Shown here: in pieces, positions 1 to 64,000 of the stretch | Numbering within the stretch: position 1 is the first letter of the stretch | Layout of the letters: each line of letters starts with the position of its first letter | Source of the DNA: Lachnospiraceae bacterium | GTDB lineage: Bacteria; Bacillota; Clostridia; Lachnospirales; Lachnospiraceae | Direction of reading: 5' to 3' | DNA length: 64,000 nt | NCBI GenBank assembly: GCA_024690205.1 | Contig: JAILCX010000021.1 | Location: 1 to 64,000, forward strand | Made by a program: the position numbers and the translations under genes | The notes under the pieces: generated by a model | What the model was told of the DNA's origin: nothing | Databases searched by the model: none | Seen by the model: the letters and a program-made list of their open reading frames with translations, nothing else

Positions 1-1
1 A

Positions 2-74
2 AGCTTCCGACGGGAATCGGACCCGTGACCTCCGCACTACCAATGCGACGCTCTACCGACTGAGCTACGAAAGC
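2..74 (-). tRNA. tRNA-Thr (anticodon GGT)
   Basis: The reverse complement folds as a full cloverleaf. The acceptor stem GCTTTCG/CGGAAGC has one G-U pair, the D stem is GCTC/GAGC, the anticodon stem is TCGCA/TGCGG and the T stem is ACGGG/CCCGT. The anticodon loop TTGGTAG gives anticodon GGT, which reads ACC/ACT threonine codons. CCA is not encoded. It is the last gene of the minus-strand train and has its own promoter just upstream. Confidence 0.95.
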
Positions 75-90
75 ATGAAAACCGATTGTT

Positions 91-119
91 AGTATAACAG
101 ATAGTACCGACAAATTCAA
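91..119 (-). promoter_or_regulatory. Promoter of tRNA-Thr
   Basis: On the minus strand TTGAAT and TATACT are separated by exactly 17 bases. The -10 box ends 17 bases before the first tRNA base, so transcription would start about 10 bases before the mature 5' end. This is a good sigma-A consensus and lies wholly between pncC and the tRNA. Confidence 0.7.
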
Positions 120-124
120 ATGTT

Positions 125-607
125 TTATTTTTCGGTCAAAGCTGCCGTTTTTTCAAGTATCCTGCGACATATGAAAAGCTTAGAATCCGGCCTTTTATCA
201 AGAGGTATATCGTCGATAATGTACGACTCCACACTTCCTTTATGATCTATGGCAAAGTAAACCTTACCGGGAATACCTTCTTTATTTGAGGGATCAATAT
301 TCGATAAAACCCCTGTTACTCCGATCCCTATATCAGCACCTAACGACATACGTGATGCCGTTGCCATAGCACGGGCACATTCATGGGAATAAACGCCGTA
401 TTCTTTTATGATATTTGCATCAACTCCGGCCTTTATCTTGGCTTCGTTAGAATACGTGACAAAAGAACCTTTAAAAACCGCCGAAGATCCTTCTATATCG
501 GTGATCAGACTTGCAAGCAGACCTCCGGTCACTGATTCCATACAGGTTATCGTCGTATTGCTCTTTATAAGATTATTTACCGTAAGCGCGGCTATATCCG
601 TACTCAT
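125..607 (-). CDS. pncC: Nicotinamide-nucleotide amidohydrolase (CinA C-terminal type)
   Basis: This is a stand-alone CinA C-terminal domain of 160 residues. The family deamidates nicotinamide mononucleotide to nicotinic acid mononucleotide, recycling NAD breakdown products in the cytoplasm. Family signatures seen are MESVTGG at residues 23-29, a FVTYSNEAK segment near 48-56, and the IGVTGV and GKVYFA stretches that frame the active site. The N-terminal molybdopterin-binding-like domain of full CinA is absent, which is normal for the short PncC form. It begins 8 bases after the sigH stop, so it is probably co-transcribed with sigH; the ribosome-binding site is weak. Function is assigned by family resemblance only. 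Confidence 0.87.
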   Translation of the reverse strand: MSTDIAALTVNNLIKSNTTITCMESVTGGLLASLITDIEGSSAVFKGSFVTYSNEAKIKAGVDANIIKEYGVYSHECARAMATASRMSLGADIGIGVTGVLSNIDPSNKEGIPGKVYFAIDHKGSVESYIIDDIPLDKRPDSKLFICRRILEKTAALTEK

Positions 608-615
608 ATCAATGT

Positions 616-1209
616 CTATTTTGAGCTGTCCTTAAGGACTCTTTTTAGTTTCGTTTTTATCCTTTGAAGGGCGTTATCCACGGATTTATCGCTTTTTTCA
701 AGCACCATTGAGATCTCGTGATAATCCATTCCGGTAAGATGGAGGTCAAGAACCTGTCTTTCAAAGGGACTTAACTCTTTTTCAAATAAAGCCTCTATCT
801 GCTCTACCCTTTCCTTATCAAGGAATTCCTCCTCGGGATTTGCTCCGCCTTCCTTTTGGAAGTCCTCCTCATATATGGAAACGTAGGAGTTTAACATCAT
901 ATGCTTTTGTCTGTCGGCGGATTCTATCGCAGTGTACATCTGCCTTGAAACACAGAGTGTTGCAAAGGTGATAAACCCTGCATCCTTTTCCGGAGAATAA
1001 TCCCTTATCGCCTTGTAAAGACCTATCATTCCCTCCTGCAGGAGATCATCTTCGTCCGCACCGAGGATATACATGCTCCCGGCTCTGCTCCTGACAAGGT
1101 TTTTGTACTTGTTCATAAGATAATCAGTGATCCCGTCATCGCCCTGCTTTCTTAAAGCAAGCAATTCCTCATCACTTAAACCATCGTATTTACTGTTCGT
1201 CCCTGGCAT
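616..1209 (-). CDS. sigH: SigH-family alternative sigma factor
   Basis: A sigma-70 family protein of 197 residues. Region 2 lies at roughly residues 20-95, with a DEDDLLQEGMIGLYKAI core-binding helix and a -10-recognition stretch. Region 4 (about 140-195) has a helix-turn-helix. Length and the LSPFERQVLDLHLTG segment match the sporulation/stationary-phase sigma-H family (Spo0H). The genomic place supports this, since rlmB and mrnC lie just upstream as in Bacillus. The start overlaps the end of the SGNH gene by 20 bases, which suggests translational coupling. In non-spore-forming relatives this factor must serve another purpose; the sequence does not show which. Confidence 0.88.
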   Translation of the reverse strand: MPGTNSKYDGLSDEELLALRKQGDDGITDYLMNKYKNLVRSRAGSMYILGADEDDLLQEGMIGLYKAIRDYSPEKDAGFITFATLCVSRQMYTAIESADRQKHMMLNSYVSIYEEDFQKEGGANPEEEFLDKERVEQIEALFEKELSPFERQVLDLHLTGMDYHEISMVLEKSDKSVDNALQRIKTKLKRVLKDSSK

Positions 1210-3163
1210 ACGTTACCATTTCCGGTTTTTCATCTTCCGAAGATTCCTCACCGGATTCCCCTTGATCTTCGCTTTCCTCCTCGGAGTTTTCATCTTCCTT
1301 TTCCCTTTGTTCGATGATAGCCTGTTTATCCTCCTCGGAAAGTCTGCTGTCTATCCTCTTTTTAAGGCTTCTTGAGTTTGAATGTTCCTCGGTCGAACCG
1401 TCGTAGATCACTTCATCTTCTTCCTCTTCTTCAGCCTCTTCATCCGAAGCTTCTCCGTCTTCACTGTTTTCTTCCTCACCGGATCCTTCTTCAGATACCT
1501 CAGCATCCTCCCCGGTATCTTCGGCGTTTTCGCCCTCGGCACTTACAGCATCCTTATGGTCCTCGATCCTTATAAGCTCTGCTGCTATGTGACGGGCCAG
1601 TATCTCGTATCCTTCCTCATTCGGATGTACCGAATCGGGTATGTAGTCAGCCACTATCTCGGCGTCATGGGAATCAAAGAAATTTGAATTATAAAGATCT
1701 ATAACATCAAATTCATATTCTTCGGCAAGTTCCTTTATGCAGTTTACTACAACAGTCTGTGAAAGGAGCCAAGGCCTTTCTTTTCTTAATACATCATGAA
1801 GGAGGTTTGGCATGGGAGTCATAAAGACCACCTTTGCATCAGGATAGTTTTCCTTTAATCCCCTCATGAGCTCATCAACATCACCGTAAAGCGTTCTGGG
1901 GCTTCTGTCCTCAAGGCTTCCTACAAGGTCCTCCGTAAGGCAGTATCCGTCATTGTCTCCGCCCATGATAAAGATGATATCTGTATCTTCGGGGATCTCG
2001 GTATACCTTTCACAAAAAGCCTGGTCCCAGTAGCGCCCAAGCGATGATCCTCCTATACCGAGGTTAACGACAGATTCTGCTCCGAGGACTTCTTTAAGCC
2101 TCGTGGGATATGAATACTGCTCATAGTTATCAAGATCATCAAGGTTTGTTGCCTCAGTTATGCTGTCTCCGAGGCAGGCTATCTTTAAACCGCTGTAATC
2201 CCTTTTGGTATTTTCAAGCACCACGTTATCAGCCTCGATCCAAAGCTGAGTCTCTTCCTCTGAGGACCTGAAAGACTGTCTTTCTTTCAAAGATACATCG
2301 GCAAGCCCTGCAGATACGGCCTCTTTACCAAGTTCTGCCACTCTTTCAACGTTCTCTTCCTTTGAAAGAGCAGACCATGAATCTCCGCTTTCATCAGATC
2401 CGGTATCCTTATCATCAGAACCTTCTTTGACATCACCGGAGCTTTCTTCAATGCTGTCGGAATCTTCTGCGCTCTCTCTTGAGTTTTCTTTGTTGCTGTC
2501 AGAGCCTTCTGCGTTATCAGCGGTGTTATCAGCTTTGCTCCCGTCAGAGTTTCCGGCACTGTCCCCGGAATTATCTGCATCGCTCCCGTCAGAGTTCCCG
2601 GCACCGTCGCCTGAACCTTCCGCATTGCTCCCACCGGAGCCCTTTTCGCCCTCACCGGAGTTTTCCGCATTTCCGTCGCCTGAGCCGTCTTCGCCCTCGT
2701 CCGAGTTTTCCGAATCGCCCTCGCCTGAGCCGTCTTCCGGGTTCGCTTCCTCGTTTTTCATCTGCAACGTCTCATTTTCCACGGTTTCGGTCTCTGCATC
2801 CGATTCAGCTTTATCTTCTTCGGCATAGTAAGGCATAAAGTAGTTAAAATTCTCCGTCTCCGACCACGGATCAACGGGTTCTTTTCCCTCCTCGGTCACG
2901 GTCCTTTCTATGACCTCTTCTTCTTCAACATAAGCGTTTTCTTCGATATACACCTTTATCTCGTCTTTTGAAAGTTGGGAGATCTGGGTTATCTCTTCTT
3001 TTTTCTGACTTGCAACCGGCTCAACCTCTTCATGGCGTACGGCTCTTTCCTTTTCAAATTTGGCATCACGGATAACCTGCGATAATCTGTTTATCCCAAA
3101 TCCAACCAGCAATATGGCGGCCATTATGGCCATTGTAATAAGTATTTTCTTTACCGTTTTCAT
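1190..3163 (-). CDS. Membrane-anchored SGNH/GDSL hydrolase with acidic repeat linker and tail
   Basis: The protein has 657 residues. One transmembrane segment (about 6-27) places the rest outside the membrane. Residues of about 120-285 are a Gly/Ser/Asp/Glu/Asn-rich low-complexity linker. The SGNH hydrolase domain runs from about 325 to 525, with LGDSIT at about 331 (nucleophile Ser), NLGIGG, IMGGDND, and a C-terminal PDSVHPNEEG with the Asp/His pair. An extremely acidic Glu/Asp tail of about 110 residues ends the protein. SGNH enzymes remove or transfer acyl groups, often acetyl, on polysaccharides; the substrate here is unknown. In Bacillus the same place between rlmB and sigH holds yacP. 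No clear ribosome-binding site precedes the ATG. Confidence 0.8.
   Translation of the reverse strand: MKTVKKILITMAIMAAILLVGFGINRLSQVIRDAKFEKERAVRHEEVEPVASQKKEEITQISQLSKDEIKVYIEENAYVEEEEVIERTVTEEGKEPVDPWSETENFNYFMPYYAEEDKAESDAETETVENETLQMKNEEANPEDGSGEGDSENSDEGEDGSGDGNAENSGEGEKGSGGSNAEGSGDGAGNSDGSDADNSGDSAGNSDGSKADNTADNAEGSDSNKENSRESAEDSDSIEESSGDVKEGSDDKDTGSDESGDSWSALSKEENVERVAELGKEAVSAGLADVSLKERQSFRSSEEETQLWIEADNVVLENTKRDYSGLKIACLGDSITEATNLDDLDNYEQYSYPTRLKEVLGAESVVNLGIGGSSLGRYWDQAFCERYTEIPEDTDIIFIMGGDNDGYCLTEDLVGSLEDRSPRTLYGDVDELMRGLKENYPDAKVVFMTPMPNLLHDVLRKERPWLLSQTVVVNCIKELAEEYEFDVIDLYNSNFFDSHDAEIVADYIPDSVHPNEEGYEILARHIAAELIRIEDHKDAVSAEGENAEDTGEDAEVSEEGSGEEENSEDGEASDEEAEEEEEDEVIYDGSTEEHSNSRSLKKRIDSRLSEEDKQAIIEQREKEDENSEEESEDQGESGEESSEDEKPEMVTYARDEQ
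2400..2760 (-). repeat. Low-complexity acidic coding repeat inside the SGNH gene
   Basis: Imperfect short repeats encode units such as GNSDGSDADNSGDS and GNSDGSKADN. The clearest nucleotide similarity is around 2520-2660. The region codes for a flexible, highly negatively charged linker. Long Ser/Pro-rich open frames on the opposite strand are by-products of this composition, not genes. Confidence 0.75.
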
Positions 3164-3214
3164 GTTGTTATGTCAACCATCTATGTATATTTTCCTTGTT
3201 ATGTTAACTAATCC

Positions 3215-3949
3215 TTAAGACATCCTCTGTCTTACTATCTCAAAAGCAAGTACCCCGGCAGCTACCGAAGCATTGAGCGAGTCGATATCTCCATTCATCG
3301 GGATCGATGCGATCATATCACACTTTTCTTTTAAAAGTCGTCCTACGCCTTCACCCTCGTTTCCTATCACCATGCAGATCGGTCCCTTAAGGTTGAGCTT
3401 ATACATAACTTCCCCATCCATATCCGCACATACGCTCCATACTCCGCGTTTTTGTAACTCTTCTATTGTGCGCGAGAGGTTCGTGACCCTTGCAACTCCA
3501 GTGTAATTGAGCGCACCGGCTGAGGTACGAGCAACTGTAGATGTCAATCCCACTGCTCTGTCTTTGGGAATTATGACTCCGTGAGCACCCGCAAGGTTCG
3601 CTGTCCTTATTATCGCACCGAGGTTATGCGGATCTTCTATATGCTCAAGCATTATAAAGAAAGGATCTTCACCCTTTTCTTTTGCTTTTTCAAACATATC
3701 GTCAATCTCGATGTAATCATAAGCTGCGATATAAGCTATGACGCCCTGGTGCTTTCCTGTCTCAGACAAACGGTCGAGCATTTCTTTATCGACGTATTTT
3801 ACAGGGGTCTTTTTCTTACTTGCTTCCCTTTTTACGGTCATGATCGGACCGTCATGGCAGCCGTCAAGAATATAAACCTTTTCTATTTCCTTTCCCGCGC
3901 GAAACGCTTCGATCACGGGGTTTCTTCCTTCAATTATCGATTCGTTCAT
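3215..3949 (-). CDS. rlmB: 23S rRNA (guanosine-2'-O-)-methyltransferase RlmB (TrmH/SpoU family)
   Basis: This SPOUT-class RNA methyltransferase has 244 residues. The N-terminal substrate-binding domain (about 1-75) starts with IEGRNPVIEAF. The catalytic knot domain follows, with motif 1 HNLGAIIRTANLAGAHGVI, motif 2 MVIGNEGEGVG and motif 3 IPMNGDIDSLNASVAAG. The family methylates a guanosine in the peptidyl-transferase loop of 23S rRNA using S-adenosylmethionine. It overlaps mrnC by 20 bases, matching the conserved cysS-mrnC-rlmB order of Firmicutes. All motifs are intact. Confidence 0.93.
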   Translation of the reverse strand: MNESIIEGRNPVIEAFRAGKEIEKVYILDGCHDGPIMTVKREASKKKTPVKYVDKEMLDRLSETGKHQGVIAYIAAYDYIEIDDMFEKAKEKGEDPFFIMLEHIEDPHNLGAIIRTANLAGAHGVIIPKDRAVGLTSTVARTSAGALNYTGVARVTNLSRTIEELQKRGVWSVCADMDGEVMYKLNLKGPICMVIGNEGEGVGRLLKEKCDMIASIPMNGDIDSLNASVAAGVLAFEIVRQRMS

Positions 3950-4376
3950 CTGTTATCCTTATTGCCTCTTTGACAAGTTCCATCAATCGTTCTGTACGCC
4001 CCTCCAGGAAAAGATATCCAAGAAGCGCTTCAAATCCGGTAGCTTTAAGATATTCCGACAAAGTAGCATTCTTGGCGCCTGATTGAGGCTTTGAATTCCT
4101 GCCCCTTTTATAGACGGATGCTTCTTCTTCGGAAAGCTTGGGAAGGAGCTCACCGGCGATATATGACTGAGCCTTTGCGCTTACATAAGACGTACACACC
4201 TTGTGGAGCTTATTATTTGAGGTGTTTCCTTTTCCGACTACATATGACCTTATTATAAGGTCATAAATACTGTCACCTATATATGCCAAAGATAAAGGTG
4301 AATATGTTCTTATATCCACCTTTTCTTCTTCAAACTCTTTTCGGATGATTTCAAACAGATCTAAGCTCTGTGCCAC
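3930..4376 (-). CDS. mrnC: Mini-ribonuclease III
   Basis: This is a 148-residue RNase III catalytic domain without a double-stranded-RNA-binding domain, typical of MrnC. The SPLSLAYIGDSIYDL signature near residues 25-40 carries the acidic metal ligands, and a C-terminal EALLGYLFLEG segment supplies the second acidic cluster. MrnC trims the 23S rRNA precursor. It starts at GTG inside the last codons of cysS (16-base overlap) and overlaps rlmB downstream, so all three are translationally linked. Confidence 0.92.
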   Translation of the reverse strand: MAQSLDLFEIIRKEFEEEKVDIRTYSPLSLAYIGDSIYDLIIRSYVVGKGNTSNNKLHKVCTSYVSAKAQSYIAGELLPKLSEEEASVYKRGRNSKPQSGAKNATLSEYLKATGFEALLGYLFLEGRTERLMELVKEAIRITDERIDN

Positions 4377-5767
4377 TTTACTCCCTCTCTGGTGTCCTCT
4401 ATGACTATGCCCATGTCAAGGAGCTCCTGCCTAATCTTATCGGCCAGTTCAAAGTTCTTCTCCTTCTTGGCCGCTTTTCTTTGTTCGATCTTTTCTTCGA
4501 CAACAGCCTTAAGCTCATCGTCTTCACCGTCCGAAGAAGTACTTTCCTTTTTATCAAGGAGGTCAAGGCTTAAAACCTTGTCATAATCTGCTATAACGGC
4601 CCGTTTTGTCGCTCCGTTAAGATCGCTTTTCAGTACATCGTATATGAGCGTAAGTCCCATTGCGGTATTTAGATCGTTTCCGACCGTCTCGGCAAACTTA
4701 TCGTGGTATTCCTTTAAGGCTGCTTCATCGAGTGCTCCCTCTTCGGGAACAGCACTTATCCTGTTTAACAGCTTTTTATATGCGCCTGCTGCCTGGTCAA
4801 GAGCCTCGTATGAGAAAACAAGAGGCTTTCTGTAATGTGAAGAAAGTGCAAAAAACCTGTAAGAAAGAGGGTCATAGCCTTTTTCTTCAAGGAGCGAAAC
4901 CGTAAGGAATTCACCCTTTGATTTACTCATCTTGCCTGTCTCATCATTAAGATGATGAACATGGAACCAGTAATTACACCACTTGTGGCCAAGGAAAGCC
5001 TCGCTTTGCGCTATCTCATTGGTATGGTGAGGGAAGATATTATCAACACCGCCACAATGTATATCCATGAACTCCCCCAGATGCTTCATGCTGATGCACG
5101 AGCACTCTATATGCCATCCGGGATATCCGACTCCCCAGGGACTGTCCCATTTAAGGGCCTGATCTTCAAACTTTGACTTTGTGAACCACAGGACAAAGTC
5201 ATTTTTGTTTCTCTTATTGGTATCTTCGGTAACATCATCTCTGACTCCGACCATAAGCTCATCTTCGGACTGGTTCCCAAAGACATAGTAATCCTTGAGC
5301 TTTGAAGTATCGAAATAAACGTTTTCGCCAGCTATATATGCATATCCTTTGTCGATCAAAACACCTATGGTCTTTATGAACTCGTCTATACAGTTGGTAG
5401 CGGGCTCAACAACGTCGGGCGTTTTGATGTTCAGCTTTTCAAGGTCACTGAAGAATGCATCCGTGTAGTACTTTGCGATCTCCATAACAGTCTTGTGCTC
5501 TCTTTTAGCACCTTTTAGCATCTTATCTTCGCCGGTATCGGCATCGGAAGAAAGATGTCCGACGTCCGTTATGTTCATGACTCTTTTGACGTCATAGCCC
5601 GAATATCTTAAAAGCTTTTCAAGGACATCCTCCATCATGTATGTCCTCAGATTACCTATATGGGCAAAATGATAAACGGTAGGTCCGCATGTATACATCC
5701 CTACCTTTCCTTCAACATTGGGAACGAATTCCTCAACTCTTTTTGTAAGTGTGTTGTATATCTTCAT
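4361..5767 (-). CDS. cysS: Cysteine--tRNA ligase
   Basis: A class I aminoacyl-tRNA synthetase of 468 residues, the usual family length. The HIGH motif appears as HIGN at residues 36-39. Zinc-binding residues are visible at Cys27, in WHIECSCIS and in CGGVDNIFPHH, and the KMSKSKG motif lies in the second half. The C-terminal anticodon-binding helices end with WHRA. It begins 4 bases after the ispF stop, behind a good AAAGGG ribosome-binding site. It lies in a conserved Firmicute cluster (ispF-cysS-mrnC-rlmB), here without gltX and cysE. Confidence 0.97.
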   Translation of the reverse strand: MKIYNTLTKRVEEFVPNVEGKVGMYTCGPTVYHFAHIGNLRTYMMEDVLEKLLRYSGYDVKRVMNITDVGHLSSDADTGEDKMLKGAKREHKTVMEIAKYYTDAFFSDLEKLNIKTPDVVEPATNCIDEFIKTIGVLIDKGYAYIAGENVYFDTSKLKDYYVFGNQSEDELMVGVRDDVTEDTNKRNKNDFVLWFTKSKFEDQALKWDSPWGVGYPGWHIECSCISMKHLGEFMDIHCGGVDNIFPHHTNEIAQSEAFLGHKWCNYWFHVHHLNDETGKMSKSKGEFLTVSLLEEKGYDPLSYRFFALSSHYRKPLVFSYEALDQAAGAYKKLLNRISAVPEEGALDEAALKEYHDKFAETVGNDLNTAMGLTLIYDVLKSDLNGATKRAVIADYDKVLSLDLLDKKESTSSDGEDDELKAVVEEKIEQRKAAKKEKNFELADKIRQELLDMGIVIEDTREGVKWHRA

Positions 5768-5771
5768 ATTC

Positions 5772-6347
5772 TTAACCCTTTCCCTGTGTCATCGGACATT
5801 CCGGACACGAACAGGTTACCTGACGGGAAGGTACCGTCCTTTCCGTTTGATCGATCTCCAAAGCTCCCACACCGGTAGGCGATGTGATAAGACATATTGC
5901 CTGAGAAGATATGCCCTCACCCGTCCCGGTAAAGCCAAGCCCTTCTTCAGTTGTCGCCTTTACGTTGACCATAGATATGTCTATATCAAGCGCATCGGCT
6001 ATATTCTGACGCATCTCATCGATATAAGGACGCATCTTGGGTGCCTGAGCGATGATCGTAGCGTCTATATTTTCAATAAAAAATAAATTCTGATTTAATA
6101 ACTCCCCAACTCTCTTCAATAGGATAACGGATGATATTCCTTTGTAAGCAGGGTCCGTATCAGGGAAATGCTTTCCTATATCACCAAGCGCTGCAGCTCC
6201 GAGGAGTGCATCCGAGATGGCATGAAGAAGGACATCGGCGTCCGAATGTCCTAATAGTCCTTTTTCATACGGGATCTTGACCCCGCCTATAATGAGGTCC
6301 CTGTCGGGAACAAGTTTATGAACGTCGTATCCAAAACCGACTCTCAT
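5772..6347 (-). CDS. ispF: 2-C-methyl-D-erythritol 2,4-cyclodiphosphate synthase with C-terminal Cys-rich extension
   Basis: This enzyme of the MEP isoprenoid pathway forms the cyclic diphosphate and releases CMP. Residues 1-155 match the family: [12 protein letters not shown] with the zinc-binding Asp/His, the [20 protein letters not shown] loop, and [16 protein letters not shown] near the end. The protein runs about 35 residues past the normal IspF end and finishes with a CSCPEC cluster, which could bind a metal. The ATG at 6347 overlaps the last base of the upstream EAL gene stop (TGATG); an in-frame TTG three bases earlier is less likely. IspD is not in the window. Confidence 0.93.
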
Positions 6348-8047
6348 CAATAAAGCCTTTCTCCGATTAGCCTGAATTCGAATTTTTCTTTGGGCATCGG
6401 CTTGTCAAAGAGGAATCCCTGTGCCACCTGACAGTTTACCTGCTTTAAGAATTCTCTCTGTGCATCGGTCTCAACACCCTCTGCGACAACTTTCATATCA
6501 AGCTCGTTGACCATGCTTATGATATTTTTGACTACCGATCTGTTCTGCAGGTTCTCGCCTTCGTTCTTTATCTCTTCAAGGAAGGCTTTATCAAGCTTGA
6601 TCGTATCAACGTTGAGGTCTTTTATGAGGTTTAATGAAGAATATCCGGTTCCGAAATCGTCGATCGAAGTCTCAATACCGTTTTCCTTCATGAAGTTAAC
6701 AAATTCAGATAAGGACTCGAAATCCTCATATCCGGACATCTCGGTGATCTCAACCTCTATATATTTGGGATCCACCTTGTGGTTTCTTATTACCTTTAAT
6801 ATCTTGTCGGCAAGCTTCTTGTTCAGTATATTTGCTCTTGAGAAGTTTACCGAAATCCTTACGGGTTCAATGCCTCTTCCCAGCCAGTCGTTTATATGAT
6901 CGCAGACCGTGCTCAACATGTAAAAATCAAGGCTCGGAATGCTTCCCTCCTTTTCAAGGGTGGGAATAAACTCCATCGGAGGAACGATCTCACCGTTACG
7001 GACCCATCGGCAAAGCGCTTCGGCACTGATGAGTTTCGAAGTCTGAAGGTCAACCTTAGGCTGATAGTATACGATGAATTCCTTTCTCTGAAGAGCCTGC
7101 TTGAAGCTGTTTGATATCTCCTGGATAACGGTAACCTTTTCAAGCATGTTATCGGTGAAATTAACTATGTCCCCGTAAGAAGGCTTTCTTGCAAATTCGC
7201 TGGCTGCTTTTGCCGAACTTATGACCTTTTGAGGATTATCGCCGGGCAGTATATCGTATATGCCGGCTCTTATCATGATGTCAAACTCGATCGGCTTTTC
7301 TTCGGTATTTGCAAGGACACGTCTCGTGGTTATGTACTTTATGACATCTTCCGTTCTTTCCTTTTCTACAAGCAAAAAGAAGTTGTCACCGCCGAACCTT
7401 CCGAAAAGCTCGCCTTTTTCTATGAACTCGCGGATCATGAAACTGTATGACTTAAGGATATTGTCTCCTTCACGGCTTCCGATCTTTTGGTTTACATAAC
7501 TAAAGTTCTTGATGTTAAAGAAAATGGAATTATAAGCACCCAGTTTCTTTTGGGCATGTAACTTGCCGACATAGTTGGTGATCCCGACAGAGTTGCACGA
7601 ACCCGTAACAGGGTCTGTTATGGCCGCCTGTTTCAGAAGGATCGCAAGCCTTATCTTCAAGGTTGCATCAAAAAGGACTTTAAACAGGAATTCAAGATCC
7701 TTTTCGTCATCGTCCGTCCATGTGTAATCGGCTTTTGGATAAACAACAAGCTGTATGATACCGAAATCGCTCGTTACAAAGGTATCTCTAAGTCCCTGTG
7801 TAGAATCGTAATTCCCCTTTAATTCAAACAGAGTGTACCTCTCCTGGGTTCCGTCGATCTCAATCGCATTTGACGGTGCATTGATAAACAATTCCAGGCA
7901 ACCGATATGCATCTTGTCCGAAACTATCGACAATCCGCGATTGGTCCCCTCGAGATAATTTGTCATATACTCGCTCGGTTCACAAGGTTCCAGTGAAACC
8001 GCATTGTAAAACTCTCTGAAAAGTTCACTGCCGAGAATATCACTCAT
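6347..8047 (-). CDS. EAL-domain cyclic-di-GMP phosphodiesterase with degenerate GGDEF domain
   Basis: The protein has 566 residues and no membrane segment. Residues 1-130 are an unassigned GAF-like sensory region. The GGDEF domain (about 135-300) has GGDNF instead of GGDEF near residue 218, so it is probably not a cyclase and may bind GTP as a regulatory domain. The EAL domain (about 310-560) keeps the catalytic set: EALCRW, the Asn in [24 protein letters not shown], the Lys in IKLDKAF, and AEGVET. It should cleave c-di-GMP to pGpG. It sits between gatB (14 bases away) and ispF (one-base overlap) in a housekeeping train, an odd place for a signalling enzyme. Confidence 0.88.
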
Positions 8048-8061
8048 AAGAATCTCCTTGT

Positions 8062-9495
8062 TTAAGATAGTAATTCCTTCAAAATGGCATTTACGGATGC
8101 AGGATCGGCTTTGCCCTGCATGGCTTTCATAGTCTGACCAACAAGGAAACCGAGAGCTTTTTCCTTGCCTCCCTTGTAATCGGCAACCGACTGGGGATTT
8201 TCATCTATCACTTTCTGAACCGTGGTACGAAGCGCGCCTTCGTCATTTACGGTCAAAAGGCCTTTTTCCTTAACATATTCTTCAGGATCAATATCTTCAA
8301 AGAACATTACCTCAAAGACTTCCTTGGCAACCGTTCCGTTTATGCTCTTTTTATCCTGAAGGGCAATGAGTTTTGCAAGTGACTCACTCTTAAACGTGAT
8401 ATCCTGAGGATCAAGTTCTTTTTCCTTAAGGATCCTCATGGTCTCACCCATAAGGTAATTCGATACCTTCTTGGGATCGGCACCGCATTTAACGGTCTCT
8501 TCAAAGATGTCTGCCATCTTCTTTGAGCCGGTTATTATATCCGTATCATACTCGGGAAGCTTGTATTCATCAATATATCTTTGCTTCTTTTCCTCACGGA
8601 ACTCGGGTTCTTTTGCCTTTATATCCGAGATGAACTCGTCCGAAATTGAAACCGGAACAAGGTCGGGATCGGGGAAATATCTGTAATCCTGGGCATCTTC
8701 CTTGGAACGCATCGCATAAGATTCGCCTGCATTGTCATCCCAGCGTCTTGTTTCCTGGACTACCTTTTCTCCTGATTCGATGATATCTATCTGGCGCTCG
8801 GTCTCTCCTTCTATTGCACGTCTTATTGCCTTAAAGGAGTTAAGGTTCTTCATCTCCGTACGGGTTCCGAACTCTTCCTGTCCCAAAGGTCTGACCGAAA
8901 GATTGACATCGGCTCTCATAGAGCCTTCCTGGAGTTTACAATCCGATGCACCGAGATACTGTATTATCATTCTGAGCTTTTCAAGATAAGCGATAACTTC
9001 GTCAGCACTCCTCATATCGGGCTCTGAAACGATCTCGATAAGCGGAACTCCCGAACGGTTATAATCGACATATGAGCAGTCGTCATACTCATCGTGGATG
9101 AGCTTTCCGGCATCCTCTTCCATATGGATCTCGTGGATCCTTACGCTCTTTTTGCCGTTTTCGGTCTCGATATCGACGTGTCCGTTCCTGCAGATGGGAA
9201 GGTATAACTGCGAAATCTGGTAATTCTGCGGGTTATCGGGATAGAAATAATTCTTTCTGTCAAACTTACAGTATCTGGTGATGTCACAGTTCGAAGCAAG
9301 TCCGACCGCTACGGCATATTCAAGCACCTGTTTGTTAAGAACAGGCAGTGAACCAGGCATTCCCGTACATACAGGACAAGTATGGGTATTGGGCTCTCCT
9401 CCGAATGCTGTCGAGCATCCGCAAAAGATCTTTGTTTTCGTAGCCAGTTCCACATGGACTTCAAGTCCGATGACTGTTTCGTATCCGTTAGGCAT
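8062..9495 (-). CDS. gatB: Asp-tRNA(Asn)/Glu-tRNA(Gln) amidotransferase subunit B
   Basis: This subunit of GatCAB binds the mischarged tRNA, activates the side-chain carboxylate with ATP and receives ammonia from GatA. About 477 residues is full length. The family start YETVIGLEVHVEL, the Cys-rich zinc segment FCGCSTAFG...TCPVCTGMPGSLP, and DYNRSGVPLIEIVSEPD are visible. The C-terminal helical plus YqeY-like tail ends in LVGQTMKAMQGKADP. The ATG at 9495 is chosen; an in-frame TTG at 9501 lies at better spacing from AAAGGA and overlaps the gatA stop, so the true start could be either. Confidence 0.96.
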   Translation of the reverse strand: MPNGYETVIGLEVHVELATKTKIFCGCSTAFGGEPNTHTCPVCTGMPGSLPVLNKQVLEYAVAVGLASNCDITRYCKFDRKNYFYPDNPQNYQISQLYLPICRNGHVDIETENGKKSVRIHEIHMEEDAGKLIHDEYDDCSYVDYNRSGVPLIEIVSEPDMRSADEVIAYLEKLRMIIQYLGASDCKLQEGSMRADVNLSVRPLGQEEFGTRTEMKNLNSFKAIRRAIEGETERQIDIIESGEKVVQETRRWDDNAGESYAMRSKEDAQDYRYFPDPDLVPVSISDEFISDIKAKEPEFREEKKQRYIDEYKLPEYDTDIITGSKKMADIFEETVKCGADPKKVSNYLMGETMRILKEKELDPQDITFKSESLAKLIALQDKKSINGTVAKEVFEVMFFEDIDPEEYVKEKGLLTVNDEGALRTTVQKVIDENPQSVADYKGGKEKALGFLVGQTMKAMQGKADPASVNAILKELLS

Positions 9496-9497
9496 GA

Positions 9498-10970
9498 TCA
9501 ATCACCGTCCTTTCCGCCGAAATTTTTATGATAGCAGCCGCCAGCACACTCATAGGCATATGCGGCTCTTATAAGGGCTTTTTCATTAAAGCAATCGCCG
9601 ATAAGCTGTAATCCTATCGGGAGGTTATCCTTGCCGGTTCCGCAGGGAACGCTCATTCCCGGAAGTCCTGCAAGATTAACCGATATAGTGTAAATATCCG
9701 AAAGATACATGGCGATCGGATCCGAGAGGCTCTCACCAAGCTTTGGAGCTGTTGTGGGAGCAACAGGTCCGATGATGATGTCATACTTTGAAAATGCTTC
9801 ATCAAAGGCCTTTTTTATAAGTGCTTTTACTTTAAGAGCTTTTAAATAGTATGCATCGTAATATCCCGAACTCAATACGAAAGAACCGAGCATGATCCTT
9901 CGCTTAACTTCGTCTCCGAAGCCTTCGGAACGGGTCTTCTTGTACATGTTATGTAAACCATTGTATTCTTCCGTCCTGTATCCGTATTTGATACCGTCAA
10001 AACGTTCAAGGTTAGAAGATGCCTCGGCTGCAGCGATCGTATAATATGTAGGGATCGCATAATCGACAAGGCTTAAGTCAAACTCTTCAACGACCGCACC
10101 CTTTTCCTTAAGGACATCAACTGCCTTTAACACGGCATCCCTTACTTCATCGTCAAGGCCTTCCTTAAAGTAATCCCTGGGAATACCTATCTTCATACCC
10201 TTAACATCATCAACAAGGGCTTTTGTAAAATCATTATCGTCTCTTTTAACGGATGTTGAATCCTTGGGGTCGTGCGAACATATGACTTCCATGATTGCAG
10301 CACAGTCCGATACGTCCTTGCAAAGAGGTCCGATCTGGTCCAGGGATGATCCGTATGCAATAAGTCCGTATCTTGATACCCTGCCGTATGTAGGCTTCAT
10401 GCCGACAACACCGCAATATGATGCAGGTTGTCTTATCGATCCGCCGGTATCCGATCCCAGTGCAAAGAAGCATTCATCCGCAGCAACGGCACTGGCCGAT
10501 CCGCCTGAAGAACCTCCGGGAACATGCTCGGGGTTTCTCGGGTTTTTGGTAGGTCCGAAGTGGCTGGTTTCCGTGGTCGAACCCATGGCAAATTCATCCA
10601 TGTTGGTCTTTCCGATTATGACCGCACCTGCATTTTTAAGATTTATCACCGCTTCGGACGAAAAGGTTGGAACAAAGTTATAAAGGATCTTTGAAGCACA
10701 GGTGGTAAGAAGACCTTCCGTGCAGATATTATCCTTTATTGCTACGGGAACACCCGCCAAAGGCCCGGTGATTGTTCCGTTATCTATCTTTTCCTGAACA
10801 TCCGCTGCCTCTTTTAAGGCTCCCTCTTCATCGACCGTTATATAACAGTTAAATGTTCCGTCACTTTCCTTTATCCTTGAAAGGACGGCCTTTACCGCAT
10901 CTTCAACGGTATATTTTTTTTCTTTAATGGCAGCTGAAAGTTCCAGCGCCGTAAGATAAAGAATACTCAT
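9498..10970 (-). CDS. gatA: Asp-tRNA(Asn)/Glu-tRNA(Gln) amidotransferase subunit A
   Basis: An amidase-signature enzyme of 490 residues that frees ammonia from glutamine for transamidation of Glu-tRNA(Gln) or Asp-tRNA(Asn). The Ser-cisSer-Lys triad is visible: Lys in VPVAIKDNIC, the cis-Ser in GGSSGGSASAVAA, and the nucleophile Ser in GSDTGGSIRQPA. It lies in the usual gatC-gatA-gatB order, starting 9 bases after gatC behind AAGGAAG. Full length. Confidence 0.97.
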   Translation of the reverse strand: MSILYLTALELSAAIKEKKYTVEDAVKAVLSRIKESDGTFNCYITVDEEGALKEAADVQEKIDNGTITGPLAGVPVAIKDNICTEGLLTTCASKILYNFVPTFSSEAVINLKNAGAVIIGKTNMDEFAMGSTTETSHFGPTKNPRNPEHVPGGSSGGSASAVAADECFFALGSDTGGSIRQPASYCGVVGMKPTYGRVSRYGLIAYGSSLDQIGPLCKDVSDCAAIMEVICSHDPKDSTSVKRDDNDFTKALVDDVKGMKIGIPRDYFKEGLDDEVRDAVLKAVDVLKEKGAVVEEFDLSLVDYAIPTYYTIAAAEASSNLERFDGIKYGYRTEEYNGLHNMYKKTRSEGFGDEVKRRIMLGSFVLSSGYYDAYYLKALKVKALIKKAFDEAFSKYDIIIGPVAPTTAPKLGESLSDPIAMYLSDIYTISVNLAGLPGMSVPCGTGKDNLPIGLQLIGDCFNEKALIRAAYAYECAGGCYHKNFGGKDGD

Positions 10971-10979
10971 ATATCTTCC

Positions 10980-11273
10980 TTAATCAAAGGTTTTCGGGAC
11001 TTCAAACATCCCGTCTTTTTCGCCGGGAGCGTTTTTTAAGATGTTTTCACGGTCATCGCCGTTAGTCACGACATCCTCTCTCCAGACATTTTTTACATCA
11101 AAAACATGGCTCATGGGCTCAATACCGTCAGTATCAAGTTCACCGAGCTTGTCTATATAATCGAGCATGCTTCCCATGTCTCTTTTTGCTGCTTCCTTCT
11201 GGGCTTCGTTAAGCTCCAGTTTGGCAAGTATGCCGACATATTCTATTGTTTCATCGGAAATGATGTTAGCCAT
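10980..11273 (-). CDS. gatC: Asp-tRNA(Asn)/Glu-tRNA(Gln) amidotransferase subunit C
   Basis: A small subunit of 97 residues that wraps between GatA and GatB to stabilise the complex. It has the family layout: an N-terminal helix ([14 protein letters not shown]), a middle [21 protein letters not shown] segment, and a C-terminal stretch containing [17 protein letters not shown]. It starts 12 bases after the symporter stop, so the symporter and gatCAB may share a transcript. Confidence 0.95.
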
Positions 11274-11285
11274 CCGTAAAACCTC

Positions 11286-12827
11286 TTATTCTGCGCCTTC
11301 CTTAACGAGGGCTGCGTGTTCCTTCTGTACATTGGGATCAAATGAAAGCATGGGCTCGATATCAAGACCCTTTATCTTTCTGTCCACATAGTTCTTTGTA
11401 AGCTTAATAACGAGCGGAGTCATTGAAAGCACACCCAGAAGGTTGGGGATCATCATAAGTCCGTTAAATGTGTCTGATATATCCCATGCAAGCGAAGAAG
11501 TAAGTACCGCACCCGAGATCATCATAAGAACAAAGATCACCTTGTAGACCTTAACTCCCTTAACACCGAAAAGATACTCAACTGCTTTTGATCCGTAATG
11601 TGACCATCCCATAACCGTCGTGAATGCAAAGAGCAGTACTGCTACAGCTACAAACCACTCGCCGGCTTTACCGAAGGTCTGCCCGAATGTCTGAGCTACC
11701 AATGTTGCATCGTTAACTCCTTCTGCGGCAAGACCGGTGCTAAGGTCAATATAGCCTGATGAAAGAACAACGATAGCCGTCATGGTGCAGACGATGATGG
11801 TATCGGCAAACACCTCGAAGATTCCCCACATGCCCTGCTTGACAGGCTCTTTAACATTTGAGTTTGAGTGAACCATGACCGAAGAACCAAGACCGGCTTC
11901 GTTTGAGAAGATTCCTCTCTTACATCCGTTCTTTACAGGTCCGTCAAGGATCATCTTGATAACGGAACCTGAAACACCGCCGGCTACGGCTCTGGGAATA
12001 AATGCAAACTTGAAGATTGCTCCGAAGATTGCTCCGATGCTTGTGATGTGAATGAACATGATAACAAGCGAGCCTAAAACATATACTACAGCCATGAAAG
12101 GAACTACTCTTTCAGCAAATGAAGCAATTCTCTGAAGTCCTCCGAGGATGATGAATCCGCCAACGAGCATGAGGACAAATCCTATGATCCAGTTGACTAT
12201 TGAAACACCGCCGAGCTGCGGAGCGCTTATATTTCCGAAGAAAGCCGATTCGATATTAAGGGTGATCTTGTTGATCTGTCCCATATTACCGATTCCGAAT
12301 GAAGCAAGCATGGCAAAGATACTGAAAATAACAGCAAGTACCTTACCGACGGTCTTAAATCCCTTATATGATCCGAGTCCGTCCTGGAGGTAGTACATTG
12401 CACCGCCCGACCATTCGTTTTCGGAATTCTTGCGGCGGAAGTAGATACCGAGTATGTTTTCGGAGTAGTTGGTCATCATTCCGAGGAATGCTGCAACCCA
12501 CATCCAGAAAACGGCACCGGGTCCGCCTATGCAAATAGCTGCGGCAACACCGGCGATATTACCTGTTCCTATTGTAGCTGCAAGAGCAGTACAAAGTGCC
12601 TGGAACTGCGAAACCGCACCTTCGTCTTTGTTATGTCTTGTGTTCTTGTGAAAAACCGAACCTATTGTCTTTCCCCACCAGTGCTTAAGATGTGAGATCT
12701 GGAAGCACTTGGTGATAACGGTACAAATAAGTCCCGTACCGAGCAGCAGGATGATTGCAAACCATCCCCATGCAAATCCGTTAACTACATCATTGACGGT
12801 TGCAACACTGTTCAAAAAATTTTCCAT
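11286..12827 (-). CDS. Alanine (or glycine):cation symporter, AGCS family
   Basis: A polytopic membrane protein of 513 residues with about ten to eleven hydrophobic segments. The AGCS signatures are clear: LAATIGTGNIAGVAAAI, the GPGAVFWMWVAAFLGM segment, and FSNEAGLGSSVMVHS. The family takes up alanine or glycine with sodium ions or protons across the cytoplasmic membrane. The ATG at 12827 lies 7 bases from a strong GGGGAG ribosome-binding site; an ATG two codons upstream would be only one base from it. A good promoter lies about 85 bases upstream. The exact substrate cannot be read from sequence. Confidence 0.92.
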   Translation of the reverse strand: MENFLNSVATVNDVVNGFAWGWFAIILLLGTGLICTVITKCFQISHLKHWWGKTIGSVFHKNTRHNKDEGAVSQFQALCTALAATIGTGNIAGVAAAICIGGPGAVFWMWVAAFLGMMTNYSENILGIYFRRKNSENEWSGGAMYYLQDGLGSYKGFKTVGKVLAVIFSIFAMLASFGIGNMGQINKITLNIESAFFGNISAPQLGGVSIVNWIIGFVLMLVGGFIILGGLQRIASFAERVVPFMAVVYVLGSLVIMFIHITSIGAIFGAIFKFAFIPRAVAGGVSGSVIKMILDGPVKNGCKRGIFSNEAGLGSSVMVHSNSNVKEPVKQGMWGIFEVFADTIIVCTMTAIVVLSSGYIDLSTGLAAEGVNDATLVAQTFGQTFGKAGEWFVAVAVLLFAFTTVMGWSHYGSKAVEYLFGVKGVKVYKVIFVLMMISGAVLTSSLAWDISDTFNGLMMIPNLLGVLSMTPLVIKLTKNYVDRKIKGLDIEPMLSFDPNVQKEHAALVKEGAE

Positions 12828-12860
12828 AATCATTCTCCCCTGAAAAAAAGTATGAGCCTC

Positions 12861-12876
12861 GCATAGTTTTCTATGC
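12861..12876. promoter_or_regulatory. Small perfect dyad in the symporter leader
   Basis: A perfect 6-base inverted repeat, GCATAG-tttt-CTATGC, lies in the leader between the predicted transcription start (about 12904) and the symporter start. It could be a small hairpin or an operator half-site pair. There is no U-tract, so it is not a terminator. Confidence 0.4.
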
Positions 12877-12910
12877 AGTTACACCTTTTCCATTGTGTCC
12901 ATAAGTGATG

Positions 12911-12939
12911 ATTTTAGCATATTTTAAGGCTTTTCACAA
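12911..12939 (-). promoter_or_regulatory. Promoter of the symporter-gatCAB train
   Basis: On the minus strand TTGTGA and TAAAAT are 17 bases apart, with an extended -10 (TGC before TAAAAT). Predicted transcription start is near 12904. No hairpin terminator is visible between it and the convergently oriented end of the preceding lipoprotein gene at 12951. Confidence 0.65.
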
Positions 12940-12950
12940 GTTACCGGGCC

Positions 12951-14030
12951 TTATTGCTCTGTAATATTGGCATTTTCCTTGATGAACTCCATCGTCTTCA
13001 CGATAAGAAGGTACTCTTTGTATGCCTCGATATCCCCAAGATTCTGCTTGTATTCTTCCGGTGTGATATCCGCATTGTTTTCTGTTATCATCTTTTGAAT
13101 ATCAGCATCGACATCCGCATCCGATACGGTTATCCCTTCCTTTTGGGCGATCGCTCCGAACACTATGTAGTTAGGAATAAGGTTCTCGTTAACAAATGTC
13201 TTAAGCTCTGTTTCGTAGTTTGCATCGCTGACACCGTAGTAGTATGATGCCACCAATCCGGGCTCGACACCTGATTGCGCTGCTGTTTCCTTTATCTCAT
13301 CGACCATGGTCGTATAAATTCGATCCGTAAATCCTGAGGGTGCTCCGTTTACCGTAGAGCTGGCCAATATCTGGTCCGTCAGCGACTGCTCTATCGTGTT
13401 TTTTCTTTCGGACTCATAAGAATCGGAAATGGTCTTTCTTACATCTTCTTTGAATTCTTCAACGGTGTTAAGTCCGTTACCCAAAGACTTTACGTACTCA
13501 TCGTTAAGTTCCGGAACGACCGCTTCCTTGATGGAATTTAATTTAACGGTAAAGACAACATCCGCACCTGCAAGTTCTTCCGATGTGTAATTATCGGGAA
13601 ATTTCAGATCAAGATCCTTGGTTTCACCGACCTTCATTCCGACAACTCCGTCTTCAAAGCCGTCTATAAAGGTTTTTGATCCCAAAGTAAGATCGAATCC
13701 TTCCGCAGATCCTCCGTCAAAGACCACTCCTTCTTTTTTGCCGACGTAATCGATGTTTGCAACATCGCCGTTCTTGGCAACATCCCTGCCTGAAATTTCC
13801 TTATACTCGGTGCTTGCAGACATAAGATAATCGATGTAATCCTGAACCTGCTCGTCCGTTACTTCACGCTTTTCAACAGTAACGCCGATCCCCTTGTACT
13901 CTCCGAGGGTAACGTATTTTCCGGCATCAAAGTCCTTTAAATACTTCATATCCTCTTCTTTTTTGCCGCATCCCGAAAGAATGGCCGCAAAAAGGACGCC
14001 TGTAATGGCTAAAACAGTAAATTTTTTCAT
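12951..14030 (-). CDS. Lipoprotein with FKBP/trigger-factor-like peptidyl-prolyl isomerase domain
   Basis: The protein has 359 residues. A lipoprotein signal peptide ends at the lipobox LSGC with Cys21, so it should be tethered outside the membrane. Residues of about 90-180 are an FKBP-type domain as in trigger factor (NIDYVGKKEGVVFDGGSAEG, then IDGFEDGVVGMKVGETKDL). A long alpha-helical region follows (about 190-355), resembling the trigger-factor C-terminal chaperone arms. The ribosome-binding-site-like N-terminal domain of trigger factor is missing, as expected for a secreted relative. It likely folds exported proteins at the membrane surface. It starts behind a strong GGAGGAG site, downstream of the GGDEF gene. 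Confidence 0.82.
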   Translation of the reverse strand: MKKFTVLAITGVLFAAILSGCGKKEEDMKYLKDFDAGKYVTLGEYKGIGVTVEKREVTDEQVQDYIDYLMSASTEYKEISGRDVAKNGDVANIDYVGKKEGVVFDGGSAEGFDLTLGSKTFIDGFEDGVVGMKVGETKDLDLKFPDNYTSEELAGADVVFTVKLNSIKEAVVPELNDEYVKSLGNGLNTVEEFKEDVRKTISDSYESERKNTIEQSLTDQILASSTVNGAPSGFTDRIYTTMVDEIKETAAQSGVEPGLVASYYYGVSDANYETELKTFVNENLIPNYIVFGAIAQKEGITVSDADVDADIQKMITENNADITPEEYKQNLGDIEAYKEYLLIVKTMEFIKENANITEQ

Positions 14031-14060
14031 ATTTATCTCCTCCCGGTGTGTTTCACCGTA

Positions 14061-15230
14061 TTATCTTCTTTTTTCCTTTAATTCTTTCTTGTTCTCGTAC
14101 ATCTTCTGATCGGCTCTTTCAAATACGGAGTCGAATCCGGTATCGGTTCCCTTTTTGTAGGTATCCATTCCGGAGGCGATCACCACGCCATCACATCTTA
14201 GATTGTTATCAATCTTTGCGTTAAATGATTCCAACAGGATATTTCTGTTTTCATAGTCTTCGCCCTCAAGAAAAGCAACGAATTCATCCCCGCCCACGCG
14301 GTAGATCGGGGAATGTTTGAAAGTGCTGCATATGAGGCGGCTGGATCTTTGGATATACCGGTCTCCGGCCTCATGCCCCTGAGTGTCATTTACCGTTTTT
14401 AAGTCATTTATATCAAAGACCACTATTCCGAAATCGCCCATTTCATTGTCTTTTATGAGTTCTTCAAAGATCGCTTTATTTTCAAGATAAGCTCTGTGGT
14501 TTTTAACATGCGTCAGGGAGTCTATATAAGCCAGTCTCCTTACTGAACCCAGCTGCCTGTCTCGTTCTTCCTTTTCGTCAACCTCAACAAACGTATGGAT
14601 AATTGATGTTGCGATAAGGCATCCGACCGCATAGAAGGGCAAAAATTCATCCATGGTCTGAAGGATGATAAAAATGGTCATTACCACTCCCGAAAGGCCC
14701 ACTGCCCTGTGATGGAGCTTATCCTTTCTTTCAACTCTGAAAGACCTTATGAGCGTATAGCTGGCAGTTGCGGTAAATAAGACGACCTGAAGCCCGAGCA
14801 TGATATATCTGGCATTTCCGGGCACATACTTTTTGTCCTTTTCGAAATGAAATACGATCGGGATAAAGAAATTAATGACAAGAGCCAGTATCTGGAAAGC
14901 AAATATGGCTCCGCCAAAATATACGAAGGCCTTGCTGATCAAGCTTCTCTGATCGAGGAAAGCAACGATATATCTCATCCACAGAAAAACGGTAAGACCC
15001 ATGGATGCAAAGAAGAATACCGTATCAATATATGCAAGCGGGATGATCCCAAGCTCGTAGAATATTCCCCAAAAGATATCGGCAACATAATAGACCATGA
15101 GACCGATAAGGAATATCCTGTACCTTGAGTGCACTTCGGAGCGTTCTTCCAAAGGGAGCTTTTTTATGTCTCCGAAATTGATGATTATATGAATGACAAG
15201 AGCCAGCATTCCAAAACTGGAATAATGCAT
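14061..15230 (-). CDS. Membrane diguanylate cyclase (GGDEF)
   Basis: The protein has about 389 residues. The N-terminal 200 residues carry six to seven hydrophobic segments, a membrane sensor module without a recognised name. The C-terminal GGDEF domain (about 220-385) contains LTHVKNHRAYLE, VVFDINDLKTVND and an intact VGGDEF near residue 313, so it should make c-di-GMP from GTP. The RxxD product-inhibition site five residues before GGDEF is absent, so feedback inhibition at that site is unlikely. The ATG at 15230 is 8 bases from GGGAG; a TTG one codon earlier is rejected. It lies in line with the CYTH gene upstream and the lipoprotein downstream. Confidence 0.88.
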   Translation of the reverse strand: MHYSSFGMLALVIHIIINFGDIKKLPLEERSEVHSRYRIFLIGLMVYYVADIFWGIFYELGIIPLAYIDTVFFFASMGLTVFLWMRYIVAFLDQRSLISKAFVYFGGAIFAFQILALVINFFIPIVFHFEKDKKYVPGNARYIMLGLQVVLFTATASYTLIRSFRVERKDKLHHRAVGLSGVVMTIFIILQTMDEFLPFYAVGCLIATSIIHTFVEVDEKEERDRQLGSVRRLAYIDSLTHVKNHRAYLENKAIFEELIKDNEMGDFGIVVFDINDLKTVNDTQGHEAGDRYIQRSSRLICSTFKHSPIYRVGGDEFVAFLEGEDYENRNILLESFNAKIDNNLRCDGVVIASGMDTYKKGTDTGFDSVFERADQKMYENKKELKEKRR

Positions 15231-15262
15231 CAATCTTACTCCCGTATCCTTAAGTCATGTTG

Positions 15263-15739
15263 TCATATCTTTACCGATGAAAGATATGAATTATAGTATC
15301 TCCTGTCGGATGAAACATCTTCTCCCAGCCAATCGGGCTTTTCAAAAGCATTTGCTTCTTCAAGGGATGAAAACTCGACCTCGCAAAGGACCAAAGGTTC
15401 AAAAGGCGGCGCAAACACGTCTATTTCAGCCGTAAGATCCCTGCCGTTTTTCTCTTTTCCGGCGGGTACAAGGTATCGTTTCTTTGTGATGATGTTTCCG
15501 TCAGCTTTTTTTACAAGCTTTTCGTACGCCTGCTTAGTCAAAGGCAGATTGTACTCTTCGCGTGATATATTATCCTTACTTTTTGATTTGTATGTAAGAT
15601 AGTATTCATCGTCCTCTTTGCGGACGCGTACCGTGGGTTCGGTGCAAAGATACCCCTGCTCCAGTTCCTTATAAGGAAACCTGTCAAGTTCGGGCATTTG
15701 CTTTATCAGAAATTTGCGTTCGATTTCAACATTTTCCAT
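15263..15739 (-). CDS. CYTH domain protein (triphosphate tunnel family)
   Basis: A 158-residue CYTH protein. The family signature EIERKFLI opens the protein, followed by basic and acidic strand motifs (TVRVRKEDDEYYLTYKSKS, EIDVFAPPFEPLVLCEVEF) that line the triphosphate-binding tunnel. Bacterial members are mostly inorganic triphosphatases, some adenylate cyclases; the reaction here is not determined. The ATG at 15739 lies 8 bases from AAAGGA. A GTG eight codons upstream abuts its own Shine-Dalgarno-like sequence and is less likely. It is the first gene of the group with the GGDEF protein and lipoprotein. Confidence 0.85.
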   Translation of the reverse strand: MENVEIERKFLIKQMPELDRFPYKELEQGYLCTEPTVRVRKEDDEYYLTYKSKSKDNISREEYNLPLTKQAYEKLVKKADGNIITKKRYLVPAGKEKNGRDLTAEIDVFAPPFEPLVLCEVEFSSLEEANAFEKPDWLGEDVSSDRRYYNSYLSSVKI

Positions 15740-15775
15740 ATCCGTGATCCTTTTTTCAATCACCTTTCACAATAA

Positions 15776-15806
15776 CATAAAAACCGCAACCTCTCAAGTT
15801 GCGGTC
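15776..15806 (-). terminator. Rho-independent terminator after malQ
   Basis: On the minus strand an 8-base stem ACCGCAAC/GTTGCGGT with a 7-base loop is followed by a short T run (TTTT). It lies 32 bases past the malQ stop and separates malQ from the CYTH gene. Confidence 0.75.
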
Positions 15807-15837
15807 TTTAGAAAAATGCCATTTTACGGTCAGTCCG

Positions 15838-17364
15838 TCAGAATTTTGACTTGCCTTTACTTTTTTGTGTAGGGATCCTGTGGAAAGTGTACGCCATATC
15901 AAACATTTTTTCCGCAAGTTCCTTACTCAGCATGCCCTCGGTAAGTCTCCACTTCCAGTTGTTTCCGAGCGTCGAGGGAGAATTGATCTTTGCTTCATTA
16001 CCGAGTCCCAGATAGTCCTGTATCGGGAATATCGCTGTGTCAGAAACGGTAGACATGCCTGTCCTTATATAATTCCAGGCTATATCCTTATTTCCCTTAA
16101 AGTTCATGTATTTTCTTATGTATTCACGGTCCTTCGGCCCGAGTTCATACTTAAACCAGTCCGTGATCGTATCATTATCGTGAGTTCCGGTATATACCAC
16201 GCTGTTTTTTTCGTAAGTAAAAGGTGCGTGCTCGGAAATGGCATCGGTCTCAAATCCGTAAAGCATGATCTTCATCCCGGGATAGCCGCACTTTTTGATG
16301 AGCCGGCGCACGGGAGGAGTGATAAATCCAAGGTCTTCGGCAATTATCTCTTTATCCTTGAACTTCTCTTTAACAACCCTGAAAAGATCCCAGCCGGGTC
16401 CCTTTATCCATTTGCCTCTGCGGGCGTTTTTATCGCCGTAGGGAATGCTGTAATAATCTTCAAATCCCCTGAAATGATCGATCCTTACTATGTCATAGAG
16501 GTCAAAGCACTGCTTAAAGCGCCTTATCCACCATTCATAGCCCGTCTTTTTATGGTATTCCCAGTCATATAAGGGATTTCCCCATAACTGTCCATCCTCT
16601 GAAAAATAATCTGGAGGGCAGCCGGCTACGGAAGTCGGATATCCTTTGGAATCGAGCTTAAAAAGCTTGGGATCGGCCCAGGTATCGGCGCTGTCCAAAG
16701 CAACATAGATCGGAATGTCGCCTATTATCTTTATACCCTTTGAGTTTGCATATTTTTTGAGCTTTTTCCACTGCGTGTAGAAAAGATACTGCTGGAACTC
16801 ATAAAACTCTATTTCCTTGGCACACTTTTGAGTCCATTTTAAAAGAGCGTCTTTTTTTCTTAATCTGATATCCTCATCCCACTCAAGGTAGCTGACTGAT
16901 CCGTTTGCATCCTTTATCGCCATATAGGTTGCATAGTTAACAAGCCACCTTTTATTTTTGGCAACGTACTTTATAAAGTCGGGATCTTTTGCGATATTGC
17001 TGTTTTCATAAGCCTTTTTAAGGACCTTGAACCTTGAGTTGTATATCTTTTCGTAATCAACATAAGAAGGGTTGCCGGGTGCTTTGTCTCCCCAGTTAAA
17101 CTTGGTGATATCCTTTTTTGCAAGCCAGCCTCTATTAACAAGATCGTCAAGATCTATAAAGTAGGGGTTGCCTGCAAATGTCGAAAACGCCTGATAAGGA
17201 GAATCGCCGTAGCTTGTAGGCCCGAGAGGCAGTATCTGCCAATAGGTCTGTCCGGCCTCCTTTAAAAAGTCAATAAACGCGTATGCTTCTTTGCTAAAGC
17301 TCCCTATTCCGTAATTGCCCGGCAGAGAAAATACCGGGAGTAAAACTCCGCATGCTCTTTCCAT
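15838..17364 (-). CDS. malQ: 4-alpha-glucanotransferase (amylomaltase, GH77)
   Basis: An amylomaltase of 508 residues, full length. It transfers alpha-1,4-glucan chains between malto-oligosaccharides and frees glucose, allowing use of maltodextrins or glycogen in the cytoplasm. GH77 hallmarks are GVLLPVFSLPGNYGIGSF at the start, SPYQAFSTFAGNPYFID, the nucleophile Asp in VRIDHFRGFEDYY, the acid/base Glu in IIAEDLGFI, and the third carboxylate in THDNDTITDWF. It starts behind AGGAGA. Its promoter contains a LacI-type palindrome, and a terminator follows, so it looks like a single-gene unit under sugar control. Confidence 0.96.
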   Translation of the reverse strand: MERACGVLLPVFSLPGNYGIGSFSKEAYAFIDFLKEAGQTYWQILPLGPTSYGDSPYQAFSTFAGNPYFIDLDDLVNRGWLAKKDITKFNWGDKAPGNPSYVDYEKIYNSRFKVLKKAYENSNIAKDPDFIKYVAKNKRWLVNYATYMAIKDANGSVSYLEWDEDIRLRKKDALLKWTQKCAKEIEFYEFQQYLFYTQWKKLKKYANSKGIKIIGDIPIYVALDSADTWADPKLFKLDSKGYPTSVAGCPPDYFSEDGQLWGNPLYDWEYHKKTGYEWWIRRFKQCFDLYDIVRIDHFRGFEDYYSIPYGDKNARRGKWIKGPGWDLFRVVKEKFKDKEIIAEDLGFITPPVRRLIKKCGYPGMKIMLYGFETDAISEHAPFTYEKNSVVYTGTHDNDTITDWFKYELGPKDREYIRKYMNFKGNKDIAWNYIRTGMSTVSDTAIFPIQDYLGLGNEAKINSPSTLGNNWKWRLTEGMLSKELAEKMFDMAYTFHRIPTQKSKGKSKF

Positions 17365-17384
17365 ATCGTCTCCTAATAATGAGA

Positions 17385-17402
17385 TAAACTAAATTCAGTT
17401 TA
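17385..17402. promoter_or_regulatory. Second dyad at the malQ transcription start
   Basis: The inverted repeat TAAACT-aaattc-AGTTTA has 6-base arms and a 6-base centre. It overlaps the predicted malQ -10 box and transcription start. It may be a second operator or a leader hairpin. Confidence 0.4.
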
Positions 17403-17425
17403 TGTGGAAAACGTTTTCTTGTCAA
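17397..17425 (-). promoter_or_regulatory. malQ promoter with LacI/CcpA-type operator in the spacer
   Basis: On the minus strand a consensus TTGACA (17420-17425) is 17 bases from TAAACT (17397-17402). The spacer contains the perfect 12-base palindrome GAAAACGTTTTC (17407-17418), which has the central CG and A/T arms of LacI-family operators. A repressor bound there would block RNA polymerase. No LacI-family gene is in the window. Confidence 0.7.
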
Positions 17426-17440
17426 CCATAAAAATCATGC

Positions 17441-19792
17441 TTATTTATTTAGAATGTTATACAGCACATCCGACAGTTCTTCTATCTTCATCGGCTTGCT
17501 CAGATAATCGGAAAAACCGTGTTCCAGATACATCTGCTTTGCCCCTGCGATCGCATTTGCCGTAAGTGCTATATAAGGCGTTTTTTCGTTGGGGTTTCCT
17601 GCCAGACGCTTTGCATTCCTCAAAGCCTCGATACCGTCCATCTCCGGCATCATATGATCAAGCAGAACAATGTCAAATTTCTCTTTTTTGATGTGATCGA
17701 GCATTTCAAAGCCACTCGTACATTTTGTGACCGAAGCCTTAAGCACTCCCAAAAGTCCGACCGCAACCTTAAGATTTAAGTTATTATCATCGACAACAAG
17801 GACTTTCACACCGCTGAAGTCATGGAGCTCCTTGTTCCTGCTCTTTACAAGCGCGCCTGCATCCGCATTTGTGATATCCCCTATGGGAGCAGCATCCGTG
17901 ACGATCTGCGGAATCCTTACCGTGAACTTTGTTCCTTCACCGTACTTACTCTCACACTCTATAGTACCGTTCATGAGTTTGACAAGATTTGCGGCGATCG
18001 CAAGGCCAAGGCCCGTTCCTTCTATGGACCTTGTTTTATTGTGATCCAGGCGCTCGAACTGCTTAAAGAGCCTGTTCATGTCGCTTTCCTTGATACCTAT
18101 TCCGGTATCTTTTATTTCAATGTAAAGAACTGCGTTTTTATCATTGTTCATTTCATGATCGATTGACAATGATATGCTTCCTCCGGGAGTGTACTTTACG
18201 GCATTGCTTAAAAGGTTGATCATGACTTCCCTGATACGCTTTTCATCACCCCAGAATCCGGAAGGGAGCTTTTCCGAGATATTTTTCACGAAGCTAAGGC
18301 CCTTCTCATCGGTTTTTACGCTGATCATAGTGATGATACTGTTGATAAGGGTCTTTGTTTCATACCCGGATTCAAATATATCCATTTTGCCCTGCTCAAT
18401 CTTGGCAAAATCAAGAACATCACTTATTATCTCGAGCAGTGAATTACCGGCACTCTTTATGTTGAGTGCATATTCCCTTACCTTGACATCCGTATCCTCG
18501 TGCAATATAAGTTCATCCATTCCGAGGATCGCGTTTATCGGGGTCCGGATCTCATGGCTCATATTGGCAAGGAACGTGGTCTTGGCTTCATTGGCACTTT
18601 GAGCCTGAAGCGTTTCCTTCCTCATTGCGTTGATCCTGCGGATCTCATGGAGCACGGCAAACGATAAAAGCACAAGGAGTCCGACCGCCACAAAAAGGCA
18701 GTCATTCTGGTGTACGGGAAGATTTAGATGGATGATCTCGCATACCGCAAACACCGCAAAGAACGCAAATCCGAAGGATACATCGTAATTCTCACGGTTT
18801 TTCTTGACAAGGGATTCGTATGCTATGACACCGAAGCAGTATACTGCGGCTATTAGCAAAAATACATCTATGACAGGCATAGCCTCATTAAACGGCACGA
18901 GGTCCGTAAAATGCAGTGTGCAAATGCTCACAAAACTCAGTATCGTAAGTATACTTATCGTATAAAAGAGCCTTTTGTATTTTTCTTTATACAGGGTGTG
19001 AACATAGGCAGCAAAGGGAAAAGGAAGAAGAATCTGAACGACGTATTCCATGATACCGTCTATGAAATAATTCTGGAAGAAAAAAGGATAGACCGGATTA
19101 TCAAAGATGATCCACCATGCCGCGCCGAAGATACCAAGGCTCAGATACCATAGAGGAAATCCCCTTCTCAAACGTATCCTCATGACCAGACAGATAAGAA
19201 GGCTCGCGCCTCCGAACAGAATAGTCGCAAATCCCAGGGTAAGGATGATGATATTAACACTTATAAGATGCGCGGCAAAGCCCAGTCTGTTTGCAAGATA
19301 CATCTTGTGGATCTTGTATGTATCTTTGCCGTAATTGCTCTGGATCATGGTGATCGTTTTGCCGGCATCACCCGACCGAAGGGTCACCGGAAGCCACATG
19401 CCCTTGACGTTCCGGCCAAAAATCGAGTGGCTTATCCTGTAGCTGTTTCTTAAATCATCACCGATAAAAACATCCATATCTTTACTTGTCAGAACAAATA
19501 AGCAGTAACCGTCTTTTATTTTTTCCGGCAACTTTGATGTAAGTTTGATGCTCTCAACATCTTTTATGTCAAAAGACTCTGTTGCCCCGTAAGTATTCGT
19601 GACACCGGAAGGATCAGTGTATGCCCACTCGGTTTCAAATGACTCACATTTACTTGCAAACATGGATTCGTTTCTGACAAAGAACTGCCCGTAGATATAA
19701 AGAAAAAGAGCAAACAGAGTACAGATACCGATAAGTATCCGGATGACTGTGTCAAATATTCCCTGTTTGCTCTTATTAAAATTTTCAGGCAT
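17441..19792 (-). CDS. Membrane hybrid histidine kinase with receiver domain
   Basis: The protein has 783 residues. A first membrane segment (about 15-35) is followed by an extracytoplasmic beta-rich region (about 40-175) and then seven hydrophobic segments (about 180-390), the 7TMR-DISM-like layout. HisKA has FLANMSHEIRTPINAILGM with the phospho-acceptor His near 413, and HATPase_c shows GTGLGLAIAANLVKLMNG. A receiver domain (about 665-780) has its phospho-acceptor Asp in VLLDHMMPEMDG near 711. There is no DNA-binding output, so phosphate must pass to another protein. It begins 11 bases after thiT with no visible terminator and no strong ribosome-binding site, suggesting it is read from the TPP-riboswitch transcript at low level. 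Confidence 0.88.
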   Translation of the reverse strand: MPENFNKSKQGIFDTVIRILIGICTLFALFLYIYGQFFVRNESMFASKCESFETEWAYTDPSGVTNTYGATESFDIKDVESIKLTSKLPEKIKDGYCLFVLTSKDMDVFIGDDLRNSYRISHSIFGRNVKGMWLPVTLRSGDAGKTITMIQSNYGKDTYKIHKMYLANRLGFAAHLISVNIIILTLGFATILFGGASLLICLVMRIRLRRGFPLWYLSLGIFGAAWWIIFDNPVYPFFFQNYFIDGIMEYVVQILLPFPFAAYVHTLYKEKYKRLFYTISILTILSFVSICTLHFTDLVPFNEAMPVIDVFLLIAAVYCFGVIAYESLVKKNRENYDVSFGFAFFAVFAVCEIIHLNLPVHQNDCLFVAVGLLVLLSFAVLHEIRRINAMRKETLQAQSANEAKTTFLANMSHEIRTPINAILGMDELILHEDTDVKVREYALNIKSAGNSLLEIISDVLDFAKIEQGKMDIFESGYETKTLINSIITMISVKTDEKGLSFVKNISEKLPSGFWGDEKRIREVMINLLSNAVKYTPGGSISLSIDHEMNNDKNAVLYIEIKDTGIGIKESDMNRLFKQFERLDHNKTRSIEGTGLGLAIAANLVKLMNGTIECESKYGEGTKFTVRIPQIVTDAAPIGDITNADAGALVKSRNKELHDFSGVKVLVVDDNNLNLKVAVGLLGVLKASVTKCTSGFEMLDHIKKEKFDIVLLDHMMPEMDGIEALRNAKRLAGNPNEKTPYIALTANAIAGAKQMYLEHGFSDYLSKPMKIEELSDVLYNILNK

Positions 19793-19803
19793 ATAGATTT
19801 AGA

Positions 19804-20559
19804 TCAACCCGATATCACCCCTTGATCTTCGGCAAGTCTTGAAATGTATGCGATACCTTTCTTTACGGGGGAAATGAGTAAAAGTACTACTGTGATCACC
19901 CCTTCGGGGATTATATACGCATAATTATATAAAATCGGGTATATAACGGCAAGGTTCTTAGGAAAATTATCGGGCATATAGTCCATCCAGTATATATAGC
20001 CCCCTATCGCATGCATAAGTCCGCGAAGCAGTATGGCTATGATATATCCGATGATAAGACCGTTCTTTTTCTTGTTGAAAAATCCCGATACGCCAAGTGC
20101 CATAAAGGCAAGAATGAAATCAAAAGCAACCTGCATGGGTGAAAGGATGTATCCTCCGCCGTCTTGAACGAACTGCAAAACTCCGTATGCAAGTGCCGTA
20201 ACAAGACCTATAGCAGGGCCGTACCAGTATCCGATGATCGTAACAAAGAGCATCGAACACAAAGTGACCGAGCCGCCCCAGGGCATGTCTATTACCTTTA
20301 TAAATGAAAGAACAAAAGCAATAGCGAGCGCAACACCCGAAAATACGAGCTGCTTCGTTGAGAAGAGTCTCTTAGCCTCTTTAGGTTTGTCTTCGTTTAC
20401 ACCGCTCTTTGAATCGCCGTGTTCCTTTACGGCCTCTGAAACCTTAGCCTTTATAAAAGCAACCGTGAGTAACAAAAAAACCGTCAGAGCGATAAACAAT
20501 ATCATTCCGTCGGTCGTCAGTGAATAGTAGCCGTCTTCGGCATTAAAAAATTTAGCCAT
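19804..20559 (-). CDS. thiT: ECF-type thiamine transporter S component ThiT
   Basis: This membrane protein of 251 residues binds thiamine and works with a shared ECF energising module that is not in this window. The core (about 70-250) has six hydrophobic segments, with LSFIKVIDMPWGGSVTLCSM, the GGYILSPMQVAFDF loop and GGYIYWMDYMPDN typical of ThiT. The first 70 residues are an extra membrane helix (about 19-38) plus a charged linker, making it longer than the usual 180-200-residue S component. The TPP riboswitch directly upstream independently supports the thiamine role. It starts 7 bases after AAGGAG. Confidence 0.93.
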   Translation of the reverse strand: MAKFFNAEDGYYSLTTDGMILFIALTVFLLLTVAFIKAKVSEAVKEHGDSKSGVNEDKPKEAKRLFSTKQLVFSGVALAIAFVLSFIKVIDMPWGGSVTLCSMLFVTIIGYWYGPAIGLVTALAYGVLQFVQDGGGYILSPMQVAFDFILAFMALGVSGFFNKKKNGLIIGYIIAILLRGLMHAIGGYIYWMDYMPDNFPKNLAVIYPILYNYAYIIPEGVITVVLLLISPVKKGIAYISRLAEDQGVISG

Positions 20560-20573
20560 ATTTCCATCTCCTT

Positions 20574-20732
20574 TTCTACGCCGGCATTATCCGGATCAGA
20601 TTCAAACCGGTCCTTTGGACCAATTAGGGGTCTGCACCTAATGCACTCTCAGCCTGTACGAACAGTTTCGGATCCGCGGCCATAACCGGCCGTCATGATC
20701 TTTTAGTCCGCTCGGGCTCCCCCGGTGACGGA
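20574..20732 (-). ncRNA. TPP riboswitch (THI element)
   Basis: On the minus strand the conserved aptamer blocks occur in order: GGGGGAGCCC, a long variable P3 arm containing CTGTTCGTACAG, GGCTGAGAG, AGACCCC, then GAATCTGATCCGGATAATG and CCGGCGTAG at the 3' end. These are the hallmarks of the thiamine pyrophosphate aptamer. The thiT ribosome-binding site AAGGAG begins a few bases past the aptamer end and no terminator hairpin with a U-tract is visible. Control is therefore probably at translation initiation. High TPP should shut off thiT and possibly the kinase after it. Confidence 0.94.
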
Positions 20733-20736
20733 AATC

Positions 20737-20765
20737 ATAATATCACAGCTTTTTATAAGCCGCAA
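20737..20765 (-). promoter_or_regulatory. Promoter of the thiT riboswitch transcript
   Basis: On the minus strand TTGCGG and TATTAT are separated by 17 bases. The predicted start near 20730 coincides with the 5' edge of the TPP aptamer, which supports both calls. Confidence 0.65.
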
Positions 20766-20795
20766 TCGGTTTTTTATTTTGATCGTAAGATCGCC

Positions 20796-22562
20796 CTACC
20801 AGAGGATATATCCGTAAATATCCACATCGACAACCTTTTCGGAGAGGTCATTGTAGGTAAAAGTTGCCTCGGTTATCATGATCCTATATCCTTCCACATC
20901 ATATGTAAACACGGATTGCAGGTAATCTTCCTCGTTTTCGTCATATTCATCGCTTATAAGAAATTCAAAAAGCTCCCTTGCATCAAACTTTATGTCCATC
21001 TGCTCGACTACATTTGAATAAGGTTTTGATCCTATTTTGTCGACAGGAAGCTTCTTGATATTGATACCGCCGTTATCTTCGCTTCTGAACTGAGAGGATT
21101 TTATCCTTGCAAAATGATCGTATCCTGAGATGTCGATATCTACGGCCTTTGTGCTGAACGTCACTCTTTTCTCATTCAGATAATCATAGTCATCATTGTC
21201 TCCCACCGAAGACATATACTCAATCTGTGATGTCGAATACCTGCTTTTTAAAAATTTGTTTCCGCCATCCATTTTGCGAAGATAGTCATAAGCTGCATGC
21301 AGACGGTCTCTTTCATCATCGCTAAGATCCGATCCGTCTTTATCAAGAAGCTTATCAAGGGCACGTACCTGAGTAAGCTTCGGCATTGAAAGAACATCGA
21401 TCCCTGGAACTGCGCAGAAAATAAAAGCCGCTATTGCAAGAACTACGGGAACATAGTGGAGAGTATCTTTCTTTACCGCATACCACATTATGTAAACCAG
21501 TTCGAAAACTATGAACAATGAGCCCAGGTATCTTGAGGGAGTAAGCCCGTACTGATGGATCCTTACTGCAACAGTATATACCTGCAGGATCGTAAGGGGA
21601 GCAAAAACATAAGGAAGTATTTTTGCACTTTTCCCGAAAAATCCTTCTGTTTTATCGCAATTAAGATAGGCAAGGGGAAGCGAGCAGCAAAACAATGCCG
21701 TAAGTATTGCAAATACGCTGTTTGACGGGAATTTAGAAAAGAATACTATCTTGATTATATATAAGTAAACGATAAGGTATGCCGCAAGGCACATCGAATA
21801 AAGCACGTACTTAAAAAGAACTTTGATGAATTTGGGGACATCCTTTGTGCTCCTTGCTACGGCTGAAATGCTCGCACCACCAAGATAAAGGCCCGAAACG
21901 AGTGCAAACAGCGGCAGAAAGATATCGTCAAAGCTGCCGAATAAAAGCTCTGTGAATACTAAAGTAAGGATCGCAAGTCCGATGTTTACAACACCGTAAA
22001 CAACGCCTATCAAAAAACCTTCCGAAAGAACACCCATAAGGTAATCCGCAAATGAGAATCCATCTTTTATCTCACGGAAGCTGAAGAACAGATCGAGAAG
22101 GAATAATACAGCAAAATAGCCAAGGACATACATCGCTATCCGATCGATTCCGATACTGTCCTTTACATCGTCAATAAGACTTTCTCCCCAGACCATTCCT
22201 GTTACAAGTCCCGAGAAAAAGAAGGTTATCACAGATGATGAGGCTGTTATGATGATCTTAAGGATACTCTTATTGTTTTTTATAAGAGTATCAGTTAGAT
22301 AAACAGCAAAGACGAGCATGACCATCCAGAATACAAGGTGAGAGAATACCTTGTCTATATCCGAATAGTTGGCCTTGACAAAAAACGTACTGTCCAGTAT
22401 CCCGTCTAATATGCTCCAGATAAATGCAAATAATGTTCCGACAATCACAGTAACGCAGGTATATGGATGAGATTTCCATAATGTCTGCGTGTAGCTGAAG
22501 ATATGCTTTATCCTTTCTTTAAACATTGATCTCTTTTGTTTTTTTGTCTCTTGTATTTCCAT
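20796..22562 (-). CDS. Large polytopic membrane protein, DUF4153-like
   Basis: The protein has 588 residues, with about eleven to twelve hydrophobic segments over residues 30-395 and a soluble C-terminal part of about 190 residues. The C-terminal part contains acidic, Asp-rich stretches (DKDGSDLSDDERDRL, SSVGDNDDYDY). The layout and the DERDRLHAAYDYLRKMDGG segment resemble DUF4153 proteins, whose function is unknown. I am not certain of the family. It is the last gene of the addB-addA-GNAT group, starting 14 bases after the GNAT stop, so it is probably co-transcribed with DNA-repair genes by position only. Confidence 0.6.
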   Translation of the reverse strand: MEIQETKKQKRSMFKERIKHIFSYTQTLWKSHPYTCVTVIVGTLFAFIWSILDGILDSTFFVKANYSDIDKVFSHLVFWMVMLVFAVYLTDTLIKNNKSILKIIITASSSVITFFFSGLVTGMVWGESLIDDVKDSIGIDRIAMYVLGYFAVLFLLDLFFSFREIKDGFSFADYLMGVLSEGFLIGVVYGVVNIGLAILTLVFTELLFGSFDDIFLPLFALVSGLYLGGASISAVARSTKDVPKFIKVLFKYVLYSMCLAAYLIVYLYIIKIVFFSKFPSNSVFAILTALFCCSLPLAYLNCDKTEGFFGKSAKILPYVFAPLTILQVYTVAVRIHQYGLTPSRYLGSLFIVFELVYIMWYAVKKDTLHYVPVVLAIAAFIFCAVPGIDVLSMPKLTQVRALDKLLDKDGSDLSDDERDRLHAAYDYLRKMDGGNKFLKSRYSTSQIEYMSSVGDNDDYDYLNEKRVTFSTKAVDIDISGYDHFARIKSSQFRSEDNGGINIKKLPVDKIGSKPYSNVVEQMDIKFDARELFEFLISDEYDENEEDYLQSVFTYDVEGYRIMITEATFTYNDLSEKVVDVDIYGYILW

Positions 22563-22576
22563 TCAGGCCTCCGCTC

Positions 22577-23161
22577 TTACCTATCTATATCAAGGACATA
22601 AACGTCCGATTCGAAAGTAGCGCTTCCGTCATTTTTTGAATATGAGGAACTGTGGTCATACACCATTCCGAGTTTCTTCATAACTTTAGCACTTCCGATG
22701 TTTTCTTTGGCACATTCTCCCTCAAAAGAACGTGCATTGTAAACGCTTATCGCATGGTCCATGAAGGCTTTCATTCCTTCTGTGGCGTATCCCTTTCCCC
22801 AGTCATCATACCGATTTACATAGGACAATGTCCAGACATCCCTTTCAACGTCATGGTTTAACGCATATGTTCCTACGGCATGTCCGTCTTCTTTATCAAT
22901 GACCAGCATTAAGATATTGATCTTTGATCCGGGATCCTTTTTTGGCAGCCACACAAGGGGTTCTTCAGGGCTCTTGCATACCGGGCTCATAAGATATTTA
23001 TAAACCCGCTCATCCATATCCCATGCAGCCATGGCAAGATAATCATCCGGCCTTAACCGCCTGAGGATAAGCCTTTTTGTCTCTATTACCTCTTCGCCAG
23101 GTTCATAAAGCTTATTTTTGTTCATTTCCTTATCATACTCTCCGAGATCTTTTTCGGTCAT
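22577..23161 (-). CDS. GNAT-family N-acetyltransferase (RimJ/RimL-like)
   Basis: This acetyltransferase has 194 residues from the ATG at 23161, which overlaps the addA stop (ATGA) and lies about 10 bases after AGGAGG. A longer frame from 23206 would run into addA and is rejected. The fold is indicated by the opening ETKRLILRRLRPDDY, a central VGTYALNH strand, the acetyl-CoA loop region DDWGKGYATEGMKAFMDH (Q/RxxGxG/A-like), and AKENIGSAKVMKKLGM near the end. Relatives acetylate protein N-termini or small amines. The substrate is unknown. Confidence 0.85.
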   Translation of the reverse strand: MTEKDLGEYDKEMNKNKLYEPGEEVIETKRLILRRLRPDDYLAMAAWDMDERVYKYLMSPVCKSPEEPLVWLPKKDPGSKINILMLVIDKEDGHAVGTYALNHDVERDVWTLSYVNRYDDWGKGYATEGMKAFMDHAISVYNARSFEGECAKENIGSAKVMKKLGMVYDHSSSYSKNDGSATFESDVYVLDIDR

Positions 23162-26100
23162 GACATCAAAACCTCCTGTCCAAGGCTGAAGGAGTAAAGA
23201 ATGCACTGCTTAACGGGAAGTCCCAGTATACTTTCCAGTGCATCCTTATAATATTCAAGCTGGACATGATAGCGGTCCATGAGTTCTTTGCCCGAATCAA
23301 TAACGTCAGTTTTGTAATCAAGGAGGACTATCTGTCCGTCCTCAATGAAAAATGCGTCGATTATTCCCTGAAGAAGTACTGTTTCATTTTCAGGATATGT
23401 ATCCCTAACCCTGTTTGCAGCTATGCCAAGAACAAATGGCTGCTCACGCTTCAAGGTGCCGTTTTGCTGGGCTTTGGCCATTCTTTTTGCTATATCGGAT
23501 CCCATGAAGCGTTCGATCTTTTTGACGGAAACAGCATCTGCCCACTCCTTTGAAATCCGTCCGTTATTTTTGAATAAATCAATTTGTGATTTAATTTCTC
23601 CATTTGTAAAGTCGAGCAGTTCCATCACTTTGTGATAGGCCGATCCTCTGTCTGTGCCGGAAATATTGACCGTTGCATTGCCCGGTGTCTTAAAAGCAGC
23701 GGTCTCTTTTTCGTTTGATGTTTCTTCATCCGATGCCGTGCTTTCATATGTTATTTCCTTTTCATCAAAGAGGTCATCTGCAAATTCGGTATCAAGGTAA
23801 GCCTTTTTAAGCTCAGATACACTGGTCTTCGGAATAAGGCTTTCAAGCTCGGGATGGGCATACTTCCTTTGGACTCTTTCCTGCAGTGATCTAAACTCCG
23901 GCAGGTCTTTTGCATCTTCCGCGATCGCTTTCCTTAATCTGCCCAGACGTTCTATACGGTTTATGGATCCGTATACCTTTATGCTGTCCATTTCGCTTTC
24001 GCTGACAACTACGGCCTTATCTAAAAGGGGGGTAAGCATTTCGAAGTATGTAAGCGCATCAAACATCGAAACCTCTTTTGAGGCATTTTCGAATTTCTCG
24101 CCCTCAACAAAGCCGGTGATCACCAGTTTTTCTTTGGCCCTTGTCATTGCCACATAAAGTACTCTTTCTTCTTCACCGATGAGGTCGTTTTTAAGCTTAA
24201 GCGATATAATCTTTTTTTTAAGCGTATCGGCGCTTATGCGTCTTTTGGTATCGATATATGATATTCCGCATCCCAGATCCGTATCGCAAAGGATATTTCC
24301 GCTTAGATCCCGAAGGTTAAACTTCTTGCCCGTTCCCGAAAGGAAACATACCGGAAACTCAAGGCCCTTACTCTTGTGTATCGTCATGACACGTACAACA
24401 TCGGCGTTTTCATCAAGTACGTCTGCTTCACCGGTATCGGACTCCGTTTCCTTTATCTTTGATATGTATCTGACGAAATTGAAAAGTCCCCTGTATGATG
24501 AACTTTCATAATCACGCGCTTTAAGGATTAGCATCCTTATGTTGGCTTTCCTTTGGTCCCCTCCCGGAAGCGCGCTTATATATTCAAGATAACCTGTCTC
24601 TTCGATCAGCATTCCTATGAGTTTGTGTATCGGAGTGTACGTAGCAAGCTTTGTGTATCTTTCTATAAGACCAAGGAACGAAGCTATCTTTTCATCCTCA
24701 TTAGATAAGCTCACCAGCTGGCGATACAGATCATCTCCCTGCCCTTTTACTCTTATAAGGGCGGCTTCTTCATCACTGAAAGAGCCGAAATATGATATCA
24801 TCGCCCCAAAAAGCGGTATCTCCTGCAGTGGATTATCTATGATCCTTAACATATGGATGATATCCTGGATCTCTTTTGCTTCGTAAAATCCGGTCTTAAG
24901 GCTCATATGGCAGGGAATTCCTTCCTGCTCGAACACCTTTTTTATCGCGGATGAGATTCCCGTCATCGAACGCAGAAGTATAACGATATCCCTGTACTCG
25001 ACAGGTCTCATGGTTTTGCTTTCCCTGTCGGCCGTGACATAAAGCGAATTTTTTATCTCTTTTATCTTTTGGGCGATAAGCCGTGCTTCAAGAACAGCTG
25101 CTTTGTTTCCAACTGCTCCTTCACGATCTGCCAAAAGAATCTCGGTATCAAAAAATAACGCATCATCAGGAAGTTCTTTTTCGATTTTCAGACCATCTTT
25201 TTCCGGATAACCCGCTCCGTAATTGAGAACAGCCGTTTCGTCATATTCAACACCGCCGAGAGATTCATGCATAATTTGACCGAATAAGTCATTTACCGTA
25301 TCTACAACGTTTTTCCGGCTTCTGAAATTACTGTGCAGATCTATCCTGCTATGGTCACTTTTTGTCTGACTCTCCGGGTCATACATTTCATAACTTTTGT
25401 ATTTTTCCAAAAATAACTCAGGTGATGCTAAACGGAATTTGTATATCGACTGTTTGATATCCCCGACCATGAACCGGTTGTGAACACCTTCCGAATCGGA
25501 TGAAACAGCATCTATGATCATTTCCTGAACGCGGTTACAATCCTGATATTCATCCATGAGTATTTCATCAAAAGCAGCCTTATAGGCGTATGCCACGGGT
25601 GAATAAACATGATCCCCGTTCTGATCGTTTGTATAGAGGATATCAAGCGCATAATGCTCCATATCCGAAAAACTGATCATGCCCTTGTCGTTTTTGGCAT
25701 CGTTAAATGCGTTGATATAGTCGACGGTAAGCCCGGTAAGGTCACTTAACAAAGGCCTCATGGCCTCTTCCATCTTTTTATCTTCCGAAAGATCATCGGT
25801 AAAGTAGTGCCCAAGAGAGCTTTGTTTGCTTCCGAATATGATCTCTTTGTATTTTTTTCTCAATGAATTAAACTCATTTTTTAAATCTTCTGAAACATCA
25901 TCACCCGCTTTGGGGCTCAGGCGTTCCAAACCCTTGTTATTAAGGTAAAAATCGCGGATCTTATCATAAGTCTTTAATGAACACAAAGACTCTATAAGCT
26001 CAATATCGCTCCTTGCAGTCTTTTCATATCCGTAAGGTCCCTGTGCTTTAAGACAGATATCAAGTCCCTTTTGGGCAAGCTTTAAGGCCTCATCGATCCT

Positions 26101-26736
26101 TTGTCCGGCGAAAGTCAAAAGATAATCAAGATATCCTTCATTCCCGTCGGATAGGGAGCTAAGCCACTTTAAAGGCCAGGGCGTACCCTCAGAAAGCCTT
26201 GCAAGTTCAAGGACAAGATCCTTAAGCGCACTTTCATCCACGCCGTTACAAAAGGAGTCAACACACCTTAAGAAGCCTTCATCGTTTTGTTCGTATTTTT
26301 GCTCAAAAAGCGAATCAAGCACATCCTCGGATAAAAGCTCAAGCTCTGTCTCATCCGCGATACGAAACGCAGGATCAAGTCCGATGGATTCGAAATTATT
26401 CCTTATGATATTAAGACAGAAGCTGTGTATGGTTGATATCTGGGCTTTGTAAAGCAGCGCTGCCTGACGTTCCAGATGCTCATTTTGGGGGTTCTTTGCG
26501 ATTTCTTCGTTTACCGCTTCGCCAATCCTCGATCTCATCTGGGCAGCCGCTGCTTCGGTAAAGGTCACTACAAGAAGCCTGTCGATATTTAACGGAGAAT
26601 CCTTATCGAGGATCCTCCTTATGATGCGCTCGACCAAAACGGCAGTCTTTCCGGAACCTGCCGCGGCACTTACCAGAACATCACAGTTCCTTATATCTAT
26701 AACATTTTGCTGTTCCTTGGTGAATTCTATTGACAT
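23158..26736 (-). CDS. addA: ATP-dependent helicase/nuclease subunit A
   Basis: AddA of 1192 residues is the motor subunit of the AddAB complex, which processes double-strand breaks for recombination in place of RecBCD. The UvrD-type helicase core begins with the Walker A AAAGSGKT at residues 24-31. It continues with the Walker B/Q-motif region DEYQDCNRVQ, SIYKFRLASPELF, and VMTIHKSKGLEFPVCFL. The C-terminal PD-(D/E)XK nuclease has GIIDAFF and VLLDYKTD near residue 1139. The start overlaps the end of addB by 10 bases, consistent with equal expression. Confidence 0.96.
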   Translation of the reverse strand: MSIEFTKEQQNVIDIRNCDVLVSAAAGSGKTAVLVERIIRRILDKDSPLNIDRLLVVTFTEAAAAQMRSRIGEAVNEEIAKNPQNEHLERQAALLYKAQISTIHSFCLNIIRNNFESIGLDPAFRIADETELELLSEDVLDSLFEQKYEQNDEGFLRCVDSFCNGVDESALKDLVLELARLSEGTPWPLKWLSSLSDGNEGYLDYLLTFAGQRIDEALKLAQKGLDICLKAQGPYGYEKTARSDIELIESLCSLKTYDKIRDFYLNNKGLERLSPKAGDDVSEDLKNEFNSLRKKYKEIIFGSKQSSLGHYFTDDLSEDKKMEEAMRPLLSDLTGLTVDYINAFNDAKNDKGMISFSDMEHYALDILYTNDQNGDHVYSPVAYAYKAAFDEILMDEYQDCNRVQEMIIDAVSSDSEGVHNRFMVGDIKQSIYKFRLASPELFLEKYKSYEMYDPESQTKSDHSRIDLHSNFRSRKNVVDTVNDLFGQIMHESLGGVEYDETAVLNYGAGYPEKDGLKIEKELPDDALFFDTEILLADREGAVGNKAAVLEARLIAQKIKEIKNSLYVTADRESKTMRPVEYRDIVILLRSMTGISSAIKKVFEQEGIPCHMSLKTGFYEAKEIQDIIHMLRIIDNPLQEIPLFGAMISYFGSFSDEEAALIRVKGQGDDLYRQLVSLSNEDEKIASFLGLIERYTKLATYTPIHKLIGMLIEETGYLEYISALPGGDQRKANIRMLILKARDYESSSYRGLFNFVRYISKIKETESDTGEADVLDENADVVRVMTIHKSKGLEFPVCFLSGTGKKFNLRDLSGNILCDTDLGCGISYIDTKRRISADTLKKKIISLKLKNDLIGEEERVLYVAMTRAKEKLVITGFVEGEKFENASKEVSMFDALTYFEMLTPLLDKAVVVSESEMDSIKVYGSINRIERLGRLRKAIAEDAKDLPEFRSLQERVQRKYAHPELESLIPKTSVSELKKAYLDTEFADDLFDEKEITYESTASDEETSNEKETAAFKTPGNATVNISGTDRGSAYHKVMELLDFTNGEIKSQIDLFKNNGRISKEWADAVSVKKIERFMGSDIAKRMAKAQQNGTLKREQPFVLGIAANRVRDTYPENETVLLQGIIDAFFIEDGQIVLLDYKTDVIDSGKELMDRYHVQLEYYKDALESILGLPVKQCILYSFSLGQEVLMS

Positions 26737-29700
26737 TCGGCTCTCATCCTTTCGATAGCCTCTTCATTGGACAGTTTTTCAAGCTCCTTAACCTTAAAGC
26801 CCGGGCACTTCTCATCATAGATACATACTTCTTTGAACGAGCAGTATACACACGGATCACGATCACCAAGGACCGCGGGCTCAGCCGCTTTTTGTCCTGA
26901 AATGATCATTTCGGCCAGTCTTTTTATCAAAAGGTCGGTGTAATTCGATAATACCAGATAGTTATCTTGAGATATAACTTTTGACTTGCTGCTAAGTTCT
27001 CCGGATTTAAGCGTTCCTGCAGGTATAACCCTCGATGTTACGCTCCCGGCATCACCGGAAAGTGATCCGTCCAGGCATTCTATGATCTCACGGTTATTAC
27101 TTAATAATCCTTTGGGCCTAAGGAGTGACAGTATATCTTCTTCGATCTCCTCATCCGGAGTACCGGGATCTGCCTTTGAAAGGATCGGATCGTCTATATG
27201 GTAATAGAGCATGGCAGCCATAACCGGAATGCTGTCGGGATAACGGACCGAAAGCTGCCGCAGCGTCTCGCTCATGTAAACAGGCTGCTGTATCTGCAAT
27301 CCATATAACAGACTGCTCAGATCTATATCCTTGTTTCCGGATTTATAATCTATTATCTTAACGAAGAGCTTATCATCCTTTTTACAGATATCTATACGGT
27401 CGATCCTGCCCTTTATCTTCATCACCGTATCGTCAGGAAGCTTTATCTCCCTGCTAAAATCGGTCTCGAAGCCTTCGGGCACGAAGCTTCCGGATGACAG
27501 CTGTTCCTTAATCGTTTTGACCGTTCTGGTCATTATTCGCCTTATACGTTCCACGGTGTTCTTCTTGGAATAGCTGCTGTAAAGGATTGTCTTTCCGTAA
27601 GTGGCGCATACATCTTCAACCGTTTCATCAAGAGCATTCCGCGAAACGTCTTCGGGAACATCATTCCATGCGTATCCTTTTTTGGCTATCGCATCCGAGT
27701 AGCATTTGAGTATCTCATGATATACCGTACCAAGATCGCTTCGTTCGAACGAGAACTCATCTCTTTCCTGAAGCCTCATTCCATACCTCAGAAAATGAGC
27801 ATATTGGCATGCTGCAAGCTGTTCTAATCTGCTGACCGAATTAGTCAAAACGCTTCCGTATATCAGTTTTGCCAATTCTTTGGGCATCGGATCGTGTCCG
27901 TATTCAAAAAATGCCGCATTTTCAATCGTTTCTGCTTTTTCACAACTGTCGTTATTATTTTTAAGCAATGCACCGGTCGCAGCCAGTTCATCATTGCTCA
28001 TAAGGCTGTGGCCGTCATATGAGTATTCCCTTACCGCATCGGAATAATACTTGATTGCATCTTCATATCCGGTTATCTTGTCAAAGCACCTTTCATTTCC
28101 GGTAACTGCCGATACTTGGATAGCCGGAAAAAGGTCCTTTATCGTCCTTATGAGATAAGATTCCTTAAGCGCTTTACCGTCGTTCCCGGTCCTGCTGTAT
28201 GAAACATCAAGCCTCATGGAAGGCTTTGACATTATGGTATAAAGATAGAATCTCTGGGTATATATCTGCTCCCTAGGAGTGGGACTGAGTTCTATGTCCT
28301 TTTCCTTAAGGAATTCCCTGTCCATGTCGGAGATGATTCCGCCCCTGGAGTTTGCCATCGGGATATTGCCGTCATTTGCACCCATCAAAAACATGACTTT
28401 TATGTCGGAAGTTCTGCTTCTTGTGATATCACCGACCATCACGCGGTCGACTCCGGCAGGTATGCTTCCTATGTCTATTTCTTCGATGCCGGCCTCAAGT
28501 GTTTTTATGAATTCATCCAGTCCTATAGGGCTGTCTCCAAGAAGATCATCTATTTGACCTATAAGGTCAACAATCCTTGCACCTACCTGTCCGAATTCAG
28601 ATGCTTTTTCACGGTTACCCTCGGACTCGAAGTCTTCCTTCATCTTTAAAAGCTTATCTTCGATCTCGTTAATATCTATAAATTCAAGCAAAGCCCTGCA
28701 ATGATCAGATGCCGTCTTATGCTCCTTCAACAAAGGATCGAGCATTAATACAAAGCGCGATCTTATGGATTCGATCATCGAATCGGGATCATCTTCTTTT
28801 ATAGGATTCAGATAGGCTTTCTTTCCTTTTATGCCGTTAGCCAGGATATAATTATCAAATTCATCGATATCAAGAGCAGATATGCCGGTCAGGCCGCTCT
28901 TTAAAAAGTGAAATACGCTTCTGTATGAAAAATCTTCCTTCAATATATATAGAACGCTCTTTATAAATTCGGTAAAGGGATTGAGCATCAGCTTGTGATT
29001 TCTGTCTATAAAGAATGGGATGCCGTATATTCTGCCCATGTCCTCGAAGATATCGCAATATGAATCGGGATCAGCCACGACAACTGCCATGTCTTTATAA
29101 AGGCACTCGCCCGAAAGCGCAAGCGACCTTATCTTAAAGCATACGTCTCTTATCTCGTTTTCGATATTGTCACATTCGGTAAGATTAATGCTCTTAACTT
29201 CTTCTTTATAGGGGATGACGGGATATCTGAAAATGTGCTGCATAAGATGCTCCATTTCGGGGCTTTTGTTAAATCTTAATGCGTTTTCAAAAAGCACATC
29301 TTCATCCTGGACAACGTTTATTTCCTGCGAAAGCTTTTGGAGATTCAGTATGGTCTTCTTGCTCAGACAGAAAAGTTCCTGCTCGCCTTTGATCTTGTAA
29401 GGGTCCGATTTGATATCTACAGTTATTGAAATAATGACTTTTGAGGTCAACTCAAGCAAACGCTGTATTAATCTGTATTGTACGGGGGTGAACCCTGTGA
29501 ATCCATCGAGGATCACAACCGATCCTTTTATGATCTCGGAGTGTGTGACTGCATCAGTCAGCAGGCTTATCGTCTCTTCCGAGGTGATGTAATCATTCGA
29601 AATATATGAATTGAATGCGTTATATATTAATTTAATATCATGCAGTTTTGCCTGAAGCATTCCACGGGTTTGTGAAGCGTCTAACAAAACATCTGTTTTT

Positions 29701-30113
29701 TCCGGAGTGATGTCATACTGCTTGAATTCGGATATTACCGATTTGATCTCATGAATATATCCGATCTTGTCAAGGTTACCCGAAAGAACCGTAAGATCAT
29801 CTTTAACGGATGAAGCCACGGCTCTTAAAACAAGGCTCTTTCCCGTATCGTCAAGAACGCGCTTGTTGTTCATGTATCCGGTCTCTTCAAAAACCCTGTG
29901 AGCAAGACGTGAAAAGCTTAAAACATCAACGTTCATGATGCCCTTTGAAGGCGAATTCCGGACAAGTTCAAGCTGGGCCTGCATCGTGTATTGATCGGGA
30001 ACAAGAAAAAGAAAGTTCCGGTCACGGTCCTTTTTTGCCCATTCATTGACATCCTTATATAATTGTGTACTTTTGCCGGTTCCCGAACCGCCAAGATAAA
30101 ACTGTAAGCTCAT
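26727..30113 (-). CDS. addB: ATP-dependent helicase/nuclease subunit B
   Basis: AddB of 1128 residues pairs with AddA; it recognises Chi-like sites and degrades one strand. It has the Walker A GGSGTGKS at residues 8-15, a UvrD-like fold with inactive helicase motifs, and a C-terminal nuclease with VKIIDYKSGNKD. The iron-sulphur staple Cys residues occur in AACQYAHFLRYGMRL and, near 1088, in CVYCSFKEVC plus a further Cys. The ribosome-binding site is weak. A 23-base tandem duplication just before the ATG has altered the junction with the upstream aminopeptidase gene. Confidence 0.96.
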   Translation of the reverse strand: MSLQFYLGGSGTGKSTQLYKDVNEWAKKDRDRNFLFLVPDQYTMQAQLELVRNSPSKGIMNVDVLSFSRLAHRVFEETGYMNNKRVLDDTGKSLVLRAVASSVKDDLTVLSGNLDKIGYIHEIKSVISEFKQYDITPEKTDVLLDASQTRGMLQAKLHDIKLIYNAFNSYISNDYITSEETISLLTDAVTHSEIIKGSVVILDGFTGFTPVQYRLIQRLLELTSKVIISITVDIKSDPYKIKGEQELFCLSKKTILNLQKLSQEINVVQDEDVLFENALRFNKSPEMEHLMQHIFRYPVIPYKEEVKSINLTECDNIENEIRDVCFKIRSLALSGECLYKDMAVVVADPDSYCDIFEDMGRIYGIPFFIDRNHKLMLNPFTEFIKSVLYILKEDFSYRSVFHFLKSGLTGISALDIDEFDNYILANGIKGKKAYLNPIKEDDPDSMIESIRSRFVLMLDPLLKEHKTASDHCRALLEFIDINEIEDKLLKMKEDFESEGNREKASEFGQVGARIVDLIGQIDDLLGDSPIGLDEFIKTLEAGIEEIDIGSIPAGVDRVMVGDITRSRTSDIKVMFLMGANDGNIPMANSRGGIISDMDREFLKEKDIELSPTPREQIYTQRFYLYTIMSKPSMRLDVSYSRTGNDGKALKESYLIRTIKDLFPAIQVSAVTGNERCFDKITGYEDAIKYYSDAVREYSYDGHSLMSNDELAATGALLKNNNDSCEKAETIENAAFFEYGHDPMPKELAKLIYGSVLTNSVSRLEQLAACQYAHFLRYGMRLQERDEFSFERSDLGTVYHEILKCYSDAIAKKGYAWNDVPEDVSRNALDETVEDVCATYGKTILYSSYSKKNTVERIRRIMTRTVKTIKEQLSSGSFVPEGFETDFSREIKLPDDTVMKIKGRIDRIDICKKDDKLFVKIIDYKSGNKDIDLSSLLYGLQIQQPVYMSETLRQLSVRYPDSIPVMAAMLYYHIDDPILSKADPGTPDEEIEEDILSLLRPKGLLSNNREIIECLDGSLSGDAGSVTSRVIPAGTLKSGELSSKSKVISQDNYLVLSNYTDLLIKRLAEMIISGQKAAEPAVLGDRDPCVYCSFKEVCIYDEKCPGFKVKELEKLSNEEAIERMRAECQ

Positions 30114-30119
30114 CAGATA

Positions 30120-30165
30120 TTTTCCGTTCTGTGCTTCAGATCTTTTCCGTTCTGTGCTTCAGATA
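30120..30165. repeat. 23-base tandem duplication at the pepP/addB junction
   Basis: Two copies of a 23-base unit lie head to tail (30120-30142 and 30143-30165) and differ only in the last base. The repeat carries the aminopeptidase stop codon. Removing one copy would place that stop in TGATG overlap with the addB start. Confidence 0.92.
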
Positions 30166-31977
30166 TTTGATCTCATTTTCGTTAAGATATGGACTGAGTG
30201 TTTCAAGCACTCTCCTGTGGTAGTTATTAAGGTTATCCCTGTCTTCATCACTCATATATGCCGTATCTATCCCCTTAAGATCTATGGGAACCATAGTCAG
30301 GGGGTCAAACCTCAGGAATTGTCCGAACTCATTTTCCTTATCTTTAACGCAGAGTATGAGATTTTCGATCCTTATACCGTATTTGCCTTCGATATATATA
30401 CCCGGCTCATCCGAGGTTACCATTCCTTCTTCAAACACGGCATCCGACGAAGGATCTGCAGCGCGGTAACTTATCCTGTTTGGTCCCTCATGGACATTTA
30501 AAAGATATCCGACTCCGTGCCCTGTTCCATGATCAAAATCAAGTCCGTAATTCCATAACGGCTGTCTGGCAAATGTGTCGAGTGCGCTACCTCTTGCACC
30601 GTATTTGAACGTCGAATTGAGGAGTTTTAGCATTCCTATCGCAACTAAAGTATAATCCCGTTTTAATTTTGGGGGTATGTCTTTGAGTTCATCCTCACTG
30701 TAAAGAAGGTACGTCCTGGTAATATCCGTAGTCCCTTCAAGGTAGTGTCCGCCCGAATCAATGAGCAGCACTCCTCCTTTTTTGATCTCAGTGTTTGATT
30801 TATTGGAAGCACTGTAATGTACTATCGCAGCATTTTTACCATAGGCACATATCGTCTCAAAGCTGGGTCCTATAAACGAATCCGCCGTGCTCCTTATCTT
30901 AAGCAGCTTATCCGCAACGGATATCTCGTTAAGCGGCGTTTCATCTATTTGATCTCCACCTTCATCTTCCGGTATCCAAAAGCCAAGCCTTGTATCAAGC
31001 CATTTTTCGAATCTTACGATGGAAACGGCATCAAGTATATGGGCCTTTTTTATATTTTCTCTCTCGATCGTGTTCTTTACAGCCTTCATGATATTTGAGG
31101 GAGTGGGACTGTCTATGAGTTCACATTTCTTATCATCAAGGATAGTATATATCCTGTAATTGCAATCCTTACTGTCAAATAATACGGTATCTCCGGTCCG
31201 TATTATTGTACTTTGTTCAAGTTCTTTGTAAAAATCTTCGTATTTTCTTACGGTGACGCCGTTTTTACCAAGATAGGCACGGATATCTTCATCTCCTATA
31301 TTTGCATAAAGGAATATCTCATCTTCCCTTATCACCAAATATGAATAAAACAAAGGACAGTATTCTATATCCGATCCCCGGAGATTAAGTATCCAGGCGA
31401 TGTTATCAAGGGATGATACTATATTTGCAAAAGCTCCCTTTTTATTCATCACATCCCTTATTCTTTTTATCTTGGAAGAAAGCGACTCTCCGCTGTATCT
31501 TTCATCAAGCATCGTGACGGGATTAAAAACGATCCGGGGTCTTTCAGGCCACGCGCTTTCGCTTATAAAAATGTCCTTGCAATCACCCGGGTGGTCGGCC
31601 AGGAATCCCATTCCTTCACTTACGGTAAATAATGAAGGATCAAATCCAAGCTTTGATCCTGCCGGGCATATGCTTTTTAGGTGTTCCCGAAGCTTCGGGA
31701 CGCCTTTTTGACCGGATCTCATAAGAGTGATGCCGGTTCCCTGAAGCTCTTCTTTTGCCTGGATAAAATACCTTCCGTCGGTATAAAGCCAGGCATCAGT
31801 CAAGGACACGATGAGTGTTCCCGCAGATCCCGTAAATCCGGAAAAATACTCGCGTGCTTTAAAATGCGGGGCGACATATTCGCTGTTATGACAGTCAGAG
31901 GTAGGAATGACCGTTACGTCTATTCCTACCTCCTTCATTTGATCTCTTAATACTGATAATCTTTCTTTAACGTTCAT
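30136..31977 (-). CDS. Aminopeptidase P family (Xaa-Pro aminopeptidase)
   Basis: This M24B metallopeptidase has 613 residues, the long three-domain form. Two creatinase-like N-terminal domains cover about 1-300. The catalytic pita-bread domain covers about 305-560, with metal ligands in DSGGHYLEGTTDITRTY, DHGTGHGVGYLLNVHEGP and TSDEPGIYIEGKYGIRIEN. A C-terminal extension ends in LKHRTEKI. It removes N-terminal residues next to proline and is probably cytoplasmic (no signal peptide). The ATG at 31977 has AAAGG six bases upstream and avoids overlapping ridA; a longer frame to 32022 is rejected. The last two codons differ from the likely ancestral form because of the tandem duplication. Confidence 0.92.
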   Translation of the reverse strand: MNVKERLSVLRDQMKEVGIDVTVIPTSDCHNSEYVAPHFKAREYFSGFTGSAGTLIVSLTDAWLYTDGRYFIQAKEELQGTGITLMRSGQKGVPKLREHLKSICPAGSKLGFDPSLFTVSEGMGFLADHPGDCKDIFISESAWPERPRIVFNPVTMLDERYSGESLSSKIKRIRDVMNKKGAFANIVSSLDNIAWILNLRGSDIEYCPLFYSYLVIREDEIFLYANIGDEDIRAYLGKNGVTVRKYEDFYKELEQSTIIRTGDTVLFDSKDCNYRIYTILDDKKCELIDSPTPSNIMKAVKNTIERENIKKAHILDAVSIVRFEKWLDTRLGFWIPEDEGGDQIDETPLNEISVADKLLKIRSTADSFIGPSFETICAYGKNAAIVHYSASNKSNTEIKKGGVLLIDSGGHYLEGTTDITRTYLLYSEDELKDIPPKLKRDYTLVAIGMLKLLNSTFKYGARGSALDTFARQPLWNYGLDFDHGTGHGVGYLLNVHEGPNRISYRAADPSSDAVFEEGMVTSDEPGIYIEGKYGIRIENLILCVKDKENEFGQFLRFDPLTMVPIDLKGIDTAYMSDEDRDNLNNYHRRVLETLSPYLNENEIKYLKHRTEKI

Positions 31978-31991
31978 GAATACCTTTTGGT

Positions 31992-32363
31992 TTAAACCAC
32001 TGCTATGACCTCTACCTCGCAAAGGACATTCTTGGGAAGAGTCTTTACCGCTACACAGCTTCTTGCGGGCTTTGAAACAAAATACTGCTCATATACGGCA
32101 TTAAAAGCAGCAAAATCGTTCATGTCAGCAAGGAAACAGGTTGTTTTTACGACATTCTCGAAGTTTGTCCCGGCTGCTTTTAATATCTCACCCGCATTCT
32201 TTATCGCCTGATGAGCCTGAGCGGTGATATCACCGGTTTCAAGTTCTCCGGTCTCGGGTATGATAGGTATCTGTCCTGATGCATAAAGCATGTTTCCGGC
32301 AACTATTCCCTGTGAGTAAGGTCCTATCGCAGCCGGTGCTTTGGGTGTTGAAATTGTTTTCAT
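31992..32363 (-). CDS. ridA: RidA family reactive-intermediate deaminase
   Basis: A protein of 123 residues with the family start KAPAAIGPYSQGIVAGNMLYASGQIP. The substrate-binding Arg is in ARSCVAVKTLPKNVLCEVEVIAV near residue 105. RidA hydrolyses reactive enamine/imine products of threonine and serine dehydratases, protecting PLP enzymes. It starts behind AAAGGAG and lies 14 bases before pepP in the same direction. Confidence 0.93.
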   Translation of the reverse strand: MKTISTPKAPAAIGPYSQGIVAGNMLYASGQIPIIPETGELETGDITAQAHQAIKNAGEILKAAGTNFENVVKTTCFLADMNDFAAFNAVYEQYFVSKPARSCVAVKTLPKNVLCEVEVIAVV

Positions 32364-32384
32364 AAAGTCTCCTTTCTTAGCCGG

Positions 32385-32615
32385 TCACTCGTCAAATCCT
32401 ACCGTAACGTAGAATCCTCTTGGGCTTTGAGTGATCGAAAGCACTTTCCCTTTCAGATTTGTGAGTCTTTCACCAAACGGGATATTCCCTGACATAGCCA
32501 AAGAAGGGTCTATGGTGTAGTAGCAGCATCTGGGGAGTAGCCCCTCCGTAACGCTCACCTCATCCCCTTCATTAAGAAGGCCTTCCCGTTCCATTTTAAA
32601 CATCATTTCTCTCAT
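32385..32615 (-). CDS. Small protein of unknown function
   Basis: A predicted 76-residue soluble protein with no recognised family. It has a charged N-terminus, an adjacent Cys pair (RCCYYTIDPS), and a C-terminal strand-rich stretch (GKVLSITQSPRGFYVTVGFDE) that looks like a small beta-barrel end. It is 21 bases upstream of ridA and on the same strand, so it is probably part of that transcript. The start is uncertain: ATGs at codons 1, 4, 5 and 8 are all possible and none has a strong ribosome-binding site. Confidence 0.6.
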   Translation of the reverse strand: MREMMFKMEREGLLNEGDEVSVTEGLLPRCCYYTIDPSLAMSGNIPFGERLTNLKGKVLSITQSPRGFYVTVGFDE

Positions 32616-32675
32616 AGTATCGCGTGTAATTCAAATCGTGATTTAATGTTTTTCGTGTCAATTCAGCGTATTTAC

Positions 32676-33764
32676 TTACTTCTTAAAGAAGAACTGCATG
32701 ATCACCGGGTCATGATCAGAATATCTGTAGTCCCACTTTGCATTGGTGTAGTAGTTAACTCTTATATTATCCGATATTATGAATCCGTCTATCGTCGTAG
32801 TGTACGTCGTCTGCTCATTATAAGGTTCGTTAGCGTTTCTGCACGAATCATGTAATACAGACTCCGGAAGAGCATAATCTATAGCCATCTTAAATCCGCC
32901 GGGGAGCTCCTCCCTCGGGAATCTCTGGGCCCATGTATAATCATTTTCGTCAGTTTTATCCCTCAGGCAATGGTTAAAGTCGCCTCCGCAGATAACGTAA
33001 TTGCCAAGCTTGTATTCGGTAGCCATGTCCTTAAAAAGCATGTCAAGCTGGGCTTTCCTTATCTCGGGATCGTCCGCATATGCCGACAGATGAACATTGA
33101 AAAGGCACAGCGTCTTTTCATTATCAAGACGGACCTTTGAGACACTGTAGCATCTGTCGTAATCAAAGAACTTACTGAAATCCTTGGCTATGGGAAGAGA
33201 TCTTCGTACAGCGCTTACGATCTTTCCGGCTGAATACGTCACTATGGCGGATTTGTTTTTTCCGGAAGGTTCAAGTGGCGGATAGAACATGAACGTCGAA
33301 TCATAGCATACGGCCGAGTCATAATAATATCCGCGAAGGAATCTGTTTATGACTTCAACCTCATCTACGTGATAGGTCCTTGTTCCGTCAAGATCAACCT
33401 CCTGAAGGAAAACAAAGTCGGCATCCGACCTGTTAATAACACCTGCTATCTCACAGATGTTTGCTATAAGGCTCTCCTGTGATTTGGCCCAGACCTCATC
33501 TCCTCCGTCCATAAAGGAACTGTAGTCCCTGGTATAAGCACCGAATCCGATGTTATAGGTCATTATATTATACGCTTTATCGGTATCAAGGGCGTTCGCA
33601 TCTTCCCTGAAATACGAATATTCCCCTACCAGTGCGGTTTCAAGATACTGATTATCCGGTATCCTCTTATATCCTATGAATACGTATGCCACATATGCAG
33701 CAGCCACCACCAGTATGATAATAAGGGCAATAAGTATTCTTTTTAAGATCTTTTTCTTCTTCAT
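32676..33764 (-). CDS. Endonuclease/exonuclease/phosphatase (EEP) family protein, membrane-anchored
   Basis: The protein has 362 residues. An N-terminal membrane helix (about 9-30) anchors it, with the domain outside. EEP-fold motifs are present: NIMTYNIGFG, FVFLQEVDLDG with the catalytic Glu, VICGGDFNHC with Asp/Asn, and YRYSDHDPVIMQF with the terminal His. EEP enzymes cleave phosphodiester or phosphomonoester bonds (nucleases, sphingomyelinases, phosphoinositide phosphatases); the extracellular position favours a lipid or nucleotide substrate. It starts 6 bases after the SGNH gene in the MBOAT cluster. The substrate is unknown. Confidence 0.85.
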   Translation of the reverse strand: MKKKKILKRILIALIIILVVAAAYVAYVFIGYKRIPDNQYLETALVGEYSYFREDANALDTDKAYNIMTYNIGFGAYTRDYSSFMDGGDEVWAKSQESLIANICEIAGVINRSDADFVFLQEVDLDGTRTYHVDEVEVINRFLRGYYYDSAVCYDSTFMFYPPLEPSGKNKSAIVTYSAGKIVSAVRRSLPIAKDFSKFFDYDRCYSVSKVRLDNEKTLCLFNVHLSAYADDPEIRKAQLDMLFKDMATEYKLGNYVICGGDFNHCLRDKTDENDYTWAQRFPREELPGGFKMAIDYALPESVLHDSCRNANEPYNEQTTYTTTIDGFIISDNIRVNYYTNAKWDYRYSDHDPVIMQFFFKK

Positions 33765-33770
33765 AAGCTT

Positions 33771-34841
33771 TTATAAAACGCCATGTTCCATGAGGTATTC
33801 TTCAACTATCGAATTTGAGGCTCCCATAAGGTGAAGGTGATCGCCCCTTAGGTCATCCCTCAGATATCCGTCCTCGTCGCAAACGGCCTCATTAATATTA
33901 ATATAGAAGAATACTTCATTGTCCGCAAGCGTGGCGATCGCATTATTTCTTCCGAGTATGTTCGTATTGTTGAAAACCTTGTCGGAATCGCTTCTTTCCC
34001 GATCTATGTTCATTATGGAAAGTATGAATATCTTTGCCTCCGGCTCCAGTTCATGAAGACGGTTAATAACTTCTTCATACTCACCTATAAAGTCTTCCGT
34101 GGTCCCCGTTCCAAGCTCATTTACTCCGACCATGATATAGATCTTGCCGTAGTCCTTGCTCTTAAGGGCTTTTTCGACCCCGCCCTTTCCTCTGAAGTCG
34201 GAAGAAAAGACTTTTGAGATCGTAAGTGATGTCTCACAGCGAAAATCCGCATGTTCGTTAAGTTCCGTGTAATCCCTCAATCCAACCATACGCGAATCAC
34301 CGATAAAGAGCGCATCGTCGAAATATTCAAGTTCCACCTTTGAAAACTCATATTCCGCCGCCCGAAGTACGCCGATATCTCCGTATATGTCCGCCGAAAT
34401 GTGGTTTATATATTCATCATATGTACTTTCCCTTAAGGGCTCTATCTTTCCCTTGGGATATTTTGACTCGGGTGTGGGTTCTATTGTCGGAGCGGGTGTG
34501 GATTGCGGTTTTGGAGTGTTTTGAGGCGTTGCCGTGGGTGAAGGGGTCGCCCCGGAAGATGTATCTTCATCATCCCCCGATCCCTGTGATCTTTTTAACA
34601 GTTCTTCTTCCTTTTGCTTTTTAAGCGATGAAGCCTCAAGCTGCCTTGATCTTTCATTGCTGTCAAAGACTTCCCAGGGGTATATCCCGTTATTTATCCC
34701 CGTAAACACCTTGGAAAGAACGGGTGCTTTAACAATGTCATGCTCTTCGTTTGCATAAACACCCATACTTCCGATTATTCCCAATATTTCGAATACTGCG
34801 ATCGATATTAAAAGTGCGATCAAAAACGGTGTCTTTTTCAT
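33771..34841 (-). CDS. SGNH/GDSL-like protein, membrane-anchored, partner of MBOAT
   Basis: The protein has 356 residues. An N-terminal membrane helix (about 7-28) is followed by a charged helix and a Pro/Thr-rich spacer (about 95-128, with PSPTATPQNTPKP). The SGNH domain (about 180-350) shows LFIGDSRMVGLRDY with the nucleophile Ser, MVGVNELG, and a C-terminal DDLRGDHLHL supplying Asp/His. Such proteins paired with an MBOAT transporter-acyltransferase usually attach O-acetyl groups to cell-wall or exported polysaccharides. It begins 17 bases after the MBOAT gene. Polymer and acyl group are not determined. Confidence 0.85.
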   Translation of the reverse strand: MKKTPFLIALLISIAVFEILGIIGSMGVYANEEHDIVKAPVLSKVFTGINNGIYPWEVFDSNERSRQLEASSLKKQKEEELLKRSQGSGDDEDTSSGATPSPTATPQNTPKPQSTPAPTIEPTPESKYPKGKIEPLRESTYDEYINHISADIYGDIGVLRAAEYEFSKVELEYFDDALFIGDSRMVGLRDYTELNEHADFRCETSLTISKVFSSDFRGKGGVEKALKSKDYGKIYIMVGVNELGTGTTEDFIGEYEEVINRLHELEPEAKIFILSIMNIDRERSDSDKVFNNTNILGRNNAIATLADNEVFFYININEAVCDEDGYLRDDLRGDHLHLMGASNSIVEEYLMEHGVL

Positions 34842-34858
34842 TTCTTCCCTGCTAAGAT

Positions 34859-36229
34859 CTAAAAATGCAGATACATAAAAGGATTCCGGGCTCGCGTCGT
34901 TCCAAAATAGACTGCGATCCAGAAAAGTATTATAAGTCCTGCCGTGGCAGCCGGACTTTTAGCGTGTTTTTTTAAGTACCCGGTAACCTTGGGTATGCAA
35001 AGGACTATGCACAAAAGGAACATCCACCAGTAGTCATAAAGATAATTGAAGATATCAGATCTGTTGACCACGGAAGGCGTTCCGAAAAACGGGAATAGTC
35101 TCCCAAAATATACCGGAAGCTCCCTTAGATCCGTGATGGCAAACACGACCCAGCTAAGCGGAATAAGAAAGATAACGTAAATGTTTCCCAAGACCGGAAG
35201 TTTGGTCAGCTTTTTCCCGTAAAGGAGCTTTTCGAGTATGATAAAACACCCAAGCACTGCTCCCCAGATAATAAAATTTAAGCCGTTCCCGTGCCATATT
35301 CCCGTAAGGATCCATACAATGGCGAGGTTTAAGCACATCCTGCTTTTTTTACACCTCGAGCCTCCCATCGGGAAATAAACATAATCCCTGAAGAAGCTTC
35401 CAAGTGTCATGTGCCACCTTCGGTAAAACTCCGAAACGGTCTTTGAAGCGTAAGGGTCGTTAAAGTTTTCGATAAAATCAAACCCCAGAGCGACCATTAT
35501 TCCGGATGCCATAAGGGAATAGCCCCAGAAATCAAAGTATAATTCAAATGAATAGGCAAAGGCACCAAGCCACGCAAGAGGTGTTGAAATGCTCTCATAG
35601 CCATACATCTTTATGTCGTTCCACAAAATCCCTATCCTGTCAGCCAGTATAACCTTCATAGCAAGGCCTGAAACAAAACATCTTAAGCCGTCCTCAAGCC
35701 TTTCCCACGAAAAGGTCTTTTCATAACCGAAATCACCCTCTTCGTATCTCATTATCGGGCCCTGCGCTATCTGGGGGAAAAGCGAAAAATAGGTCGCAAT
35801 CTCGCCAAAGCCTGCGCTTCTTGGAACTTTGCCCCTGTAAACATCAGCCTGAAATGAGATCATCTTAAATATATAAAAGCTGAGTCCCAAAGGAAGGTAG
35901 GCGTTGTTTAAAAACACAGCCCTGCCTTTAAAGAACGCCAGGACCGCAACATTTAATACAACGCCTGCAATAAGGCACATCTTCTTGTGCCTTACCACAT
36001 ATTCGTCTCCCTTGTGAAGTTTGGAGCGGAATGAATAACTGGCAAAAAGATAGTTGACCCAGATAAGAGCCATCAAAAGTATGACGAAAAAGCCCTCGCC
36101 AAAGGCATAGAATACCAAAGAACCAAACAAAAGCACGTATTGCCTGTACTTTGCCGGAACAAGATAATAAACGATCAAAAACAAAGGTAAAAATCTGAAT
36201 ATAAAAGCCGTATCCGTAAAACTAATCAT
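34859..36229 (-). CDS. MBOAT-family membrane O-acyltransferase (DltB/AlgI-like)
   Basis: The protein has 456 residues with about ten to eleven hydrophobic segments. It shows the family pattern: an N-terminal FRFLPLFLIVYYLVPAKYR, PLGLSFYIFKMISFQ, the FYRRWHMTLGSFFRDYVYFP stretch, and the catalytic His in IWHGNGLNFIIWG near residue 312. The family moves acyl groups across the membrane for transfer to extracellular polymers. It overlaps the upstream DUF6062-like gene by 8 bases and precedes the SGNH partner. DltB itself is less likely because dltA and dltC are absent; alginate-type O-acetylation machinery is the closer model. Confidence 0.92.
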   Translation of the reverse strand: MISFTDTAFIFRFLPLFLIVYYLVPAKYRQYVLLFGSLVFYAFGEGFFVILLMALIWVNYLFASYSFRSKLHKGDEYVVRHKKMCLIAGVVLNVAVLAFFKGRAVFLNNAYLPLGLSFYIFKMISFQADVYRGKVPRSAGFGEIATYFSLFPQIAQGPIMRYEEGDFGYEKTFSWERLEDGLRCFVSGLAMKVILADRIGILWNDIKMYGYESISTPLAWLGAFAYSFELYFDFWGYSLMASGIMVALGFDFIENFNDPYASKTVSEFYRRWHMTLGSFFRDYVYFPMGGSRCKKSRMCLNLAIVWILTGIWHGNGLNFIIWGAVLGCFIILEKLLYGKKLTKLPVLGNIYVIFLIPLSWVVFAITDLRELPVYFGRLFPFFGTPSVVNRSDIFNYLYDYWWMFLLCIVLCIPKVTGYLKKHAKSPAATAGLIILFWIAVYFGTTRARNPFMYLHF

Positions 36230-36950
36230 AGGATCCGCCCTTCAGCTTCTGCATTCCTCTTTGAACGGCATCCCTGGAGTTTTTCCAGTCAGCATCCTTG
36301 TTTCTGTAATCAAACTTTTCAACAAGCCACGAAACATCCTCAAAAAGCCTGTCCATATTTCGCTCAGTCATCTCGAACATCTTAGGGAAGAATTCGGCTT
36401 TTTCCTTTTCATTAAGGTTCCTGTCGGCATATTCAAGGATATCTGCAAGATGAGGAAGGCAAAAACCCTTTCCTTCAAAGATCTTTTGCCCAAATTCCGG
36501 GTCCTTTCTGTACATATGGATGAAAGTAGCCAGATATCTTTCGTATGTTTCGTTATATCTTTTACAGATATAGCAGGATGATCCTTTTTTTCTTATGTGT
36601 GAAACTACACTGTTTCCCTCGCGGTCTTTGCTAAATATGCCCTTTTTGCTACCGGGAGCATACTTCTTAAACGCATCCTTAAGCTCACGATTTACTTTCA
36701 TATAGTGAGTCTTTAGTATCCAGCCATTTCCTAAGGTGTTCCCGTATCTGAACATCTTTTCAAAATGCGTTCTGCAAAAGCCTTCTTCATCGGTAACGGC
36801 TCTCACATCTGCTTCCATATATGAAGAACCGGAACCCAGCACAAAGTCCAAAAGGTCCCGCTCCACGTCTTTTTCTATATTGCAAAACGGGCATTCTCCG
36901 CCCGCATTGACCGCATCGTTAAGCGGTATGGTATATAATACTTCTTTCAT
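36222..36950 (-). CDS. Cys-rich cytoplasmic protein, DUF6062-like
   Basis: The protein has 242 residues, soluble and largely helical. Two similar Cys/His modules are visible: CPFCN followed by FCRTHFE, and CYICKR followed by FCLPHLADIL. This looks like a duplicated zinc-binding unit and resembles proteins annotated DUF6062, whose function is unknown. It is sandwiched between the TetR gene (12 bases) and the MBOAT gene (8-base overlap), which points to a role in the same process. Metal binding is inferred from the motifs only. Confidence 0.72.
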   Translation of the reverse strand: MKEVLYTIPLNDAVNAGGECPFCNIEKDVERDLLDFVLGSGSSYMEADVRAVTDEEGFCRTHFEKMFRYGNTLGNGWILKTHYMKVNRELKDAFKKYAPGSKKGIFSKDREGNSVVSHIRKKGSSCYICKRYNETYERYLATFIHMYRKDPEFGQKIFEGKGFCLPHLADILEYADRNLNEKEKAEFFPKMFEMTERNMDRLFEDVSWLVEKFDYRNKDADWKNSRDAVQRGMQKLKGGSYD

Positions 36951-36962
36951 GAAATCCTGCAG

Positions 36963-37562
36963 TTATCTGTTGAAATTCTTAAGCATCAGAATATATTTTC
37001 TGATCTCATCATAATAGAGTTCCGGTTTTGACTCATTGGTCAACAATGACTCGGTAAGTACTGCTTCTGACGCAAAATCTATAAGTCTGTCAACATCCTG
37101 AATATCAGTGCCTTCTTTGATCATCGATGTATTTGCATAGTCAAGGTATTCACGGATCTTCTTGGGAACCGTCTCCTTTTTGTCGTAGGTCTCGCGTATC
37201 GCTTCCACAACATTCTCATGCTTTGTACTGTACAAAAAAGCAATCATATAAGGATAGCTCTTCATTACAGAGGTTTCCGCTGCTTTTATCTGAAGCTGAA
37301 GACTGAAATAGTCATTGTCCGACTTGTCGACTGTGCTGGTCATCTCCAGACAGATAAATCTGGCGCTGTAATCGAAAATAAAGGAATACAGACCAATCTT
37401 ATTGGTAAAGTAATGAAAAAGCAGGCCCTTGGAAATACCGGCTTCTTTAACGATATCGTCTGTACTGGCATGAGCATACCCGTTTAAGGCGAATATCTTC
37501 AAAGCCGCATTGATCATACGGTCCTGCTTCTCCTTCTTTAGATCGAAAAATTTTTCATTCAT
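36963..37562 (-). CDS. TetR/AcrR-family transcriptional regulator
   Basis: A regulator of 199 residues. The N-terminal DNA-binding domain (about 10-60) has AALKIFALNGYAHASTDDI followed by the helix-turn-helix GISKGLLFHYFTNKIGLYSFI. The C-terminal helical part would bind an unknown ligand. It heads the minus-strand group DUF6062-MBOAT-SGNH-EEP and is divergent from a GGDEF/EAL gene, so it could control either or both. The ATG has AAAGG nine bases upstream. Confidence 0.9.
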   Translation of the reverse strand: MNEKFFDLKKEKQDRMINAALKIFALNGYAHASTDDIVKEAGISKGLLFHYFTNKIGLYSFIFDYSARFICLEMTSTVDKSDNDYFSLQLQIKAAETSVMKSYPYMIAFLYSTKHENVVEAIRETYDKKETVPKKIREYLDYANTSMIKEGTDIQDVDRLIDFASEAVLTESLLTNESKPELYYDEIRKYILMLKNFNR

Positions 37563-37610
37563 GGAGAAATACCTTTTAGCATAAGAAATTGACTTTATGG
37601 GTCGGCATTA

Positions 37611-37639
37611 ACCATACCACATTTTTCTTTGGCATACAA
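37611..37639 (-). promoter_or_regulatory. Promoter of the TetR-MBOAT cluster
   Basis: On the minus strand TTGTAT and TATGGT are 17 bases apart with a TG two bases before the -10. It lies in the 178-base divergent gap. I saw no obvious TetR palindrome next to it. Confidence 0.55.
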
Positions 37640-37682
37640 GACAGAACATACAATCACCTAAAAGCCTCCGGGCAGAAAAAAC

Positions 37683-37718
37683 TTGAAAAGAGTACCGGAA
37701 ATGCGCTATATTTATAAT
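37683..37718 (+). promoter_or_regulatory. Promoter of the GGDEF/EAL gene at 37741
   Basis: TTGAAA (37683-37688) is followed after 18 bases by TATATT (37707-37712); an overlapping TATAAT at 37713-37718 is an alternative -10. The short leader ends in GGGG ahead of the ATG. Confidence 0.5.
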
Positions 37719-37740
37719 TGGTGTAAATTATTGGGGAAAA

Positions 37741-39576
37741 ATGAGCAAAAACAGCGATCTCATCAAGTACATAACATCTACAAGCCCTTATCAGGATTAC
37801 TTTACGGTATACCGTCCTGACAGGGTTCTTTATTACATCGAGAACACCACCGAACAGGAAATTGAAGAATTCTACAAAGGAGTACTGCCCGGGTCACTAG
37901 GTAACTACATCGGTCAATACGGAACATACGATTCGCCCGGACTGTTTACGTTAAGCGACAAAAGACAGGTACTCGGCATTGAGTTAAGGGCGGATGACCC
38001 TAACATAAGCTACCCCAAAGGACTTGCCACCATAAACCTTAAGGGCGGATATCTTCTGTATTGCGATTTCTGTTATGATTTTGTCCCTTCCATGGAGGAT
38101 GCCATGGAAATATTCTCAGCATCCAAAAAATGGTTCCAGGATTTTGACCGCGGAACCATAAATAAAAGAGATGCCGAATTCATTTACGTTACTTACTCTG
38201 AAAGCCGCAGAACAAGACTTCTTTATCCTATCGAGGATGAAACATACAAATTTGAGATAACACGTTCCTATGACACCATGTCAAAAGCTGAACTTTTGAC
38301 TCATATAATAAAAGACCCTCTTATGGAAGCCTATAACTGGTCGTACTTTTTTGAAAAGCTGGCCAACTTCCCTCAGGAAGGCATAAAGGACTATGCCTTT
38401 GCGTATTTTGACGTAAAGCGCTTTAAGATGCTCAAAGAGATACACAACTCCGCCATAGCAATAAAACACCTTAACAGGATCGCTGTTGCAATGACGGAGC
38501 ATGACTGGATATATTACGGATGCAGATGCGACAATGACAATTTTGCCATGATGATCAAGGATATGCCTCGCGATATGCTAGATCTTCACCTGCGTGAATT
38601 CTTTGATTCACTATCCCGTCTTGAAAGTGACCCATCTTACCGTATCTATTACAGGTGCGGAGTTGTCGACATGCGTACAGCATTAAATACAGCTCTCGGA
38701 GTTACCGATTATGCGAAGATCGCTCATAAAATGTGCGACAAGGAAGTGAACTCAACCGAGATATGCTATTACACCGATGAAATGTGGGAAAAGGATCTGT
38801 GGGGCAAGAAAATAAGGAACTATCTTCCCACTGCCATAAAGAACAACGAGTTTGTTATACATCTTCAGCCCAAATTCGACATAGAATCGGAAAAGATCAT
38901 CGGCGCAGAGGCTCTTGTTCGTTGGAACTATCAAAAAAGAGAGCTTTTGTATCCCGATTTCTTCATACCGTTTTTTGAAGTGGATAATTCGATATCAGCT
39001 CTTGATGATGTGGTCCTTCGAAAGGTATGTGAACACATCCGCGACTGGAAGATACGTGGACTTGAGCCTGTTCCCATTTCCGTTAACGTTTCACAAAAAG
39101 AAGTTGAACAGGGAGATCTTGCCGACCGTCTTGAACGGATCGTCGATTCATACGAGATTGAGCATGATCTTATAGAGTTCGAGCTGACAGAAAGGATCGC
39201 GTATGATAACCAGGATTATCTTTTAAGCGTGATCCGCGATATCAAAAGCAGGGGCTTCCTTATCTCCATGGATGATTTCGGAACGGGTTATTCGTCACTT
39301 AATCTCCTTATGGATATGCCTCTTGATACACTTAAGATCGACAAGAGTTTTATCGATCATTTGGTAAGTTCGGATCCCGAAAACAAAAATACCGTGATAA
39401 TCCAACACATCATAACCATGGCAAAAGACCTCAAGGTCACATGTCTTGCTGAAGGTGCCGAAGATCAGAGCCAGATAGAAGCCTTAAGAAAACTTGGTTG
39501 TGATTCTGTTCAGGGTTACTATTATTCAAAGCCGATTTCGGTTCCCGAATTTGAAGTACTTCAATTTATGTCCTAA
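37741..39576 (+). CDS. EAL-domain cyclic-di-GMP phosphodiesterase with degenerate GGDEF domain
   Basis: The protein has 611 residues and no membrane helix. The N-terminal 190 residues are an unassigned sensor region. The GGDEF domain (about 195-345) has CDNDNF in place of GGDEF near residue 261, so it is inactive as a cyclase. The EAL domain (about 355-605) is intact: GAEALVRW near 389, [30 protein letters not shown] near 510, LKIDKSFID and LAEGAEDQSQ. It should break down c-di-GMP. It is transcribed divergently from the TetR/MBOAT group and ends in a terminator, so it forms its own unit. Confidence 0.88.
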   Translation: MSKNSDLIKYITSTSPYQDYFTVYRPDRVLYYIENTTEQEIEEFYKGVLPGSLGNYIGQYGTYDSPGLFTLSDKRQVLGIELRADDPNISYPKGLATINLKGGYLLYCDFCYDFVPSMEDAMEIFSASKKWFQDFDRGTINKRDAEFIYVTYSESRRTRLLYPIEDETYKFEITRSYDTMSKAELLTHIIKDPLMEAYNWSYFFEKLANFPQEGIKDYAFAYFDVKRFKMLKEIHNSAIAIKHLNRIAVAMTEHDWIYYGCRCDNDNFAMMIKDMPRDMLDLHLREFFDSLSRLESDPSYRIYYRCGVVDMRTALNTALGVTDYAKIAHKMCDKEVNSTEICYYTDEMWEKDLWGKKIRNYLPTAIKNNEFVIHLQPKFDIESEKIIGAEALVRWNYQKRELLYPDFFIPFFEVDNSISALDDVVLRKVCEHIRDWKIRGLEPVPISVNVSQKEVEQGDLADRLERIVDSYEIEHDLIEFELTERIAYDNQDYLLSVIRDIKSRGFLISMDDFGTGYSSLNLLMDMPLDTLKIDKSFIDHLVSSDPENKNTVIIQHIITMAKDLKVTCLAEGAEDQSQIEALRKLGCDSVQGYYYSKPISVPEFEVLQFMS

Positions 39577-39587
39577 AAAAACGCATT

Positions 39588-39618
39588 AAAAAAGAGCTTC
39601 GTTTCCGAAGCTCTTTTT
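39588..39618. terminator. Bidirectional terminator between convergent genes
   Basis: An 8-base stem GAGCTTCG/CGAAGCTC with a 4-base TTTC loop is flanked by an A run on the left and TTTTT on the right. It can end the plus-strand EAL gene and the minus-strand gene that stops at 39630. Confidence 0.88.
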
Positions 39619-39629
39619 ATATGATCCGA

Positions 39630-40016
39630 TCATTTCTTTATTTCATCAACAACATCTTCGATGGTTCCCTTGGCAGCTTCAACGGCATCTTCAACATGCT
39701 CTTTAAGCTCTTGCGCTAAATCCTCGGGTTCATCGTTAAAGAATTCCTCAACCTTGGCTACCGAATCAGAGATCGTCTCCTTGGCTTTCTTTACGGCACT
39801 CTTTGCAAGATCCTCAGCCTTAGCCTTGTCAAATGAAAGATTTACGTAAGAACGTGCCTTGGTGGGTTCTCCGTCAAGATCCTCGTTGTATTCATCAGAA
39901 TCATCGTCGTCATAAACCGGAGTCAAAACCTCTTCCTTACGAAGATAGTAATAAGCTCCGTATGCCGCAGCTCCTGCAGCTGCCGAAAATAATAAGAATT
40001 TACCAAATTTGCCCAT
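39630..40016 (-). CDS. Small membrane-anchored helical protein of unknown function
   Basis: The protein has 128 residues. One hydrophobic segment at the N-terminus (about 6-24, Ala/Gly/Tyr-rich) is followed by an Asp/Glu-rich spacer and a long amphipathic, Lys/Glu/Ala-rich helical region (about 65-128) likely to form a coiled coil. This resembles YtxH-like stress proteins in layout, but I cannot assign a family. It lies 19 bases after the DUF2225 gene on the same strand. Confidence 0.72.
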   Translation of the reverse strand: MGKFGKFLLFSAAAGAAAYGAYYYLRKEEVLTPVYDDDDSDEYNEDLDGEPTKARSYVNLSFDKAKAEDLAKSAVKKAKETISDSVAKVEEFFNDEPEDLAQELKEHVEDAVEAAKGTIEDVVDEIKK

Positions 40017-40035
40017 AATAACCTCCTATCTGAAA

Positions 40036-40896
40036 TCAGCTTTTCTTTTTCTTTATCTGTTCAACTATCTCTTCTTTTAATTCTCTTGCCTTGTCCTTTA
40101 TCCTCGGTGTTGATGAAGGAGACTGGAGTATTCCTGCGATGAGTTTTGATGACACTTCAAGCTCTCCTCTTTCAAGGGCCATTACCGCAAGCATGTAATC
40201 TATGGTCTTTTCATCCATTCCCGCCATCGGATATCCTTCCGACTGTCTGGCCTGGACAAATCCCTCATATGCATTATCGAGGAATTCCTTTTCCTTCTTT
40301 GAAAGCTCCTCGCATACTATCTCGTAATCCTCATCCTCGGGATTAAGGCTTTCCTTATAACTTCTGCAGAGCCATCCGCCCTTAAGGCAGATGTAAGCTT
40401 TTTCGGAAGCCTTTGCCCTTTTACAGATTGCTGATGCAAGACATAATGTTATGTGCTCGAGAGCCTGCTGGTAACCGATCGTGGATCCTATGTCATCCTT
40501 GCCCTTAAACGAGCTTCCTATTCCCTCAAGAACAGCTTTCTTCTGGGAAGGAGTAAGCGGAGCAAAGTATCTGCCCATTACGCTGTATCCGCAGCATTTA
40601 CATACGACCGGCTCGTACTTGATAGGCTCTATGCCCTCAAATATCGGTCTTAAGTCCTTATCCATACGAAGGAGTCTTGCTTTACCCGTTTTGACCGTAA
40701 GGCTCACCAAAGGCGAATCACATACGGGGCACTCCATCTTCTTTTCGAAGATATAGTCCTCTTCGTTATATTCGATCTTTGCAGCCTGCTTGAGTTCGGG
40801 TTTTTTGACCTCTTCCTTAGCTTTGGGATCCTCGAACATATTCGAGGTATCAATGCTTTTTATTCCGAGTTTTTCAAGTCCGTCAAGTAATCCCAT
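40036..40896 (-). CDS. DUF2225 family zinc-ribbon protein
   Basis: A cytoplasmic protein of 286 residues. A Cys4-type zinc site is formed by KMECPVCDSPL (about 53-63) and VVCKCCGYSVMGRYF (about 98-112). The rest is a tetratricopeptide-like helical domain with AYICLKGGWLCRSY. This matches the DUF2225 family common in Clostridia, with no known function. Upstream AAGGAAG serves as ribosome-binding site. It is separated from the GGDEF/EAL gene upstream by 54 bases. Confidence 0.82.
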   Translation of the reverse strand: MGLLDGLEKLGIKSIDTSNMFEDPKAKEEVKKPELKQAAKIEYNEEDYIFEKKMECPVCDSPLVSLTVKTGKARLLRMDKDLRPIFEGIEPIKYEPVVCKCCGYSVMGRYFAPLTPSQKKAVLEGIGSSFKGKDDIGSTIGYQQALEHITLCLASAICKRAKASEKAYICLKGGWLCRSYKESLNPEDEDYEIVCEELSKKEKEFLDNAYEGFVQARQSEGYPMAGMDEKTIDYMLAVMALERGELEVSSKLIAGILQSPSSTPRIKDKARELKEEIVEQIKKKKS

Positions 40897-40950
40897 TTTT
40901 CACACTTCCTTATGATCTATTATATATTATGATTTAAACTGTCAGTTATT

Positions 40951-43629
40951 TCAATGCATATTCGGCAAATATTTCTTTTCGAATTCGATTTGCGTCATAG
41001 GCTTGTCAAAATAGTAGCCCTGGATAAGATCTACCGGCAGGTCACGCATTATATCAAGCTGCCGCTCGGTCTCGACACCTTCCACGCAGATATTGACCCC
41101 TATGGCCTCGGCCAGTTCTCCGACCATTTTTACAAATGATACGGCATATGAGTCTTTTTCAAGATCCTTTATGAATGTCTGGTCTACCTTTATGACATCA
41201 AACGGTATCTCTCTTATGTGATTGAGCGATGAATAACCTGTACCGAAGTCATCAAGCGCGATCCTTACTCCGAGCGCTTTTATGCTTCCCAGGATCTTTT
41301 TCATCCTCTCCATATCGTTTATTGCAAGGGACTCGGTAACCTCAAGAGTAAGGTTATGAGGGTTAATGCCCGAATCCTTGATCGTCTTTTCAACTATGTC
41401 CACTATATCAGTCTGAAGGAGCTGAACGACTGATAGGTTAACGTTTATCCTGTATCCGGGATATCCGCTGTCATTCCACTTTCTGCATGTATTGCAGGCA
41501 TCCCTTAGAACGTAGTTTCCTATAGGATTTATGAGACCAAGGTACTCTGCCAAAGGTATGAACTCTCCGGGTGAGATAAATCCCATCTCCTGAGAATTCC
41601 ATCGTATAAGGGCCTCGGCACCTGTACAGGGATCTCCGGGCTTTTTTATATCAACGATCGGCTGGTAATAAACCTCGAATTCTCCGAAACCTGCGGTCGT
41701 TGCATCTCTCATGTTCTTTTCCATGTCAAGACGCTGGTGTGAAGCCGAATCTATGTTATCCGAATAAACTGCCATACGGTTTTTTCCGGATTTCTTAGCT
41801 TCATACATCGCTATATCGGCCTTTTTTATAAGATCATGGACTCCGGTTCCGTTCTCGGGAAACTCTACCATACCCATACTCATGGTACAGTAGTAATCCG
41901 CATCCTTAAGGAACCAGGGTTTTGCAAATACGTCTTTTATTTCGGCAACAATGTGATTGCGCCTGTCATAACTCTCGGGAGGTATGATGATGACAAACTC
42001 ATCTCCGCCCATTCTGTAGCAGGTATTCTGGATACCGTCTATCCTCTGGATCGAATGTGATATCGCTTTTAGCAAAACATCACCGTACTGATGTCCAAGT
42101 CCGTCATTTATGTGTTTAAAATCATCAAGATCAAGATAAAGCAGTGCACCGTTTGTTCCCGTATGCTCGGTCTCATCGATTATCTTCGCCAGATCCCTTT
42201 CGCAGCACATACGGTTGTACAAACCGGTAAGGAAATCGGTGTAAGCCTGCTGCTCTATCCTTCTTTGATATATCTTCTTTTCGGAAATATCATAAAGCGC
42301 ACAAAGCAAAACCTTTTTCCCGTCTACCCATGTGATCTTCGTAAAGTACATGTCATATGTACGGTCCGCAGACTTTTGGTAGAACTCACAGACTCCGCTT
42401 TCACCGTCTATCTTTGAGGCGATCATTTCATCTATTGAACCGTCCTCTATCTCGGAAGAAAATGTCTTTTTCATGATGCTGTTCGCAAAAAGCATCCTGT
42501 TGGAATTAACCTCTTTGACATAAACGGCAGAGCCGACATTATCAAGAATAGTCTCTATCGATTCATATGAACTTGCTATTGAATTTCGCTGAACGCGTCT
42601 TGTAAGTATACTCTGAAGGATCTTTACCGAATCGTTGATAAACTTGATCTCTTCAATGCTCCATGTTCTTTCGCGGAGCTTTTCATAAAAGCATGCGTAC
42701 ATGCCCGGAGCACCGTTAATGATGATGGGCATTATCATTATCGCCTTGATGCCAAGCATCTCAAGGTCTTCTTTTTCGGCCGCATTCATAACAGCGCTTG
42801 ATGAGAGCACAACGGGCTTAATTACCCTGCTCAAAAGAGAGGGTGAAAAATCATCCCCGTGATATACCTCATTGCTGTTTCCGTCCAGATCATATGCGGC
42901 AAGAACTTCAACTTCTCCGGAATCCTTCTTTATCCTGCAGACTGCATCTCTTTGGATCCCCAGGAACTTTGAGATCGTCTCAAGAAGCCTTAACATGATC
43001 TTTTCAATGGAATCTTCGCTTTCAAGCAAAGATACTATATCCGTCAGCGCCTCTGCACGCCTTAAGTTGACGCTCATTGCCTCTTCCGATGAACGTGACC
43101 TGCGGCTTTCGGCCTGAGCCGTTACTACGGAAAGCCTATATTCGAAAAGTGCGGAAGAAAGCTCGCTTAACGCATCGATGGTACTGTAGAACTGTTGTTC
43201 CGAAAGAGTATTCTTAAATCCTTCCAGTGCATGGTTTGGATAATCGGGATCATCACCTATATCATTTAAAACAGCACAAACAAGCCAGTTTAAAACCGGC
43301 TTGCGCTCTACTTTGGTTGAGATGACCGCTATCTTCAGATTGGGAAAAGGCGTGGATTCAACAGCTCTTTCTTCAAGCGAGCTGTCAGAGACACGCATGA
43401 GCATCTCCTCAACCTGGTTATCATCGATGAACTCCTTTATCCTGCCGATCTCATCCCGGTCTCCGATAAACTCCGTTAAAGATCCTCCGTGTGCATCGAT
43501 ACACTGGATGAATATATGTGCGACATCGGCAAAATGCCGGGCCCATCTTGTCAGTTTTTCCGCTTCCACAAAACCCTTGAATACGGATCCCGTATCCTGG
43601 TTTAATATAGGACTGTCATTAAATACCAT
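40951..43629 (-). CDS. GAF-PAS-GGDEF-EAL cyclic-di-GMP enzyme
   Basis: The protein has 892 residues and no membrane helix. An N-terminal sensor region (1-185) is followed by a GAF domain (about 190-340), a PAS-like domain (about 345-455), GGDEF (about 460-625) and EAL (about 635-885). The GGDEF motif is intact (RMGGDEFVIII near 541) but there is no RxxD inhibitory site before it. The EAL set is intact (GAEALIRW near 672, [45 protein letters not shown]). Both synthesis and breakdown of c-di-GMP are possible; which dominates cannot be read. It begins 21 bases after guaB, so it may share its transcript. Confidence 0.9.
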   Translation of the reverse strand: MVFNDSPILNQDTGSVFKGFVEAEKLTRWARHFADVAHIFIQCIDAHGGSLTEFIGDRDEIGRIKEFIDDNQVEEMLMRVSDSSLEERAVESTPFPNLKIAVISTKVERKPVLNWLVCAVLNDIGDDPDYPNHALEGFKNTLSEQQFYSTIDALSELSSALFEYRLSVVTAQAESRRSRSSEEAMSVNLRRAEALTDIVSLLESEDSIEKIMLRLLETISKFLGIQRDAVCRIKKDSGEVEVLAAYDLDGNSNEVYHGDDFSPSLLSRVIKPVVLSSSAVMNAAEKEDLEMLGIKAIMIMPIIINGAPGMYACFYEKLRERTWSIEEIKFINDSVKILQSILTRRVQRNSIASSYESIETILDNVGSAVYVKEVNSNRMLFANSIMKKTFSSEIEDGSIDEMIASKIDGESGVCEFYQKSADRTYDMYFTKITWVDGKKVLLCALYDISEKKIYQRRIEQQAYTDFLTGLYNRMCCERDLAKIIDETEHTGTNGALLYLDLDDFKHINDGLGHQYGDVLLKAISHSIQRIDGIQNTCYRMGGDEFVIIIPPESYDRRNHIVAEIKDVFAKPWFLKDADYYCTMSMGMVEFPENGTGVHDLIKKADIAMYEAKKSGKNRMAVYSDNIDSASHQRLDMEKNMRDATTAGFGEFEVYYQPIVDIKKPGDPCTGAEALIRWNSQEMGFISPGEFIPLAEYLGLINPIGNYVLRDACNTCRKWNDSGYPGYRINVNLSVVQLLQTDIVDIVEKTIKDSGINPHNLTLEVTESLAINDMERMKKILGSIKALGVRIALDDFGTGYSSLNHIREIPFDVIKVDQTFIKDLEKDSYAVSFVKMVGELAEAIGVNICVEGVETERQLDIMRDLPVDLIQGYYFDKPMTQIEFEKKYLPNMH

Positions 43630-43650
43630 GACTGACTCCAGAAAATATTT

Positions 43651-45120
<1,470 letters not shown>

Positions 45121-45621
45121 TCAATCCGTAAAAACTTTTCTGGGTGCTACATTATATACAGCTTTTACAAATGCCTCCGAGGGTTCAAGGATAACTTTCT
45201 TTTGTCCCTCATAAAAGAAAACATACCTTTTATCAGGCTGCATCTTAACTCCCGAGCTGTAATCCGCGGGTTTGATCTGCCTGTTTTTATAATCATCAAG
45301 ATGATATGAATTTATCGGAGCAAATATCTCCATCTTTTCAACATCAAAAGATGCTATCTTTTTTCTTTTTGATTTTGCCATGATACGGTCTATGCTTATT
45401 TCCTTGTCAACATAGAGGTATTCATATTCAATATCCGTGTTAAGGTTCAAAAAATAGGCCCCCACTCCGAGACCTATGGCTACTATAAATCCTATGAGAA
45501 AATTAGTCAGCAAAGAAAAGAGCCCAATCGTTGCAGTCAACACATAAATAAGATATTTCAGGAAACGAAGTGCCGGATTCGTCTGATGTTTTACGAGGCA
45601 CTCGACATAGGTTTCGTTCAT
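45121..45621 (-). CDS. Small membrane protein, DUF6106-like
   Basis: The protein has 166 residues. Two adjacent hydrophobic segments (about 20-60) follow a short cytoplasmic N-terminus; the remainder is a basic soluble domain with FYEGQKKVILEPSEAFVKAVY. This arrangement resembles proteins annotated DUF6106 in Lachnospiraceae, of unknown function. It is 15 bases upstream of guaB and has its own promoter, so it is probably the first gene of the guaB transcript. Start supported by AAGGAG. Confidence 0.7.
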   Translation of the reverse strand: MNETYVECLVKHQTNPALRFLKYLIYVLTATIGLFSLLTNFLIGFIVAIGLGVGAYFLNLNTDIEYEYLYVDKEISIDRIMAKSKRKKIASFDVEKMEIFAPINSYHLDDYKNRQIKPADYSSGVKMQPDKRYVFFYEGQKKVILEPSEAFVKAVYNVAPRKVFTD

Positions 45622-45660
45622 GATAATGCTCCTTATCCGATCTTACAGAATATCTACTAT

Positions 45661-45689
45661 ATTCTAGTACAAGACACGGTCATTTTCAA
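45661..45689 (-). promoter_or_regulatory. Promoter of the DUF6106-like/guaB unit
   Basis: On the minus strand TTGAAA and TAGAAT are separated by 17 bases. The predicted start near 45654 gives a leader of about 33 bases with AAGGAG. Confidence 0.7.
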
Positions 45690-45705
45690 GGTTAATTATC
45701 ACCGA

Positions 45706-45731
45706 AATGGCTTTCAAAAAAAATAGCCATT
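45706..45731. promoter_or_regulatory. Inverted repeat in the divergent promoter region
   Basis: AATGGCT and AGCCATT form 7-base arms around a 12-base A-rich centre, between the minus-strand guaB-unit promoter and the plus-strand -10 box. It could be an operator for either gene. Confidence 0.4.
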
Positions 45732-45742
45732 GGCTGATTTTG

Positions 45743-45751
45743 TGTTAAAAT
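45743..45751 (+). promoter_or_regulatory. Extended -10 promoter of the gene at 45773
   Basis: TGTTAAAAT is a TGn-extended -10 box; no good -35 box lies at the right distance. The start near 45758 would leave a short leader holding GGGGAAGGG before the ATG. Confidence 0.45.
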
Positions 45752-45772
45752 GTTACGGGGAAGGGCATACAA

Positions 45773-46654
45773 ATGAGACTTGAATATAAACCCGACGGCC
45801 AAAAAGCCGATACATCAAAAGACTATACCGAAAACGCATTAAAACAGGGCGTTGACATGCAGGAGCAGATCCTGACTCAGACCATGAAGATGAAAGATCG
45901 TCCTTTTAAGGAAAAGTTCTCCTATTTCATGGATTACTATAAATGGGCCGTTTTGGGAGTCGTAGTTGGGCTTGCGATCATAATAAGCATCGTAAAAGCG
46001 ATAGTGACGAATAAGGATTACTGCTTCGTTGCCATGATGGTCAATTCTTCAAACATAAATTCCGAGGTGATAGGAAACGATTTCGGAGCTTATGCCGGAT
46101 TGGATATCGAAAAGTATCTTTCCTATGTAAATACCAACGAGGTTGAAAACCTCCAGGCTGCGGCCACTTCAGATTACGGCGTTGCCACAAGATTTGCGGC
46201 ACTTTTATCGACAGGAGATCTTGACTGCGTTGTTTATGATTCGATCATATTTAACAACAAAGCCGTAAACGGAGTCTTTTTCGATCTGACCACAGTCCTT
46301 CCCTCTGAAGATATCGAAAAGTTTAAAGACCGGTTCTATTACGTCGATAACGCAGTTCTTAAAAAGATAGCCGAAGACATCTCGTTTGAAGATGCTTACA
46401 ATGTTTCCCGGGGGACCTACGAAGAACAGCTTGAGGATCTTAAATTCCACACAGATCCTTCGGCCATGGAAGATCCGGTTCCCGTCGGGATAATCGTAGA
46501 GGATTCTCCTTTGATCAAGGGGACCGATTCATACTTTGAGCTGATCCCGGTTTTTGCGATCCCGCAAAACACTTCAAGGCTTGATACTGCGATATCGTTT
46601 TTGCATTTTCTTTATGATGAGACGGTTGATGCATCTAAATACAGGCTCTATTGA
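45773..46654 (+). CDS. Membrane-anchored protein of unknown function
   Basis: The protein has 293 residues. A charged cytoplasmic N-terminus (1-55) precedes one hydrophobic segment (about 58-80, WAVLGVVVGLAIIISIVKAIV region). The remainder is an acidic extracytoplasmic domain of about 210 residues rich in Asp, Tyr and Phe, including TRFAALLSTGDLDCVVYDS. That domain has a look of periplasmic solute-binding folds, but I cannot assign a family. The gene is divergent from the guaB unit and ends before a terminator. Confidence 0.72.
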   Translation: MRLEYKPDGQKADTSKDYTENALKQGVDMQEQILTQTMKMKDRPFKEKFSYFMDYYKWAVLGVVVGLAIIISIVKAIVTNKDYCFVAMMVNSSNINSEVIGNDFGAYAGLDIEKYLSYVNTNEVENLQAAATSDYGVATRFAALLSTGDLDCVVYDSIIFNNKAVNGVFFDLTTVLPSEDIEKFKDRFYYVDNAVLKKIAEDISFEDAYNVSRGTYEEQLEDLKFHTDPSAMEDPVPVGIIVEDSPLIKGTDSYFELIPVFAIPQNTSRLDTAISFLHFLYDETVDASKYRLY

Positions 46655-46670
46655 TTCTTATATAAAGACA

Positions 46671-46699
46671 CAAAAAGCGGCCCCTTGGGACCGCTTTTA
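46671..46699. terminator. Bidirectional terminator between convergent genes
   Basis: AAAAGCGG-cCCC-tt-GGGa-CCGCTTTT forms a stem of 11 pairs with one C-A mismatch and a tight loop, with A's before and T's after. It serves the plus-strand gene ending at 46654 and the aspartokinase gene ending at 46710. Confidence 0.85.
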
Positions 46700-46709
46700 A
46701 TTTACTTTT

Positions 46710-48029
46710 TTATAACTGTGCAGTTACGAATATGTCATAAATCGCTTTTATCGCCGTTTCAAAATCTGCGTTTTCAACGCCGATGATGATATTGAGCTCG
46801 GATGATCCCTGGTCGATCATCTTTACGTTTACGTTCGCATGTGCAAGTGCCGAGAAGATCCTTCCGGCCGTACCTCTTGTAGCCTTCATTCCTCTTCCCA
46901 CTACCGCGATGAGAGCAAGATCCGCTTCGATCTCAATACTGTCCGGAGAGGCCAGGCGATGAATCGAGGAAACGACCTTTTGCTCCTTGTCCATGAACTC
47001 ATCCTGGTGAACAAAGACCGTGAGTGTATCTATTCCCGAAGGAACATGCTCGAACGAGATGCCTTCATCTTCAAACGCCTGAAGAACTCTTCTTCCGAAT
47101 CCGATCTCGGAATTCATCTTGGCTTTATCTATATTAACCGAACAGAAACCTTTCTTTCCGGCAATACCCGTTATCGTGTATTTTGACTTCTGACACGTAC
47201 TTTCAACGATCCACGTTCCTGGATCTTCTGGCGAGTTGGTATTTTTTATGTTTATCGGAATCCCTTCTTTCCTTACGGGGAAGATCGCATCCTCATGAAG
47301 GACAGAAGCGCCCATGTAGGAAAGCTCTCGAAGTTCTCTGTAGGTTATCGTCTCAATGCCTTCAGGCTTATCTATGATCCTGGGATCCGCGATTAGAAAG
47401 CCCGAAACATCCGTCCAGTTTTCATAAACCTCTGCCTTGACGGCTCTTGCAACGATCGAACCCGTTATATCGGAACCGCCGCGTGAAAAGGTCTTTACCC
47501 TGCCGTCAGAGTATGCTCCGTAGAATCCGGGGATGACTGCTTTTTTATGTGCTGAAAGCACCTTTGAAAGCTTTTTGTTCGTATGCTCCGGATCAAATTC
47601 GCCGTCATCGTAAAAAAGGATCACATCGGCAGCATCTATAAAATCATAGCCAAGATAAGCTGCCATGACTCTGCCGTTTAAGTATTCTCCTCTTGAAGCA
47701 GCATAGTCTGAACCTGCTTTTTCCTTAAAATTCTTTTCTATGGTCTTAAACTCATCCTCTAATGAAAGCTTAAGTCCCAGACCGTTTATTATTTCATCAT
47801 AACGCTCTTTTATGTCGCTTAAGGCTTTATCGAATTTCTTGCCCTTTTCGGCAAGAGCATAACATCCGTAAAGCATATCCGTGACCTTCGTGTCGTTTGA
47901 AAATCTTTTTCCGGGAGCAGAAGGAACAACATAGTTTCTTTCCTTATCCGCACGGATTATGTCTCCGACTTTTTTAAACTGTTCGGCACTTGCAAGCGAG
48001 CTTCCGCCGAATTTAACAACCTTGCTCAT
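46710..48029 (-). CDS. lysC: Aspartate kinase
   Basis: An enzyme of 439 residues that phosphorylates aspartate, the first step to lysine, threonine and methionine. The kinase domain has KFGGSSLASAEQFKKV at the start, the nucleotide loop in VPSAPGKRFSNDTKVTD, and FSRGGSDITGSIVARA. Two ACT domains (about 300-435) form the regulatory part, with FEHVPSGIDTLTVFV and VNVKMIDQGSSELNIIIGV, so it is probably feedback-inhibited by an amino acid. It lies 9 bases after homoserine dehydrogenase on the same strand, a classic pathway pair. Confidence 0.95.
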   Translation of the reverse strand: MSKVVKFGGSSLASAEQFKKVGDIIRADKERNYVVPSAPGKRFSNDTKVTDMLYGCYALAEKGKKFDKALSDIKERYDEIINGLGLKLSLEDEFKTIEKNFKEKAGSDYAASRGEYLNGRVMAAYLGYDFIDAADVILFYDDGEFDPEHTNKKLSKVLSAHKKAVIPGFYGAYSDGRVKTFSRGGSDITGSIVARAVKAEVYENWTDVSGFLIADPRIIDKPEGIETITYRELRELSYMGASVLHEDAIFPVRKEGIPINIKNTNSPEDPGTWIVESTCQKSKYTITGIAGKKGFCSVNIDKAKMNSEIGFGRRVLQAFEDEGISFEHVPSGIDTLTVFVHQDEFMDKEQKVVSSIHRLASPDSIEIEADLALIAVVGRGMKATRGTAGRIFSALAHANVNVKMIDQGSSELNIIIGVENADFETAIKAIYDIFVTAQL

Positions 48030-48038
48030 TTATCTCTC

Positions 48039-49241
48039 CTAATCCATCAGTCTGATCCTCGAGATGATCCCGAGTTTAGCTGCCTTCTTTTCAAACTCCT
48101 CTTCGCTCATGGGTGCTGTCACAAATCCGATCTCACCGGATACATTTGCATCAACTATTGAAACCTGCTCAAAAAAACCAAGGGCCTCTTCATGGAGCGA
48201 TCCGTCGCAGCGTACAAAGTACTTAAATTCCGCCGTCTTAATATCTTTCATGGCAACTTCTTCTTCATCCCAGAAGCACTTTATAATCTTTCCTACATGT
48301 CTTGCGGCATCAACCACATCAGATACAACGGCAGAAGCTGTCGGAAGTTTTCCCGCTCCTCTTCCGTAATACATCGAGTCATCAAGCATATTGCCGTGAA
48401 CAAAAATGGCATTAAACACACCGTTTACCATAGCCATGGGATGAGTCTTGGGAATAAGGAAGGGAGCGACCATTGCAAAATATTTGCCGTTTTCCTCGCG
48501 GCTTATTCCAAGAAGCTTGATGGTTCTTTCCATCTTTGCAGCATATTTAAAATCATCAAGGGTGATCTTTGAGATTCCCTCTGTATATACGTTTTCATAT
48601 CTCATGGTCTTTTCAGCCATTAAAGAAGAAAGGATAGCTATCTTTCTGCAGGCATCGTGACCTTCTATATCTGCTTCCGGATTACGTTCTGCATAACCCT
48701 TATCCTGCGCTTCCTTTAAGACATCTTCAAACGATGCATTTTCCCGTTCCATCTTGGTAAGAATATAGTTTGTGGTACCGTTTAAGATACCCATGATGGA
48801 GTCTATCTTTTCCGCGGTCAATGAATAGTTAAGCGGTCTGATGATCGGGATACCGCCTCCGACAGATGCTTCAAAAAGATAGTTACAGGTATTTTCCTTT
48901 GCGATCCTGATAAGCTCGGGACCGTGTGCGGCAACAAGCTCCTTATTCGAAGTACATACGCTGATACCCTTTAAAAGAGCCTGCTTGGTAAACTCATACG
49001 CAGGCTTAAGTCCTCCCATGGTCTCGCATATGATCTTTATATCCGGATCCTCTATTATAGTATTGAAATCATGGATGACTTTATCTTCATAAGGATCTCC
49101 CGGAAAATCCCGAAGGTCCAGAATATATTTGATATTGAGCTCCTCAGCTGCTCTTTTGTTTATCTCTTCCTTATTTTTTTCGATTACCTCAACGACTCCG
49201 CTTCCGACGGTGCCGTATCCGAGCACTGCTACCTGTATCAT
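48039..49241 (-). CDS. hom: Homoserine dehydrogenase
   Basis: An enzyme of 400 residues that reduces aspartate semialdehyde to homoserine. The Rossmann loop VLGYGTVGSGVVEVI opens the protein, followed by ETMGGLKPAYEF, VAAHGPELI, the catalytic segment GGGIPIIRPLNYSLTAEKI, and GRGAGKLPTASAVVSD. The C-terminal 75 residues are a short ACT-like domain. It starts behind AGGAGGAG. With aspartokinase downstream it forms an aspartate-pathway operon. Confidence 0.96.
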   Translation of the reverse strand: MIQVAVLGYGTVGSGVVEVIEKNKEEINKRAAEELNIKYILDLRDFPGDPYEDKVIHDFNTIIEDPDIKIICETMGGLKPAYEFTKQALLKGISVCTSNKELVAAHGPELIRIAKENTCNYLFEASVGGGIPIIRPLNYSLTAEKIDSIMGILNGTTNYILTKMERENASFEDVLKEAQDKGYAERNPEADIEGHDACRKIAILSSLMAEKTMRYENVYTEGISKITLDDFKYAAKMERTIKLLGISREENGKYFAMVAPFLIPKTHPMAMVNGVFNAIFVHGNMLDDSMYYGRGAGKLPTASAVVSDVVDAARHVGKIIKCFWDEEEVAMKDIKTAEFKYFVRCDGSLHEEALGFFEQVSIVDANVSGEIGFVTAPMSEEEFEKKAAKLGIISRIRLMD

Positions 49242-49294
49242 GATCTCCTCCTGAACCGTACCTCATTGCGGTCGATTATCTCATTCCTATAATA

Positions 49295-49314
49295 AGGAAA
49301 CTTATCATAAGTTC
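49295..49314. promoter_or_regulatory. Inverted repeat upstream of hom
   Basis: GGAAaCTTATcATAAGtTCC is a near-perfect dyad in the 97-base gap between typA and hom. It is not followed by a T run, so it is more likely an operator or leader stem than a terminator. No convincing promoter could be placed with it. Confidence 0.35.
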
Positions 49315-49338
49315 CGTTTTCTGGCAAGGTGTATCTCA

Positions 49339-51180
49339 CTATTGTCCGTTCTTCTTTTGATAATACGTTCTCTTTCGAAGCAGGGGATCAAGTATCTTTT
49401 TTCTGATCCTCAAAGACGAGGGAGTGACTTCCAAAAGTTCATCCGTATCGATGAAGTCGAGAGCCTGCTCGAGGCTTAATATTTTAGGCGGTGTAAGCCT
49501 TAATGCTTCATCAGCTGATGATGAACGGGTATTTGTAAGCTGCTTTTTCTTGCAGACATTGATCTCGATATCCTCATCCTTGGCATTCATTCCGACAACC
49601 ATTCCCGAATATACCTTTTCTCCGGGACCGATAAACAGTATTCCTCTTTCCTGCGCGTTGAAAAGGCCATATGTAATTGCCTCTCCGTTTTCAAATGCGA
49701 TAAGCGAGCCGCGGCTCCTGTATTGTATATCTCCCTTATAAGGACCGTATCCGTCAAATGAAGTGTTCATAATACCGTTTCCCTTTGTATCTGTCATAAA
49801 CTCTCCCCTGTATCCTATAAGTCCCCTTGAAGGGATCGAAAACTCAAGTCTCGTGTAATTTCCGGCACCCTGATTCATGCCGCGGAGCTCACCTTTTCTT
49901 TGCGAAAGCTTTTCAATGACTGCTCCGGAATACTCATCCGGAACATCTATGTAGCAAAGCTCCATGGGTTCGAGCTTATGTCCTTTTTCATCTTCTTTGA
50001 ATATGACCTCGGCCTTGCTGACCGCAAACTCATATCCTTCTCTTCTCATATTTTCTATAAGAACAGAAAGGTGGAGTTCTCCTCTTCCCGATACCTTAAA
50101 TGCCTCTGTTGTATCAGTCTCCTCCACGCGCAATGATACGTCCGTGTTAAGCTCCCTGAAAAGTCTGTCTCTTAAATGACGCGATGTAACATACTTGCCT
50201 TCCTGGCCTGCCATAGGCGAATCGTTTACTATAAAGTTCATGGATATCGTGGGCTCTGATATCTTCTGGAAAGGAATGGGTCGTACGTTATCAATCGAGC
50301 AGAGCGTATCTCCGATATGAATATCGCTTATACCTGATATTGCAACTATAGATCCTACCGAAGCTTCCTTTACTTCAACCTTGCTAAGTCCGTCAAATTC
50401 GTAAAGTTTGCTGACTTTTACCTTACGCTGAGTGTCGGGTTCATGGTGGTTGACGATCACAACTTCCTGATTCACTTTGATCACGCCGTTATCAACCTTT
50501 CCGACTCCGATCCTTCCGACATATTCGTTGTAATCTATCGTGCTTATCAAAACCTGGGTTCCGTCATCGGGATCACCCTCCGGAGCAGGTATATAATCTA
50601 TTATCGTCTCAAACAAAGGTCCCATGTCGGTTCCCGGAACATCCATATCAAGCGATGCTGTCCCGGCTTTTGCGGAAGCGAAGACAAAAGGACAGTCAAG
50701 CTGCGCTTCATCCGCTTCAAGATCAAGGAATAGTTCAAGCACTTCGTCTATGACTTCTTTTACTCTGGCCTCAGGACGGTCTATCTTGTTAACACAAACA
50801 ACAACGGGAAGTTTTAATTCAAGAGCCTTGCGAAGGACAAACTTTGTCTGCGGCATTGCTCCTTCAAAGGCATCAACTACAAGGATAACTCCGTTTACCA
50901 TCTTAAGAACACGTTCAACCTCTCCGCCGAAATCCGCATGGCCGGGTGTATCAATGATGTTGATCTTTACGCCCTTGTATGTGACTGCGGTATTCTTTGA
51001 AAGGATCGTGATCCCGCGTTCACGTTCTATGTCATTTGAATCCATTACACGCTCGGCGACTTCCTGATTTTCGCGGAAGACTCCGCTTTGCTTTAAGAGG
51101 CCGTCAACAAGTGTTGTTTTGCCGTGATCTACGTGAGCTATAATGGCAACGTTTCTTATATCATCTCTTTTTATCTTCAT
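49339..51180 (-). CDS. typA: Translational GTPase TypA/BipA
   Basis: A protein of 613 residues, full length. The G domain has AHVDHGKTT at residues 15-23, the DTPGHADFGGEVERV switch region and NKIDRP. Domain II, two alpha/beta domains and the TypA-specific C-terminal domain (SRGSLIAFENGEAITYGLF, then PPKILSLEQALDFIDTDELLEVTP) follow. TypA binds the 70S ribosome like EF-G and aids ribosome assembly and growth under stress. A promoter lies upstream and overlaps that of a divergent glycosyltransferase gene. Confidence 0.97.
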   Translation of the reverse strand: MKIKRDDIRNVAIIAHVDHGKTTLVDGLLKQSGVFRENQEVAERVMDSNDIERERGITILSKNTAVTYKGVKINIIDTPGHADFGGEVERVLKMVNGVILVVDAFEGAMPQTKFVLRKALELKLPVVVCVNKIDRPEARVKEVIDEVLELFLDLEADEAQLDCPFVFASAKAGTASLDMDVPGTDMGPLFETIIDYIPAPEGDPDDGTQVLISTIDYNEYVGRIGVGKVDNGVIKVNQEVVIVNHHEPDTQRKVKVSKLYEFDGLSKVEVKEASVGSIVAISGISDIHIGDTLCSIDNVRPIPFQKISEPTISMNFIVNDSPMAGQEGKYVTSRHLRDRLFRELNTDVSLRVEETDTTEAFKVSGRGELHLSVLIENMRREGYEFAVSKAEVIFKEDEKGHKLEPMELCYIDVPDEYSGAVIEKLSQRKGELRGMNQGAGNYTRLEFSIPSRGLIGYRGEFMTDTKGNGIMNTSFDGYGPYKGDIQYRSRGSLIAFENGEAITYGLFNAQERGILFIGPGEKVYSGMVVGMNAKDEDIEINVCKKKQLTNTRSSSADEALRLTPPKILSLEQALDFIDTDELLEVTPSSLRIRKKILDPLLRKRTYYQKKNGQ

Positions 51181-51228
51181 TGTTTTTTATCTCCGAAAAA
51201 ACCGACTGTCCCCAAACAAACCTTTGGT

Positions 51229-51258
51229 AGTATAGCACTTTGTAACCTTGAGAATCAA
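51229..51258 (-). promoter_or_regulatory. typA promoter
   Basis: On the minus strand TTGATT (51253-51258) and TATACT (51229-51234) are 18 bases apart. Its -35 box overlaps the -35 box of the opposing promoter, and the two are joined by the dyad CTTGA-gaa-TCAAG at 51247-51259. Confidence 0.6.
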
Positions 51259-51277
51259 GCATGTACTGTGGTAAAAT
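51248..51277 (+). promoter_or_regulatory. Promoter of the glycosyltransferase gene
   Basis: TTGAGA (51248-51253) and TAAAAT (51272-51277) are 18 bases apart, with an extended -10 (TGG before TAAAAT). The predicted start falls at about 51284, right on the ATG at 51285, so the transcript would be leaderless. Confidence 0.55.
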
Positions 51278-51284
51278 GAAACTC

Positions 51285-51989
51285 ATGAAAAATGCTTACA
51301 TCATCATTCCGGCATTGGATCCGGAAGAAAAACTTATACCTTATATAAAAGAACTGATCTCAGCGGGCTTTGGTGATATCCTGATAGTTGATGACGGATC
51401 TTCCCCCGATCACAAATATGTTTTTGACGATATAAAGCAAATGAACGAGTGTACCGTTATCACTCACAGCCGTAATCTCGGCAAGGGAAGGGCATTAAAA
51501 AATGCTTTCGATCATTTCCTTAAATTACCTACGGTAAGTGAATTTGAAGGTGTCATCTGCGTTGACTGCGACGGTCAGCATTCGGTTGCCGATGTCTGTA
51601 AGATATATGACGAGCTATGTACCGGAAGGGAAGAGCTGATACTCGGGTCACGTGATTTTTCACTGGGTAATACTCCCAAAAAGAGCATGGCAGGAAACAA
51701 AACTGTAAGGCTTCTTTTTAAACTGCTTTGCCGTCTTTCACTTAATGACACCCAGACAGGACTTCGCGGAATACCGACTTCCATCCTCCCGGAGTTTAAA
51801 AATCTTTCGGGTGACAGATATGAGTATGAGATGAATATGCTCATCCTTTCGGCCAATAAGCATATACCGGTTATTGAGATACCGATAGAGACCATCTATA
51901 TAAATGACAATAAGGGATCACATTACAGACCGTTTGCTGACTCGGTCCGTATAGCCGCTCTTATTTTCAAAGCATTGTTCAGGCGTTAA
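51285..51989 (+). CDS. Family 2 glycosyltransferase (polyprenol-phosphate glycosyltransferase-like)
   Basis: A GT-A fold enzyme of 234 residues without membrane segments. The signatures are YIIIPALDPEEKLIPYI, the nucleotide-sugar-binding LIVDDGSSPDH, the metal-binding VDCDGQHSVAD, and NDTQTGLRGIP. It resembles dolichol/undecaprenyl-phosphate mannosyl- or glucosyltransferases, which load lipid carriers at the inner face of the membrane. The sugar is not determined. In-frame ATGs at 51261 and 51276 also exist, but both overlap the predicted promoter, and 51285 fits the family start best. No Shine-Dalgarno sequence precedes any of the three. Confidence 0.87.
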   Translation: MKNAYIIIPALDPEEKLIPYIKELISAGFGDILIVDDGSSPDHKYVFDDIKQMNECTVITHSRNLGKGRALKNAFDHFLKLPTVSEFEGVICVDCDGQHSVADVCKIYDELCTGREELILGSRDFSLGNTPKKSMAGNKTVRLLFKLLCRLSLNDTQTGLRGIPTSILPEFKNLSGDRYEYEMNMLILSANKHIPVIEIPIETIYINDNKGSHYRPFADSVRIAALIFKALFRR

Positions 51990-51996
51990 AAACATC

Positions 51997-52026
51997 TTGA
52001 CAATGATACGGATATGATTGTATATT
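51997..52026 (+). promoter_or_regulatory. Promoter of the tRNA-Val/tRNA-Met unit
   Basis: A consensus TTGACA (51997-52002) is followed after 18 bases by TATATT (52021-52026). Transcription would start near 52033, about 24 bases before tRNA-Val. Confidence 0.8.
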
Positions 52027-52056
52027 GATAAAGCGGTCTTTTAAGAGCGCACGAAT

Positions 52057-52129
52057 GGGATCTTAGCTCAGCTGGGAGAGCATCTGCCTTACAAGCAGAG
52101 GGTCATAGGTTCGAGCCCTATAGGTCCCA
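52057..52129 (+). tRNA. tRNA-Val (anticodon TAC)
   Basis: A 73-base cloverleaf with acceptor stem GGGATCT/AGGTCCC (one U-G pair), D stem GCTC/GAGC, anticodon stem TCTGC/GCAGA and T stem ATAGG/CCTAT. The loop CTTACAA gives anticodon TAC (valine). CCA is not encoded. Confidence 0.96.
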
Positions 52130-52130
52130 T

Positions 52131-52231
52131 TTTCCGCGGTGAATACGTTCAAGTTTGTAATTTCTTGACGCGGAAAATGTGACATTCGTTGCAAAGAGCG
52201 CCTTGCGCTCGCGCAGTTGTCGCTTCGCGAC
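52131..52231 (+). other. Structured spacer between tRNA-Val and tRNA-Met
   Basis: The spacer can fold into three consecutive hairpins. The first is a long arm TTTCCGCG...CGCGGAAA (52131-52178) with an inner TCAAG/CTTGA. The second is GAGCGC-ctt-GCGCTC (52196-52210) and the third is GTCGC-ttc-GCGAC (52219-52231). None has a T run. They may guide RNase processing between the two tRNAs. Confidence 0.5.
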
Positions 52232-52245
52232 CAACAGTTTAATAT

Positions 52246-52319
52246 GGCGAGATGGCTCAACTGGCTAGAGCGTCCGGTTCATACCCGGGAGGTTGAGAGT
52301 TCAAGTCTCTCTCTCGCTA
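52246..52319 (+). tRNA. tRNA-Met (anticodon CAT)
   Basis: A cloverleaf with acceptor stem GGCGAGA/TCTCGCT (first pair G-U), D stem GCTC/GAGC, anticodon stem TCCGG/CCGGG and T stem GAGAG/CTCTC. The loop TTCATAC gives anticodon CAT. The lack of three consecutive G-C pairs and of a 1-72 mismatch of the initiator type argues for elongator Met. A lysidine-modified Ile tRNA with the same gene-level anticodon cannot be excluded. Confidence 0.9.
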
Positions 52320-52321
52320 CT

Positions 52322-52352
52322 GCTAAAGCCCCGATAAACTCGGGGTTTTAGC
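52322..52352 (+). terminator. Terminator of the tRNA unit
   Basis: CCCCGA-taaac-TCGGGG is extended by flanking GCTAAA/TTTAGC and followed by TTTT. It lies 3 bases after tRNA-Met. Confidence 0.85.
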
Positions 52353-52388
52353 ATTTTCGTGGACGATTCGCGGAACGCTTGAATTAAA

Positions 52389-52419
52389 AAAGCTTCTCAA
52401 TTACGAGAAGCTTTCTTGT
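52389..52419 (-). terminator. Strong hairpin terminator, best oriented for the minus strand
   Basis: A 10-base stem AAAGCTTCTC/GAGAAGCTTT with a 6-base loop. On the minus strand it is followed by a run of T's (TTTTTT counting the stem end); on the plus strand only CTTGTG follows. It is placed to stop minus-strand transcription running through from the histidine-kinase operon across the LTA-synthase gene, or it may act both ways. Confidence 0.6.
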
Positions 52420-52489
52420 GTTTTTTATAGTTGGGTATTGGCAAGTTGCTGATGAAATAATTAACACAATCCCCGGAGCCCATCTTTCT

Positions 52490-52519
52490 TTGGTTATTTG
52501 CTCTTATTTATACTATAAT
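52490..52519 (+). promoter_or_regulatory. Promoter of the LTA-synthase-like gene
   Basis: TTGGTT (52490-52495) and a perfect TATAAT (52514-52519) are 18 bases apart. Start near 52526, only about 3 bases before the ATG at 52529. Confidence 0.65.
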
Positions 52520-52528
52520 AGGGCTGAT

Positions 52529-54724
52529 ATGTATTACCTTTTAACAATATTGCTAATTCCATATTATGAGGCAATATTCAGGATATCCACGACCAGGGAC
52601 TTCGGTATAAAGGTCATGATCCTTTCTGCTTTGGTAAGTGCAGGATACGGTTGCATATTCTCTTTGCTGATGCGCCTTACAAAAAACCCGAAGATCAACA
52701 AAGGAACAACGGGGACGGTTCTTTTTGTACTTCCCATTATCTACCTTGTCGAGTTTTTCGTATACCGCTCATTTAAGGTCTTTTACGATCCCAACACGAT
52801 AATTAACGGGGCAGGAGGTGTGGCAGCCGGCTTTAAAGCAGATGCAGCAAGGCTCATCTTCTGTTTTGACGGCCTTACCAGAATATTCCTTTTCCTTTTG
52901 CCTTTCCTTATGTATGTCCTTTTCATAAAAAGAAAAGACTCAGCTCCGCGCCATAGGATAAAACAGTTTTTGGGGCTAATTGCAGGTGCCGTCATCCTGA
53001 TCGGTTCAACCAATCTTTTCATTTCAAGGGATGAGGGCCTTTTTTCAATGTGTGATTCGGAATACAACTATCAAAACGTTGTGGAATCACTGGGACTTTC
53101 AACCGGTTTAAGACTTGATGTTCAAAGAAAGATAAAGGGTAAAGAAGAAGGATTTGTTTTTGAGTTTACAGATGTATCTTTATCGGGAAGTGCGTTAAAA
53201 CCGGACAGAATCGGTCTCCCTTCATATGAAGCAACCGGATCTTATCATCCTTCTTTAAAAGAAGATATAACACCTGTCAAAAAAGCCGGGCTTTTACCGG
53301 TATCGGAACTTTTGCCCGAACCTGAACCCGTGGTAAAACCCGAGATTCCCGAATATACCACGATTGCAGAGGTAAATCCCGAAGAAGAACCGGAACCTAT
53401 AGAGCCCGTTGAACCGCCGATGGGAGAATGGGCCGAATATTACGGAGTCAACACGCTTGATATAGACTTTAACGCACTAGCCGAAAGCACATCTGGCACA
53501 ATGCACGATCTTGATATTTATGTATCGTCGATAAAACCAAGCTCCAAGAATAAATACACGAGCCTTTTTAAAGGCAAGAACCTTATCTTCTTTTCGGCAG
53601 AGGCTTTCTCGGGCGATATAATCGACCCCGAGCTTACACCCACTCTTTACCGCCTGTCCACCAAAGGAATTCAGATACCCGATTATTACCAGCCTGCGAT
53701 CGCAGGTACCACAGGCGGCGAATATGCGAATCTTTTCGGCATGATACCGAGTCTTGGCGGCAAATCAATGAAATCCATCACGGACCATAACACCTGGATC
53801 ACCATAGGAAACAGGCTGAACGATGAAGGATATTACGGCAAAGCTTATCACAATAACGACGGAAGTGTTTACGGAAGAAACAATACACATAATAAGCTCG
53901 GATATTCCGACGGCTTTATGGCAGTCGGAAGCGGAATGGAAGAATTCCTGACGAGCACAGGCTTTCCTCAAAGTGACCTTGAGATGATGGAGGGTACTTT
54001 ACCCACATACATCGATAAGCAGCCCTTTAATGTATACTACATGACCGTATCAGGCCACGGGCAGTACGGCAGAAACAAAAACCGAATGTCGGCAAAGAAC
54101 TATGAGCGTGTCGAAAACCTTGAATATTCCGAGATAGTCAAATGCTATATCGCAAATAATCTTGAACTTGAGGATGCTCTCACCTACACAGTTAACGAAC
54201 TTGAAAAAGCAGGGATCGCCGATGATACCGTTATAGTTCTCGGTGCGGATCACTTCCCTTACAGCCTTGATTATAATGCGTCACTTGGCAATATGCCTGC
54301 TCTTTCAGAACTTTACGGATATAACGTTACAAACTACATCCAAAGGGATCATAACAGGCTGATCATCTGGAGCGGGTGCCTCGAAAAGGAGGATCCCATA
54401 ATCGTGAATGATCCTGTTTTTTCCCTTGATATACTTCCTACGCTTTGTAATCTTTTCGGTGTGGATTTTGATTCAAGACTACTTCCCGGAAGGGATATCT
54501 TCTCTGACAGAGAAGCTCTCATATTTACGGGCGGATATGACTGGAAGACTTCACTTGGAACTTATATAGCAAAAAAGAACGAATTCACACCCACCGACCC
54601 CGATGCTGATATCCCCGAAGATTATGTTGAGAGGATAAAAGCCGAGGTTCGAAACAGAATGAACTACTCAAAAAGCGTTCTCTCCTGCGGGTATTTTGAT
54701 CACGTATTCGGGCCGGCAAACTGA
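52529..54724 (+). CDS. LTA synthase-like membrane sulfatase-fold enzyme
   Basis: The protein has 731 residues. Five hydrophobic segments lie within about 1-190, then a Pro/Glu-rich linker (about 265-310), then an extracellular alkaline-phosphatase/sulfatase-fold domain (about 345-725). The domain shows NLIFFSAEAFSGDI, a catalytic Thr in AGTTGGEYANLFG near 393, the MTVSGHGQYG segment, and metal ligands in LGADHFPYSLDY near 572. LtaS-type enzymes add glycerol-phosphate from phosphatidylglycerol to a glycolipid or glycan. A GTG-initiated longer frame from 52418 lies upstream of the TATAAT promoter and is rejected. The stop abuts that of the convergent kinase gene. Confidence 0.87.
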   Translation: MYYLLTILLIPYYEAIFRISTTRDFGIKVMILSALVSAGYGCIFSLLMRLTKNPKINKGTTGTVLFVLPIIYLVEFFVYRSFKVFYDPNTIINGAGGVAAGFKADAARLIFCFDGLTRIFLFLLPFLMYVLFIKRKDSAPRHRIKQFLGLIAGAVILIGSTNLFISRDEGLFSMCDSEYNYQNVVESLGLSTGLRLDVQRKIKGKEEGFVFEFTDVSLSGSALKPDRIGLPSYEATGSYHPSLKEDITPVKKAGLLPVSELLPEPEPVVKPEIPEYTTIAEVNPEEEPEPIEPVEPPMGEWAEYYGVNTLDIDFNALAESTSGTMHDLDIYVSSIKPSSKNKYTSLFKGKNLIFFSAEAFSGDIIDPELTPTLYRLSTKGIQIPDYYQPAIAGTTGGEYANLFGMIPSLGGKSMKSITDHNTWITIGNRLNDEGYYGKAYHNNDGSVYGRNNTHNKLGYSDGFMAVGSGMEEFLTSTGFPQSDLEMMEGTLPTYIDKQPFNVYYMTVSGHGQYGRNKNRMSAKNYERVENLEYSEIVKCYIANNLELEDALTYTVNELEKAGIADDTVIVLGADHFPYSLDYNASLGNMPALSELYGYNVTNYIQRDHNRLIIWSGCLEKEDPIIVNDPVFSLDILPTLCNLFGVDFDSRLLPGRDIFSDREALIFTGGYDWKTSLGTYIAKKNEFTPTDPDADIPEDYVERIKAEVRNRMNYSKSVLSCGYFDHVFGPAN

Positions 54725-57397
54725 TCACTCTTTACGTACAAAGAGCAATCCGAACGTTCCCGGTCCGCAGTTAACGGCTATAGCGGGTGAAGCTTTCTGG
54801 AAGCAGATCTCATCAAACTTCATCCTGCCCTCTATCATCGTCTTTATCTTTTCTATATCACTGTGTGAAAGCCCGACATAAGTTACAAAAAGCAGGCTGT
54901 TATCTATTTCGGACGGATTCCTAAGCGTTGAATTGATGTATCTTTTCCATGCTCTTTCCCTCGAACCGAAATATACCTTGCCGACACCTATCCTGCCTTT
55001 TTTAAGTGCAAGTACCGGACGTATCATGAACGCCCTTGTTATTCCCGCTATCCTTGAACTTACCTGACCTGCTCTTGACAAATACTCAAGACCATCCACT
55101 ATAAATCCAGTATTCACCCTTTTTTTAACACTATTAAGCGCTTTAGCAATCTCCTCGGGGCCTGCACCTTCCTGTGCCATTTTATAAGCTGTCAGCGCCA
55201 TAAGTCCCTGTCCGCTTGAAAGATGCCCCGAATCCACAACGGTAACATTATCAAATGCCTTTGCCGCCTCTTTGGCGAAATAATAACCGCTGTGTGCAAC
55301 TTTACTTGAAATAGAGATGTGAACCACATTATTTGCCCTGTTAAGCGCATAAGCAAAGAAATTCTCGTGTTCTTCGACATCCGGAGCCTTTGTTTTGACC
55401 TTTGCTTTTTCATCCTTCATGTAGGCAAGCAGACCGTTTTGTTCGATCTCTTTTCCGTCTCTAAAAAGGCCGTCCTCGGTCTCTACCATATGAGGGAGTA
55501 TCAGTATTCCGTTTTTCCGGGCAAGTGAAGCAGGCAGATCGGCGACGCTTTCCGTGGTGATCATGACCATTTCTTTCTTTTCAAGATCCCTGATCCATAA
55601 CATACTCTCTTCAAGTATCTCTTCGCCCGAACCTGTTAGAACGATCATATCACGCGGCAGGTTCTTTCTTAATTCATTCTCGAGTCTGTCTCCGGTTATG
55701 GGTTTTTCAAGATATCCGTCAAAACCTTCTTTGGCGAACATTGCCGCAATATCCGAACCGGCGCTTGCGGTAAGCGCAATGATCTTTGAATCCTTATTAA
55801 GTCCTCCGACCTGCTCACGGATACGGTGAAGACATTCCACACCGTCCATTTTGGGCATAAGGTGATCCATGAAAATGACCTGATACTTTTTCTCGAGCGT
55901 CTTTTTCAAAGCTTCTTTTCCGCCGGTTGCCGTATCGATCTTTACTTTTGTATCACGAAGGAGTTTTTCGGCAACCAGCAGATTTTCGACCGTATCATCG
56001 ACTATGAGAATCTCAGCCGAGGGAGCTTCGAATGACTGATGGTACTCATATGCGGATATGTTCCTTCTGCGCTCCTCAAGATTGGTATCGCGAAGATGAC
56101 TGTCATCAACGATATGCTGGGGTATCTCAATGATGAATGAACTTCCCTTTGTATAGATACTGTTAACAGTGATGGTTCCTCCCATCAGGTCAACCAGTTG
56201 CTTTACTATCGAAAGACCAAGTCCTGTTCCTTCAATATACTTGTTCTTTTCCTCATCAACTCTCTTAAATGCATTGAAAAGATAGGGAAGGTTCTCTTTT
56301 TTGATGCCTATACCCGTATCACTTACGGTATAGATGATAAGGGCATCCTCATTTTCCCTTCGCTTGGCCTGGATCGAGAGCGTGACCGATCCTTCATTTG
56401 TATATTTTATCGCGTTATTAAGGACGTTTATAAGGATCTGCTTGATCCTGACCTCATCACCCATGAGCACGGAAGGAAGGTCATCTGCCAGATCCACTCT
56501 GAAATCAAGTCCCTTATCTTTTGCTCTCATCCACAGCATTCCGACAATATCGGAAAGCATGTCCCCGGTATTGTATGAATTTACGGTAAGCTTCATCTGT
56601 CCGGATTCGATCTTTGACATATCAAGTATGTCATTTATAAGGTGTAAAAGCATACGGCTTGCCGACTGGATATTTACCGCATTTTCATTCACTTCCTCGG
56701 AAAGATTCTCTCTTAGATTCATTTCATTAAGGCCGATTATCGTGTTTATCGGTGTCCTTATCTCATGGCTCATATTGGAGAAAAATCTGTTCTGTGCTTC
56801 ATTGAGCTCCTCGATCTTTTTTTCTCTTTCCTCGGAGCGCAGACTCTCATCCTTATAGGCTCTTATTACGAATTCGACCATCAAGGTGATCATTCCGCCT
56901 ATGATAAGAACTGACAAAAATGAATCCGCATAGACCATGTCATAGGTATGACGTGTCACAAGTTCAGGCTTAAGATATGAAAGAGCATAGCAGCCGGCCG
57001 CAACCAGTGCATTACATACAAGGAAAAACCATTTGACGGCCCCGTTCATCATCATGCTTATTAAAAGCATGCAAAGAATGAACCAGCACGGAGATCCTCC
57101 GTATACTCCTCCGCCGGTAAAAAATGTTATCGGAAGCAGTATAAAGACTATAAGAAAAACACTTATCACTATTCCTGCCGGAACTTTTTTATATCTGAAA
57201 GAGAAAAATGCAATGATACCGAAAACCACGAAGAATCCGCCAAGAATGAGGAGATCTTCTTTGCTCTCACCGACAAAAAGACCCATGATAAACACGATGA
57301 GTAAAGTAACAAGACCTATGGCTGAAACAAGGGCATATTGTCTGTCCTGAATCCTTCGCTCTTTGTCCCTTATATATTTAAAAAACTTCGTTATCAT
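54725..57397 (-). CDS. Hybrid histidine kinase with receiver and C-terminal DegV/FakB fatty-acid-binding domain
   Basis: The protein has 890 residues. About six membrane segments lie in residues 20-185. HisKA has MSHEIRTPINTIIGLNEMN with the acceptor His near 213. HATPase_c (about 320-435) shows GTGLGLSIVKQLVDLMGG. A receiver (about 465-585) has its acceptor Asp in IFMDHLMPKMDG near 510 and the conserved Lys in EKPI. From about 608 to the end is a complete DegV domain: ITTESVADLP, HISISSKVAHSGYY, VTVVDSGHLSSGQGL, FIVDGLEYLSRAGQVSS, MIRPVLALKKGRIGV and NCGPGTFGLLFV. DegV/FakB proteins hold a fatty acid for phosphorylation by FakA. The fusion suggests lipid sensing by, or lipid-linked control of, the kinase. 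It starts behind AGGGGGA, 27 bases after the previous kinase gene. Confidence 0.9.
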   Translation of the reverse strand: MITKFFKYIRDKERRIQDRQYALVSAIGLVTLLIVFIMGLFVGESKEDLLILGGFFVVFGIIAFFSFRYKKVPAGIVISVFLIVFILLPITFFTGGGVYGGSPCWFILCMLLISMMMNGAVKWFFLVCNALVAAGCYALSYLKPELVTRHTYDMVYADSFLSVLIIGGMITLMVEFVIRAYKDESLRSEEREKKIEELNEAQNRFFSNMSHEIRTPINTIIGLNEMNLRENLSEEVNENAVNIQSASRMLLHLINDILDMSKIESGQMKLTVNSYNTGDMLSDIVGMLWMRAKDKGLDFRVDLADDLPSVLMGDEVRIKQILINVLNNAIKYTNEGSVTLSIQAKRRENEDALIIYTVSDTGIGIKKENLPYLFNAFKRVDEEKNKYIEGTGLGLSIVKQLVDLMGGTITVNSIYTKGSSFIIEIPQHIVDDSHLRDTNLEERRRNISAYEYHQSFEAPSAEILIVDDTVENLLVAEKLLRDTKVKIDTATGGKEALKKTLEKKYQVIFMDHLMPKMDGVECLHRIREQVGGLNKDSKIIALTASAGSDIAAMFAKEGFDGYLEKPITGDRLENELRKNLPRDMIVLTGSGEEILEESMLWIRDLEKKEMVMITTESVADLPASLARKNGILILPHMVETEDGLFRDGKEIEQNGLLAYMKDEKAKVKTKAPDVEEHENFFAYALNRANNVVHISISSKVAHSGYYFAKEAAKAFDNVTVVDSGHLSSGQGLMALTAYKMAQEGAGPEEIAKALNSVKKRVNTGFIVDGLEYLSRAGQVSSRIAGITRAFMIRPVLALKKGRIGVGKVYFGSRERAWKRYINSTLRNPSEIDNSLLFVTYVGLSHSDIEKIKTMIEGRMKFDEICFQKASPAIAVNCGPGTFGLLFVRKE
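54728..54745 (+). other. Hairpin directly after the LTA-synthase stop codon
   Basis: CTCTTT-acgtac-AAAGAG forms 6 pairs, 3 bases past the plus-strand stop and inside the last codons of the opposing gene. There is no T run, so it could be a 3' stabilising stem rather than a terminator. Confidence 0.35.
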
Positions 57398-57424
57398 TAA
57401 AGAATTCCCCCTGCCGGCAGAGAT

Positions 57425-59980
57425 TTAATCCGGCATAAACTCCATTATCTCGTTATCTTCGCCTTTATCTTTATCTGAAATATCAATGACCTTAAGTATC
57501 ATGCCCGAAAGCTTCTCGTATTCATCCATGACCTTTTGGTGATTTTCGGTTATGTACTTTACATCATTTTCCTTAGCAGCATCTTCAAGTGCCTTTGCTT
57601 TTTCAGAAAGAGAATTTGCACCTATGAGTCTTGATGTGCTTTTAAGCGCATGGACAATGACTGCGTAGTTTTTAAGGTCACCTGAGTCTTTGAACATTCC
57701 GGATTCTTCACTTTTCTGCTTAAATCCGTTTGCGAAATTAATAAGGAGTGTCTTGTACAATTCCGGATCATCCTGGCTATAGTGAAGTCCCTTTTCCTGA
57801 TCTATCAGCGATCTTTCAAAAGATCCCAGGGGGCCTGATGCTTTTCCTTCCAAAACCTCCATATTACCGACCGGTCTTTTTATGTACTTACCTGCCGTTT
57901 TGGTTTTTTCCGTCCCAGCTTCTATCGGAACCATTCTTACCATTTCTTTTGGCAGAACAGCCTTTAATACTCTTTCAAGCTCGACTCTCTCAACAGGCTT
58001 GCTTACAAATCCGTCAAACCCCTCTCTCATAAACATCTCACGGGCCGAGCTTACCGCGTTTGCAGTAAGCGCAACAACGGGAACGTCTCTGCGGCACTTA
58101 CCTGCATTTATCCTTATATTCTTCATGGTCTCTACTCCGTCCATACCGGGCATCATATGATCCATAAAGACGATATCGTATTCATTTTCGGTACAGAGTT
58201 TAAGAGCATCAGGGCCTGAAAGCGCAGTCGTAACCTCCATGCCGTAACGTCTGAATATTCCCAGGGCAACATTTAAGTTCATTGGCTCATCATCAACAAC
58301 CAGTGCCCTTACGCCTTCGCAAAGCATCTTTTCGGCGCTGTGGCGGACACTGTTGATATCCATGTTAAGAACACTGACAACAGGGAAGCAGTAAAACGGC
58401 TTGCCCATAACAAGAACATTTGAACCGTCCGGCGGAACAAACTCATCGTTTGCCACGACAATGACAAGTGTCTCTTTTGCAAGCTCTTCCATAAACGGAA
58501 TATCAGATTCGTATTCTTCTTCACCGACAAAAAGATGTGTCAGCTTCATATTGTCTCTAAGCTTCTTTAAGTTTTCAACCGTCTCAACCTTGTGCATCTG
58601 CACCTTAAGGCCTGAAACGATATCCTTAAGCATCGCATTGTAGAACTCACGTACATTCGGATTGGGGAATTTCTCGAAATGAAGGAATGCTCCGAGGCTC
58701 AGTCTTTCCCTGTTTGCAACGGACATGCACTCCGCCGGCGATATAACCTGCTGTGGAAGAGAAACCCTTACTTTGGTTCCTTCGTTGGGTTTTGATTCTA
58801 TCGTCATGAATCCTCCAAGGGACGAAACAAATCCCGACACGATCGGCATACCAAGACCCAGTCCGTTACTTGATCTTGTTCGGCTGGAGTTAGCCTGATA
58901 GAACCTTTCGGTTATACGCTCAAGCTGTATCTCATCCATTCCTATACCCGTATCGACAACTTCGATACACAGATTTATTCCGTATTTTTCGGTTCTGGGG
59001 AAAATATGGACATATACACCGCCTTCTTTGGTGTACTTAAGACCGTTGGTGATAAGATGCCAAAGGATCTTTTTGAGCTTGCTGACATCGGTACGCATAA
59101 CGGAAGGAAGTTCCGGCGAAACATCTATAACAAGTTCAAGATCAGCGGGCTTGGTGGGTTTTATCTGAGTGACAAGATCGTTAAGGACCGAAGATAGCAT
59201 ATAGTCTTCGATATTGACCGCAAGCTTTCCCATGTCGATCTCAGAATAATCAAGGATATCGCTTATCTGCTCGGAAACGCGTCTTCCTGCTTCTTCAACA
59301 AGCATAAGGTCATCTTTGAATTCATCGTCAATGTCCTTTTCAAGACACACTCCGGTTATACCCATTACCGCATTTATGGGAGTCCTTATCTCATGCGAAA
59401 CATTGGCCAGAAAATCTCCCGCACTTTGATTGACACTTTCAAGTTCTGAGACTTTCTTTTCAAATTCATCCCTCATCCTTAAGATCGCACTAAAAAGTCT
59501 GTCAGCTATGTAGTAGGCTATGATAACGATTATAAAATGCCATGCCGTACGGGCGGTCCTTGATACCCCCATGGTAAGTCCGACGGTATTATGCACCAGG
59601 ACAAGGTGAAAGATCATTCCGAAATAACCTGTGATAAGGCATAACACGCTCAATATCTTTTCCTGTGTCATGGTAAAAAGAAAAAGCATTAAAACAACAA
59701 CGGGCGTTGCATCATAGAGCTGGTCGATAAGAACGCTGTAATAAAACAGTTCAAGCAGAAGAATCGCTGTATAGATATAGATCCTAACATTTTCCTGGGG
59801 ACGGTGGGTTATGTGCATGACCAGTGTGACCGGTATCGCCACAAGAAACACCGGGATCGTCCATTTTTCCCATCCCAGAAGTATGTTAAGTACTATTATT
59901 ACCGACGAAAAGATCGCTATGGTGACGACCATGGCAAGGTGGGCTATATTGCGGATATCATCATTATACTTTTCTGCCAT
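57425..59980 (-). CDS. Hybrid histidine kinase with pseudo-receiver, receiver and HPt domains
   Basis: The protein has about 851 residues. Five to six membrane segments (about 20-165) are followed by HisKA with FLANVSHEIRTPINAVMG (acceptor His near 196) and HATPase_c with GLGLGMPIVSGFVSSLGG. A receiver-like segment (about 425-545) lacks the acidic pocket but keeps a GKPF loop. A true receiver (about 560-680) has its Asp in VFMDHMMPGMDG near 604. A C-terminal HPt domain has its acceptor His in IVHALKSTSRLIGA near 777. It can carry a complete internal phosphorelay and donate phosphate to other receivers. The ATG at 59980 is 8 bases from AAGGAG; a GTG two codons earlier overlaps the upstream stop. 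Confidence 0.9.
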   Translation of the reverse strand: MAEKYNDDIRNIAHLAMVVTIAIFSSVIIVLNILLGWEKWTIPVFLVAIPVTLVMHITHRPQENVRIYIYTAILLLELFYYSVLIDQLYDATPVVVLMLFLFTMTQEKILSVLCLITGYFGMIFHLVLVHNTVGLTMGVSRTARTAWHFIIVIIAYYIADRLFSAILRMRDEFEKKVSELESVNQSAGDFLANVSHEIRTPINAVMGITGVCLEKDIDDEFKDDLMLVEEAGRRVSEQISDILDYSEIDMGKLAVNIEDYMLSSVLNDLVTQIKPTKPADLELVIDVSPELPSVMRTDVSKLKKILWHLITNGLKYTKEGGVYVHIFPRTEKYGINLCIEVVDTGIGMDEIQLERITERFYQANSSRTRSSNGLGLGMPIVSGFVSSLGGFMTIESKPNEGTKVRVSLPQQVISPAECMSVANRERLSLGAFLHFEKFPNPNVREFYNAMLKDIVSGLKVQMHKVETVENLKKLRDNMKLTHLFVGEEEYESDIPFMEELAKETLVIVVANDEFVPPDGSNVLVMGKPFYCFPVVSVLNMDINSVRHSAEKMLCEGVRALVVDDEPMNLNVALGIFRRYGMEVTTALSGPDALKLCTENEYDIVFMDHMMPGMDGVETMKNIRINAGKCRRDVPVVALTANAVSSAREMFMREGFDGFVSKPVERVELERVLKAVLPKEMVRMVPIEAGTEKTKTAGKYIKRPVGNMEVLEGKASGPLGSFERSLIDQEKGLHYSQDDPELYKTLLINFANGFKQKSEESGMFKDSGDLKNYAVIVHALKSTSRLIGANSLSEKAKALEDAAKENDVKYITENHQKVMDEYEKLSGMILKVIDISDKDKGEDNEIMEFMPD

Positions 59981-59982
59981 GA

Positions 59983-62388
59983 TCACTGCTCCTTCATTCC
60001 GTATTCAGCATCTTCATCGATCATCGAAAGCATGATCGATGCAAACTTCGGATCAAACTGGGTTCCGAGACCCTTTTCGATCTCTTCCCTGACAGCCTTT
60101 TGAGGCAGTATATCACGGTAGCTTCTACGGCTCGACATGGCATCATAAGCATCGGCTACGGCTATAATACGGGCTTCTTCCGGGATTCCATTTCCGTTTA
60201 TGCCTTCAGGATAACCGCCGCCTCCGAAGCGCTCGTGGTGATACTTGGCTCCGACCGCAAGCTTTGGCAGTTCGCTGATATTTTCAAGGATCTTTGCTCC
60301 CATAACGGGATGCTTTTTGATCTGGGCAAATTCTTCTTCATTGAGTTTGCCGGGCTTATTTATTACGGCATCGGGAACACCGATCTTTCCTATGTCATGC
60401 AAAAGAGCGATCATGTATATCTCTTCCGCCTTTGCCTTTGAGTAGCCTGCTCTTTCGGCTATCATCCTCGAATACTCTGCAACTCGTCCGGAATGACCGT
60501 TTGTGTAAGTATCCTTTGCATCTATAGCCTCTGCAAGCGTCCTTATGACATGCAGTGATAATGCTTCATTTTCTTTGGTCTTTACTTCTACCTCCGATTC
60601 AAGATTTCTCTGAAGTCTCCTAAGTTCAAGTATATGCTGTACCCTCAGCATTAAAACCTCTGGGATAAAGGGCTTTTTGATAAAGTCCATCGCCCCTTCA
60701 CGAAGGCACTTTGCTTCGATTTCTTCATTGTCATTAGCCGTAAGATAAATGACCGGAATATCCTCTGTCATGAGGATCCTTTCCTTCTCACGAAGGAGTC
60801 GGAATGTTTCAAATCCGTCCATGTCCGGCATCAAAATATCAAGAAGGATAAGATCCGGGCGGTTCTCACTTATAAAATCTATGAGCGCATGCCCCGACTC
60901 AAGGACCGTAACCTTTATATTATGCTGTGTTAGTATATGCTCTGCTATTATTCTGTTTGAATTGTCATCATCAACGATAACGACCCACGGCATTTCGTTC
61001 TTTTCGGGCTTTATTACAATATCACCCTTTCTTTCACCGCTTTCTTCCTCATCGTGTTCGACAGCCTCTGACTGGCAAAGGATATTTGCTTCATCTCCAA
61101 GGGCAGAGTTGTTCCATTCTACGATTATTCGTTTTGTAACACCTTCTATGTACTGGGCTTTTACTTCGGGAAGCAAGAGGAAGAACTTGTTAAAGCCGAT
61201 CTGCATCATGATATCGCTCTTTCTGAGGGAGCGGTTTAACATATCACCGAAGCTCCTGATCAGCATCTTTGCATAGTCATCATCGACTTCCTTAACCGGC
61301 TCTACGGTAAAGAGCACTTTGAATGCGTCTCCGTGATAACTTTGAATATATCTGACCATGAAGCGGTAGATGCTGCTGAATGCATCATGCCCGAGCCAGA
61401 GCGCATAGTTTGACTTGCTCCTTTCCTCAAGCATCATGCTTATCTTCTGGATATCTCCGAATTCGGCGTTTTTGACACTTTCTACTTCATTGACTTCGCC
61501 GTAGATGTCGTAGTTATGCTTGCCGTTACGCTTTACGTTGTACAGAGCTTCATCTGCTTTTTTAAACTCTTCTTCAAATCTGGCTCCTTTCTCCCTGACG
61601 AACACAGCCCCTATCGAAACGCCCAGTGGAAGATTAAAATCATCCCCGAGGATCTCCTTTGCAAGAGCATCAACTCCCTCGTTAAGACGGCTGCACAATC
61701 CTGCTATCGAAGCCGGAGAATCGGAATCGGAAATATAGGCCATGAACTCGTCTCCGCCTATTCTTCCGACCATATCCTCCTGGCGCATATTCTTTTGGAG
61801 CATTTCTGAAAAAGCAACTAGAACACGGTCACCTGATTCATGACCGTATATGTCATTGACCTGTTTAAAGAAATCAAGATCTATGATCAGCAAGGCTCCC
61901 GTCCTTTGAGGGAGCTCATTTGCTATAAGCCTGTGGATCGTTACCTTGTTATAAAGGTCCGTCAGCTGGTCGACCGAAGCTTCCTCCGTAAGCTGCTGGA
62001 TCTTTTCCTCATTTCCGAGTATCTTTTCAACTCGTTTTACAAGTGCATCCGGATCAAAAGGCTTTCTGATAAAATCCGCTGCACCGGCATCAAGGCTCCT
62101 GCTTTCCGTTTCGGTGCTCTCATCAGCGGTAAGAAAGACTACCGGGATAGCTGGGATTCCCAGTTCCTCCTCCTTGGCCCTTAGCTTTTTAAAGGTCTCG
62201 TGTCCGTCCATTTCCGGCATCAGGATATCAAGAAGAATAAGATCGGGGACATTGCCCTCACCGATATACTCAATAAGCTTTCTGCCGGATTTCAAAGCGG
62301 TAACCCGCATGTTGTTTCTGCTTAAGATACTTCCTGCAACCTGCAGATTTGATGTGTCATCATCAACAACGATGATCCATTTAGCCAT
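59983..62388 (-). CDS. REC-GGDEF-(GGDEF-like)-REC-HD-GYP cyclic-di-GMP enzyme
   Basis: The protein has 801 residues and is soluble. Receiver 1 (1-125) has LLDILMPEMDG. An intact GGDEF domain (about 135-300) has RIGGDEFMAYI near 210 and an RQED inhibitory I-site just before it. A degenerate GGDEF-like domain (about 320-430) reads IGFNKFFLLLPE near 395. Receiver 2 (about 460-585) has LLDILMPDMDG. HD-GYP (about 610-790) has LLHDIGKIGVP near 664 and HHERFGGGGYPEG near 721. It should both make c-di-GMP and hydrolyse it, with each half under its own receiver. It lies 22 bases after the GH3 gene and overlaps the next kinase region by a few bases, so its receivers are likely targets of those kinases. 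It starts behind GGGGGAA. Confidence 0.92.
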   Translation of the reverse strand: MAKWIIVVDDDTSNLQVAGSILSRNNMRVTALKSGRKLIEYIGEGNVPDLILLDILMPEMDGHETFKKLRAKEEELGIPAIPVVFLTADESTETESRSLDAGAADFIRKPFDPDALVKRVEKILGNEEKIQQLTEEASVDQLTDLYNKVTIHRLIANELPQRTGALLIIDLDFFKQVNDIYGHESGDRVLVAFSEMLQKNMRQEDMVGRIGGDEFMAYISDSDSPASIAGLCSRLNEGVDALAKEILGDDFNLPLGVSIGAVFVREKGARFEEEFKKADEALYNVKRNGKHNYDIYGEVNEVESVKNAEFGDIQKISMMLEERSKSNYALWLGHDAFSSIYRFMVRYIQSYHGDAFKVLFTVEPVKEVDDDYAKMLIRSFGDMLNRSLRKSDIMMQIGFNKFFLLLPEVKAQYIEGVTKRIIVEWNNSALGDEANILCQSEAVEHDEEESGERKGDIVIKPEKNEMPWVVIVDDDNSNRIIAEHILTQHNIKVTVLESGHALIDFISENRPDLILLDILMPDMDGFETFRLLREKERILMTEDIPVIYLTANDNEEIEAKCLREGAMDFIKKPFIPEVLMLRVQHILELRRLQRNLESEVEVKTKENEALSLHVIRTLAEAIDAKDTYTNGHSGRVAEYSRMIAERAGYSKAKAEEIYMIALLHDIGKIGVPDAVINKPGKLNEEEFAQIKKHPVMGAKILENISELPKLAVGAKYHHERFGGGGYPEGINGNGIPEEARIIAVADAYDAMSSRRSYRDILPQKAVREEIEKGLGTQFDPKFASIMLSMIDEDAEYGMKEQ

Positions 62389-62410
62389 TTTGTTCCCCCA
62401 TCACAATAAT

Positions 62411-64000
62411 TTAAATGACGTTAAGCCCCTTACGGATGAGCTTAAATGTTACCGATTCAAGTTCAACTCCGCCAAGTGCAAAGTATATCCTCATAACATT
62501 GGGTTTGTTGAGGAAATCGTTGATTATGGTCTCCGAAACTTCCTTCCCGTCACCTCTCATGTTAAGCGAAAGGATGGGTAGTGTCGCAACATATAAAACC
62601 GCAGGGAGCTGAGCGAGCTCGTTTCCAGGAAGTCCGCGTCCTTTCATCGTGACCTCGTATTTTCCAAGGTCGTTCAATTCGACGCCGAAATAATAATTTC
62701 CGCCCTTCTTGATCTCTATGTTACGAAGGTCTATCGTTCCTTCTCCGTCAATCTTTATGTATTCGATATCGGTTGCCTCATCTTCAAAGCCTTCTTCCGC
62801 ACCGATTATCTCAACCTCAGGTTCTTCACCTGCCACACGCAGGAATGCGGGAGTATCAAGAAGGAATGAGCAGACGTTCTTAGCAGTACGCTGCAATTCT
62901 CCGATCGTGAGCGTTCCTTTTTCAAGTGATTCCAAAGCATTGTCACCGACATCTTCAATAGCCCCGGGAACGCAGCAGTAAAGATCGTTCTGCGCTCTTA
63001 CCATTGCGGCAAAGTTCGTCTTGTCACAAGGCGTATCTTCATCGGAGATTCTCGCCCACCAGTCGGTCATAACGATCCCCTTAAAGCCCCACTGGCCTCT
63101 TAAGATCGTGGTGTTAAGATCATAACAGCCCGAAGTCCAAACACCGTTTATCTGGCAGTACGTCGTCATCACGGCATCTGCCTTTGCTTCTTTAACGGCC
63201 TTTTCAAAGCCCTTTAAATATATCTCTCTTAAAGCTCTTTCGGATACTCTCTGGTCAAGCTCCTGTCTGCCGGTTTCCTGATTGTTGCAGGCAAAGTGCT
63301 TAATAGATCCCGTCACACCGACGCTCTTTAAGCCGCGTATCTGGCATGCTCCCATTGCTCCCGTAAGATAAGGATCTTCACTGAAATACTCAAAGTTCCT
63401 TCCGTTAAGAGGATGGCGGTGTATGTTCATTCCTGGTCCGAGTAATATATCAACTCTGTTCTTTATCATCTCTACGCCGAGTACTTTATAAAGCTCCTCA
63501 ACCAAAGATGTATTAAACGTGCAGGCCATGAGTGTTCCGTTGGGAAGTGAAAAAGCTTTCATTCCGCTGTCAAGTCTCATTCCCGAAGGGCCGTCATCCA
63601 TGCATCCAACGGGAACGCCCTTTTGACGGATCGCAGGTGATATTCCTCCGAATGCTGCTGCCGTACCGGGAGTTACCTGCTTCGAGCTCATGCCCTCACC
63701 GCGGATAAACGTGCAAAGTTCTTCTTTGTCAAACTGTGCGATAAAATCATCCATTTGGACTTTTTTATCTCTGACATCCTTAAGAACATAGCCCTTGTCT
63801 CCCGTAAAAGGAATATCCTTCGGAAGGCGGGCAGCTCTTCTTTGCTTTTGTGTATCTTTTCTTAAAGGAACATCTTCGTACGCGATTCTGACACTCGTGT
63901 CAGAATTATCATCTTTGGATGAGACCATCCTCTTAAAGGCCGTAACCGGTCCCATCGCATTTTCAAGCTGTTCAACCAGAATATCATTATCAAGGTCAAA
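62411..64000 (-). CDS. Beta-glucosidase, GH3, domain-permuted (5' end outside the window)
   Basis: This is a partial gene: the frame stays open to the window edge, and at least 15 codons lie before the first in-window ATG at 63955, so the true start is beyond it. The visible 529 residues hold the GH3 (alpha/beta)8 catalytic domain (about 105-390), including GEGMSSKQVTPGTAAAFGG, MDDGPSGMRLD, GPGMNIHRHPLNGRNFEY and the nucleophile Asp in KGIVMTDWWA. A beta-rich domain follows (about 415-525). The catalytic domain sitting in the C-terminal half means the usual C-terminal GH3 domain must come first, the permuted order known from Butyrivibrio bglA. No signal peptide can be judged. It probably releases glucose from beta-glucosides. 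Confidence 0.9.
   Translation of the reverse strand, partial: FDLDNDILVEQLENAMGPVTAFKRMVSSKDDNSDTSVRIAYEDVPLRKDTQKQRRAARLPKDIPFTGDKGYVLKDVRDKKVQMDDFIAQFDKEELCTFIRGEGMSSKQVTPGTAAAFGGISPAIRQKGVPVGCMDDGPSGMRLDSGMKAFSLPNGTLMACTFNTSLVEELYKVLGVEMIKNRVDILLGPGMNIHRHPLNGRNFEYFSEDPYLTGAMGACQIRGLKSVGVTGSIKHFACNNQETGRQELDQRVSERALREIYLKGFEKAVKEAKADAVMTTYCQINGVWTSGCYDLNTTILRGQWGFKGIVMTDWWARISDEDTPCDKTNFAAMVRAQNDLYCCVPGAIEDVGDNALESLEKGTLTIGELQRTAKNVCSFLLDTPAFLRVAGEEPEVEIIGAEEGFEDEATDIEYIKIDGEGTIDLRNIEIKKGGNYYFGVELNDLGKYEVTMKGRGLPGNELAQLPAVLYVATLPILSLNMRGDGKEVSETIINDFLNKPNVMRIYFALGGVELESVTFKLIRKGLNVI

Follow-up and report, generated by a model that had tools for sequence, protein, structure and literature searches.

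The closest described relatives of the domain studied here are the FakB proteins of the DegV family, in which two arginines are described as completely conserved (PMC8892158). In FakB1 these residues are named Arg173 and Arg205 (PMC9136124, PMC8892158), and they have been tied to FakA docking, membrane docking and catalysis (PMC9136124, PMC8892158). According to the accessible text of PMC9136124, Arg173 is required for the Fak reaction and Arg205 is key for the binding of FakA, and FakB1 remains stable, with normal exchange of fatty acids, when it carries the R173A mutation; the role of Arg173 in exchange is described as not assayable biochemically (PMC8892158, accessible text). Among signalling systems, RpfC senses a fatty acid and has the HD-GYP protein RpfG as its output (PMC5391125), and LadS of Pseudomonas uses the Hpt domain of GacS (PMC4866733). 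The initial annotation of the present locus knew of no characterised fusion of a DegV domain to a histidine kinase, and we likewise found no description of one in the open-access literature, which was searched by titles and the starts of abstracts (subscription papers and preprints were outside the scope). The accessible parts of PMC3146951, PMC12688256 and PMC9912610 deal with stand-alone DegV genes only, and mention no fusion to a kinase or receiver.

The window, i.e. the whole stretch of 64,000 nucleotides that was analysed, carries such a fusion gene, the features of which are as follows.

54725..57397, minus strand: HK-REC-DegV fusion, a hybrid histidine kinase of 890 amino acids (open reading frame, Pfam, NCBIfam)
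56855..57343, minus strand: N-terminal membrane region, residues ~19-181, several hydrophobic helices (Kyte-Doolittle and predicted helices)
56600..56797, minus strand: HisKA, residues 201-266, SHEIRTP present (Pfam)
56117..56461, minus strand: HATPase_c, residues 313-427 (Pfam)
55670..56011, minus strand: receiver domain (Response_reg), residues 463-576 (Pfam)
54734..55567, minus strand: DegV domain, residues 611-888 (Pfam, AlphaFold2, Foldseek)

The initial annotation had read this gene as a membrane hybrid kinase followed, at residues ~608-890, by every block of the DegV family, a reading with which Pfam, NCBIfam, AlphaFold2 and Foldseek all agree. The open reading frame is real and lies on the minus strand, where it contains no stop; the plus strand of 54725-57397 is stop-rich. 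The protein is a hybrid histidine kinase by its HisKA with the histidine, its HATPase_c and its receiver with the aspartate, and H211 of HisKA as well as D467, D468, D511 and K565 of the receiver are invariant in 56 aligned sequences. No Pfam sensor domain matched the N-terminal membrane region. The DegV part is matched by PF02645 of Pfam over positions 2-279 of the 280 of the profile (155.2 bits for a cut-off of 27, E 2.8e-45) and by TIGR00762 of NCBIfam (167.4 bits for a cut-off of 99.7), and a chance match is out of the question. The structure prediction, proposed as a check along with this domain search, points the same way. When modelled alone with AlphaFold2, the domain reached a mean pLDDT of 95.0 and a pTM of 0.91, and the best 45 rows of the Foldseek comparison with the PDB were all DegV/FakB chains, with query-normalised TM scores of 0.77-0.87 and, among the matches listed, identities of 13-26%; as modelled, the fused domain has the three-dimensional DegV/FakB fold. 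The AlphaFold2 model of the full-length fusion (pTM 0.43) was too uncertain in its domain arrangement, and only the helices were taken from it. The first DegV motif reads TTESVADLP, as had been pointed out, with Glu replacing Asp, and Glu stands there in 114 of the 120 close relatives listed (the window's protein included).

The stop codon of the fusion gene abuts that of a convergent gene (52418-54724, plus strand) with a sulfatase-type domain, which we take to be LTA-synthase-like, and the downstream neighbour varies from locus to locus. A flanking glycosyl hydrolase 3 gene spans the junction of the window and its continuation.

A search of long proteins scored on the DegV part gave 950 matches. 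Among the 120 listed, HisKA, HATPase, REC and DegV are all present in 117; the other three are P0052, in which an ATP-synthase-B match replaces HisKA, and the short P0012 and P0083. Entries that are named at all in the protein lists are called 'DegV family protein', in some cases with 'EDD domain' added. The window's genome itself encodes a second DegV kinase (contig C71, L009:5910-9329), an HK-REC-DegV-Hpt protein of 1139 amino acids with 542 matches. We also surveyed 200 family genomes, almost every one from a different genus, with a threshold of E <= 1e-38 to the window's DegV: 42 of these genomes contain a match, and 48 of the 59 DegV matches stand in open frames of at least 500 amino acids, in 34 genomes including the window's own. 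One further genome from the genus of the window, G190, gave no match to the window's DegV at E <= 1e-38. When the survey was widened with this threshold to 341 genomes of the class, the only fusion-length frames outside the family were in three genomes of a single genus. The best 80 of 582 named loci come mostly from rumen or gut Lachnospiraceae and other Clostridia, mainly as metagenome bins, and the fusion also occurs in records that do not bear this label, such as P6B14, AB4001 and YRB3002. Of these, Lachnospiraceae bacterium P6B14 (L145) has the fusion together with both other genes of the cassette described below. The window belongs to a draft assembly of 92 contigs, in which a frameshift or an assembly error might have joined a kinase to a separate degV gene, an objection that the initial annotation had raised together with the possible absence of the fusion from related genomes. 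Both objections are refuted: the frame has no stop, the four Pfam domains occur together in nearly all of the homologues listed, and the DegV stands in long frames in 34 of the 200 family genomes and in records not labelled as bins. A frameshift or chimera was rejected on the recurrence of the fusion across genomes, and the probability of such an error is next to nil.

In a phylogeny built from 46 fused DegV domains and 42 stand-alone ones, all fused domains form one clade (support 100/100, stem 0.75), the sister group of which comprises seven stand-alone DegVs (support 95/79). Within the sampled DegVs, the fusion arose once. The loci examined below are 42 of the 48 fusion-length matches (40 plus the two of the window's genome), the six left out being G163, G168:C69, G019, G122, G072:C20 and G076:C8. 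As side observations, the DegV at G045:C16:48963-49796 lies in a frame of 620 amino acids, scores like the stand-alones and is perhaps another fusion, and the loci L104:8290-10878 and L107:8451-11063 have a different build, with no adjoining partner kinase; in L104, Pfam matched HATPase followed by DegV only, and neither HisKA nor REC.

The five family residues of FakB2, which we take to be T61, S93, R170, R202 and H266, with Thr61-Ser93-His266 forming the carboxylate network, were placed in register by the one of 40 offsets that puts T, S, R, R and H at 61, 93, 170, 202 and 266 on 4x9x. Their columns, read from a profile alignment built on stand-alone DegVs, fall in the window as follows.

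55391..55393, minus strand: T669, equivalent of FakB2 T61, kept (alignment)
55295..55297, minus strand: A701, aligned with FakB2 S93, changed (alignment; the least certain column because of a small insertion nearby)
55064..55066, minus strand: Q778, equivalent of FakB2 R170 and FakB1 R173, catalytic Arg lost (alignment)
54968..54970, minus strand: F810, equivalent of FakB2 R202 and FakB1 R205, FakA-/membrane-docking Arg lost (alignment)
54770..54772, minus strand: N876, equivalent of FakB2 H266, changed (alignment)

The initial annotation had asked whether the lipid-binding Ser and Arg positions are kept. Both arginines are gone, and only the threonine of the Thr61-Ser93-His266 network is retained, Ser93 and His266 being replaced by A701 and N876. 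Gln occupies the R170 column in 118 of the 120 close relatives listed (the window's protein included). Across the 42 fusions, R202 is kept in none, H266 in one (Asn in 39), R170 in 20 and S93 in 27, with Thr or Ser at the T61 column in 35, and no fusion keeps R170, R202 and H266 together. Among 35 stand-alones, R202 and H266 are each kept in 33, and R170, S93 and the T61 column in all 35, a sample that favours canonical residues because 30 of the 35 are the best Pfam scorers. All five residues are also kept in the seven sister stand-alones (7/7), and the five stand-alone DegVs of the window's genome all read TSRRH; the changes therefore sit on the fusion's own branch. Conversely, the fusions have conserved positions of their own, namely F680 (46/46), F645 (45/46), A688 (44/46) and S870 (43/46).

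The fused domain is a DegV by fold and, judged from its residues, not a working FakB. It is very improbable that it still acts as a FakB carrier, with FakA phosphorylating its fatty acid and the kinase monitoring, or being governed by, that reaction. FakA is indeed encoded in the window's genome, but the equivalents of FakB1 Arg173 and Arg205 are Gln and Phe (for their roles, see the accessible text of PMC9136124), and R170, R202 and H266 never occur together in the 42 fusions. As the arginines for FakA docking and catalysis are replaced, the domain is not expected to serve FakA, and their loss argues against the role of a FakA-substrate carrier in cis. A working FakB in cis was rejected on Q778, F810 and the fusion-wide counts. 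The loss of arginine leaves lipid binding possible, since FakB1 R173A still exchanges fatty acid and PDB 7scl, which is among the Foldseek matches, is FakB1 R173A with palmitate. The window's subclade has changes at three of four residues (the carboxylate network and the catalytic Arg), so that the ligand of the pocket may not be a free fatty acid, or the pocket may be empty. The basic residues near F810 (SRERAWKRY) suggest that membrane contact by that surface may persist.

A FakA-type operon with its own DegV is present elsewhere in the window's genome, and a match to the FakA middle domain was found in 28 of the 29 other fusion genomes. In 14 of these 29, and at G000:C33:61196-61429 (111 amino acids), the FakA middle domain also occurs alone, in frames of 86-133 amino acids; the frame at G000:C33:61196-61429 adjoins a stand-alone DegV on the opposite strand.

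Beyond the further FakB residues found to be replaced, the initial annotation had not remarked that the fusion gene closes a compact run of three signalling genes, in the order REC-GGDEF-REC-HD-GYP, HK-REC-Hpt and HK-REC-DegV.

57425..59986, minus strand: partner kinase HisKA-HATPase-(unassigned, 418-556)-REC-Hpt, membrane, 853 amino acids, 27 bases upstream of the fusion
57557..57688, minus strand: Hpt of the partner kinase (residues 767-810), in which HALKSTSRLIGA can be read; its Pfam score of 23.4 bits narrowly misses the cut-off of 24.6
59983..62388, minus strand: REC-GGDEF-(unassigned)-REC-HD-GYP response regulator, 801 amino acids, overlapping the partner gene by 4 bases

The protein encoded at 59983..62388 has readable motifs, which we take to be those named GGDEF, HD and GYP. 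In systems of the RpfC/RpfG type, the genes of the hybrid kinase and of the HD-GYP regulator are linked, and the same linkage is seen here between 57425-59986 (kinase with Hpt) and 59983-62388 (REC HD-GYP). The stretch 58310-58750 (minus strand) of the partner, between HATPase and REC, matched no Pfam family at E 1, and it recurs in the partner kinases of other loci. Of the 42 fusion loci, 35 have a homologous partner kinase immediately upstream of the fusion and in the same orientation, most commonly with a spacing of -4. The seven loci that do not have a complete adjacent partner are L075 and L085 (contig edge), L081 (a short ORF in between), L093 (partner split in two ORFs), L114 (partner two ORFs up), and L104 and L107 (no partner). 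In the window's subclade (the best 80 of 582 named loci), the partner was found in 71 of 80, including Hpt-bearing pieces cut at a contig edge; the other nine are five of other kinds, three with the fusion cut or first, and one with no fusion ORF. The association between the DegV kinase and its partner is conserved.

As a rule, just one of the two kinases of a pair has an Hpt domain: in 35 pairs it is carried by the partner only in 27, by the fusion only in seven, by both in none and by neither in one, so that 34 pairs have exactly one Hpt and none has two (0/35). The pair with neither (L100) has a separate Hpt gene just downstream. In the subclade, all 71 pairs carry Hpt on the partner kinase and never on the fusion. 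In the Hpt-bearing fusions, DegV is placed between REC and Hpt. These assignments were made with phmmer; a motif regex found Hpt in only 18 of 38 partners and was set aside. The pattern is phylogenetically thin: the best tree has two Hpt changes in each gene and two independent pairs (median sign-test p 0.5), and the AU test for a single clade of Hpt-bearing fusions gave p 0.23 with L198, which carries Hpt, included, and 0.0008 with it left out. With p 0.23, a single move of Hpt is possible, and the pattern is therefore suggestive, not statistically strong. By crude motif patterns, 40 of the 42 fusions have the phospho-acceptor His and 38 have the REC Asp; for the 38 partners, the numbers are 35 and 29. 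Some copies may therefore be inactive.

In 17 of 35 loci, the pair is preceded by a gene for a response regulator with GGDEF or HD-GYP, the other 18 being ten unmatched genes, five with REC only, two other kinases and one contig edge. In the subclade, a GGDEF- or HD-GYP-bearing gene lies upstream in 56 of 71 pairs (34, 7, 6, 6, 2 and 1 by type), two of the 56 genes having no REC call, and contig edges account for seven of the 71. The related loci L108-L111 have genes of ~720, 170 and 450 amino acids upstream of the kinase pair, and in L110 the upstream genes encode CheA, CheW and a methyl-accepting chemotaxis protein. As the upstream gene differs among loci (GGDEF/HD-GYP, or CheA in L110), the output seems to vary. 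On contig C71 of the window's genome (G000), the second DegV kinase is preceded (L009:680-5913) by a partner kinase that carries no Hpt and by a kinase of 1055 amino acids, with an iron-only-hydrogenase-like N-terminus and 4Fe-4S motifs followed by HisKA-HATPase-REC-Hpt; from its sequence, this hydrogenase-like kinase is a candidate redox or hydrogen sensor.

The analysis establishes the fold, the fusion, its one origin among the sampled domains, the disappearance of FakA-related residues, the conserved pairing with a partner kinase and the lack of any sampled pair in which both kinases carry Hpt, whereas ligand binding and phosphotransfer are inferred. We propose, as an evenly poised judgement, that a FakB fold that has lost its two arginines serves as the cytosolic lipid-sensing module of a two-kinase phosphorelay driving a cyclic-di-GMP enzyme. 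The DegV domain is the only fold of a ligand-binding type recognised in the protein, and is therefore a likely lipid sensor. It would bind a fatty acid or another single-chain lipid drawn from the adjacent membrane, and the lipid loading would shift the kinase/phosphatase balance of the attached HisKA-HATPase-REC. Phosphate would then pass from the His of the fusion to the Asp of its own REC and from there, in trans, to the Hpt histidine of the neighbouring kinase, in the manner of LadS with GacS. From Hpt it would reach a REC of the REC-GGDEF-REC-HD-GYP protein, thereby changing cyclic-di-GMP. In the simplest reading, the single Hpt of the relay may be carried by either kinase, and passes phosphate on to the response regulator. 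Lipid activation would be left to the ordinary FakB/FakA-type genes elsewhere in the genome, and FakA would be idle on the fused domain.

Speaking against sensing, the C-terminal position after REC is usually the place of an output domain. The phosphorylation of REC might instead open or close the lipid pocket of DegV, so that the kinase would control the loading, release or storage of a lipid. This is unlikely, although a receiver followed by DegV has the layout of a response regulator and its effector, and FakB is described as acting by conformational opening at the membrane (PMC8892158, accessible text). The known onward route of the lipid is closed by the absence of the FakA-docking, membrane-docking and catalytic arginines, and the placing of DegV between REC and Hpt in the Hpt-bearing members suits a regulator of the relay more than an end effector. 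To the same low degree, the domain might be a scaffold that binds no ligand, used for instance for dimerisation or for the docking of the partner kinase and Hpt: several pocket and docking residues are lost, the pairing with the partner kinase is close, and F680, F645, A688 and S870 are conserved in the fusions specifically, but the whole fold is retained at very high predicted confidence, and Thr or Ser persists at the T61 column in most fusions. The present data do not separate the lipid sensor, the gated output and the ligand-free scaffold.

Returning to the lipid sensor that we prefer, a metabolic carrier appears to have been turned into a signalling part, and the residues that served its former partner disappeared on just one branch of the tree. 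The cassette, found in rumen and gut organisms, offers a soluble domain of 280 residues that can be purified and assayed alone. More tentatively, and as a possibility that we hold to be somewhat doubtful as a whole, the locus may be a clostridial counterpart of RpfC/RpfG, in which a carrier captured once, after losing its FakA- and membrane-docking residues, would act as a lipid gauge attached to a membrane kinase that shares one Hpt with its partner kinase, so as to set cyclic-di-GMP or, in other lineages, chemotaxis by the supply of fatty acids in the rumen or gut.

To our knowledge, SaeS carries no fused lipid-binding domain. The likeness of the present system to SaeRS of S. aureus, the activity of which is lowered by intracellular free fatty acids (PMC5539427, accessible text), lies in the proposed response to fatty acids. 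Compared with FakB/DegV (PF02645; FakB2 4x9x and FakB1 5uto of S. aureus), the window's domain differs by its fusion to a kinase and by A, Q, F and N at S93, R170, R202 and H266. Similarly to LadS-GacS and CblS-CblT (PMC4866733, accessible text), the fusion is an Hpt-less hybrid kinase that would use the Hpt of another kinase, and the domain complement of the window's pair fits, by analogy, a shared-Hpt relay of the LadS/GacS type; unlike in those systems, the genes of the two kinases are close-packed neighbours, and certain lineages have Hpt on the DegV kinase instead of the partner. Like RpfC/RpfG, the window encodes a membrane hybrid kinase bearing both REC and Hpt, together with a REC/HD-GYP regulator, and has a fatty acid as the proposed signal. 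RpfC senses DSF via a 22-residue N-terminal region (PMC5391125, accessible text), whereas the candidate sensor is here the C-terminal DegV domain of a second kinase, the regulator also has GGDEF, and the hosts are Clostridia.
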